Source: Halichondria panicea (Eukaryota > Porifera > Demospongiae > Suberitida > Halichondriidae). From it: a stretch of 64,000 bases of DNA. Location: positions 2,866,001-2,930,000 of the forward strand of contig NC_087390.1 of assembly GCF_963675165.1 (NCBI RefSeq). Reading direction: 5' to 3'. Both the position numbers and the translations under genes were made by a program. The notes beneath the pieces were generated by a model, which was not told where the DNA came from, did no database searches, and was given only the letters and a program-made list of their open reading frames with translations. Below are positions 1 through 64,000 of the stretch, in pieces. Each line of letters begins with the position of its first letter. Position 1 is the first letter of the stretch.

Positions 1-117
1 AGCTACATACCTATTATTTTAGTGACTGTATGATACCTAGAACGATTTGCTACAATTACAGTACGTATCTGAATAAATATTGTGTAGATTCAGTACGTTG
101 TCTATTCTCCATTGCAG

Positions 118-1440
118 GGTCTGAAGCCCCGTCTCGAGTGCTAGGACTCTGCAGTGCCGTTGTATGGACCACCCCCCATCGGAGTTATAGGAGAATCACT
201 GGCTATGATGTGAGCTTTGTAAACCCTGGCTCGGATAATGTAATTGTTGCTAAGGGCAACAGAGAGTTGTTCCACGTCATCGGAGATGAGGTATCTGTCA
301 GCAATCAAGAGAGAGTGATGGTCCAGGTGGGTTACATATAACTATTAAATTGTTACATATGCCAGCAACTCGTAACGTAAGTGAAAGTGACTAATAATAG
401 CTTGCTAATAGCATGGATGTACAAACAAGCTAGCTGCATGGCTATAAACATTAAACTAGTGTGTGAGGACAATTATTATTGTAGATAGATTGGCTTCAGC
501 TTTCTAACGTCTCTCTCTATAATTACGACTGTAGGTCAGAGCTAAGACAGCTGCTGCCGATGGACGATGGAGCACACTGGTTACACTTGGTACGTTTTTT
601 AGTGTATTATTCAAACTTTATGTATAATGATTTGCAGGGTGCAACTGACACTGAGCCTTGGAACTAATTCAGTGAATAATAAACTACAATTTACAGCTGT
701 AACGATGTGATGATTTTACTAGTGTAATAGACACTGCTTAACTCTACGTATACAAATAGACTTACGTATGTCATTATGTTTTCTAGTTGATTGGTTATTA
801 GTGATCGATGTTGAGAAAGATCAATACACTTTGTATAATAAAAAGTCATAAAAACGATGCATGCAATTAGTATATAGCCTACAGCTACGCATCTAACCAG
901 TCAACAATATAGTACAGTGAGTTCATTATCAAATAATCAGAGTGACTTTTGAATCTCCCTTTCTGATAATAAACCCCTGGATCGTAAGACTCTGGTATTG
1001 TGCTTACTGATGGAGTAGAATCATCTACTTCAACTGCATAATCTAAATCATGATCATCATTGGAGGGCCAATGTGCTATAGCATGAAAACAGAAACATGA
1101 GTTTTCTAGCTCTAGCCAAAATCACTAAAGCACCTTTCAGAAGTCAGAAATTGATGATTACCGAGGTTTCATAGCTACTGTTCCTGGGAGACAATGTGAA
1201 TAGTTTTAATTGGGAGGGAGAGTGCAGACAGACGGCATCCGTGAGTTACGCAAATGGAGCTTTTAAGTTTCCCTCAACCAGTGCAGTGCATCTATTGATT
1301 ATGTTCCTGTTACAGATTGTATGAATGCTGGAATAACCGTTCGAAGGTTCCGCAATCGTGTAAGCCAACTGTGTCGATATCGATCTTGTGATGTGGGTGT
1401 CATGCCTAAACACAACCTTCTGAAGCAGAGCAAGCACTGA
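118..1440 (+). CDS. 3' end of a gene with a fibronectin type III domain (partial)
   Basis: Three exons join in phase: 118-326, 535-589 and 1316-1440, ending at a TGA. The first two encode a fibronectin type III fold. They show a core Trp early, an ITGYDV strand, a VMVQVRAKT strand and a GRWS motif before the end. FN3 domains usually mediate extracellular protein contacts. The last exon gives a short basic tail with Cys residues (DCMNAGITVRR, then CRYRSC) that I do not recognise. The 5' part of the gene lies outside the window, so total length and membrane topology are unknown. The third exon is less certain than the FN3 pair and rests on phase agreement and an acceptor at 1314-1315. Confidence 0.5.
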
Positions 1441-1445
1441 TCAGA

Positions 1446-1857
1446 ATGAGATCATGCATCTTCCACGCTAATAATATCTGGTTCGTGATCGCTAGAGGAT
1501 TGGACCTGGCTGAAAGGTCGCACGGATTGCTTGGTGAGTGGGAATTATATAACAGTATAATTGTAACAGTATAATTGAATGCTTAATGTGGTAATAACTA
1601 TTATTGCTCAACTGTCCTCAGGTCAATTCTGGAACGTCCCTATCCAAGTACAGCCCCACACTGGACCTGTGCAGGATGGAGTCAACAGCGACGGCTACTA
1701 CGTCATAACAACCAACCATCCCAACGAGCCACAGCGATCTTTCATCGGCTGGCTCTGGCCCCTAACCTGGGAGTACAAGATAGTACTGTCTCTAGTGTAC
1801 GAGATCCTCGACGATACTGTCAATAGTCCGGTGATATTCGGGGAGTACACTGCATGA
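1446..1857 (+). CDS. C-terminal exons of an unrecognised protein with an HGLLGQF motif
   Basis: Two open stretches join in phase across an intron (exon end near 1533, next exon from 1622) and stop at a TGA at 1855-1857. The junction creates HGLLGQFW, which resembles the HGLLGQF signature near the C-terminus of inter-alpha-trypsin inhibitor heavy chains and some von Willebrand D-like regions. That is a motif-level resemblance only. The first exon is in a different frame from the stop codon at 1440. It is therefore either a separate gene or an alternative 3' end of the upstream FN3 gene. No start or signal peptide could be assigned. Confidence 0.3.
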
Positions 1858-3369
1858 CTACAGAGTGGACACACCGTACGCAACTGACTTCAGTTACACC
1901 CATTTCGAAGAGTCAAGATGCGCCTAACCCGACATTATAGTTAGACAATTAAGAACTACAGAACAGTGATTTTATTTACTCGATATAGCTAGATATAAGT
2001 TTTTATGTGAGTGAATGAGTAATGCTATAGATCTAGTACGTTATTCTGATGAACGTTTGATTGTGTGTTTGTTTGTTAGTCCATGTCGTGACATTGTATT
2101 AAACCATGCTTTCCAATCCAAATCAACTTATAAATGAAGAGACAAGTCAACTTTATGGAAGTGTGTGTGCTTGGCTCCACCATGCAGCTAGTGCATGGTG
2201 TGTTGATACAGTAGCTAGCAATGTTAAAACAACCTATTAGCCTGCACAAATTTATTTTGTATATATAGAAAGCATAACGTTTACTTGTTATTTTAAAGAA
2301 AGTGACCATTAACTATAAACACAATAGATCTCTATAATTATTTGTTTTGGTTGATAGGTGGTGAAAGTAACATCTTCTTAAACATAACAAAAAGTGTGTA
2401 GAGTCTAGTGTTGATACATTACATTATATAGCATCACAATTAGGAATTAAAGAGGAGATTGATGTATAGATTGCAATTGCATGCGTGTGTTCCAGATCCA
2501 TCTACCCAGCTTCCATCCACCACATCATTCCACGCATGTCACTACGCATGGATAGACTGTGTACACCTGTGCTCAACACTGCATGTATTCTTAGAATTCA
2601 TCAGAAATCATCATGATTATAATTATGTTCACACATTCCAATGGATGATTATGGATCAGTCATCCCCCACACCTGTAAAAATTGCTGGGATTGGCCGGGA
2701 AACATGGAAAACTATACCAGCGAAAAAAGTACATATGAAGGACGTTGTAACGGATTAGAGTTATGCTCTCGTTTGATTTCTTGTTTCCCCGCTTTTTGGT
2801 GGTTCCCCCCAATCCTAGCAATTTTTCATTTTCACACTGCAAATGTTTTTCTAGTCAGATAACTTAAAGGACTATATACTGCAAACATTTATGAACAGTA
2901 CAGCTTTAATATCCATAGCATGAAACCATTCTATATACATAATAATCAAGTCAAACAATGTCCTTTGCCAGCAGGGAAAGAGAGAAGTTGACATGGAGTA
3001 ATTCAAGCTATAAACTCAATAAAAATTAAAAATAGAGTAAAAAAAAGACAACGGACTTATATAGCCTACATAAGTCCGTTGTCTTTTTTAAAAATAATAT
3101 ATATATAGGCTAATTGTCAGTGGTGTAAACTTACTTCTCTATAGACAAGAGTACCTCCCAGCCCCTGAGTGAGATCGCTAGTGGATACATGTAGGAGAGC
3201 TAGAAACAGTTGAAATACAACCAGCGTACGGTAAAAACTACGCGAGTGCGAAATCATAACGCAGAGTGTTTCACCGGTTCACACAGGGCGGCCAGGTCGT
3301 TTCCAATCCCTCCTAGCCTACTGATCTATCTATGCCAGAAAATGACATTGTACTAAATACCTCTGGCTT
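1858..3369. other. Intergenic DNA without recognisable genes
   Basis: AT-rich sequence with only short chance ORFs. The one structured item is the perfect hairpin at 3041-3089, listed separately. Confidence 0.5.
3041..3089. repeat. Perfect 20-bp inverted repeat (hairpin)
   Basis: Arms 3041-3060 and 3070-3089 are exact reverse complements separated by a 9-base loop (3061-3069). The arms are built on aaaaaagacaacggacttat. It may be a tiny MITE remnant or a transcript-end hairpin. No target-site duplication is obvious. Confidence 0.8.
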
Positions 3370-3640
3370 TGTAATTAATTAGCTACATGTACCTCTTTCC
3401 ATAGCATGTTCCATTTTTTCTTTTTCGATCAGTTTTCGATAATTAACTGAGTGTAGTGTTTACATGGCTGCCAAATGTGATTGCACACCACAATTCAATT
3501 CCCAAACTATGCGTGACTTAATTAACATCAATATCTCACTCAGTACCATATAATCACTCTGAATAAATAATTATGTACATGTGTGGTATATGATTGTCAC
3601 TACAGATATAGCGTGAGACCGATTGATCAATATTTTTTAT
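3370..3640. repeat. Diverged copy of the 3' flank of the death-domain GTPase gene
   Basis: Ordered landmarks match 19945-20490. They include the aactgagtgtagt block, the ccaaatgtgattgca block, the tctcactcagt-ccata block, the tgtgtggtatatg-attgtca block and the gagac-gat-gatcaat block. The copy lacks the TIR element and the small MITE found in the other copy. This places a remnant of the DD-gene flank to the left of integrin copy 1. Confidence 0.6.
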
Positions 3641-5620
3641 TTTTTTTATTTTTTTATAATAATTCTGCAAAATGCATGGATACACTAGTAGCATATTATG
3701 CTAACCTAATGTGTGCCCTGTATATATTACTTACAATAGCGAGTACAAATTAAAAATAAAGACTAATATTATACTAATGCAAGTGACAGAGTACATTTCT
3801 CTTAAATGACAAAATCGATGTACTTTCCTGCAGCTCCAGTGGTAATTCATTCCACACAGATATTGCTTTTGGGAAAAAAGAGTTCGCATATGCATTTGTT
3901 CTGCAAATTGGTCTTTCAAACTGTATATTTTTTGTGCTTCTTAGATTGAGAGGGCATACTCTTCTTTCCAGTGGTGGATCAGGGAATTTAAAGTTACCAT
4001 TTATTACCTGGTAAAGGTATGATAGCTTCAGGTACAATCTTCTTGTGGAAAGGGACGGTAGGTCCACAGTATCTAATAGGGAGTCGTAGTCCATATTCCA
4101 AAGTTTTGTGCAGATTTTAAGGGCAAACTTTTGTACTTTTTCTATTTTGTGAGAATTTGTTTTTTGGTGTGGATCCCAAACAGGGGCAGCATATTCCAGT
4201 TTTGATCTCACAAGAGAGATGTAGAGTTGTCTTAAACATTCTAGTGACGAGTGGCCATAGAACTGTCAGTAAATTATACCAACCTGCTTGCAGGCATTTC
4301 TGCACATTCCTTCTATATGTGTTTTGACCATAAGAGGTCGTGAGAGATCCACACGCCAAGGTACTTGTAGTGGTCAACTTTAAGTAGGGGACGTCCACTG
4401 ATATTGAGACACATGTTGGGAAGTGGTGGGCTGAATTTTCTTGATATAGTCATGTATTTACACTTGCTTTGGTTAAACAAGAGTACATTTCTTTCAGACC
4501 ATGCTTGGAGTTGATCAATATCTCCTTGCAATTTTATATAATCTTCAGGAGATTGAATAGGATGGTAAAGAAGAAGATCATCAGCATAGAGCAAGAGACT
4601 TCCTTCATTTTGATGTAGATCGATGTCATTTATATAGATTAGGAAAAGAAGAGGTCCTAGCACCGAACCCTGGGGAACTCCTGACACAACCTCCGAGATA
4701 TTTGATGACTTTCCATTTATTATGACATATTGTGATCTATTCCTGAGGTAGCTTGCTACCCAAGATACCAGATGGGGATCTAGGTTCAGATTGGTTAGCT
4801 TACTCATCAATATCGAGTGAGGAACCTTGTCAAATGCTTTTTTGAAATCAAAAAAGACTGCACATACACTCTGACCATCTTCAAGCAGTTTGTGCCAATT
4901 GTGCACTGCCGTAAGCAGCGCACCTGTGGTGGATTTTCCTTTAGTGAAACCCCATTGTTTATTCGAGAGGAAAGATATATCTTTTAGCTGTTCTAAGATT
5001 TTACTATACATATGTTTTTCCAGGAGCTTTACAAGGATGGAGAGTAGCGATATAGGGCGATAGTTTAAGGGATCAGACTTGTCGTTTGATTTGGGTATTG
5101 GAGTGACATGAGCCAATTTCCAGTCGTATGGCAGTTCACAGTTTTTTATCGATATATTGAAAAGCATTGTTATACTTGGGGTGATCGTTTCAGCAGTAGC
5201 CTTCAGCATTTTGGCGGAGATTCCATCAGGGCCATTTGCTTTTGTGGTGTCTAGATTTGATAACAGGTTGAATACTTCATCTTCTGTGCAGCGTAAGTTC
5301 TCAGGTAAGTCTCTTGTTGGTTGTTTAAAGGAATTTGGGTCAAGAGCGAGGAGGAAGTGAATGGTTGAAATTTGCATAAAACTGTTTGTTAAGGACCTGG
5401 GCCTTTTCTTCATCCTGTTCGATTTTGCAGCCATTTACTACAAGACATGGGATAGAGCTATCTGATTTTCTCAGGTATTTCAGAGCTGTACAAAATTTTT
5501 TGACTGAGGCTTGAGGGTGCTAAAGAAATCTTGTTTACTCCGTCTGAGAGTGGTCACAACCTTATTTCTGATCTGTTTGTAGGTTGCAATATACGGGCAC
5601 AATCATGAGGGTGAGTTGCC
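3632..5620 (-). mobile_element. 5'-truncated, frameshifted non-LTR retrotransposon (reverse transcriptase)
   Basis: The minus strand carries a reverse transcriptase of the CR1/L2/Jockey style. Motifs seen in order are GPDGIS, YRPISLL, FDFKKAFDKVPH, GVPQGSVLGPLLFLIYINDI and the catalytic YADD. A downstream C-terminal region (SKLEYAAPVWDP to about 3774) is in a different frame. The main open frame covers 4313-5434. Upstream sequence to about 5620 continues the protein only through two frameshifts, near 5500 and 5345. No endonuclease domain remains, as expected for 5' truncation. An A-rich tail of (TAAAAAA)-like units lies at about 3632-3665. The element sits inside the duplicated flank and is absent at the matching place near 20.5 kb, so it is a later insertion or rearrangement product. 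It is dead. Confidence 0.85.
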
Positions 5621-5644
5621 TGCAAGAATTCTCGCTGCTATAAG

Positions 5645-5959
5645 GTTTATATCACGACAACCCCTTACCATTGAAACCATGCCCCCCCCCCGCCTCCGAG
5701 CACAAACGTGTAATAATAACACAGAGGGACTGTATTACAACCTTATACCCTTGACAACGTGATATAATGTGTATAGAATTACCGTCATCAAATTTTTGAG
5801 TACCATCACATTAAGATGCATAATTATAATAATTATGATTATTGTTACACTTGATAATTATTGTTTGATTCAAACTGTGTAAGAATCCATTTCTAAATGA
5901 GTTGCAAATGTAGAATAAAAACAGCTATGTGTGTATAATGTACCTATTGTTATTACAGT
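5645..5959. other. Intergenic segment shared with 20561-20829
   Basis: This is the downstream flank of integrin copy 1. It aligns loosely with the flank of copy 2, as shown by the tttatatcacg/ttatatcgcg, catgccc and cgtgtaata blocks. It marks the left limit of clear similarity beyond the retrotransposon. No gene was seen. Confidence 0.5.
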
Positions 5960-6359
5960 TCAAAGTTCAGTCTCCTCCCCATCATCGTCATGTACCCCTT
6001 GTGCAGGGTCAAAGTCCATAAACACATCCTCTTCAGCAGCAGCTGCCTCCTGTGCGTGAGTATAGCATTAGAATGAATCATGAAATAAACAATATTGAAC
6101 TCACGTTAAGCTCTCTCTCTCTCGAGCTCTGCTTCTTCTTCAGCTTCGGCTTCCTTCTCTTTCTCCTCGTCTACTGCCTCCCCTGTCGCTACGTAACTCG
6201 TCAGCTCTGGTTGCCCCGCCCCACTCTGCGTGATACCGGGAATAGGGGGGATGGTACGTCGTTGGAAGAACTCAGAATCAGTTTGTTCCACTCCATTGGA
6301 CATATCGCCACTTTTCTTATTCTTGTACCAGCGTCGGAATAGGCCACACTGTGACAATG

Positions 6360-6513
6360 TGTGTGTGTGATGGGTGTGTGTGTGTGATGGGTGTGCGTGT
6401 GGAGGGCGCGTAATGTGTGCTGTAAGACTACACATATACAGTGTGTGTGTGTGATGGGTGTGCGTGTGGAGGGCGCGTAATGTGTGCTGTAAGACTACAC
6501 ATATACAGTGTGT
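6360..6513. repeat. Tandem duplication with GT-rich minisatellite in an integrin-1 intron
   Basis: A unit of about 75 bp containing gatgggtgtgcgtgtggagg and ctacacatatacagtg occurs twice in tandem. The matching intron of copy 2 (21213-21383) has one unit, so the array changed after the gene duplication. Confidence 0.7.
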
Positions 6514-9500
6514 GTGTGGTGTGGGGAGTAAGGTGTGATATAAAACGACATAGTGTACTGTCAATTAAGACCGCTTTCTTGGACTCACCAATGCCAGTAT
6601 TGAAATTATGGCCACCAGTACGATTATCCCCACTACCACGGCAACGACTACCACCCAGTACGGCACACACTCCTGCGCCACCTCTGTCACTGCAGGTGAC
6701 ACGAGGAACGAAACCTACAAGAGAGAGAGAGAGAGAGAGGGGGGAGGGGGAGTAATAAACAAGACTCTGGTGTACAACATTGACAGGTGATCTCTGGTAC
6801 TGTATGTACTGTACTACAGGTAGCTACAAGTGTAACTCTCAACCCACTGCACCCACCCACCGTGCTCTGAGTGACGCTGTCCTCTCCCTGCCGTGGCAAC
6901 AGTGTCTCCTTGATCAGCTGAGAGTAGATGGTCAGATCACCAACAAACTGAACACCAGGACTCTGTGTGTGTGTGTGTGGAGGGGGAAATAATTTCCATA
7001 TACAATTGTACTCAATCACTATCTAGCGCATGACAGAGTTGCAAACTTACAAAGAGTCTAGCGAAGAGAGTGAGCTCAGCGGGGGGTCCAGGGGTGGGGC
7101 CAAGGTCCGCTATGGTACAGAGGATCACACCAAACGTAAACTGTCCCATACTATTACAAGCGGGGTCAATAGGTGGGGGTGGTCCCGTCCAGGGCGGGAT
7201 GAACCCAGCTGGTTCTTGAATCACAGACTGTACATGTGTGCGTGTAGTTGTGCAAATGAAATGGAGAGTTCTTATTGTGTTAGGCACAACAAACTCACCA
7301 ATCTCCTGGGTATGGCTTGATAGTGACTGCAGTTGATGGTCCCCGAGGTAGCGACAATCTCCGTGGGAATGAGGAGGGGGAAGTCCCTGTGTTCAACTGG
7401 CAGGTGTATAAGGAGGGTGGTCCGAGGGAAAGCTGTTCCATTGGTCGCCTCTCGTGAGTTGCGGACACTCACTCTGAAGTTGAGTAGTGGGCCAGTCTCG
7501 TTGAGAGGTATGGTGGAGGCATTACGATAGATAGTGTTCCGGAAGGCTATGTACCTCTCCTCCGACACACTACGAGGGGGGAGGGAGAGGGGGAGGAGTG
7601 ATATACATACTAGACTGAGTCATTATAATTCTCTACATAGACAGTGATCATACCATAATTATCCTAAAATTCAATCAGTTTCATGCAGTTTTGCTATAAT
7701 GCCTCAGAAGTACCACACACACACACACATACACTCACACTGAGCTGATCCCACACCCACACACACACTCACACTGAGCTGATCCCATAGTCTCCGACAG
7801 CTTCAAGACGCACCTCCTTGCTAGCAGTGGTACTGATGTTGCCAGAAATACCGTCAATCACCAGAAACGTAAACTCAAGAGATTCAGTATCAAGAGGAAT
7901 GCCCGACAAGTTGAAACCAAAGAAGAGCTCTAATTGCAGGGTCTTCCCCGCCAGGGTGGGGTTACGAAGGGCACATTCGACAGCTGTCGTGAAATTGCTG
8001 AGCTGATCGTTTATCAACCGACTGTTGCACTCGGTAACAGCACTTGGACTCAACGACACCTGGAGAGGGAGGGGGAGGAGTAATCAAAGGCTTATTGAAC
8101 TCATATTATATCCAACGTGAGTGTATTTAGCATGGAATTAGCTTGACGATACAATGATGTAATGTTGCTAGCTTTAGTTAGCCAGTGGGATAATAATAAT
8201 TTAAATCATGGGGGTTATAGTCCCTCGAAAGTAGTGTTGTACATGCACTTACTGAGTTTTCCAATACCATCCCCCGAGGCAGTTGTACGACCAGTGTGGG
8301 GCTGAGTCCATCATCACCAGCTGTGTTGCTCACGTTGACACGGTAACCAAACACGTTTGCAGACGCAAGCACCAGAGTGTTGTCATCTGACATACTACAG
8401 AAGAAAAATTATATAATCATATCTTCATCTTGCATTTTGTTAAACTCTCTATAGAATTATTCTTCCATGGTAACATTATACGAAGCGTCCAATCAGATTC
8501 TATATAGCACTATACTTACAAGTCCTCCTGTATGGATAGTTGGTAGACGGGCTCACATTCCAAGCTAGCACCACTGCTGCAGTTGACGTTGAAGTTAATA
8601 TCGTACTCCAATGACAGGGGCATGGGGACATCTCCCCTCAGGTAGCGGCGCAGTATCGGGTGAAGAGCTCCACCCAATTCGTCGGAGGAGGGGGTGGAGT
8701 CAAGTGCGAGGGGTTGAGGGGAATCGTCAATGGAAAACTGCACTGATATCGGAGACGTATCAGTGAAATCGGCCTGTGTGTTGGGATGATCATTAGAGTT
8801 ATTATAATTAAGCTGTTTTTGTTCAACTTACACTGAGTGCAAAGGTTAGAGGAGGTGCACAGACCCTGCCCGCTTCCCCTGGAGCTTCCACGGTAACGAT
8901 ATCGGTGTACGAGCTGCCTCCAAGTGTGGCATCACCACTAACGGAGTCCACCTGATAATGAGCCGCTCGTGACTTAGTCCCATCCACTGTCACCGTGTAA
9001 CTCAGCGCTGGATCACGTGACAGTCACATGATATTATACAAAGAGACAGAGGATTCTTAAACTCACCAAATCTTGTGACGTTTCCAAACTTTGAGTCAAA
9101 TTGAAAGCAAGGAGTAATATCGAAACTGCACAAGGACAAAAATACTGCACATAAAATGACATGTTATAAATACAAAATTTTTTTGTGATCAAACGTTACA
9201 GTTGCAAACGTAGGCCAATAGGCAAGTACGTGCAAGCCTATAACGTTATAAGCTAGTTGGTATCTCAAACCACCCCCTCACCATGCAAGGTTGACATTCT
9301 CTGATAGCTGGCACACCCGATCACTGTCACCCAGTATGTCCAACGCTTCCCTCCGATTCTTGAGATCAAAGGTCACATTAACAAGGGGGCTGCTCCAATA
9401 AGAGGTCACGAGGTCACCCGAGAGGTCGCTAACTGTGATGTCAGGGTACCCGTTGCTATCAATGTCCGTACCCCCTGTCACCTGGTAACCAAATACTGTT

Positions 9501-11063
9501 GCTCCCGGCTCAGCACGAATAATCTGTGGAGAAATGAAAGTCAATTAATGCAAATACAGTAACACTTATTTTATAGCCGTCACCCTTGCATAGGCAGAAT
9601 AACAGTGGCTGTAATAAAGAGGTGGCCTGCTAAAAACACAGGTTTAAATACACGCTATGGAGATCAGCATGCCATGGTTATATTATTATAATAGGGTGGC
9701 TGTGTAAGCTGCTTACAAGGTGAATATTGACAATAGACAGGTCTTGACTGTAAACAATGTGCGTGTATTCAAGTGTACGTATTACTAACCTGGGGATTTT
9801 TAGTGATGAGGCCAGAGGGAGTTCCCCTCTAAACGTAGACCACTCCCTCTCCCTCAAAAGGTGCTGAAAAAGCAATATCATCAATGCCATCCAGGTCAAT
9901 GTCTCTGATATTCTCGACAACCAATCCAAAGCGTCCACGAGATGAAGAGAGTGCTTCGATGACCGACTCTTCTGTGAACTGTGTGAGGAGTGTGTGAGGA
10001 GTGTGCGGGTGAGTTGGAGATAATTATGAGAATAAAATCTAGCTTTGAATTAGCATGCCAGAAATAAAAACTACAGTTGCTGTATTGCTATGGTTAAGCT
10101 CTCACTGGATTGGCTGTGTTGCCAGTGTGAGTGTACACGTAGACACGCCCCCTCTCTCTGTTACAGAACGGACAGCCAATCACAAGACTGTCCAACTCTC
10201 CACTCTCAGGGTCAAAGTTTACCACGGCAAAGTCGTAGCCAAAGTAACCATCAGCCTAAGGATAAGAAAATAGCAACAATCAACAAACTTGTATAATTGA
10301 AAAATACCTCTTTTCCGATAATTGAGGTCACTGTTACCAAAGTAACGCCAATTGTTAGAATCTCCACCTGAAAAATATAACAGTATATATATAGAGACGA
10401 CATTTAATTGGAATATTCATTAGATACACAACTATACAACTGCTAAATGAGATCATAAAAATTAACTTACACTTCCAAAATGGTTTTCATTTCTTGGAGC
10501 ACTGGTAACAATCTCTGCAGTGTGTGTGTGTGTGTGGGGGGGGGGGAGTAACTATGAAAACATACATTGATTTTTTATGTACACTTATATACATGTTAAG
10601 TTTTTGTCAACTTACGTCTGGTGCCTGGTGTAGTGAAGAAGCCGCTTTCGATATGGTAACCGGTGAGAGGTAGGAATGAGGACACACCTCCTTCACTGGA
10701 GAGCTCGTCCGTCCCCAAGAGGGTGGAGTTTAGACTGGTGAGGAACACCTGACCCGTGGGTACCGCTAGAGGGGAGGAGGGGAATATACTCACACACTAT
10801 AAGTATTCATTATGCATGCACCCATCAAACGAGAGAATTGTAGGCCATAAAGAAATGGCTCATAATTATTGTAGCGCTATCAAAAAGCTAAAAATTAATG
10901 TGGGCACTGAACTCAATACTGGCCAAAACACTAACTTGAAGGCCTGGGCCATACTTTGCTGGGGCTAAAGGTTATCGTTGATCTATGCTATGTATGTATA
11001 TGCTGCTACATTTACATGTACGTGGTAGACAACATTCACTCACGCTGACTTCCACTCAGTACG

Positions 11064-11131
11064 TAGTCTCGCACAGCCAGCCCCGGATGTTTTCAATTTG
11101 AACGCTATTTTAATCGGGGCTGGTGCGAGAC
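11064..11131. mobile_element. 68-bp hairpin MITE inside an exon of integrin copy 1
   Basis: The ends tagtctcgcacagcc and ggctggtgcgagac are imperfect inverted repeats. Copy 2 has the uninterrupted exon at the same place (around 26165-26170). Length 68 is not a multiple of three, so the insertion breaks the frame. Its end sequence resembles those of the elements at 11293, 11801 and 11918. Confidence 0.8.
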
Positions 11132-11292
11132 GCTCCCAAATACCAATCTCTCACTGCCAGCCTGCATGAGAAAGGTGTACAGTGAAACAAACCACCTCAA
11201 GGATAAATAGACCATGTAGCTATAGATATAGCTACCACTTATGCCGCTTCAAACGAGTCATTGACATCAAGTTTGTTGATGCTTAAAACATG

Positions 11293-11463
11293 TTAGTCTC
11301 ATGAATCAGCCGGCCTTGGAGAGTCCGTCTGAGCACTTTAGTCTGAACATTTTTGGCCAGGTCGGAATTCCGACCTGACCAATCAGATCAAGGATTGTAG
11401 AATGACCTTTAGACTAAAGTGCTCAGACTGACTCTCCCAAGGCAGGCTGATTCATGAGACTAA
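11293..11463. mobile_element. 171-bp MITE with long terminal inverted repeats
   Basis: The ends start TTAGTCTCATGAATCAGCC and finish GGCTGATTCATGAGACTAA. Imperfect inverted homology extends about 50 bp inward. The element is flanked by a 7-bp direct repeat, aaacatg (11286-11292 and 11464-11470); 8 bp is also possible with a one-base shift. The corresponding intron of copy 2 lacks it, which gives an empty-site comparison. Confidence 0.85.
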
Positions 11464-11509
11464 AAACATGTCAGTAACTTGTAAGTGTCAGTTACCTAGT
11501 TGTCCTACA

Positions 11510-11614
11510 ATGCCAGTGGGTTGCAACCGGATCCCTCACTGCCTCGACTGGAACAGCAACGGACTGGTAGCATACGGGGCTGACAAATCCATAGCTTTGG
11601 CCAGAGAAACAGGA
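11510..11614 (+). pseudogene. Stray WD40 exon resembling ELP2, at a rearrangement junction
   Basis: An open 105-bp exon ends at a consensus donor (gtaagc at 11615). It encodes ATG followed by a WD40-type stretch, with CNRIPHCLDW, then GLVAYGADKSIALA. The CNR-x3-C-x-DW plus AYG-x3-IAL pattern resembles the N-terminal WD repeat of Elongator subunit 2. The ATG and next two codons are shared with the antisense of integrin exon 4 (around 26357-26365), so the start is probably a product of the breakpoint. No further WD40 exons were seen downstream. It is probably a captured gene fragment; the ELP2 assignment is from memory of the family. Confidence 0.4.
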
Positions 11615-11800
11615 GTAAGCTTTTAATATCATCACCTAATGAACTCTTGATAATAATCATAACAGTACAGTACAGCTGAGCTAGCTAGCTAGCTCGACAG
11701 TATAGTACAGTGTGAGGTGGGAAATTCCCTCGCCCAACGGTAAATGGAGGGCGTGTCGAAACTGTCTCTGAATCTTGGAAATCCAATCAGGATGTCAGTG

Positions 11801-11900
11801 TAGCCTCGATCCCAGGCCGAGTTTTCGCTTTTATAACGGTTAGGCAAACAACTTTGCCTAACCGTTATAAAAGCGAAAACTCGGCCTGGGATCGAGGCTA
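11801..11900. mobile_element. 100-bp perfect palindromic MITE
   Basis: Two exact 48-bp arms surround a 4-base loop (11849-11852). The ends read TAGCCTCGATCCCAGGCC and GGCCTGGGATCGAGGCTA. The flanks are an exact 10-bp direct repeat, gatgtcagtg (11791-11800 and 11901-11910). A TSD of 9-10 bp suggests Mutator-like mobilisation. Exact arms suggest recent insertion or conversion. The upstream region of the second DD gene (about 14840) is an empty site. Confidence 0.9.
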
Positions 11901-11917
11901 GATGTCAGTGCAGTATA

Positions 11918-11976
11918 TAGCCTCGACTCCAGCCCCTTGAATGTTCCAAAAGAACGGCGGCTGATTCATGAGACTA
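11918..11976. mobile_element. 59-bp chimeric MITE remnant
   Basis: The left end (tagcctcgactccagccc) matches the 11801 element and the right end (ggctgattcatgagacta) matches the 11293 element. The matching place upstream of the second DD gene lacks it. Confidence 0.65.
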
Positions 11977-12132
11977 CGAGTAACAGTGCTGTCAGTGATT
12001 TCTTTTGAGAGCTTTGATCATCTGTATATAGGTATGTGGCAGGTGAATTAAAGCACGGGCCAACTCTACGGTAGCATGATAATGTATGATGTATCATAAA
12101 ATTAATTATCTCTCTGTAGCCCCTACCAAACA

Positions 12133-13431
12133 ATGGCAGCTCAATCCTTGGTCCCCTACATCCACCCAAGCCCAGCTTACCACAGGGATTTTTTCCTGTT
12201 GCAAATTCCCATCAAGATCAACAACCAACCAAGTGTCATCGAAATAGTTGATGGCACTCCTGTGCTACACTGTCCTGAGGTGGAGCTCTCAGTGCAACTG
12301 GTCGTACTAGCTCAGCATGTCTCCACTGTGCTAGCGGAATACCGTATCACGCTAAAAGGAGCCTATTACGATGACAACTATCCACTCTATGCCATTGATC
12401 TACCTCCTACAATATCCAAAGAGGGACTGCACTCTCTTTTGCCTGCTTTCTCAAATGTTTGCTATAGCATTACTGAGAGATATTTTTCACAAGTTCCTTG
12501 CAAGACCGTAGTGGTAGTTGACTTTCAGCTTTTTCTCTGCTCTCCTGCAAAGGACAGCTTTACAAATTCCAAACTCACCTCAATTCAGCTTGGACAAGAA
12601 TCAGACGAGATTCTTTTGACCTTTATAGACAGCAAGATGTTTAAATTCTCTGAGCTCTTCACCTCTAGATCCAGCTCGTCCCCTACAATCATTGAATCAT
12701 CCTCTAAAGCTACTGCTGTATCATTTGTGTCACTCCTCCGAGCACTGAGTGGAAAGGCCAGTCACAAGTGGTTCAATCTCGGAGCTCTGCTAGGAGTATC
12801 CGCTGAGAAATTGCAGAGAATTGAGAAGCAACACCAGAATCCAGACTCTTGCTTGACACACACACTCAAGAATGTGGTGGACAGTAACACCGAGCTGATG
12901 TGGGGAGAGGTGGTCTCAACGCTTTCCACTGTCGGGCTGAGCAATCTGGCAGAGGAAGTCAGTAAGGAACATGGTGAGTTACTCAAATGGAAATTCAAAT
13001 CTATTGTTGTGAATTAATTAGATGTATGCTTCCTGAGGGCTGAAAACGAACCTTTGACTAAACGTGAGTAGCAATGCAACCATGACATGTTTTAGACTAA
13101 TTTCATGTATTCACATGTACAGCCACTCTCCAATCTCTGAGCCAATCTTTAACTGATGTCAGTGCCAAGTGGTTCAACTTTGGTGCTCTTCTAGGAGTCC
13201 CCCCCAGTACACTACAAGCAATTGACAACCACTACCACTCTGACTGTGATGACTGCATGCCTCACTAGAATGCTTATGTGGCTGATAGAAAACTCACCCA
13301 TCACATGGTCCTCAGTAGCACAAGCTCTGGGCCAGATTGGATATGGAGACCTAGCGGAACAAATCAGACAATCACATGGTGAGCATAATTATGCCTCAAG
13401 GCGTAGCCGCACGAGGGATACGGTAAAGCTG

Positions 13432-13464
<33 letters not shown>

Positions 13465-14577
13465 TCCAGCTGTAACTGCTCAACGGTTGCAATGCGACAA
13501 AAACTAACAGCTTCTATAGGCTTCTAGCCACGTTCTTGAAACAATTGCAAATTATTTACCTCTTCTATAACACCCTAATACTTTTGAGCGAAAGCAAAAA
13601 ATGGCGAGAGGCATTAGCAAGCGCACGCTTGCAACACTCGTTATGGTGGTTTCTATTATTATGTATACTGCATGTATTAGCAGGTAATTTTCTTTTTCGT
13701 ATACGAACTAAATATTTCGTATTTTAAGTCTTCGTACAGCTCAGGATATATAGATGTTGAACCTATTGTGGTAGAATATTTTCATGATGCTCTACAATAC
13801 AAGTGTACGAACATTTCAACCATAATTAGCATTACCAGTTATAATTATACGCATGGTGCTAGGGATTCTTTGTGCAATGCACCCATATCAGATGATAATT
13901 GATGACCTTTTCTGATTTGTGCAGATATCTCACCAATACCATCTGAGAGTGTAACACAAGTAAGAAAACAAAATTTGATATTCGTCTAGTTGACAAGTGT
14001 TGTGTTGTCCTTGCATGTAGCAAGCTGAAGTAAGAGCCGATGATACAGAACAGTGGAAAATTGAAATAGAATCATCTGTCACTGAAGTACGACAAGAGGT
14101 CGACACTCTTAAGCAAGATTATGCTAGTATGAAAGATGTGCTAAATGGGCTACAAGAAGAAAAAGATAAAATCAAAAAATGCTTTGAGCAGGAACAAGCA
14201 CATTGCAACAGCCTTTATGAATCAAGAGCATAATCAACAGTGTGGGCATATATAGTGTTATTGAGGAAGAAATTATTGAGAACGAATCGACAGTAGCTGA
14301 TATAAAGAGTGAACTTGATTGCACCGATACAAAATACAATGACAAATCTCAGGAAATGGCCCGTCTTGCTACAACCCTATCGGTGAGAACAAGCAAACTT
14401 GTAGAAAAATCCTTTGTTTTGTCAAAAATTGAAGAGTCATTTTTTGAGTGCGATGATGAATCTGATGAATCTGAGTGCGATGATGCTAAACTGTCTTATC
14501 AACAACGGCTGGTGAAGGCTAAGACACTTTCTGAGGTTGATTATATTATAAGCTCCGCAAGAAGTCCGAGTAGTTGA
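12133..14577 (+). pseudogene. Death-domain GTPase gene, copy 1 (frameshifted and truncated)
   Basis: This duplicates the gene at 15008-19912. Exon 1 (12133-12973) is intact and encodes the unknown N-terminal region plus the first death domain (KASHKWFNLGALLGV). A small exon (13022-13063) follows. The exon for the second death domain (13123-13378) carries a 4-bp insertion at 13257-13260 relative to copy 2, giving a stop within three codons. The coiled-coil exon from 14021 ends early at a TAA (14231-14233) because about 75 bp are replaced. Homology stops by about 14545, so the filamin repeats and GTPase are absent. A short product from exon 1 (294 codons, reading into the intron to 13017) is still possible and could act as a death-domain-only protein. 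Confidence 0.85.
13385..13530. repeat. Dispersed repeat, intron of DD copy 1
   Basis: It starts at aattatgcctcaaggcgtag and includes gatacggtaaagctgac, a GT microsatellite, ctgctcaacggttgcaa and acagcttctataggcttcta. The same order occurs at 16265-16430 and, reversed, at 34480-34620. It has no coding capacity. Confidence 0.75.
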
Positions 14578-14579
14578 AC

Positions 14580-15007
14580 ACTGAATAAGTGAGGAGGAGT
14601 ATTGTAAAAGCTTAACATTATTTTTATTACTATGGTGTTTGTTAGGAATGTATGATTAGCCCTTAACTGTTTCCTGTATGTCTTCTTCCGGGAAACGGTA
14701 GAGGGCGGCGGCGCCCGACTAGTAACAGTGGGCATCTATGAAACACCTATGAATACGTATGGGAAATTCCCTCGCCTCACCGATAAATGGAGGGCGTGTC
14801 GGAACTGTCTCATTCTTGAATCTCTTGGTAATCCAATCAGGAGGTCAGTACAGTGCTGTCAGTATTTCGCTTTGATCATCTGTATAGGTCTAGGTGGCAG
14901 GTGAGTTAAAGCACGGGCCAACTAGATATATCTAGCATGATAATGTAATAATTATGATCGATGTAGATGCATAAAATTAATTATCTCACTGTAGCCCCTA
15001 CCAAACA
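14580..15007. other. Spacer between the two DD genes, with shared upstream region
   Basis: The part from about 14759 matches 11714-11790 and 11977-12132 upstream of DD copy 1, including the gggaaattccctcgcc and taaatggagggcgtgtcg blocks. The conserved stretch ends at the start codon and probably contains the promoter. No TATA box could be identified with confidence. Confidence 0.5.
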
Positions 15008-18000
15008 ATGGCAGCTCAATCCTTGGTCCCCTACATCCACCCAAGCCCAGCTTACCACAGGGATTTTTTCCTGTTGCAAATTCCCTTCAAGATCGACAAC
15101 CAACCAAGTGTCATCAAAATAGTGGATACCACTCCTGTGCTACACTGTCCTGAGGTGGAAATCTCAGTGCAACTGGTTGTACTAGCTCAGCATGTCTCCA
15201 CTGTGCTAGCTGAATACAGTATCAGGCTAAAAGGAGCGTATTACGATGACAACTATCCACTCTATGCCATTGATCTACCTCCTCCAATATCCAAAGAGGG
15301 ACTGCACTCTCTTTTGCCTGCTTTCTCAAATGTTTGCTACAGAATTACTGAGAGATATTTTTCACGAGTTCCTTGCAAGACCGTAGTGGAAGTTCACTTT
15401 CAGTTTTTTCTCTGCTCCCCTGCAAAGGACAGCTTTACAACTTCCAAACTCACCTCAATTCAGCTTGGACAAGAATCAGACGAGATTCTTTTGACCTTTT
15501 TAGACAGCAAGATGTTTAAATTCTCTGAGCTCTTCACCTCTAGATCCAGCTCGTCCCCTACAATCATTGGATCATCCTCTAAAGGTGCTGCTGTATCATT
15601 TGTGTCACTCCTCCGAGCACTGAGTGGGAAGGCCAGTCACAAGTGGTTCAATTTCGGAGCCCTGCTAGGAGTATCCGCTGAGAAATTGCAGAGAATTGAG
15701 AAGCAACACCAGAATGCAGACTCTTGCTTGACACACACACTCAAGAATGTGGTGGACAGCAACACCGAGCTGACGTGGGGAGAGGTAGTCTCAACGCTTT
15801 CCACTGTTGGGCTGAGCATTCTGGCAGAGGAAGTCAGTAAGGAACATGGTGAGTTACTCAATGTATTTAAATGGAAATTCAATGTATTGTTGTGAATTAA
15901 TTATATAGGTGTATGCTTCCTGAGGGCTGCTGAAAATGAACCTTCGACTAAACGTGAGTAGCATGACATGTTTAGACTAATTTCATTCATGTATTCACAT
16001 GTACAGCCACTCTCCAATCTCTGAGCCAATCTTTAGCTGATGTCAGTGCCAAGTGGTTCAATTTTGGTGCTCTTCTAGGAGTCCCCCCCAGTACACTACA
16101 AGCAATTGACAACCACTACAACTCGGACTGTGATGACTGCCTCACTAGAATGCTTATGTGGCTGATAGAAAACTCACCCATCACATGGTCCTCAGTAGCA
16201 CAAGCTCTGGGCCAGATTGGATATGGAGACCTAGCGGAACAAATCAGACAATCACATGGTGAGCATAATTATGCCTCGAGGCGTAGCCGCACGAGGGATA
16301 CGGTAAAGTTGACTGTGTGTTTGTGTGTGTCTGTCTGTCTGTCTGTCTGTGTGTGTGTGTATTCCAGCTGTAACTGCTCAACAGTTGCAATGCGACAAAA
16401 ACTAACAGCTTCTATAGGCTTCTAGCCACGTTCTTGAAACAATTGCAAATTATTTACCTCTTCTATAACACCCTAATACTTTTGAGCGAAAGCAAAAAAT
16501 GGCGAGAGGCATTAGCAAGCGCACGCTTGCAACACTCGTTATGGTGGTTTCTATTATTATCTATACTGCATGTATAGCAGGTAATTTTCTTTTTCGTATA
16601 CAAACTAAATATTTCATATTTTAAGTATTCGCACAGCTCAGGAGATGTTGAACCTATTGTGGTACAATATTTTCATGATGCTCTACAATACAAGTATACG
16701 AACATTTCAACCATAATTAGCATTACCCGTTATAATTATACGCATGGTGCTAGGGATTCTTTGTGCAATGCACCCATATCTGATGATAATTGATGACCTT
16801 TTCTGATTTATGCAGATATCTTACCAGTACCATCTGAGAGTGGTGTAACACAGGTAAGGAAAACAAAATTTAATATTTATGTGCATGTGTATAGTTGACA
16901 AGTGTTATGTTGTCCTTGCATGTAGCAAGCTGAAGTAAGAGCCGATGATACAGAACAGTGGAAAATTGAAATAGAATTATCTGTTACTGAAGTACGACAA
17001 GAGGTCGACACTCTTAAGCAAGGTTATGCTATTATGAAAGATGTGCTAAATGGGCTACAAGAAGAAAAAGATAAAATCGAAAAACGCTTTGAGCAGGAAC
17101 AAGCACATTGCAACAGCCTTTATGAATCGAAAAGACTCCTGACCATTCACTTGCAAAAAGATGAACAACACTGCAAGAAAATCAAGGCCATTGAGGAAGA
17201 AATTATTGAGAAAGAATCGACAGTAGCTGATTTAAAGAGTGAACTTGATTGCACCGATACAAAATACAATGACAAATCTCAGGAAATGTCCCGTCTTGCT
17301 ACAGCCCTATCGGTGAGAACAAGTGAACTTATAGAAAAATCCTTTGTTTTGTCAAAAATTGAAGAGTCATTTTTTGAGTGCGATGATGCTGCTCTTAGAA
17401 TTGCTGACAAGCGAATACTAGACTATCAACAACGGCTGGTGGAGGCTAAGAAGGTTTCTCAGGCTGCTTATCTGGCTGAAATAAAGGTATATGGAAGATC
17501 GTTTAATGTGTGTGCTCTTGTTTCATTTTTACTTTTTCCCCTTTTTAGTCACAACTTGAAACTGAAACCGAATGCGTGAAGAACCTTGAAGAAAAGTGCC
17601 ACCTTATTGACAAACAGTGCTCTGACCTTGCCACCATTGTTGCTAGTATTGAAGGAGACATTGCTACCAAAGAACAAGCTTGTGAGACTCTGGAAAGCAA
17701 TACCGAGGGGTTTTTTCAGCAGCAGAAGCAGATTGAGCTCACTCAGCTAAAAATGGAAATAATAAATCGCAAACTGGAGCTTGCTAAAGCAAAGATCAAA
17801 CATCGAGATTCCACACAAGAATTAGCTTACCATCGAAAAGATTTTCAAAGAGCAAAAAACCTTTTGGTGAGTTCATAATAATTGTTGGCGCAAAAATATT
17901 TTTAACATTGCTACTTGCATTGCTTAACAAAGCAACTGTTTTCTTTCCAGCCTGAACTAAGCAAATGCAGTGTGGATGGTATCGATGTACCCGTACACAA

Positions 18001-19912
18001 AGCAAGAGCATACGTTGCCATGGAGATCAAGGTCCATCTTTACAACAGAGACGGCGAGCCATGCAGCGGACAGCATTTAGTTTCTCTATGCTGTGAAACA
18101 GATGAGCAGATGTTTACTGAGGCCAATAGCAGTGCCCCTGATGGCACTTACTCTCTCTCCTACACCCCCTCATGTCTGGGGGAGCGCTCGTTAGTGGTAG
18201 CCGTGAACAGTACACCCATCAACAAAACGCCCTTCAACGTGTTCTTCCTGAACAGCCCTCATCCCCCAAATTGCACTGTTATTTTAGACAAGAAAATTGT
18301 CCAACACAAAAAATTTGACGCCCTCGTGCAACTCAAAGACCAGAATGGTGACCAAATCAATTCACGACAGAACGTGTCAGCGTATTTTAAATTTCCTGAT
18401 ACATTCAAGAAGACTGAAGCAATTATTTCCTCTTCTAGTGATTCTCCTGACAAGTACACGCTTGTATTAACTACGCCTTCTAGTGGTGAGGGAGTGCTCT
18501 CCGTTTTTGTTGACGATCAGCTCATTGCTAGTCCCAGTGTAATCATTACTAGTCCCAGTGTAATCATTGCTAGTCCCAGTGTAATCATTACTAGTCCCAG
18601 TGCTAGTCCCAGTGTAATCATTACTTCAAAAAGCAGTACCCGCTCAACTAATTTGTTGCTGGGAATGGGTGGCCTTGGAGAAAAGATGGTTTCCAACATT
18701 CCACATTCAAAAGGTCCTCACCATCCCTTCAAAATGCTTCTCATTGGTGAAACTGGATCTGGCAAGACTTCTTTTCTCAACCTTCTGTACAACTGCGGTA
18801 CTGTGCAGGCTCTTGGATGTGGGTTCGGAGCTGAAGGTCTTGAACAATTTAAACAGTTCAATGACATCCAGCTAGAAAATGCAATGGAGCATGCAATGCA
18901 AAGCAAAACGAATGATGCCAAGCGATACAATGTTGAAGTTGGAGATCTTAAGGTTGGAGTAATCGATACTCCTGGCTTTGGTGATTCTCGTGGTCTGGAC
19001 CAAGACAAGGAAAATGCTGAAAAGATTGTGAATGCACTAAAAGCTGAAGACTACATTAACTGTGTCTGCCTGATCATCAATGGCTATCAAGCTCGAATAA
19101 GTGTTTCGCTGAAGTATGTTCTGTCCGAGATCACTGCCATTTTGCCAAGAGATATCCTTAACAAATTGATTGTTGTTTTCAGCAGCACCAGTGAAGCACT
19201 GGACCTCAACTTCGATCCGAAATTACTGACTGAATATTTTGGTAAGGAAGTCGACAACGTCTTTTACATCGAAAATCCTTACTGCCGGTTTGAGAAAGCA
19301 CGGAGTAAAGTGAAACAGCTCGGTATTGACTTAATTGCAAGCTCTTTACAGAAATCTTTTGAAGCCACTACTAAAGTCCTGGGTGATATGTGCACCACGA
19401 TCAAAGATTTCTCTCGGGTTCACACACGTCGATTTGTTGAGCTCTATGAGAAGAGGCAAGCCATTGAAAGCACTGTTTTCGTTGCACTCAATGAGTATGA
19501 AAACCAGATTTTCTTGGAAAAGGAAATAAGAAACAAGAGGAAAGAAGTGTCGGCTGCTATGGGTCGAAAGGAATTATTCAAGAAACGAGTATCAAAAGCA
19601 ATGGAAGCTGAATTCAACAAAGCCAAAAGTGATGAAGAACGAGCTCAACTATTGTACCACCAGTTTGAGGAGAAAAAACTAGCATCTGAAACTAAACGAC
19701 AGCAGCTGTATGACGAGCTTATTAAAGCAATCTCAGAGTTTGAGACCTTGGGAATTGCAAGGAATTACACAAAATTGATCGAAAACCAGTTGGCTCTAAT
19801 AGACACACATCTTGAAGGTTCAACTGGCCCCGAGTTCGAATACCTTTGTAAGACCAGGAATGATGTCAAGAAAATGCTGGAGGTGGTGCAAAAAGCCAAG
19901 AAAACGAAGTAA
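15008..19912 (+). CDS. Double death-domain, coiled-coil, filamin-repeat GTPase
   Basis: Seven exons join in phase: 15008-15848, 15909-15953, 16007-16258, 16816-16853, 16926-17486, 17549-17866 and 17951-19912 (1,338 aa). In order there is an unrecognised region (about 1-195), a death domain (about 205-280; SHKWFNLGALLGV-like), a second death domain (about 300-378; AKWFNFGALLGVPP) and a long coiled coil (about 395-680). Then come two filamin-type Ig repeats (about 685-885), with GTYSLSYTP and the strand ending TPFNV in the first. A short SPSVIIT tandem linker follows, then a GTPase domain with P-loop GETGSGKTS and G3 DTPGFGDSRG, and a final helical region. The G domain resembles GIMAP/septin-like TRAFAC GTPases. 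No clear NKxD (G4) motif is visible. There is no signal peptide or membrane segment, so it is probably cytosolic. Death domains usually recruit adaptors, so a switch-controlled signalling or innate-defence role is inferred. It converges with the integrin gene. Confidence 0.85.
16265..16430. repeat. Dispersed repeat, intron of DD copy 2
   Basis: Same unit as at 13385-13530, with a (tg)/(tctg) microsatellite expanded differently. Confidence 0.75.
18522..18625 (+). repeat. In-frame 21-bp minisatellite encoding (SPSVIIT/A)n
   Basis: About five units of agtcccagtgtaatcattrct occur, one of them shortened. They form the linker between the second filamin repeat and the GTPase domain. The reading frame is kept throughout. 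Confidence 0.9.
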
Positions 19913-19984
19913 TACACATTATAAATACCCCAGGCTTTGACATGTAATTATAATTATATAGCTACCTCTTTCGATAGTTTATTA

Positions 19985-20115
19985 GAACGGTTTTAGATTT
20001 CTGAGTGTAGTGTTGTTTGCTAATTAAAGTTATAGTGTTTGTTTGAACGGTTTTAGATTTAATTTTAACTGAGTGTAGTACGTGTTGTTTGCTAATTAAA
20101 GTTAGTGTTTGTTTG
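19985..20115. repeat. Tandem duplication in the 3' flank of the DD gene
   Basis: Two units of about 60-70 bp share gaacggttttagattt, ctgagtgtagt and gttgtttgctaattaaagtt. The unit may lie in the 3' UTR. Confidence 0.75.
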
Positions 20116-20223
20116 ACTGCATTATTGTATTGACTTATAATTATGTCCAAATGTGATTGCAATTTAATTCTCAAAACCATGATGGAGGTGGTGCAAAAAG
20201 CCAAAGAAAATGATATTAAAATG

Positions 20224-20567
20224 ATATAACCCAGCATGATAATCCTCGTGTTTTATTGAAATATCAGATAGAAAATTTTCTCACTCAGTGCCATAATTAT
20301 AATTTGCATAATAATTATTTATGGTCAGGTCTGTATAATTACATGCACTTATGGGTGAATGTGCATGTGTGGTATATGCATGATTGTCAATAACCTCGAT
20401 TCCAGGCCGCTCCCAATTGAGAAAGAGGGGCTGGGATCGAGGCTAGTCACCGACATATAATAAGTAATAGCATGAGACTGATCAATGAAAATATACATAT
20501 ACCGGTACATGAAGGCAAGGGAGAGTTGCCTTCAATAAAACACGAGGATTATCATGCTGGGTTATAT
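20224..20567. mobile_element. 344-bp element with 37-bp perfect terminal inverted repeats
   Basis: The left end starts atataacccagcatgataat and its exact reverse complement ends at 20567. The 37-bp arms match perfectly. The inside contains flank sequence also seen at 3370-3640 and a smaller MITE at 20391-20444. Because the interior is ancestral flank, this may be an inverted duplication around host DNA rather than a simple MITE. No coding capacity. Confidence 0.75.
20391..20444. mobile_element. 54-bp hairpin MITE
   Basis: The ends taacctcgattccaggcc and ggctgggatcgaggcta belong to the 11801 family. The flanks gtcaa/gtcac are a possible short TSD. The homologous flank at about 3600 lacks it. 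Confidence 0.7.
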
Positions 20568-20829
20568 CGCGTTGACCCCTTCCCAAATCATGCCCTGAAC
20601 ACGACCGTGTAATACGAAGGGAACTGTATGGCTTAACCTTACACTGAGCGTGATATAGAATATACCGTCGCCTGCAATAATATGATTACAGCCATACACT
20701 TGATATTGTTTGATTCAAACGTAAAAGATATCAATTCAAAGACTGTAAGAATCCATTTCTAAATGAGTTGCAAATGAAAGATTTGTAGAATAAAAACAGC
20801 TATATGTGTGTACATGTACCTAATACTGT

Positions 20830-23800
20830 TCAAAGTTCAGTCTCCTCCCCATCATCGTCATGTACCCCTTGTGCAGGGTCAAAGTCCATAAACACATCCT
20901 CTTCAGCAGCAGCTGCCTCCTGTGTGATGTAGCATTAGAATGAATCATGAAATAAACAATATTGAACTCACGTTAAGCTCTCTCTCGAGCTCTGCTTCTT
21001 CTTCGGCTTCTGCCTCTTTCTCTTTCTCCTCGTCTACTGCCTCCCCTGTCACTACGTAACTCGTCAGCTCTGGTTGCCCCGCCCCACTCTGCGTGATACC
21101 GGGAATAGGGGGGATAGTCCGTCGTTGGAAGAACTCAGAATCAGTTTGTTCCACTCCATTGGACATATCGCCACTCTTCTTGTTCTTGTACCAGCGTCGG
21201 AATAGGCCACACTGTGACAATGTGTGTGTATGGGTGTGTGTGTGTATGATGGGTGTGTGTGTGGAGGGGGCGTAAGGTGTGCTGTAAGACTACACATATA
21301 CAGTGTGTGTGTGGTGTGGGGAGTAAGGTGCGATATAAAACGACATAGTGTACTGTCAATTAAGACCGCTTTCTTGGACTCACCAATGCCAGTATTGAAA
21401 TTATGGCCACCAGTACGATTATCCCCACTACCACGGCAATGACTACCACCCAGTACGGCACACACTCCTGCACCACCTCTGTCACTGCAGGTGACACGAG
21501 GAACGAAACCTACAAGAGAGAGAGAGAGAGAGAGGGGGGAGGGGGAGTAATAAACAAGACTCTGGTGTACAACATTGACAGGTGATCTCTGGTACTGTAT
21601 GCACTGTACTACAGGTAGCTATACAAGTGTAACTCTCAACCCACTGCACCCACCCACCGTGCTCTGAGTGACGCTGTCCTCTCCCTGCCGTGGCAACAGT
21701 GTCTCCTTGATCAGCTGAGAGTAGATGGTCAGATCACCAACAAACTGAACACCAGGACTCTGTGTGTGTGTGTGTGTGGAGGGGGAAATAATTTCCGTAT
21801 ACAATTGTACTCAATCACTATCTAGCGCATGATGACAGAGTTGCAAACTTACAAAGAGTCTAGCGAAGAGAGTGAGCTCAGCGGGGGGTCCAGGGGTGGG
21901 GCCAAGGTCCGCTATGGTACAGAGGATCACACCACACGTAAACTGTCCCATACTATTACAAGCGGGGTCAATAGGTGGGGGTGGTCCCGTCCAGGGCGGG
22001 ATGAACCCAGCTGGTTCTTGAATCACAGACTGTACATGTGTGCGTGTAGTTGTGCAAATGAAATGGAGAGTTCTTATTGTGTTAGGCACAACAAACTCAC
22101 CAATCTCCTGGGTATGGCTTGATAGTGACTGCAGTTGATGGTCCCCGAGGTAGCGACAATCTCCGTGGGAATGAGGAGGGGGAAGTCCCTGTGTTCAACT
22201 GGCAGGTGTATAAGGAGGGTGGTCCGAGGGAAAGCTGTTCCATTGGTCGCCTCTCGTGAGTTGCGGACACTCACTCTGAAGGTGAGTAGTGGGCCAGTCT
22301 CGTTGAGAGGTATGGTGGAGGCATTACGATAGATAGTGTTCCGGAAGGCTATGTACCTCTCCTCCGACACACTACAAGGGGGAGGGGGAGGGGGAGGACT
22401 GATACATGTATACATACTAGACTAAGTCATTATAATTCTCTACATAGACAGTGATCATACCATAATTATCCTAAAATTCAATCAGTTTCATGCAGTTTTG
22501 CTATAATGCCTCAGAAATACCACACACACACACACATACACTCACACTGAGCTGATCCCACACCCACACACACACTCACACTGAGCTGATCCCATAGTCT
22601 CCGACAGCTTCAAGACGCACCTCCTTGCTAGCAGTGGAACTGATGTTGCCAGAAATACCGTCAATCACCAGAAACGTAAACTCAAGAGATTCAGTATCAA
22701 GAGGAATGCCCGACAAGTTGAAACCAAAGAAGAGCTCTAATTGCAGGGTCTTCCCTGCCAGGGTGGGGTTACGGAGGGCACATTCGACAGCTGTTGTGAA
22801 ATTGCTGAGCTGATCGTTTATCAAGCGACTGTTGCACTCGGTAACAGCACTTGGACTCAGCGACACCTGGAGAGGGAGGGGAGGAATTAATCAAAGGCTT
22901 ATTGAACTCATATTATATTCCACGTGAGTGCATGTGTTTAGTAGGGAATTATAATTATGCTTGACGATATAATGTTGCTAGCTTTAGTTAGCCATAAAAG
23001 TGGGCAAGTTATAATTTATATCATGGGTGTTATGTATGGTGCCCTCGAAAGTAGTACTGTACATGCACTTACGGAGTTTTCCAATACCATCCCCCGAGGC
23101 AGTTGTACGACCAGTGTGGGGCTGAGTCCATCATCACCAGCTGTGTTGCTCACGTTGACACGGTAACCAAACACGTTTGCAGACGCAAGCACCAGAGTGT
23201 TGTCATCTGACATACTACAGAAGAAAAATTATATAATTCTTGCATTTTGTTAAGCTCTCTATAGAATTATTCTTCCATGGTAACATTATACGAGGCGTCC
23301 AATCAGATTCTATATAGCACTATACTTACAAGTCCTCCTGTATGGATAGTTGGTAGACGGGCTCACATTCCAAGCTAGCACCACTGCTGCAGTTGACGTT
23401 GAAGTTAATATCGTACTCCAATGACAGGGGCATGGGGACATCTCCCCTCAGGTAGCGGCGCAGTATCGGGTGAAGAGCTCCGCCCAGTTTGTCGGAGGAG
23501 GGGGTGGAGTCAAGTGCGAGGGGTTGTGGGGAATCGTCAATGGAAAACTGCACTGATATCGGAGACGTGTCAGTGAAATCGGCCTGTGTGTTGGGATGAT
23601 GATTATAATTATATAATCCAGCTGTTTTTGTTCAACTTACACTGAGTGCAAAGGTGAGAGGAGGTGCACAGACCCTGCCCACCTCCCCTGGAGTTTCCAC
23701 GGTAACGGTATCGGTGTACGAGCTGCCTCCAAGTGTGGCATCACCACTAACGGAGTCCACCTGATAATGAGCAGCTCGTGACTTAGTCCCATCCACTGTC

Positions 23801-26800
23801 ACCGTGTAACTCAGCGCTGGATCACATGACAGTCACATGATATTATACAAAGACAGAGGATTCTTAAACTCACCAAATCTTGTGACATTTCCAAACTTTG
23901 AATCAAATTGAAAGCAAGGAGTAATATCAAAACTGCAGAGACGAAAATACTGCATAATAAAACATAATTATGCTACGAGAAACATTTGCAATGGAACGAT
24001 AGACTATACGTACATAATAGGTAAGTACATGTGAGACTGTAACAGCTATAGACAGGACAAGTTATGGTATCTCAAACCACCCTCCTCACCACGCAAGGTT
24101 GACGTTCTCTGATAGCTGGCACACCCGATCACTGTCGCCCAGTATGTCCAACGCTTCCCTCCGATTCTCGAGGTCAAAGGTCACGTTAACAAGGGGGCTG
24201 CTCCGATAAGAGGTCACGAGGTCACCCGAGAGGTCGCTAACTGTGATGTCAGGGTACCCGTTGCTATCAATATCCGTACCCCCTGTCACCTGGTAACCAA
24301 ATACTGTTGCTCCTGGCTCAGCACGAATAATCTGTGGAGAAATGAAAGTCAATTAATGCAAATACAGTACACGTATTTTATAGCCGTCACCCTTGCATAG
24401 GCAAAACAGTGGCTGCAATAAAAAGGTGGCCTGCTAAAACACATGCAGGTTTAAATACAGTAGAACCTCGATTATCCGGCCCTCCATTATCCGGAACCTC
24501 GATTATCCAGCTTGGCAATGTTCTTTTTAGAAAATAGGCGTGTCCCTGAAATGCGCATGCGCGTTGCAGTGTTACTATGGAGACAGGCCTGCTTATCTTC
24601 TGCGCATGCGCAGATAACCATGTGGCACTGCTGTTTATCAATAAAGTGGGTGGATCAAGGTGTGGTTTATCTATTCCATTATCCGTTATCCGGCCTGCCT
24701 CTGGAACCAAGGTTTCTGGATAATCGAGGTTCTACTGTACACGCTATGGAGATTAGATCCCATTAACATGCCATGGTTATATTATAATAGAGGGTGGCTG
24801 TGTACGCTGCTTACAAGGCACATGTAACTACTGACAATAGACAGGTCTTGACTGTGTACAAGTGGAATACGTATTACTGACCTGAGGGTTGTTAGCGGTG
24901 AGGCCAGAGGGAGTTCCCCTGTAAACGTAGACCACTCCCTCTCCCTCAAAAGGTGCTGACACAGCAATATCGTCAATGCCATCCAGGTTAATGTCTCCGA
25001 TATTCTCGACAACCAATCCAAAGCGTCCACGAGATGAGGAGGGTGCTTCGATGACCGACTCTTCTGTGAACTGTGTGAGGAGTGTGTGAGGAGTGTGCGG
25101 GTGAGTTGGAGATAATTATGAGAGAGATTGGAATAAAATGTAGCTTTGAATTAGCATGCCAGAAATGAAAACTACAGTTGCTGTATTGCTATGGTTAAGC
25201 TCTCACTGGATTGGCTGTGTTGCCAGTGTGAGTGTACACGTAGATACGCCCCCTCTCCCTATTACACAACGGACAGCCAATCACGAGACTGTCCAACTCT
25301 CCACTCTCAGGGTCAAAGTTTACCACGGCAAAGTCATAGCCAAAGTAACCATCAGCCTAAGGATAGGAAAATAGCAACAATCAACAAACTTCTAAAATTG
25401 AAATATATATTAAAAATACCTCTTTTCCGATAATTGAGGTCACTGTTACCAAGGTAACGCCAATTGTTAGAATCTCCACCTGAAAAATATAACAGTATAT
25501 AGACACGACATTTAATTGGAACTATTCATTAGATACACAATTATGCAACTGCTAAATGAGATCATAAAAATTAACTTACACTTCCAAAATGGTCTTCGTT
25601 TCTTGGAGCACTGGTAACAATCTCTGCAGTGTGTGTGTGTGTGGGGGGGGGGGGGAGTAACTATGAGATTAGACAAAAAATACATTGATTTTTTATGTAC
25701 GTGTTAAGTTTTTGTAAACTTACGTCTGATGCCTGGGGTAGTGAAGAAGCCACTTTCGATATGGTAACCGGTGAGAGGTAGGAATGAGGACACACCTCCT
25801 TCACTGGAGAGCTCGTCCGTCCCCAGGAGGGTGGAGTTTAGACTGGTGAGGAACACCTGACCCGTGGGTACCGCTAGAGGAGAGGAGGGGGATATACTCA
25901 CACACTATAAGCATTCATTACACATGCAAAACGAGAGAATTGTAGGCCATAAAGAAATGGCTCATAATTATTGTAGCGCTATCAAAAAGCTAAAAATTAA
26001 TGTGGGCACTGAACTCAATACTGGCCAGAACACTAACTTGAAGGCCTGGGCCATACTTTGCTGGGGCTAAACGCTATCGTTGATCCATGCTATGTATGTA
26101 TGTATGTGCTGCTACATTTACATGTACGCGGTAGACAACATTCACTCACGCTGACTTCCACTCAGTACGCTCCCAAAGACCAATCTCTCACTGCCAGCCT
26201 GCATGAGAAAGGTGTACAGTGAAACAAACCACCTCAAGGACAAATAGACCATGTAGCTATAGATATAGCTACAACTCGTGCCGCTTTAAACGAGCCATTT
26301 ACGTCACGTTTGTTGATGCTTAAAACATGTTTGAGGGTGTCGGTTACCTGTCCTACAATGCCAGTGTCCACTCCGGCTACACGAAGAGAAGGAACATCAC
26401 CAGAGAACAGTTGAAGCGGTGTGGCCGAGTTGAGGTCAGAGTCTAGTATGATACAGCGACCGTTAGGATCTGCAACCTGGTACTGGACACCACTGACTTG
26501 AATGATGGTGGGTCGGTTTATGTAGAGGGGGGCACACGCCTGAGGGAGTGTGTGAATAGTGAGGGTGTGAGAATGTTGAACAGTGAGGGTATGGGGTGTG
26601 TGAATAGTGAGAGTGGGGTGTGTGAATAGTGAGAGTGTGAGGATGTGTGAATAGTGAGGGTGTGGGGTGTGTGAATAGTGAGGTGTGGGGTGTATGAATA
26701 GTGAGGGCGTGTGAGGGTGTGTGTGGCAGAGTGTGAGGTACATGTAGATGGTACACGTATATATTGCTACATTATCTGTGGGTCTTGCTTTGGTCTTTAG

Positions 26801-28830
26801 TGTATAAATGGGCTGACTCACTCACCACCACATAATTGTCAAAGCTCCTCAGAGAGTAGCCGAGCAGCTGGTCTGTGTACGCCAGTGACAGGGTGGAAGG
26901 TTGAGCAATGAAAGGATCATCTCCCCTCACATCTGTAGGGTGGAGGGCATGTACGGCAAAAAGATGAGGTAACCGATTATTATTATAAATGTGCATGCAG
27001 AGAAAATTTGTGTAGCTCACTCAATTTTGACTGGAACACATCCTCGAACTGACAGGATCCACCGTGGATATAAGGACAGCTGTAGACTCCGCCCTCTCTG
27101 ACAAACTGGCCGTCTACCTTGGGGGCACTCACAAGCACCCTGTGTGTGTGTGTGTGGGAGGGGTGGGAGGAGAGTGTGTGTGTGGGTGGTGGTGGATGCT
27201 ACTCATATCTGCTACCCATATCTACAGTACTGGTGTAGAAATAATCTGTAGACATTAAATATAGTTACAGATTGAGAGCTGTCTTCAAAGGGCACTTGGC
27301 ATGATTATTAAATTACAAGATAGTTGGAACAAGACAATACACAGCCACAGTATAATATTATAGTACCATTTCAAGAAGGAGGGCATGAAGAATCTAACAA
27401 CATTGCAATTAAGGAAGCTCAAAGTGATTGGTGTGTAATTGGTGTTGCATTGCAGCATAGCAATGCAGTGTTGCTAGGCAAGGGAAGCCTGCTGTGCATT
27501 CCTGCACCAAGTGTAGTCGTCAGCTAAGAACAGTTATTAGTGCCAATGAGTGTCTTCTTGTGATTAACTTCAGTGCATCTACCTCAAATTTAAAAGCTTC
27601 AACTATAATAGCGTGAATTTGTAGTTAAACAAGAGCTACAGTATAAAATAATAGATCTCCTATTCAGAATTTTAACCTCAATATGTTGTGAATTTGTGGA
27701 ATAGTATTTAATATCTATATGCGCTGCTTGCATCCATGGTGATTGGATTATGCATTAGTGAAACATGAGCAGGCATTAGCTTACAAGAGCTCTCCCCACA
27801 AACCCTTGCAGTGGTGGATTGAAGCCCTTCAGAAACCTAACAACAGTGACAGACTAGCTCACTAATCTAACCATAGATTGAAGAGTTAGAGGGATAGGAA
27901 ACGGAGTGGTGCACGTGATGATTTTACATTGAATCTGCAGTGGAGCCTCGAAAATTATCCGCGCTACGCCCTATGAACGAGGCTATTAACCACATTTTTG
28001 CCGGGTAACTCCCAAAGCTGTGTTTCCTCGAGACATCATCTCTTTCAGCAACTTATAACACGCCTAGTCCATGAGCCACGTGTAGTACTTGCTAATGACT
28101 GACCACACCCAGTAAAAAGAGACTTTCCAATAAAGTTATATGTTCCCAATGCTGTTTTAGAGCTATTGGAACATGTAACGTGTAAGCGTGCTGGTTATGA
28201 CTACTACAATAGGTATAGACCTTGAAATATAAGTGAGTTGCACGGACTAAGCACAGTTACTTGTAGTTTATTATGCACTGAGTGTAGAAATAGATATTGT
28301 TGTGATGGCCTCGATTAAACCGCAGCGTAGCGCGGATGTTACTCGAGATACCAACCGTTTCCTATCCCTCTAACTCTTCAATCTATGATCTAACGAAGAA
28401 AAATTTTGCATTTTCAAGTGCTACCCTGTCTCTTTTCTCTCTCTTACAAGTATTCCTACTCATCGAGCTATACAAAATGTGAAAATAGCGTATTACTACA
28501 GTTTTGCGAGTGCTTATGACGTCGCGAAAATAAACTACTTAATCCTTGTTCGTAAAGTTGTATCAAATTTTCTGCTGATTTAATCAAACAAGTTTTTCAC
28601 TCGCAAAACCTTATAGTAATAATTATAGTAACAGTATTAACGAGAACTTACGTCTTACGACCGTCTGAGAACTGGTGCTGAGTCAGCGTAAAGCCGAAGC
28701 CCACCTCACTCCCGTTAAGCACCCCACTGTTCACGACTGTGGGGGTCAGGGGATCAATATTGAGTCCCAACACGCCCTGAAGCATCGCTAGCAGTAACAG
28801 ACTATAGGACCACATCTGGGCACCTGAACA
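20830..28830 (-). CDS. Integrin alpha, copy 2 (intact, 22 coding exons)
   Basis: Exons from 28815 (ATG) down to the stop at 20830-20832 sum to 1,129 aa. The start gives a signal peptide (MWSYSLLLLAMLQGVLG). The seven-bladed propeller follows, with FG-GAP features and Ca2+ loops DINLDGIDDIAV and DIDSNGYPDI. No inserted I domain was seen. The thigh/calf-like region begins after SSPLVNVTFD. A single membrane helix (about 126 residues from the end) precedes CGLFRRWYKNKK, which stands where GFFKR normally is. The roughly 109-residue tail is unusually long and acidic, ending GEETEL. The product is a single-pass surface receptor subunit that pairs with an integrin beta chain for matrix adhesion. An upstream ATG at the end of a probable exon at about 29098 (followed by gtgagt) is in phase and would add six residues. 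The gene converges with the DD GTPase gene. Confidence 0.93.
24458..24737. mobile_element. 280-bp pogo/Tigger-like MITE
   Basis: The TIRs are CAGTAGAACCTCGATTATCC and its complement, flanked by TA (24456-24457 and 24738-24739). The matching intron of copy 1 (around 9648) is an exact empty site reading aaatacacgc. The TIR and TA target fit the Tc1/mariner-pogo group. It has no transposase. Confidence 0.92.
26548..26735. repeat. GT-rich minisatellite in an integrin-2 intron
   Basis: About eight degenerate units of 20-28 bp are based on gtgtgtgaatagtgagggtg. Copy 1 lacks this region. Confidence 0.8.
27872..28387. mobile_element. 516-bp MITE in integrin-2 intron 1
   Basis: The TIRs of about 34 bp start CATAGATTGAAGAGTTAGAG, and the complement ends at 28387. 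Direct repeats atctaac (27865-27871 and 28388-28394) flank it. No coding capacity was seen. Confidence 0.85.
28491..28621. mobile_element. 131-bp MITE, TATTACTA family
   Basis: The ends are tattactacagttttgcgag and ctcgcaaaaccttatagtaata. A longer relative lies at 61906-62102 in a transporter intron, sharing caaattttctgctgattt and gtttttcac-cgcaaaa. Confidence 0.75.
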
Positions 28831-29436
28831 CTGGGAAGAGGAGAAAAAATTTTATTATGACAAGAGACAATAATAGTCTCACGTACTTGCTATAAAATAA
28901 AATAAATGCTGTGTGTTCATGCATGCTGTTGTAACAGCAGATATGGCTATAGTACAAGTTAGACACACATGCAGTGACCACATGCATGGCTATTTAGGCA
29001 ACAGCATGCTCTAGCTAGCTATAGCAATACTAAACTGAACTCAGTGAGCTCTATATAGCTAGACAACTACAGCTAGGCTGATACATGCTTACTCACCATG
29101 TAATTGTAGGTAGGCACTTTCTCAACACGCTCAGCTCGAAAACCTGTAGCTAGCTAGGGCTATTGTATGATTGTGAATCAATAATTAACTATTAAATGCA
29201 TGGTGTGGTTAATATTAGAAATACCACAGGAAGACCTGCAATTCATAAACAACTTGACAACCTCTTAGCAGCCAAGAATGAGTCATGAATGCCAAAACAG
29301 CACACAATGCATGCACAATAATAGTCATTCTATATAACAATGTACAGCAGCAAAAAGTATATACTCGAAAGTGAAGGGTAAATTAGTACGCACAAATTGA
29401 ATGGCTATTGTTCTGTTGTACGTAATTACTTGTCCA

Positions 29437-39684
<10,248 letters not shown>

Positions 39685-40077
39685 ATGGTATGTTCAATTG
39701 AGGGCGGCTAAAAAGCAATTAGATCACCCTCGGAATCAGGACGGGGATTAATAGGCCATTTTAATATTTTTATATGACTTTCGGCTTATTGGAGATTCAT
39801 ATCCGAGATTTGTATTGAAAGCAATTTACGGTTTTACTGCAAGAACACATGATGGCAATACAAATACAAAACTGACAAATAACATAGCAAGGGGATGATT
39901 ACGACACAGGTGCATAATGAAAGGGTGTGCAATAATGCACTAATATACAAATGTGCAATTTCAACAATCAACCGAAAAGTGAAGGTGCAGTTTTCACATC
40001 GAAATTGTTTGGCGAACATCACAACAATGAGGACATACACAGGATGGACTTTACATAGAGTTGATTACACACTCTTC
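39685..40077. other. Short spacer upstream of DHX8
   Basis: About 390 bp between the DHX8 start and the stop of the next minus-strand gene. It probably holds the DHX8 promoter. A ggccattttaata stretch lies about 70 bp upstream of the ATG, but no motif can be called. Confidence 0.4.
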
Positions 40078-43000
40078 TCAGAATTTTGAAAAAATGAGCA
40101 GTCCGTCTTTGTATGGAGAGGGCACGTCAAAGCAAGGGCACAGCTGAAGCTTCATGGCTCCACCAGCAATGGCAATGTCTTCCTTGCCAACAGTGCGCCT
40201 TGTATGAAGGTTGGCTATCTCCCAGGCTGTAGAGATGTGTGGAGGAATCTGGGAGAGGAGAGAGAGAGAGTACATGATATCATTACTTATACAATGTATG
40301 CATGCAGCAACCAACACTGATATGCATGAATGCCAGAAATGTGCTGACACACTCAAACCAAAGCTCAATAATTATTATCCATTACATGTAGTCATTAGCT
40401 GCATGTCTATAGTGTCCTACAAACTTTGTGTGAATGCTATTTGTGTGAATGCTATAAAATAGGCAAACATTAAAATGTGCTGTCTATATAATTATAAGTC
40501 ACAATAGTTTACATTCATTCATTGTCATAGTTACAGTGTACTCACCACATTCTCCAGAGGGCTGAGTGCTCGCTGCAGAGTCTCATGCTCAAGGCAGTAG
40601 ATAACCGTGTCCAAACTCAAGACGTCCACTTCAATTTTACACATCCTCCTCTCCCCAAAGTTACGGGCAATCTCGGCCATTCGCGACCCAGAGGAGGGTC
40701 GACTCAAAATGTCTTCAAATCTCTTGCCAAGCAGTTTGACAAGACCAGGGGATGGCTGTGTAAGGAATGATGCAATGATGAGGTAATGCATATAGAGGCT
40801 TCAAATCGCTATGTTATGTCTGGAATGCACATACTTTATTTTATGGGCGTGAGGTATGAATAACATTAAGTACATAGAAACGAACGCTGCGTTGCTACAT
40901 AACATGCGGAATAAACGTGGGATGATGTAGAAAGTCTATTCATTAGGTGCCCCCAGCACACGCGTCTCCAGGTATTGCAACACCAATTATATTCAGGGTG
41001 GTCTTGAAACCACAAGGGTCAACACCAGTAGGCACTGAAAACCACACCATTACCACCTAGCTACATAGAAGCACTAAAACTACACCATTTTTCACCCAGC
41101 CAACACAAAAGTTCATAATGAACTCTTGAAACTACATGTAGAAGCATTAAAACAACACACCACTCACCCAGCTTGAAGCACTGCTGATGTAAGGCTTGAA
41201 TACATCATCGTACATCTGCTTGACTGCTTTCATATCCTCAATACGAGGATCGAATCCAGCCATGAGTTGAGATTGCTGGGGGAAACAGAAAATAGGGATA
41301 ATGACATTTCCTTACAGTTGGTATTCACTGACAACAAAGAATTGCTTTTCCTTGTGTAGGGCAGATTTCATGAAATCAGCTCTAAAGGCACCACAATGAA
41401 AACATTTTTAGGAAGTACATGCCGACGTCACACACACAACATCCTGTACGTGCAATAAACTGAGTTGCCTTACCTCCATTTTGGCAAGCATGACAGGGAA
41501 GTCCAATAGCAGGTACACCCTCATTTTGCGGTCCACCCAAACTGTAATGCAAACAAGCACATGTCATTGACATACTTGAAAGCAAACACACAAAACCTCA
41601 ATAGTGGTACACAGACCTAATTTGATTACTCTTACTGTACACCTACACACAACACAATAGACAATGCCATTAGGCAGCTGCTAAGCGATCTATGAAAACC
41701 ACTTTGACGTGGGTTGTAATAATAGGATTTTAACTATCTTGGGAAATATTTATATATAGCTCAGGGGTCTCACTAAACTGTTTTGTAACACGGCCAATTT
41801 TGACAACACACAACACTCACCCAGGAAGCTTCCCCAGAAGCTCATTCTGTCCTCACTCCCACCAGTGTGAATGTTGGCCAGGGCATTGAGCACTTGCTGC
41901 ACAATCAACTGTCTCCCACGAAGGTCTATCTTCTCTGAGTTGTCCGATAGAAACTTTTCCAGAGGCACACCTGCACATACGTAGGAGAGAAACATGAATA
42001 ACGTACATGTACAACACATAAAAATAAACATCACTCACATGACACTATGTACATGTATGTGGTACTTTCACTAACACACACATTACAGGAAGTTTGGCTA
42101 ACCACACAAACGCAAGAACACACATGGGAATATACACACACACAACACAATACTAAACACTTACAATCACGGGGTACTTTTGAGATGAGCTTGTGTCCCT
42201 CAGAATCGAGAACAAATTCACAAAGGTTGGCAGTGACATTGTTGGCCACTTTGAGGTCACACGGGTTATCCATACTCTCCTTAAATTTCTTGGTCATTTC
42301 ACAGCAGTAGAACAGCGCCTTTAGACCCATCATTTGATCACTGGCAGACAAATCCTCACGAATTCCAAGCTCAAAACACCGCATACCGTTGTCACCAAAG
42401 CTGCGGATTGAGAAAGGGCCTTTCGTGGAGTTGGATGGTGTTATCGGGGTGTCAGTAGCTTTGGGGGATGGGGTGTGGTCACTTGCAGCTGGAGAGGACA
42501 CTTGCACAGGATACGGTGTCTTTGGGGACGCTGTAATCGGTATGGGGGATAGTTGAGAGGTTGGAACAGAGTAGTTGGGAGCAACAAGTCCATGCACGCG
42601 TCGTGGTTTCACTTTTTGGTTCATCATCTTGATAAGGCTCAAATTCTCATCGATAGACCCGGGCTTTTGCTTGGACTCTTCTGTTGGCTGAACATTCACT
42701 TGGTTGGGGAAGGCTGCTTCGGGGGTAACGAGAGGGGACTGTACCAAATCTCCGAGGCCTGAAAACTGTGGATATTCCATTGGAACAGAATCTGGTGTTT
42801 GAGGGACAAAATCAGTTTTTCGCACTGCTACAGCATGTTGTTCATTGAACACCATCCCTCCAGGTAGAGAGAGACTGCATGGGCGTGTCTTGTCAAAGTC
42901 GTTGCCAAGTCCAATTACCATTGATGAATCTGGGGCACCAGCGTTGCTAAGTGGGGTGTATCCTGAGTGGGCACTGGAGTTGTCGTACGAGTACGAGTTG

Positions 43001-43838
43001 TACTCGTTGTTTAGGAAATCTGTAATCATTGGCTCGATCTGATCGATTCCGGCAAGTTCTTGGAAGAGCTCCTCCGATAGAAAATCACCAGATGCCGTGG
43101 GTGTGTACGGCAGTATAGTGGAACCACTTTGGTTGTTTTGTGGGTCATCGGACAGAGCAAAACTCAAAGCTTGTGTGCTCGATTGCAAAGCTTCGTAGAA
43201 GTGGCTGTTGATCATGGCATCCGATAGCACCAGAGTGTCATTCTGAGAAGTCCGGCTTGGATACTGGGTCAAATTGTTCTGCGAACTTGGGTCAGGCTGG
43301 TTGTATGTGGTCTGGTTGTTGGACTGCCTTGGGCTGCCCGGGTTGATAAGACGTTGTACGTTGTGCGCTCGACCATTCGGATCCAGGACAGCACTGGTAC
43401 CCCCGTCAGAGGTTTCACTGACTTCAGAGCGGACATTGGAACTGTTTGTGTGTGTGTGTGTGTGTGCGTGCGATTGAGTATGTACGTATTAACAACTATA
43501 TACAGCATACACAATGACAAAGAAAGATACAATAGGGTGTGTGTAGGCTAGGCTAAGAAATAGACTGCTTTAAAAGCAAAATGGGTGCATGTTGCAATTT
43601 TATGCGCACCTGCTGAAAATCTGCTGCATGTCCATTACAGCATCAGACTGTCCGTCACTCGACTGAACAGCTACCGAGTATTCTGTATGTGCATAGTGAA
43701 GCAGCTACAGTCATACACAGGCTTTGAACACAACAACTTTATAATCAATTTTTACAAGCTAGACACGGCTGGGTTTTTTAGCGAAAGTTTGGTCAATTTT
43801 CAACGGCACAACTCACCCATAAGTGTGTCTTGATCCAT
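40078..43838 (-). CDS. Unrecognised 692-aa protein with a Ser/Thr/Gln-rich N-half
   Basis: Eight exons join in phase as plus-strand spans 43817-43838 (ATG), 43610-43682, 42165-43441, 41821-41970, 41474-41541, 41168-41275, 40546-40755 and 40078-40248 (stop). Residues 1 to about 370 are low complexity and rich in Ser, Thr, Pro, Asn and Gln, with repeated SPxx and TPxx patterns that look like phosphorylation or transactivation sequence. Residues from about 375 (SIRSFGDNGMRCFELGIR) to the end are globular, helix-rich and Cys-containing, with FKESMDNPCDLKVANNV, LIVQQVLNALANIH and IARNFGERRMCKIEV. The layout resembles a transcription regulator with a disordered activation region, but I match no family. 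There is no signal peptide or membrane segment. Confidence 0.8.
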
Positions 43839-44241
43839 AACACTCTGGGAAACTATTTGAGAGGTAAAAAAGTCCAAATGCGCCTGGTGCTCGACTGACT
43901 GTCTTTAACGGTAGCTACTTGGAATTGGATTCGCGATCACTAATCATTGTATCCACCCAAATTTAGGAATAACGTCATCTGAAATTGTCTAAACATAGAA
44001 TTCTTTCAACTCGTTCAATAAGATAAAAACGGTTATTATTTCCTGCTGCCATCTACACATTAGATTGTTGAAGTGTAGCATGGTAGATCTAGAATCTATG
44101 GATTATATATTATATTGAGAGTTAGACAAGAACATCAAAATGTAATACAAAGCCTGGGGACGAGGTTAATACAAATTGCATTGAAGCAGCCTGCCAATGC
44201 CAACAAATAAGTCAACAAATAATTATGCTACTAATTATAGT
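43839..44241. other. Spacer between two minus-strand genes
   Basis: About 400 bp. It likely contains the promoter of the 692-aa gene and the 3' end of the BEN gene. No other feature seen. Confidence 0.4.
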
Positions 44242-46028
44242 TCAGTTTAATAGTTTTTCTTTCTTAAGCTTATGCTTGAGCTGTCTGTTGGCCGTATCGA
44301 TCGCTCTAATACATTCTCTCCACGCATTGATCTTGGGTTTCCCCGGTTCGAAAGGCCAATACCGAAAAACGTTTTCTTTAATAACATCAATCCAATCAGG
44401 ATCCAATTTCTTCTTTCTTTTAGTACCTGATACATTAGACACCCTTCTTTCCTCCTCACTGAAAATACGTCGATTCAAATTGGCAGCAAAATTTGGGCGA
44501 GATTTTGCATTACTTGCGATTTCAATCAATACTGAGGAAAGTTCACCATCCTGCAACTTCTTACGGAACTGTTCCCAATCCATCAAGAGTATTGGAGTGG
44601 ATACTTGAGGTATGATTTTGTCAGGTGGAGGGTTGTCGTAACGGCCACAATGTGTACAAGGTTGAGAGGGGAAACTGTCCTGTTCAGTATGAGGGGGTTG
44701 TTTCATCGGCTGCATTAAATTGGTAGAACCACCATTCAGAAGGAGGATAGCTTGAGCTTGATTTAGTGGAACTAGCTGTCCAGCTTGATTGAGTTGTGTC
44801 AAATCAACAGTCAACGGATCTATGTCTTTGATTCCTTTTAACATCTGTGCAAGCTCTTCACTGACCTCTGTTTTGTCTCCAATAGATACGCTCAAGTTGT
44901 TGTGTGGTTCACTATCTAGTTTAAGACTCAGGTGCTGATTTCCTGCTTTGAATGCCTGGGTAAATACACCGCTATCAAGGTTTCCAAGAGTAGATTTTGC
45001 TTTGTTGTCTTGAGCTTGAAGCGAGTCATGGCTCAGTAGTTCAAGTTGACTGAGTACCTGCAGGTTCGGAAAGTAATAAGTAAGTATACAGTCAAGCTAT
45101 TAACACTACCTTGTGAGTGGAAGGTGTGGAGTAAGAAGCCTCGACAGGAGTAGTCCAATTTCCAGTCTCTAAGTTATGGCTACTTGCTGTGCTAGGCCTT
45201 TCAGTTGTCTCTTGATACGAGGTAGCAGCAATAGCAGGCATTTCTTCTTGGGCGGTTTTCCTCATACACCATTCGTAAGTTGCAGGGCCGAAATCGTCGA
45301 GGAATGGCTTGGGGTCTGGGGCTTGTTGCAGTTGTAGTGGCCAATCAAATCTTCGAGCTGGAGAGCCATATGATTCGCTAGTGCTCATCCAACTTGAAGA
45401 TGAAGAGGTACGGGCAATCACCATCTGTGAGTCTGCGTACTCGTTGGGAGTGTTTGGGCTAGCAATACTCGCAGGTGGGTACGAATACTGGGATAATGGA
45501 GGCCTGCATGTGTGAGAGTGAACAATTTAGGAGCTATTATACCTACATGTACATGTACCTACATGTACATGTACCTTGTATAACCATTATGGAAAAGCAG
45601 ACTGCTCTCATTTCTTGACGTTTCTGGGTAGACATTACGTGAAGTTTCTGTGCTGCTAATTCCAGGTCTGTGCATGTGGGTATGGTAATAATTATGTTAT
45701 TTCATGTTGATTAGTTTCCACATCCACGAAAAGGCTTTATATTTTCCAAAAAGTAAAGCACGAGAGGTCCAACACTGCCCATTGTATCAGAATATTTCCT
45801 GATTATCGACATAATTATACATAAGCCCATCCATAGACTGACTAATAAGCATGCAACGAAATTATAGTTCATTAAAGACTACAATTGTACATGTGCTAAG
45901 TATCTCCATATCGAGTACTTAATTGGATTTGTTTCCACGGGATAAAACGATCATACTGTTTTACCTGTAGTAATCTTGTTGCTGCTGTAGGCTCCATCCT
46001 CCAGCCTGACTTTCGCTGGGCTGACAAA
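44242..46028 (-). CDS. BEN-domain protein (5' end not found)
   Basis: Four exons join in phase as plus-strand spans 45965-46028, 45575-45667, 45110-45503 and 44242-45057 (stop). The C-terminal 110 residues carry a BEN domain: a helix with FAANLNRRIFSEEE, then the family hallmark SNVSGTKRKKKLDP, followed by the IKENVF and INAWRECIRAI helices and a basic end. BEN domains bind DNA or mediate chromatin contacts, and many members act as repressors. The upstream region is low complexity and rich in Ser, Gln and Tyr (QQQQDYYRP, SQYSYPPAS). The first exon or exons probably lie in 46029-47400 but no start could be chosen. The vertebrate ortholog is not clear. Function as a nuclear regulator is inferred from the domain. 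Confidence 0.8.
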
Positions 46029-46202
46029 CTGGAGAGCCGGGGTAGAAAATAATAGTCAGTGAATAATAGTCAGAGCACACTTGTAAACGATCCCCCCAGA
46101 TGTTACAGCAATTAGCCTAATCACTACACAGGCTCTAGGAACAACCTTTCAATGGTGGTGTACTAACACGATAATAATTATAGCAATATTCTAAAGAGTC
46201 AA

Positions 46203-46390
46203 CAGGGCTGTATCAGGATTTTAGATCAGGGGGGGCGAATTGAGCAAATGAAAAAAGGGGGGGGGCGAAGTCATCAGAATTATAGCAGTACAAATGCCTA
46301 TTAATGAATCTGCCAGATCCTAGGGGGGTCGAAACTGTGCCCAGGGGGGGGGGCAAAATACCCCCCGCCCCCCCCCTCAGTGCAGCCCTG
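46203..46390. mobile_element. 188-bp MITE with CAGGGCTG ends
   Basis: The ends CAGGGCTG and CAGCCCTG are inverted. The flanks gtcaa (46198-46202 and 46391-46395) form a direct repeat. The interior has long G and C runs. The TIR resembles hAT-type ends, though the TSD seen is 5 bp instead of 8. Confidence 0.65.
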
Positions 46391-46525
46391 GTCAATAGTC
46401 CCTCTGGACTCACTTAGGTTTATAGTTATAGTTAGTTAGGTTTATAGGGCTAGAGTTTACAGTTTATTACGAAAGGGACTGTTTTAATAATAGCTGTTGT
46501 GGATGCTCTGGTGGGGGGGGGGGGC

Positions 46526-46978
46526 AATGGCGGATCCAGGGGAGTTTCAGTGATTTCAAATGAAACTCCCTTTGGCTAAGAGATCTGATCAACCAACTAA
46601 CCGTAATTGATCCACTTCTGAGTGGCGCATCTCAGATCTTTTAGAACCCCAAGAGTTACGTTTAGCCCAGCTGGCGCTTATGTTCTACACAGCTAGTATA
46701 GTATAGACATTTTACAGAATATGGGCGTGGTCTAGCTCAGTTCCACTTGCTAGTGTACCGTTGTTCAGTAGTACAGTATGATGAAGTCAAGATGCAGGGG
46801 GTGATGTCTCAAACAAGCCTTTTTATAAGCGCCAGAAAAAAATAATGGATTCAAGGCAAGTCAAAGTTTGCAATGACACACCTGTGCGTGCACACGCGAT
46901 TTTTTTTTCAATGAGCGAGCGCGCTTTGCGCTCACACTATTATTTGAAACCCCTTTTCCTTGATCCGCCTCACTGCAT
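46526..46978. mobile_element. Probable hAT-like MITE (GGCGGATCCAGG ends)
   Basis: The left end caatggcggatccagg and right end ccttgatccgcctcactg are imperfect inverted repeats like those of hAT MITEs. Poly-G runs flank both sides and hide any TSD. It contains a duplicated gtttca/gaaactcc palindrome near the left end. Confidence 0.55.
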
Positions 46979-47540
46979 GGGGGGGGGGGTTAATTTACAG
47001 CGCAGGTTCATCTACGACGTGCTGATAGATCAACAGTATGGTACAGATACAACACTGTATAGGCCTACCTTCATCTGGCAGATCAAGATTGCTTCCTTTA
47101 TAACTGTCCATGCTTTCTCATTCACACGTTACCGTAGCTTACAACAGATCTGTTTCTTCTGTCTGCGCGCCTCTTCACAGTGTTGTGTGCTGAGCTAGTT
47201 GTCAGTTTAAGCTAGTTAGGGCATTATCTTAGCTTAGCTTTGTTTATATAGCTCAGTGTTGCGTTTAACCGAACGCACACGTACACACGCACGCAGCAAA
47301 CTCAGTTTGTAATGAACGTCAGTACTGTATAATTATTGTTCCAGAAAACTAGTCAGGAGGAGGGGTGTGTCCTACTGTAATCATTAGCCTAAGCTTCCGC
47401 TTTTGAAGGAAATTGTCTTCATGATGTGCGTTTCTTTACACGTACACAGGCACCATAAATTACAGCCAACAAATAGATCCTACATCTCTTGTAGTACGGT
47501 ACTTGAGCTCAGAAAGTTTATAGAGTTCTCAAGTTTAGAC

Positions 47541-50500
47541 ATGCCTATCGAAGACGTTGAAAAGATAGTTCGCAAGGAGCCCATCGAGAACTACTACGAT
47601 GTTGGAAATGAGCTTGGAAGGTGAGAGCAGTGCAAGTGCATTTTGTCGTGTCTAGTTGTGCTGCAGGTCTAGCTCTGCACAACTATAGCTTGTACTTATG
47701 CAAACATTACAAGCTTTAGTATTCACATGTGTGGTGTGAATTTGCTAATTATATATTATCGTAAATTTGTAAACATTGTGCAGAGGAAAGTTTGCCATCG
47801 TGAAGAGATGCACCGAGAAATCAAGTGGTACCCAATTTGCTGCTAAAGTACTAAAGAAACGTCGGCGTGGTAGATCCGTCCGAGAAGATATTCTTGTTGA
47901 GATTGACATAATGAGACAGGCCAATGGTAATGGCAAGCGTCCCAGAATTATCAAGCTGTATGAGGTTTTCGAGAGCTCCCATGAATTTCACATCATTCTT
48001 GAACTGTAAGTATTCTTTGTGGGTATCCAGAATGTAGCTGTGGTAGCTGTGGGCTCCTTTGGGCAAACCACATTTCCTCAACTTAGTTGCTTGTCTGCAT
48101 ACACATCTTCATTGTGTTCAAACATAGTCAATTCCCCTTTACAGAGAAAGCTTAGGTTGCATTGTATTATCGTGTTAGTACCACCATATAAAGTTATTTC
48201 AAAGAGATTGCGGTTGTTCTTAGAGCCTGTGGAGTGATTAGGCCAACACACAGAGTGTTCCAAGTTAGCTTGCTAGGCTGTAACTTGTTTGCCCTGAGGG
48301 ATTAGTTTGCAAGAGTGTGTGTGGTTTTCCAGCCAAATAGCTGAGTGAATTTGGCTCTGTCTAGTTTATGTAGGAATTGTTTTACAAAGCCATCCCACAG
48401 TTTTCAGCATCACACAATGAACCTGCAACAGTCTTGTAATAGCAAGATGTGTGTTACAGTATAGTTATAACACTGTTCTGAGCACATGCAGCTTATGATG
48501 TGCCCCACTAGCTGTTGAAGCCAGCAATACTTGTAAGGTTGTAGTCTTAACACATCAAAGGGATCACCACCCACTTCAAAGGGAAAGGCTCAGCTGCTCC
48601 CTCTCACAGGCTAGCTAACATGTCACTTATTTTTAGTGGACTAAAAACTGCTCAAGTTAAACGCATGATATTCTTACTATAAGCATGTCTGTGTCGTGTA
48701 TATTTGGCTCTGTTCTTTCTACTCGAATTCTTGGGATACCTAGTCGAATTACTCGATGATTCCTTTAAAGACATTGTTTGCTACATTCAATCACTCCACC
48801 CACATCGAATATCTCGCAGCTAGCATGCCTTCAGTTGTCATAGCTACCTCCTCTGGGCCTTTAAGACACGCTAAAGTTATGTATACGCTCTCAAAAGAGA
48901 GATGGCATTTCAGTGATTTATTGTCAAGGGCTGTGCCTTGTTTTGTGTGGTTGCTTAGATATATTGCATTCTTTTCAAAGTGTGGCCAGATAGATGAATG
49001 TCTCCACTGCTAACTTTTTCTATGTCAACAAACAAGTATTATAGAGGAGAAAACTTCAATTAGATGATATAATAATTATATATACGTAATAATTATACTC
49101 CTATAGCTAAGATCTCTTGTACTTAGATCTGAAGTGTGTACAGCATGCATCAAACTTTCCAGATATGTTATATTACTTAATTGTCACATGCATTGTCTTG
49201 TTCAATGAACTATTGTAGTTGCTTGATATTGTCTATATAGCTAGACTGGTTGCTAACCAGCGGGCCTTATTCGATCACCCTAATCCCGTTAGCATGGCCG
49301 CTAGTCACATGTTTTTGTAGTGGATGATGGCTTTGACTCAACATGCACCCATAAGTGGCTACTGTTACCAAAGCTTTTAGCCATTGTTCACATGTATAGT
49401 AGAAGTTGTTTCATATTGCATATACTGATCAGGGGAAAAATACACCAGCACTATCTTTTTCTCTCTGCACATACCTTAAGTTTTTGCTTTTACTTGTAAG
49501 TTACCTGTAACTAGCCAATGTTCATCCAATAGTCCACCTGTGAGTGTTCTAATTAACCACTACCTTCACAAGTTGCTTTGGGTTACCATACAGCCACTAG
49601 ACACTACATAGTGTGTCTCCAGGGTGTGTGATTTGATTGTATATACTCCTACCTTCATTAGTGGCCTATTTGTTCTCAGATTAGTAGATATTGGAAGTAT
49701 AAAATTATTAGGAGCTATAGCATGATAATAAATACTTGTAGTAGGGGCCTTTTTTATAGCCATGATGATATTACGTAGCTTGAGTATTTGATTAACGGAT
49801 GTCTGCTGAAAAAGAAATTATGCATATCTATGCTGTATGTACCCTATTCAGTAGTATTTGTAACAGACAAAATGCAACCATTTATGATCAGTAGAGCAGT
49901 AAGAAAGGGAAATGAGTAATAAGATTACCTCTACCCTCCCACCCTCACAACCTCCCCCCCACACACGCACACATTCACAGGGCTACTGGTGGAGAGTTGT
50001 TTCGAGTGATAGCCATCGAGCCATTGGTGGAAGAGAAAGCGAGAGAGGTGGTGTTTCAAATCCTGGAGGGAGTGGAACATCTCCACACACTCAACATTGT
50101 GCATCTGGACTTGAAGGTATGTAGTTTCTCACACCTGGTCACTTTGATGTTGTATTGTCAGCAGACATTGTCCCATTGTAAGCGTATTCATTGGTGTTAA
50201 TGTGTCATAGTGACAAGTCTGGCACTGTGCATGGAATGTGTGGAGTGTTTATGGAATGTATATAATGATCATTGTTGACTTCACTGGTCTGTCCCATAAA
50301 ATAATAAGAAGTATAAGAGATCGTTTCCTTTCATTTCTTTCCTTCCTTAAATGCACCTGTGAAGTCACATCTTAGATCATATATAGCCCACGCATTGCTC
50401 ATGCAGGCAGTGAGTTGCTTTGATCCCCCCCCCCCATGTGTGTGTTGTTTGTGTGTCAGTGTGTGCATAGGGGAGGGGAGTTAGTGTTGTGTAAGAGGAT

Positions 50501-53500
50501 ATACATTTTTGTTTGCTAATTAAGTGGCCTAATTAACCTGCTGATTTGGGTGATTTAATTAGCTCATGATTTGATTACAGACCAATTTTAGTCACTGTTG
50601 TGACCTTAATTTATCCAAATGTGATTTGATTCTCAAGAAGCTCAGCAAACCTCTCAAATGATTGTCAGATTGATCATTCCCCCAATGAACATGTTATAAA
50701 TATATATACCCAAGCAATATAATTATTATACCCACTGCAGATGAACTTCAACATTATTATAATAATTATAGTCCCTGAAATTCAATACAACGTATTTGAG
50801 GGTCCAGTGTTGACGTATAATTATACTGATTCATTTCTGTGGCTGTATGAATAATTATGAGCTCTCAAAACCATCTGAGAAATGTTTGCTATTCTCTCTG
50901 AATGGACAACACAATTACTCAGTAATGTATCCCCAACGACCCCAAGGATCAAATTCACTAATTCCGTGCCTGAAGTAATTTGTCACACACGTCACGCACG
51001 CACAGTGATACCTTAACTTCTCTGCAAGAGAGAATCTAGGTCTTCTTTAATTTTACTGTCAGCTGTATGATTTGAGGATCTATATAACTTGTGCCTAGAG
51101 CATCCGATTCCTATAAGAAAGCTTTCATTCTGTAGCTCTTAAGGAACTAGTTCGTTACAGGCAGAGAATCCTAGATTGTTTTGTAGAGAGCTATAGACGT
51201 ATTGTTTTTTTTTTATTGCATATAGCTACAAGCCCTATATAATCAAGTATACATATAGCCATAGAGATTTGATCTCACCATATACAGTAGTTCCCCAGCA
51301 TTCCCCAGTATTTCCAGGCTGTATCAATGCTCTGATGGTTTTGCTCTGGTATGGCAGTTTTTGGCAGTGGCAGCAGCTGCTATTATTCGAGTAATTGCTG
51401 AGCATTGGCAACTAGCAACCTACAAGGTTCCGGCCAAGATGCTTAGCTTGTGAGCTGTGCTGCTCAAAGGGTTCTTTAATTACAAAGTTATGATGTAAGA
51501 GCGGCGAATTCCAATACTTGGAACTTGGACCAACATTATTCTAGGATGCGTACATTTTTCACACTATCATAAAAAATATTTTGGCGCATGCACACAAACT
51601 TTTCTGCACCTATTTTAGTTTCCTTGTTTGTATACGCACACATATTGTATAAAACTGTCTTCTTCTCACACACACACAGCCCGAGAATATCCTGCTGTAC
51701 CGTAAAGGATCTCTGGACATTAAGATTGCCGACTTTGGCCTTTCTGTGCAAGTGAAGGAGGGACAAGAAATGAAGAACCTCGTGGGAACAGCCGAATATG
51801 TCTGTAAGTCTAACTAAATCTCAAAAGGGGAGGTGGGGCGTTAGAAGATCAAAGCATTTCATACATGTCCTGACTACATCAAAGATGTATAGAGCATAAA
51901 TTCTACTTTTTAAAATTAAAAAAGATTTCCACTAGTGTGTTTATGCACTAATGTGGTATCATGGATCGGTCTAATGGTCCACAAAAATGCCTTGATCTTT
52001 TCACCAAATCAGAGAAGCATACAGCCCAGACATTAGTTTCTCATGCAATACAACGGTAGTTAAGTGTGTGTGCTTGGAGTCTAGCTAGGAATGTGCAGCA
52101 CATGTGCTTTAATCCGTGTGAAATGAAAGGATGTACGTAGTGAGGTTTGATCTAACTTCCATTTTGCAAGTGTTGGCTTCTCCTAGCTTCTGTCTTGCTT
52201 GTGTTGTCTGAGTTTGTGGGTTTCAATCCTCGTGTCTTAGTTGGTTTCTACCGGCGATGGTAGTGACTGCTCGGGTATCAACAGTTTACATTTCTGGACT
52301 GCTTGAGATGCCTTTACTAACGGGATCCTTTCATGTGTTGTTTTAAGTACTAGCCGCAGCTCTGTGCAAAAAATACCAAATTATGTCGTGAATAGTATTG
52401 TAGGACTAGAGTTTATGTTTCTAATGCTGTAATTGTAATAGAGTTGATATTTTATGCATAACTGTACGTAACACTAAACACATTGATTATGTAGGAATGT
52501 GACTTAAGTTAATTAATATGCTGACTAAAAATTGCCGTGATTCTATTATTTATTCGCACATTTCGTTCACCCCCACAGAAGCCTTTCTCCATAGGCTTGT
52601 ATATCGAGTAATCTAACAGCTTCTGATCACTCAAAGTGCTCAAATGTTCCTTTTTAGGGCGTGATTGGTCTCGATCAGAACGGTAGTTTATTAGACCTTT
52701 ATTGGGCCAAGTGTGCATGGAATGTAATATCACCGACGTAGCTCTTAGCATGTACAACGTTATTCTTTAATAGTAGACTTACTCTCTTTGCCACTAACTA
52801 TATGGACCTATACATTCTTCCGGAATCTAATTCTTGGCCTTCTCACGCGATATCCAACAGTTGTGTAGTACGTGAGCACAATATTGTCTCCAGTTCTCAT
52901 GGCTAGCTGATTGTTTGTTGATGAAGGAGCTCTTGTACTTTGGAATGTCTGTAGTCTTGGTGATCAGACCTGTTAGCTGTGTTGATCTGGACGGCAAGTA
53001 CCTGTTGTTCTCATGTTCTAGACATGTCCACCTACAAGTGTGTGTGTCCACATGTTGACTAATTTTGTTTAATGTTGCATGTTATCATACAATTGCACTA
53101 CTGAACCCAAAATGTTTGTTGAGTGAAGATGTGAGTTATGTCTGGTTTCAATATCAGAGGGCTCCTGTTCTGATTACAGTGTCTTTGAGCTATACAATAT
53201 CGTGTACTGCAAAGTATGCAAGACTGCATGCATGGCTTAGCATTACACGTACCTTTTATCAGGTTACCATTCTCACATGTTATATGCACACCTCTGGGTC
53301 ATTAAGTAATACTACCACATATCATTGACATTAATGTGTTTGTACGTGCAGCTCCGGAGATCTTGAACTTTGAGCCCCTGAGCACGTTCAGTGACATATG
53401 GTAAGTACGCATGCATGCATGTATGCACACTCACTGTACTTTTAGTAATACTCCAGCAAAAACTATACAGCCTAATTTGCTGCAACTTCATTCCCTATAG

Positions 53501-56500
53501 ACTTCACTCTAAGTAGTGGAGTCTGTTGAAGCAAGCCACGTATATATATAGAAGTTAATTGTGTGTTTCCCTGTTAGTCTTATTAGTAGTGCATGACATA
53601 ACGTTATGTTTCTGTATTACCTTAAGAGTTCGGTGGCCATCTGTTGACTGTGTGTGTTGTATGATCAACACCCAGTGCCTCAGGGCCAAACACTGCACTT
53701 GGGGGGATCGTGAGTGGGGTCCATTTTAGGAGATTGATGAAAACAAAACACAGGCTTTATTTATTTATTGTGTATCCTAATGGAAGGCACATGACTCTGC
53801 ATATTGAGATGGGTGTGTGTGTGTATGCTGGGTGTAGTGTTTTCATTTATTGTTTTTATTCTTGCAGGAGTATTGGAGCTCTGACCTATGCACTGTGAGT
53901 GGCTGTTGTGTTGTGCTTTATGTTATAATACTGCATCCTGTACGGTTTGTGCTCGTGCAGTTTGCATATAGAGAGAGCATGCGTTTCTGTAACAACTATT
54001 GGATGCCCTAAACTAGCCCATAAATTATTGCAAAATGCTTATAATTTAGTGATTAAATAGCACACGTACCTCACCCTATGTAAACTGTTTAAAAATGTCA
54101 TGCTCCATATGTAAGTATAGCTAAAGAGTTCTCCCATGATACCACAAGTAACCCCATTCCCTCTTACAGGATGACTGGCTACTCCCCGTTCCAAGGCGAG
54201 ACTCACCAGGAGACGTTCCTCAACGTGTCCATGGCTGACTATGACTTTGATGATGAGTTGTTTGAGCAAGTCTCTAATGAAGCGAAGGATTTTATTGAGA
54301 AACTGCTGATACTGCGTCCAAAGTAAGTCGATTACCATGCACACATATATATATATGCATGCTATCAGTAAGGCAACTCGACAATAAATAAGTCATGCAA
54401 CTCTAGCTAGTGTGTGGGTGAGCACAAAAAGGAATCAGTGTCAGTAATATTATTTATTTGCAGTTTTAAATTAGACAGGTGGCCTTGGCAAAATATTAGT
54501 GATCTCTGATACCACACAAGGACTTATTCCGCCCACTATTATTGTGTGCAACCACCCACTCACTCAAGCACCGTTCTCTCTTACTGGGTTACGACGACCA
54601 TATATAGTCATTACCCACCTCTGCATATCTTTATCTATAAATACCTTGATATTTGATTACTTAAAAGGCTCATAGTATTGTCCATTATGGCCAATATATC
54701 GGATTACAGCTAAGCATGTGGCCGTAATTGTATGTTGCATTAAACCTAAATGCTATATACATCACTATACCAACAAGTTTGTATTTAGTCAGACAGTGCA
54801 TGGGCTTTGTGTGTGGTATGTGTTGTGTATATATGGTGGCATAAACAATGCTGGCTCCAATCGGCTGAGGCATCTCATTTGGCCCATTGAATTACACTCC
54901 AGTCTAGGGATTACTTGAATGCATTGTGGTCATAAATGGTCATGCTCTGATGATTTGTGGGTGTTGTGAGAAATCCCATAGGCTTCAGGAGACTGCCAGT
55001 TTATTATGTCTGGCTGATTGTATACCTGCTAATTACTGCTTCAATTGCTTCCCTTTTCATTCTGTAACATAAAGACTGTTGATTCACACTCCCTCTCCCC
55101 CCCCCCCCCCCCACACACACACGCAGAAAGAGACTCACAGCTGCTAAGTGTCTACAGCACCCCTGGATGAAGGCTCGTAGTGCCAACCTGAACAGTTCAA
55201 CCTCGTCCCTCGATTCAGCCGTGTGTATCGACTCCACCTCATCCATGGAACCATCTCCTTCCAGCTCCACCTCCTCCTCATTTGAACCCGCTCCCTCTAC
55301 TCCCACGACAACCTCGGCACCGATCATGTCCAAACCAGAGGATGTCAAAAAGCTCAGCCAAAGCCTCACAACATCTTTAGTCACCGAGAGACACGTAGCT
55401 GACTCAAAGCCAAAGAACAAAGACACTCAAAGTGCTCCAAAAGAGATAGAAAGCTCGTCAAAGAAAGATGTACAATCACCTGAAACTTCCATTCCTGAAC
55501 TACAATCTACCAAAGGAGATGGTGTGCAAGCTCCGCCCATTTCTCCCCCGTTGAGTACAGGGTCTAGCACTAGCACCCTCCGAGGTGGTGATTCTTTCGA
55601 GAGTATTCCAACACTCAAAGAAGACACGGGAAAATCGAAAACAAAAGTGGATCTGACGGACAGTGGCGCAGAAAAAGAGGTGTCACCGAAATCTAAAAAC
55701 GCTGATAGTACTGATAGCACATCTACAAGTTACAAGTACAGTTCGAGATTCACTAGGGATTCAAACGCTTCAGAGTCCAAAGTATTAAGGAAATCGACAT
55801 CTCCGAGCTCGTCTTTTGATAAGAAGTACAGGTCCTCCAGGAGCACCTCTGAGGAAAAAGAGACTACTCTGTCTGATGCCAGCAAGCCTAAGCTCGAATC
55901 CAAAGACACTGAAAAATCAACTAGTGAGAGTAAGTACACACCGCCTGCAGAGAAAGAGTCAACAGCAAAGGCATATCGATACACGCCTAAATATACCCCT
56001 AGAGAGAGTGGGTCCAGGTCTCCTAGAGAGGACTGCATCTCACCAACTAAAGCGGAGCAGAGGCCTAGCTCAAGAAACTCACCACTCGAGATACGCAGTG
56101 AAGAGCCTTACAAGAGGAGGATTGGATCCAGAACCAGCTCACTCGAGAACACTCAAGAAGATTCCACCGGCTATAGGTCGCGAAGATTTGCAGCTAACAG
56201 TGCAAATAGTTCTACGGAGGACACTAAGTCGAGTTCAGTAGTGGAGAAACAATTGCCAACGTCTAAAGTGACCATTACCGATGTCACTAGCAAGACTGCT
56301 TCAACGGAATGCACTACCAGTGAGTTAGGTGCATGGGGTGTGTGTAGTTGAATTGTACAACATTATGTACATACATGCGTACCTTTATTGTATTCCAATA
56401 CATTTTTTAGCAATACTCTTGCACATATTCTGCATATGTATTTTATTATTGACATGTTTTCTTTCCTTCAGGTCCTCCACTGTCCACTATGTTGAGCAAG

Positions 56501-58828
56501 CCCACGACAGAACCAGCCAAGATCTCACCCACAAAGACGAAACGTACCACTTCCATGGAGTCAGATACAGACTACGGCTCTGGTAGCTCACGTTCCAGTT
56601 CCCTCGAGACCACCCCCTCCACGAAACAGGATAACAAGTACGCCCTCGACAGGGTTCCTATTGGTCGATCTCGAGAGAGAACCAGTGAGAGTTATGTCAC
56701 CAAGTCATCCACCTTGGAGCGACCGTACAAGACCAGTTTGACATCCTCCTACGATTCTCAGAGAGATAAACATTTAGAATCAGTCACCACTGCTGCTCTA
56801 AGGAGCCAAACCCTGGGCCGTAAATCGGCCCTTAATTCAACTTCAAACTCGTCGACACGCTTGGCTAGCACTCTGGACCGTAAGCGTCCTCCTTCAAGTC
56901 GAATAGCCTCCTCTGATGTGACTAGCCTCAACCCCGCTACCATAGAGAGCCTGGAGAAACTGGAGAGGATTAAAAGACGAGATCATCATCGACCCCTAAC
57001 CCCCGAGCCTGAAAGTCCAGGGGTCACTCAGATCAAGATGCTGCAATCACCAGAACGACAATCACGAAGGAAGAGTGAAGGGAACCATCCGATAGGTCAT
57101 TTGATTGGTCACCTGACCTGTACTCCCAGTACACTACCTGAAGAACCCGAGATTGGTGCGGAAAAGGATACTAACACGGTTGAAAGCACACAGGAAACGA
57201 ATATTCCTCAAACTACAGAGAAACCAGATGCCATTAAAAATACACCAGACATTGTGGTGGAAAGTGCAGTTAAAGATACTGGAGACTTGAAAACAGGCAG
57301 CAAAGATGTCGTAAAGGTTTCTGTCACAACTGATGATTCGATTAAGACTGTTCAAAGTAGTATAGAAGTATCGAGCAAAACTACAGAGAAAGATGACAGT
57401 AAAGATGACTCGCCAAACAAAACTGAAAATGCTATTGTACAGAGGAAAGAAAGAGTAGCTGAGGTAGGGAAGAAAGAAGGACTCTCTCGAACAATGAGTC
57501 AACCTCCCAAATCTACCTCGCCCTCGGACGATCGCAAGTCAAAGTATAAGTCCTCCACAGACAATGTGTACACCCTCGTTTCCCGCTCACCGATTGAGTC
57601 AGTGTGGGGGAGTTTTCGTTCCGAGAAAACAACGTCAATCCGTACCAAGACGAGGGACGATCACAGTTGGCGAGTCAAAACCCCAACATCCGATTCCCCC
57701 CGAAGTACTCAAATAAAGTGTGATTCTCCGAATACATCCCGCTCCAACACACCTACTTCCCCTCCTTTGCGTAAACCTGACGAGGTTAAACGTGAGAATT
57801 CGTTTGGATCACGCTCATCCACACCAACTTCTCCCCTTGTCAAGGATACAGACAAACCCTTAAGAGAAGGTCGATCAAGCCCCAAAATTACCTACACTTC
57901 TGTGAAGATCGAGGAAAGAATAACCAGCCCTACTCCTAAAGCACCAGTAGTCAAGGAAACTTCTGAAGAGAGTCCGAAAGCAATAGTTCATCATTCTAAG
58001 AGTCCAACCCCACTTCGCAGTACAGAGGTGAAACTAAGAACACGTTTGACCACTTCCCCCGGACGAGACCATCGCCGACCAAAGTCACGTGATTGTGAGG
58101 CCATGAGAGCAAAGAAAATCGAGCAGAGGAAGACACCAGTTCTGACTCCCGAGGCATTGGAAGCTTTGGACTCAATGCTCAAATGTGGCGTCACTGATGA
58201 CAGTGACGTACTGGAAACGTGTGTGGAGGAGGAAGAACCAAAAGAGACATCCTATTTGAAGTTTGAACCTCGCGTTGCATCTCCTGAAAAGAGAGTCACT
58301 CTCGATTCCAAACCATCTGTTCTCAATGAGCCCGCAATGCCCAGTGCAGTGAGAAAGGTGCTGCTTGAAGATAAAAGACAGACAAAAAGTGCGAGCACAC
58401 TCAGTAACGAACGTGACTCCCTCCCCGTGTGCCCGGAGGTGGGGGAACCCCCTTCTGATGCATTCTCGCAGAGTATGGACGCGAGATTGTCTCTCTCCAG
58501 CAAAGGTCGTTTCCGACATTCGTTTTCCGGTGGCATTTCCACCTCTCTATCGATGACAGACTTGTCTCAGATTGGTAAGAAAGAAAGCAAAGCTCGACGT
58601 GTGGGGAGATCTAATAGCAAGCGATTGATTGGACGCTCGGCAATCGATTCATACGTATCAGACAATCGTACCAGCCCTTCGCGTCGAGGATCTGGTTCTG
58701 GTACTCTCTCTGTTACAAGTTTGCAAAGCTCATCATCAAGTACTCTCCCGGCTACTAAAATACTCAGTGGGAGAGGTATTGACTATAAAGAGAAAAAACC
58801 TGAAAGAAGGTTTAGATTATTCAAGTAA
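47541..58828 (+). CDS. DRAK/DAPK-family Ser/Thr kinase with a long disordered tail
   Basis: Nine exons join in phase: 47541-47620, 47784-48005, 49981-50116, 51680-51803, 53352-53400, 53868-53894, 54170-54322, 55127-56319 and 56472-58828 (1,446 aa). The kinase domain spans about residues 20-285. It shows a Gly loop (GNELGRGKFAIV), Lys (FAAKVLKK), LDLKPENILL in the catalytic loop, DFGLS, GTAEYVSPEIL and YSPFQGETHQET. HLDLK replaces HRDLK, a trait of the DAPK/STK17 group. The family phosphorylates cytoskeletal and apoptosis-related targets. After the kinase, about 1,150 residues are Ser/Thr/Lys-rich with many SPxx, RSxS and TPTSP patterns and no folded domain that I can see. No death domain, ankyrin repeats or calmodulin segment was found, which fits STK17 better than DAPK1. 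The tail length is unlike vertebrate STK17 (about 400 aa in total). Confidence 0.88.
48006..49980. other. Large kinase intron, no gene seen
   Basis: About 2 kb, AT-rich. Only chance ORFs. Other long introns of this gene (50117-51679, 51804-53351, 54323-55126) also hold nothing that I can assign. Confidence 0.5.
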
Positions 58829-59119
58829 TTTTGCATTGACTGTTTACATGTCAGCCTTATTTATCCTGTTTGTATATTTGCATATGTGTGTTGTTTTACA
58901 TAAAGATTCAGCTCTTTTGTGCATACTCATGGTCATGTCATCTGTGTAAATGTGTGTTTATTTTTTTATCAATAGTGCTGCAGTTAAAACACATTTCAAA
59001 TTTGTAGTTAATGATCTTTACCTGATACAAATTATTACAATGTGAGTGATCGACCTCTACCAAATCATGTGACCAAACTACAGCTAAGCTAAAATTTTAA
59101 TTTAGATTCTGATCTTAGA
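58829..59119. other. Intergenic spacer between kinase and transporter
   Basis: 291 bp between the kinase stop and the transporter ATG, both on the plus strand. The upstream part is likely the kinase 3' UTR. No distinct promoter motif. Confidence 0.4.
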
Positions 59120-62100
59120 ATGTCAGAGGTTAAGGTTGCAGCTATGTCGGAGAAGGAGCCACTACTGGGTGATGCAGAGCTAGAGAAGTTGGAGGGGGCG
59201 ATTGTGGGTGGTGCCGAGCAAAGCTACAGCAGCTTCCCTGATCCTAGAGTGGTCCCTAACCCAACACAGGCGGTAGGTGGCCATCATAATTATTATTGCT
59301 AGCTTAGTAGGTTAGTAGGTTGTATTATGCAGAATTAATAGCTAGGTGTGGCTGCAAGAAAATGAGATGTAGAACCAAGCGTCGTCTTTTTCTGCAGGGG
59401 GTCATACAGTCGAACCAGCCGAAGAGCAAGTGGGAGGGGCTGACCTTTGCCCTCATCCTCTCGGTGGCGGCTGCAGTGGTAGGCTCCAGTACTCAGTTTG
59501 GGTTTAACACAGGTGTCATCAACAGCCCCAAGAAAGTGAGTGGGAGCAGTCCTAAAACTAACGCATTTGGTGACATTTACTGTTAAAAAAACTTGCTTGA
59601 AAAACACATGTGTCATAATATTATTTTCAGCTACCAAACATACAGATGTGTTGTACGTATAATTATGGTTATGTATTTGGGTCATGTGGCTTTCCAGGCG
59701 ATCCAGTCTTCATTTCCGTCCAATGGAACGGTACTGGGTGTGGCCTCTGTTCCATTCAGTGATGACCTGATGACTGTTGCCGTGGCAATTTTTGCTGTAG
59801 GGGGTATGATGGGAGCTCTACCAGCTGGGGTCATTGCAGACTACATTGGAAGGTATTGTTCACCATCTGTTTCATAAGCACTCGGTAATTTCCTATTTTA
59901 ATTCTGTCACATGTGACTTGTGATTGTAGACAATAAAAAGAACAACAGTAGAAACCTTTTGTCTAATGATATAATTGATAACATTTAGTTTTAGCATGAC
60001 CTTATTTTAGTAACATCTGCATGACCTTTGCATTTGTATTGCACTACCTTGATTGCTAGGTGACAATCCTCCCCTCCCTGCATAGGAAGTATACTCTCCT
60101 CCTTAACAACATACTGCTGGTGGTGGCAGTGCTCCTGCAGTCATTTGCAATACACCCGTTCATGTTTATTGCCGGCAGAATCGTCGTGGGAATCAACTCA
60201 GGTAAGAAAACAATCGTTCACTAAGAGTTACCAGCTGAGCTTCGTAATTTTATTCATTGCAGGAATCAACAGTGTTGTGGTGCCATTGTACATATCGGAG
60301 ATCTCTCCTGTCAGCATGCGAGGGTCGTTAGGGGTGTGTCATCAGATGGCTATCACCACTACTATACTGCTCTCGGAGATACTGGGTCTCAACATTGTAA
60401 GTGTCTGTGTGTGGTGGAAGGGGGGAGGTTTCGGCTGCTCGATAATAATATTGTCTGTCAGGGTGTCATACAGGGGGAGGGAAGGGGATATCCCCCCCCT
60501 AAAATTTGCTACTAGTTGTATGACTGAGTGTCCATAGCTGGACATTTTACATACTAACAGGGTATTGAAACAGTTGACCTTTTTTTTTAGTGGTTACTTT
60601 TCTTATTTCCTCCCTCTACTTCAAAATCCTGTATGACACCCTGCCTGTACACTTGCAAATTAATTGTACAAAGCAAACACACACCGTAGACCCTTTCTAG
60701 TGATGTGATGCTCTAGCTGTTATGATACTAACCCCAATTCCTCGTTTTAACCGTCATATCATTATACCTATTACAAAAGATTTGATTGGTGCACTCATCA
60801 TCCCCTAGGCCCTTGGTCGCCCTGACAGCGAGTTCTACGGCTGGCGTGTTCTGTTTGCGTTCCCCCTCCTGTTCTCTGTGTTCCAACTGGTGACCCTGCC
60901 ATTCTGTCCTGAGAGCCCCAAATACCTCTTCCTCAAGAAGAGAAAAGAGAGGGGAGCTATAGAAGGTGAGAAGTCTTTAGTAGATCCTGTATGCAATATA
61001 TTGAGTGCAAGTGTGTGTTTATGCTATTACTGTGGAAAGTTCAATTCTTAGGTAGTTACATGTACGTGTAAGAGATAGTAAAGCTTCAAGAAAAATATCT
61101 GCTAGAGAGGCTAGGGCTTGTTTTCAGTTAATTAGAGTAGTAGCAACATATGATTGTGTACATAACTGATACATGATTTTCCTGTTGCCATGACAGCCCT
61201 CAAACGGCTCCGAGGGTCGGCCAGTATCGACGATGAGCTACAGAACATGACAGAAGAGTTAGAGGAGCTACAAAAACCAAAAGAGAGACTCAAATTCTCC
61301 AACTTTCTCTTCCGACCCTCTCTCCGACTAGCCGTGATCGTCAGTATTGTACTGCACCTGTCACAACAGCTCAGCGGAATTGTGGGGGTAAGTATAATGA
61401 TTTGTTGTCACTAGCTGTTATTATACCAAATATTTTCGTTCTGCAGATTTTCTACTACAGCACTGACTTGTTCAAGGCTGCTGGACTTTCCAATGGTGAC
61501 ATTGCCACGGTAGCAGTGGGAGTGGTTTTAGTGATATTCACTCTAATAACGGTTAGTACGCGTACCCTTCACCCTCACACCGATCACACCCTCACACCCT
61601 CACAGGTGTTCCTCATAGAAGTGGTGGGCCGGCGGACGCTCATGTTATACGGCCTGGGGGGAATGGCCATTTGTTTTGCCTTCCTCACAAGTATGTTCTG
61701 CTTCAAGGTATATGTACCTCAGTTAATAGCCACCCTCTAATCAATACCTCCTACCCTACAGGATGGTTTCTATAGCAACGCTGGTGACACGGACATAACT
61801 GCCCCAGGTGTTCTACTCATCGTGGCTAGTCTGGGAATCACTGCTCTGTTTGCCCTCGGACCAGGTGGGTGGAGGGGAAGGGAGGGGTTTTAAAGTGTGC
61901 TACTGTATTACTATAATGTTTTGCGAGCATCAAACATTTGTGAACTTTGCGATGGTTGATCAATTCGCAACATTAAAATTCGCAAAACCTAAAGTGTTAA
62001 ATACACACGATCCTTACCAGAACGCAGATCGCAAAGGGTCAAATTTTCTGCTGATTTGGCTCATTCGCAAAGGTTTTTCACCCGCAAAATATTCTAGTAA

Positions 62101-63532
62101 TAATTATGGTAGCTAGCTCACATACAAGGAAGGCTAGGGGCTACATTTGGCGAAATGAATTTAGCTACGTCCTTGGCACAAACTACCCACACCAAATCAC
62201 GATGATTGAATAATGGGCCTTAATTGTATTGTACAAACTTTTGCGGAAAGACCGTAAATTTAATTTTCACGGAATAGCTAGCCTTTTGCAGTATGCATGC
62301 ATGCATGCATTTAAATTCGTGGATATATTTAATCTAACTGCGAACATTAAATTTATACCCTCGAAATATACCCACTATACGGTAGTGTCAGAGCAATTGC
62401 CCACTGTGCATGCTGTAATGGTTGACTATGATATATGATTACCATATAGCGGGTAATTTTCGTGGGGTAAATTATTCGTTATTTTCGTGGGCAAGCTGAC
62501 CTCCACGAAATGTTAACGTAGGCGTGGCTTACCAGAACGTATGAATGCAGTGCAGGCAACGAGACTAAACGAAATTTTTACTCACGAAAACCACCGTTTC
62601 TCGAGTTGAACAAATTTTTTACCCCACGAAAATTACCCGCTATACGGTATAAGGTTTGCATTATTGGGTGTACATTACATGTAGGTCAACTGTACCCTGA
62701 TTCACTATAGTACATGCCACGCCCCCTCTCAGGTGCTATTCCCTGGCTGATGGTCTCGGAGATGTTCCTACAAGAGAGCCGTGCTGTGGCTGTCACCATA
62801 GCAACCATTGTGAACTGGTTGGCAAACTTTGTAGTTGGTCTCGCCTTTCCCTACATCCTGGTATGTGAGCTACACTATCTTGTAGACATTTGTAAAGATA
62901 GCGCTAAATTTTAAGCAAGAAACACAAGGCTTTAATTGGTTTTGGCCCTCTAAGATATTTGATCTAAGCATACTACCATGTTAAGCCTCTTTAGGAGCGA
63001 AACAACTGGAGGTCAATTTTGTGATCCCTCCATTCTCTGTCAACAAACTTGAAATGTAATGTCCTGTTGACACATTCTTCTCTCTCTGTTTCCATAGAAA
63101 TACCTTTACCCGTATGGCACTGGCCTGTTCATTGTCAGCTGTGCACTGATCTGGTTGTTCCTCTACTTCTTCCTCCCTGAGACCAAGGGCCGCTACGTGG
63201 AGGACATTACACAGGTGGGTGTGGTTGTGTGTAACTAGGTTACGTGTAGAGATTACGGGACAGTGTGTGCTTACATAACTTGAATGTCAATGTACTTTGA
63301 TACGTACATGTTAGAACAGTTTGTGTTCGCTGGAATATTACAAGTACAATCACGCATGTGTGTGTGACGTGTTTTGAAGTGCACGTTTACACTTTCTGTC
63401 CTACAGGAGTTCAAGATAAAGACTGGAGAGGTTGCCGATAGCAACAGGAGCCGAGCAAGGTCAGAGTCAGGTGGTCTGTTAGTGACTGACGCTCAACTAG
63501 TAAACTCTGCGACTCCTGTACACAAAACTTGA
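59120..63532 (+). CDS. Facilitative hexose transporter, GLUT/SLC2 family
   Basis: Thirteen exons join in phase: 59120-59272, 59398-59535, 59698-59852, 60086-60201, 60263-60396, 60809-60965, 61197-61387, 61447-61551, 61606-61707, 61762-61864, 62733-62860, 63098-63214 and 63416-63532 (571 aa). Twelve membrane helices follow an N-terminal cytosolic segment with an EKEPLLG acidic/dileucine motif. Sugar-porter signatures are GxxADYIGRK after helix 2, GRIVVGINSG, PESPKYL, QQLSGI with FYYSTDLF, EVVGRRT, PWLMVSE and PETKGR. The QLS element in helix 7 is typical of glucose-selective class I GLUTs. It would move glucose down its gradient across the plasma membrane. The tail ends ATPVHKT. Which vertebrate GLUT it pairs with cannot be decided here. 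Confidence 0.94.
61906..62102. mobile_element. MITE, TATTACTA family, in a transporter intron
   Basis: The ends tattactataatgttttgcg and cgcaaaatattctagtaata are inverted. Internal blocks match the element at 28491-28621. Confidence 0.75.
62440..62649. mobile_element. 210-bp MITE with TACCATATAGCGGGTAA ends
   Basis: Inverted ends of about 33 bp: taccatatagcgggtaattt and its near-complement ending at 62649. A decayed partial relative lies just upstream (about 62220-62385, ending cccactatacggta). All sit in the intron 61865-62732. Confidence 0.8.
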
Positions 63533-64000
63533 CGAGTGTTGATTTAAAATCCCATTGATCATTATTTTGGTGGCCTAGCTATCTTAGCAGTTTGTGTCCA
63601 TTGACTCCGCCATATATATTTTAATTGCTGTTTTGACTCAATCATAATTATATACTTGTTTGTGTTTGTTGAGCATGACATTGATATTGTGTTGTCACTT
63701 AAGCGTCATAGCTACGTCTATTATACTGATTAGCATGCTTTTAAGTGTAGATGTCTGTGAAAGAACAATTGATTTACAACATTTTCACAATGTGTGTTGT
63801 CTTCTGTTTAGCAGCAGCTGCTGATGTCATCAAAACAGTAGAAAATAGCTTTTCAGTGTTATCTCAGCAATGGAATAAGCATAGAGGATGTTCTTGGTAT
63901 CAAAATGTAGCCCATTTATCTGTAAACTTACTAGATCTACAGTCATACATTTGAAAGCTAATCTATTAATTCTTTAGCAGTTATTACTCTAACCAAAAGT
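63533..64000. other. Downstream flank of the transporter, no gene seen
   Basis: AT-rich. It presumably begins with the 3' UTR. A short open frame at 63751-63954 has no recognisable domain. Confidence 0.4.

Follow-up and report, generated by a model that had tools for sequence, protein, structure and literature searches.

What kind of protein is encoded by a sponge gene that appears to join two death domains, a coiled coil, two filamin-type repeats and a GTPase, and do these parts belong to one gene? In the window (the whole 64,000-nucleotide stretch of Halichondria panicea DNA analyzed here), this gene, which we call A, spans 15008-19912 on the + strand and encodes 1,338 amino acids; the earlier note had given this span and length and proposed seven exons with every junction in phase, all of which is confirmed, with six GT-AG introns, an unbroken phase and no stop or frameshift in 1,338 codons (Table 1). 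Because the frame is also preserved when the 45-bp exon 2 is skipped, use of that exon is not proven by phase alone. The filamin repeats and the GTPase share one unbroken open reading frame, of 668 residues in A, 703 in paralog B and 706 in paralog C, and B, which is intact, has the same exon chain, phases and GT-AG sites as A. The recurrence of chain and phases in B is beyond chance, and it is found alongside purifying selection, with pairwise dN/dS ratios of 0.35 for the front between A and B (Fisher p 3.7e-18) and 0.39 for the GTPase and tail between A and its relative H (p 2.5e-7).

Table 1. Features of gene A and its surroundings, in window coordinates
Feature	Position	Strand	Evidence or remark
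Decayed tandem copy, truncated to exons 1-5	12133..14544	+	Exons 3 and 5 frameshifted
Exon 1: N-terminal domain (N-domain, ~aa 1-180) and first death domain (from ~15575)	15008..15848	+	Gene model; Pfam Death 0.011, below cut-off
Exon 2: linker exon, 45 bp	15909..15953	+	Model; 51-bp homologous exons in B, C
Exon 3: second death domain	16007..16258	+	Pfam Death 23.8 bits, cut-off 22.6
Exon 4: linker exon, 38 bp	16816..16853	+	Model; 35-bp homologous exons in B, C
Exon 5: coiled coil	16926..17486	+	Heptad periodicity; paralog exons
Exon 6: coiled coil	17549..17866	+	Gene model, heptad periodicity
Exon 7: filamin-type repeats, GTPase, C-terminal region	17951-19912	+	Gene model
First filamin-type repeat, exon 7	17951..18256	+	Pfam Filamin 3.4e-9; profile nearest TRIM45, TRIM71 filamin domains
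Second filamin-type repeat, exon 7	18257..18553	+	hhalign 96.9% to repeat 1
21-bp tandem repeat in linker, 7-aa unit, 3.9 copies	18522..18602	+	Beside recombination junction
Recombination junction	18546..18710	+	DNA identity switch; adjoins 21-bp repeat
AIG1/septin-type G domain	18728..19300	+	Pfam; motifs in alignment
G1, GETGSGKT	18746-18769	+	Alignment
G3, DTPGFGD	18965-18985	+	Alignment
G4-like STSE	19184-19195	+	Alignment
C-terminal region, helical in low-confidence model	19301..19909	+	

The domain identities and order claimed in the earlier note are borne out by Pfam Death, Filamin and AIG1/Septin matches, by heptads and by the same architecture in paralogs. Pfam Death matches exon 3 of A above its cut-off (4.9e-5) and covers the tandem death domains of B in two stretches (1.3e-11, 44.9 bits); a PDB search with a profile built on six of the genome's death domains gives two chains, PIDD-CC (E 0.0011) and a protein with leucine-rich repeats and a death domain (E 0.0016). 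Fold prediction, a check that the note had proposed, gave low-confidence models for exon 7 alone (mean pLDDT 39.6) and for exon 1 with its in-window duplicate (35.6), the latter model placing six helices at residues 198-279. The N-domain, present at no fewer than six loci in the genome (A, two truncated copies, B, C and the divergent locus C5), has no match better than E 0.2 in Pfam and the PDB, and its order of strands and helices may resemble that of TRADD-N. Exons 5 and 6 (293 residues) carry a strong heptad signal, their 3.5-residue periodicity being equalled in none of 1,000 shuffles.

Pfam Filamin matches the first repeat of A at 37.8 bits (cut-off 26.9), one stretch in B (8.1e-14) and, in two stretches, the C5 homologues of both repeats (2.6e-13); Pfam does not match the second repeat separately in A or B, and PDB profiles match it weakly, best TRIM71 at 0.28. 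In TRIM2/3/45/71, too, a filamin domain comes after a coiled coil, and, as in A, the C-terminal module is in some cases exchangeable. TRIM proteins differ in carrying a RING and a B-box in front, where A has death domains, and TRIM2/3/71 have NHL repeats on the C-terminal side in place of the GTPase; exons 1 and 3 of A contain no RING or B-box match. Nor did Pfam searches of A's exons find a NACHT or NB-ARC ATPase, the mark of NLR/STAND proteins.

The GTPase was fairly labeled GIMAP/septin-like: A is above the Pfam cut-offs of both AIG1 (2.7e-7, 30.6 bits, cut-off 27) and Septin (7.4e-7, 29.1 bits, cut-off 26.2, the match covering only profile positions 4-76 of 280) and passes that of MMR_HSR1, whereas B exceeds the cut-off of Septin but not that of AIG1 (23.9 bits), and D that of AIG1 (30.6 bits) but not that of Septin. 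The G1 and G3 motifs of AIG1/GIMAP type are present in A. The G4 motif of this family is of the (N/T)xxD type; A has STSE in its place, and N-x-x-D occurs in 8 of the 9 relatives compared, with NTAY in the remaining one, K. With STSE instead of N-x-x-D, guanine binding by A may be weakened. A Cys/His-rich segment of the full-length relatives is absent from A between 19572 and 19598, and where the GTPase reading frame is full-length (A, compared with B, C, D, E, F, G, H and J), A is alone in lacking this segment and N-x-x-D.

How A came by such a GTPase can be read from its relatives in the 131-Mb genome. To judge from synonymous distances, DNA identity and an AU test, A is a chimera, with a front akin to that of B and a GTPase akin to those of front-less single-exon genes. 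The fronts of A and B differ by a dS of 0.28; the GTPase of A differs from those of front-less genes 0.7 Mb away by 0.26 (0.23 against H over the G domain only) and from that of B by about 1.5. Along A and B, dS in 80-codon blocks is 0.06-0.59 in the eleven blocks up to residue 880. It is 1.0-1.7 in the four blocks that follow, of which the first has 27 codons, is not estimable in the fifth and is 0.43 in the last. Close DNA homology of A to B and C (82-83%) stops at 18543 and 18545 and resumes at 18728 at only 71-72%, and homology to the other GTPase genes begins between 18681 (E, 74%) and 18711 (D, 87%; H and J, 90%). An A+B+C GTPase clade is rejected by the AU test (p 1.2e-41); the GTPase tree, which has stars on 3 of its 10 inner branches and A in no starred set of up to half the rows, places A in no strongly supported group. 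A single lineage with a fast-evolving GTPase was considered and rejected, because the synonymous distance jumps as well and D, H and J match the GTPase DNA of A at 87-90% identity.

Other relatives vary the same parts. Paralog C has a frameshift in exon 3, two further copies are truncated, and no exons 6-7 were found for the tandem copy within the window. At C5, a front of N-domain, death domain, coiled coils and two filamin repeats is followed by ankyrin repeats, all four searched segments of which exceed the Pfam Ank cut-off, and no GTPase was seen at that locus. Three genes of A's GTPase family have an upstream exon, CARD-like in two (Pfam CARD 23.7 and 23.1 bits, cut-off 23.9), the third exon giving no match. 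These relatives suggest that evolution has exchanged the GTPase end and kept the signaling end. The earlier note did not mention that A is chimeric, that a relative bears ankyrin repeats, that a decayed tandem copy lies at 12133-14544, or that A is without the Cys/His segment.

Searches outside this genome found no carrier of the full architecture among the viral and other genome contigs covered. Viral contigs held no loci related to A, and other genome contigs held four: two, labeled Bacteroidetes (L041) and Flavobacteriaceae (L042), encode a GTPase whose Cys/His segment is similar and might be eukaryotic contamination, and the other two resemble, by eye, elongation-factor-G-type GTPases. PADLOC matches were no more than weak and fell in the P-loop region.

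The earlier note had held the domain order to be unknown. As to the combination this was too strong, since death-fold/AIG1 fusions of snails and lancelets are in print; the exact order (two death domains, coiled coil, two filamin repeats, GTPase) was indeed not found in the published literature searched. According to the excerpts available, Biomphalaria glabrata AIG1 genes carry N-terminal DD-CARD or DD-Fas domains and, like A, place a death fold before the GTPase, some with a coiled coil and often in tandem arrays; in contrast to A, tandem death domains with filamin repeats are not described in those excerpts (PMC7053062). Lancelet AIG1 genes with an N-terminal CARD form an expanded immune family that likewise sets a death fold on an AIG1 GTPase and resembles the CARD-like paralogs of this genome, but the available portion of the account describes no death-domain pair or filamin repeats (PMC12373286). 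Zebrafish Gbp4, as presented in extracts, is an interferon-inducible GTPase that acts via the inflammasome; its GTPase, too, is linked to a death-fold domain, yet is of the guanylate-binding-protein type, with its CARD at the opposite, C-terminal end (PMC4932187). In prokaryotic conflict systems, septin/GIMAP-like GTPases and death-like domains co-occur in the same kinds of system, on the partial texts at hand (PMC8195603, PMC7159879); the likeness is one of logic, a GTPase switch or effector where death-like adaptors are also used, and these systems differ in being bacterial and multi-gene. Among sponges, two GIMAP-family genes are reported, in the part available, among those differing in the response to symbionts versus seawater microbes (PMC11229196), and Amphimedon is stated in excerpts of two papers to be without such GTPases (PMC7053062, PMC11229196). 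The AIG1 model matches the present genome 56 times, 50 of them above the Pfam cut-off, which bears on that stated lack, with the reservation that the model also matches 13 of 14 prokaryote controls (8 above cut-off), so that the 50 include GTPases of other kinds. We draw no conclusion from co-location: one of the 56 AIG1 matches lies within 10 kb of a death-fold match, but the comparison used 96 positions out of 194 in a death-fold list that does not include the window gene's own death domains or the CARD-like exons.

Could the exons for the death domains and the one for the filamin repeats and GTPase belong to separate, adjoining transcripts? An in-frame ATG 24 residues from the start of exon 7 would allow a separate filamin-GTPase protein, truncated copies of the front alone occur, and the GTPase loci D, E, F, H and J are single-exon genes with their own start codons; but a protein begun at that ATG would lose part of the first filamin repeat, phase is maintained over six introns in A and B, and the filamin repeats, part of the GTPase reading frame here, recur with a death domain and coiled coils at C5, where no GTPase was seen. 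We consider separate transcripts very improbable. A recent recombination product of little or no function, heading to decay, would fit the broken neighboring copies and A's solitary loss of the Cys/His segment and N-x-x-D, and is to our minds improbable given the uninterrupted coding sequence and dN/dS ratios of 0.35-0.39, although these ratios are pairwise, so that much of the constraint may predate recombination. The expansion in tandem, the decay of copies and the exchange of modules resemble immune-type turnover, and CARD-like exons sit on the same GTPase family; both points argue against a structural or cytoskeletal scaffold, in which a septin-like polymerizing GTPase and filamin repeats would be joined by death domains acting as ordinary protein-binding modules. 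We regard that role as unlikely, even with Septin above its cut-off, a filamin profile nearest TRIM45/TRIM71, and the pairing of coiled coil and filamin domain a cytoskeletal as well as a TRIM theme.

We find it moderately probable that A is one gene for a cytosolic scaffold with a fixed front and an exchangeable C-terminal module, here a GTPase, and that it serves as the signaling subunit of a mixed assembly. In this proposal, the exon chain, its recurrence in paralogs, the chimeric GTPase and the ankyrin version are taken from sequence, and we infer the rest. Counted against it are the first death domain, below the Pfam Death cut-off when exon 1 is searched by itself (16.3 bits), the death domain of C5, also below it (14.5 bits), the low confidence of both fold models, STSE in place of N-x-x-D, the frameshift in C and the truncation of two other copies, the finding of the front in only two places outside the window's neighborhood, the failure to find the architecture in the viral and other genome contigs covered, and the absence of A from any strongly supported group of the GTPase tree. 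A would be made as one protein in the cell, its fixed front comprising the N-domain, two death domains, coiled coil and two filamin-type repeats and its exchangeable module an AIG1/septin-type GTPase. The coiled coil would dimerize A, as in TRIM proteins, with the filamin repeats as a spacer, and the GTPase would bind a trigger or co-assemble with front-less GTPases of the same family. In such a TRIM-like scaffold the GTPase end may sense or switch and the death domains signal; once clustered, the death domains would recruit a downstream death-domain partner, as PIDD or NLR proteins do. Members bearing death domains would be the subunits that signal within a mixed assembly of GTPases, whose most likely setting is innate immunity or cell death. 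A may be a self-contained sensor and signaling protein, as the earlier note had it. It is possible, if short of probable, that these genes constitute a modular receptor family with an NLR-like role and a different switch, in which modules (two GTPase lineages and ankyrin repeats) were recombined onto a constant death-domain front, the front-less GTPases of the cluster serving as donors and as partners in mixed assemblies.

If these proposals are true, early animals would have wired death-fold signaling to AIG1/septin-type GTPases besides NLR-type ATPases, and receptors would have diversified through the exchange of GTPases on a constant signaling front.

The window gene (gene A) consists of seven exons joined by six GT-AG introns and encodes 1,338 residues with the phase intact throughout, reproducing the span, exon number and length put forward in the earlier note and bearing out its claim of unbroken phase. 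The domains named there were likewise recovered: exon 3 matches the Pfam death domain at 4.9e-5 and exon 1 does so weakly, at 0.011; exon 7 yields one filamin repeat (3.4e-9) and, across its G domain, both AIG1 (2.7e-7) and Septin (7.4e-7); and exons 5 and 6 display a heptad periodicity equalled in none of 1,000 shuffles. A profile built from six death domains of the H. panicea genome matched two PDB chains, PIDD-CC (E = 0.0011) and a leucine-rich repeat and death domain protein (0.0016). The profile of the first filamin repeat comes closest to TRIM45 (5.6e-5) and TRIM71 (6.4e-5), and the second repeat matches the first at 96.9% by profile comparison; the N-terminal 180 residues have no known match in Pfam or the PDB.

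Our genome searches ignored introns, so that locus counts are lower bounds; in the 131-Mb genome holding the window (C14:2866001-2930000), the domain of exon 1 was found in at least six places.

Genomic places carrying the exon 1 domain
Place	Description	Coordinates
1	window gene A	window 15008-19912 (+)
2	decayed tandem copy	window 12133-14544
3	shortened (truncated) copy	C14:2856330-2858065
4	paralog B	C14:2098469-2093826
5	paralog C	C14:2105489-2100928
6		C5:3776626

Paralog B has all seven exons, with phases and splice signals as in A and an open frame; paralog C has the same seven, with exon 3 longer by two bases and the frame lost there. Because B keeps phase and splice sites, and because the filamin repeats and the GTPase share a single ORF in A, B and C, the best reading of these sequences is that exons 1 to 7 of A encode one polypeptide. 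The divergent C5 locus repeats the order of N-domain, death domain, coiled coils and two filamin-type repeats; Pfam Filamin matches it in two stretches (2.6e-13), and its death domain, which scores only 14.5 bits and so falls below the Pfam cut-off, is homologous to that of the window gene by tblastn. No GTPase was seen behind this front; downstream lie about nine ankyrin-like segments, counted by eye, and all four of those searched exceed the Pfam Ank cut-off. Within the window, the tandem copies lie between two copies of a neighbouring stretch (5868-6705 and 20734-21500) that share 92-97% identity, so the duplication may have extended past the death-domain gene itself. Dispersed repeats common to intron 3 of A (16268-16541) and the decayed copy (13385-13643), which recur at C14:2118549, 2119650, 2139723 and elsewhere, probably lay inside intron 3 before the tandem duplication. 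At window 3777-5434 (-) lie ORFs that resemble, by eye, a non-LTR retroelement reverse transcriptase.

The GTPase of A belongs with a gene cluster at C14:2112-2191 kb, on whose genes the front was not found; five of them (D, E, F, H and J) are single-exon genes, each with its own start. Three cluster genes have an additional upstream exon (2146209, 2170967 and 2191830). Those at 2146209 and 2191830 score 23.7 and 23.1 bits against Pfam CARD, marginally below the cut-off of 23.9, and that at 2170967 has no Pfam CARD match; the extra exon has intact splice signals in two genes, whereas in the remaining one its donor GT reads AT, and the GTPase ORF is short in two (266 and 338 aa). A pair of single-exon GTPase genes separated by 26 kb (C14:2158645-2157107 and 2184746-2183208) encode identical proteins and show no apparent difference in the 260 bases surrounding their start codons; they look like the outcome of a very recent duplication or of duplication in the assembly. 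When 4,601 bases, 3 kb of upstream sequence among them, are compared without gaps, only 3,137 positions match, which points to an indel or divergence further upstream. Numerous open frames of AIG1 type, the best scoring 68 bits and some in small groups, also lie outside the cluster, on C1, C4, C6-C9, C11 and C14-C17.

As judged from its sequence, the window gene is a chimera. Synonymous distance (dS) between A and B is 0.06-0.59 in eleven 80-codon blocks up to residue 880 and 1.0-1.7 in four blocks past it, the first with only 27 comparable codons; a fifth was not estimable, and the fall to 0.43 in the last block (58 codons) suggests a second, short exchange tract at the 3' end. Nucleotide homology of A to B and C (82-83%) ends at 18543 and 18545 and is back only at 18728, at 71-72%, and homology to the single-exon genes sets in at 18711 for D (87%) and for H and J (90%), and at 18681 for E; a 21-bp tandem repeat (18522-18602) sits on this junction. 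The G domain of A is 85% identical to that of H and 80% to that of D (dS 0.23 and 0.29), and 63% to those of B and C. Grouping the three GTPases that carry the front into one clade is rejected by an AU test (p = 1.2e-41), the group having been picked after the distances were known; the GTPase tree is poorly resolved, with three of ten inner branches starred and A placed by none of these. Either A or B and C may have captured a GTPase anew; A is mildly favoured as the recombinant by the leader ahead of its G domain, which by eye resembles the leader in the single-exon genes.

In relatives whose GTPase ORF is full-length, the G domain and the C-tail are separated by some 80 residues rich in Cys and His, a segment missing from the window gene (gap between 19572 and 19598). 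A similar segment occurs in distant C15 and C6 genes and at L041 and L042, which makes an old origin and a loss in A probable. L041 and L042 lie in MAG contigs labelled Bacteroidetes and Flavobacteriaceae; the related GTPase encoded there stems from contamination by a eukaryote or else from a bacterial branch. The G4-like motif of A is STSE; eight of nine compared relatives have N-x-x-D (NTSD, NTAD, NTGD or NAAD), and the ninth, K, has NTAY.

The earlier note had found this combination of domains unfamiliar. Its exact order (DD-DD-coiled coil-filamin-filamin-GTPase) was indeed not found in the portions of the literature searched, nor was C-terminal module exchange on such a front; fusion of a death fold to AIG1, however, is already a known kind, since AIG1 genes bearing death domains in snails (PMC7053062) and CARD-AIG1 genes in lancelets (PMC12373286), as described in the sections consulted, share it with A. 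Amphimedon lacks AIG1/GIMAP-type genes according to the accessible parts of PMC7053062 and PMC11229196, whereas the H. panicea genome yields many AIG1 matches. Excerpts of the latter paper also list two GIMAP-family genes among those differing between a sponge meeting symbionts and one meeting seawater microbes.

Purifying selection is clear by pairwise comparison. Death domains assemble with other death domains, a coiled coil followed by filamin is a theme of TRIM proteins, and GTPases of the AIG1/septin type form dimers and polymers. The pairing of a constant front with a variable back suggests that the C-terminal back, in A the GTPase, would act as a sensor or switch and that the front, with its death domains, would be the signalling part.
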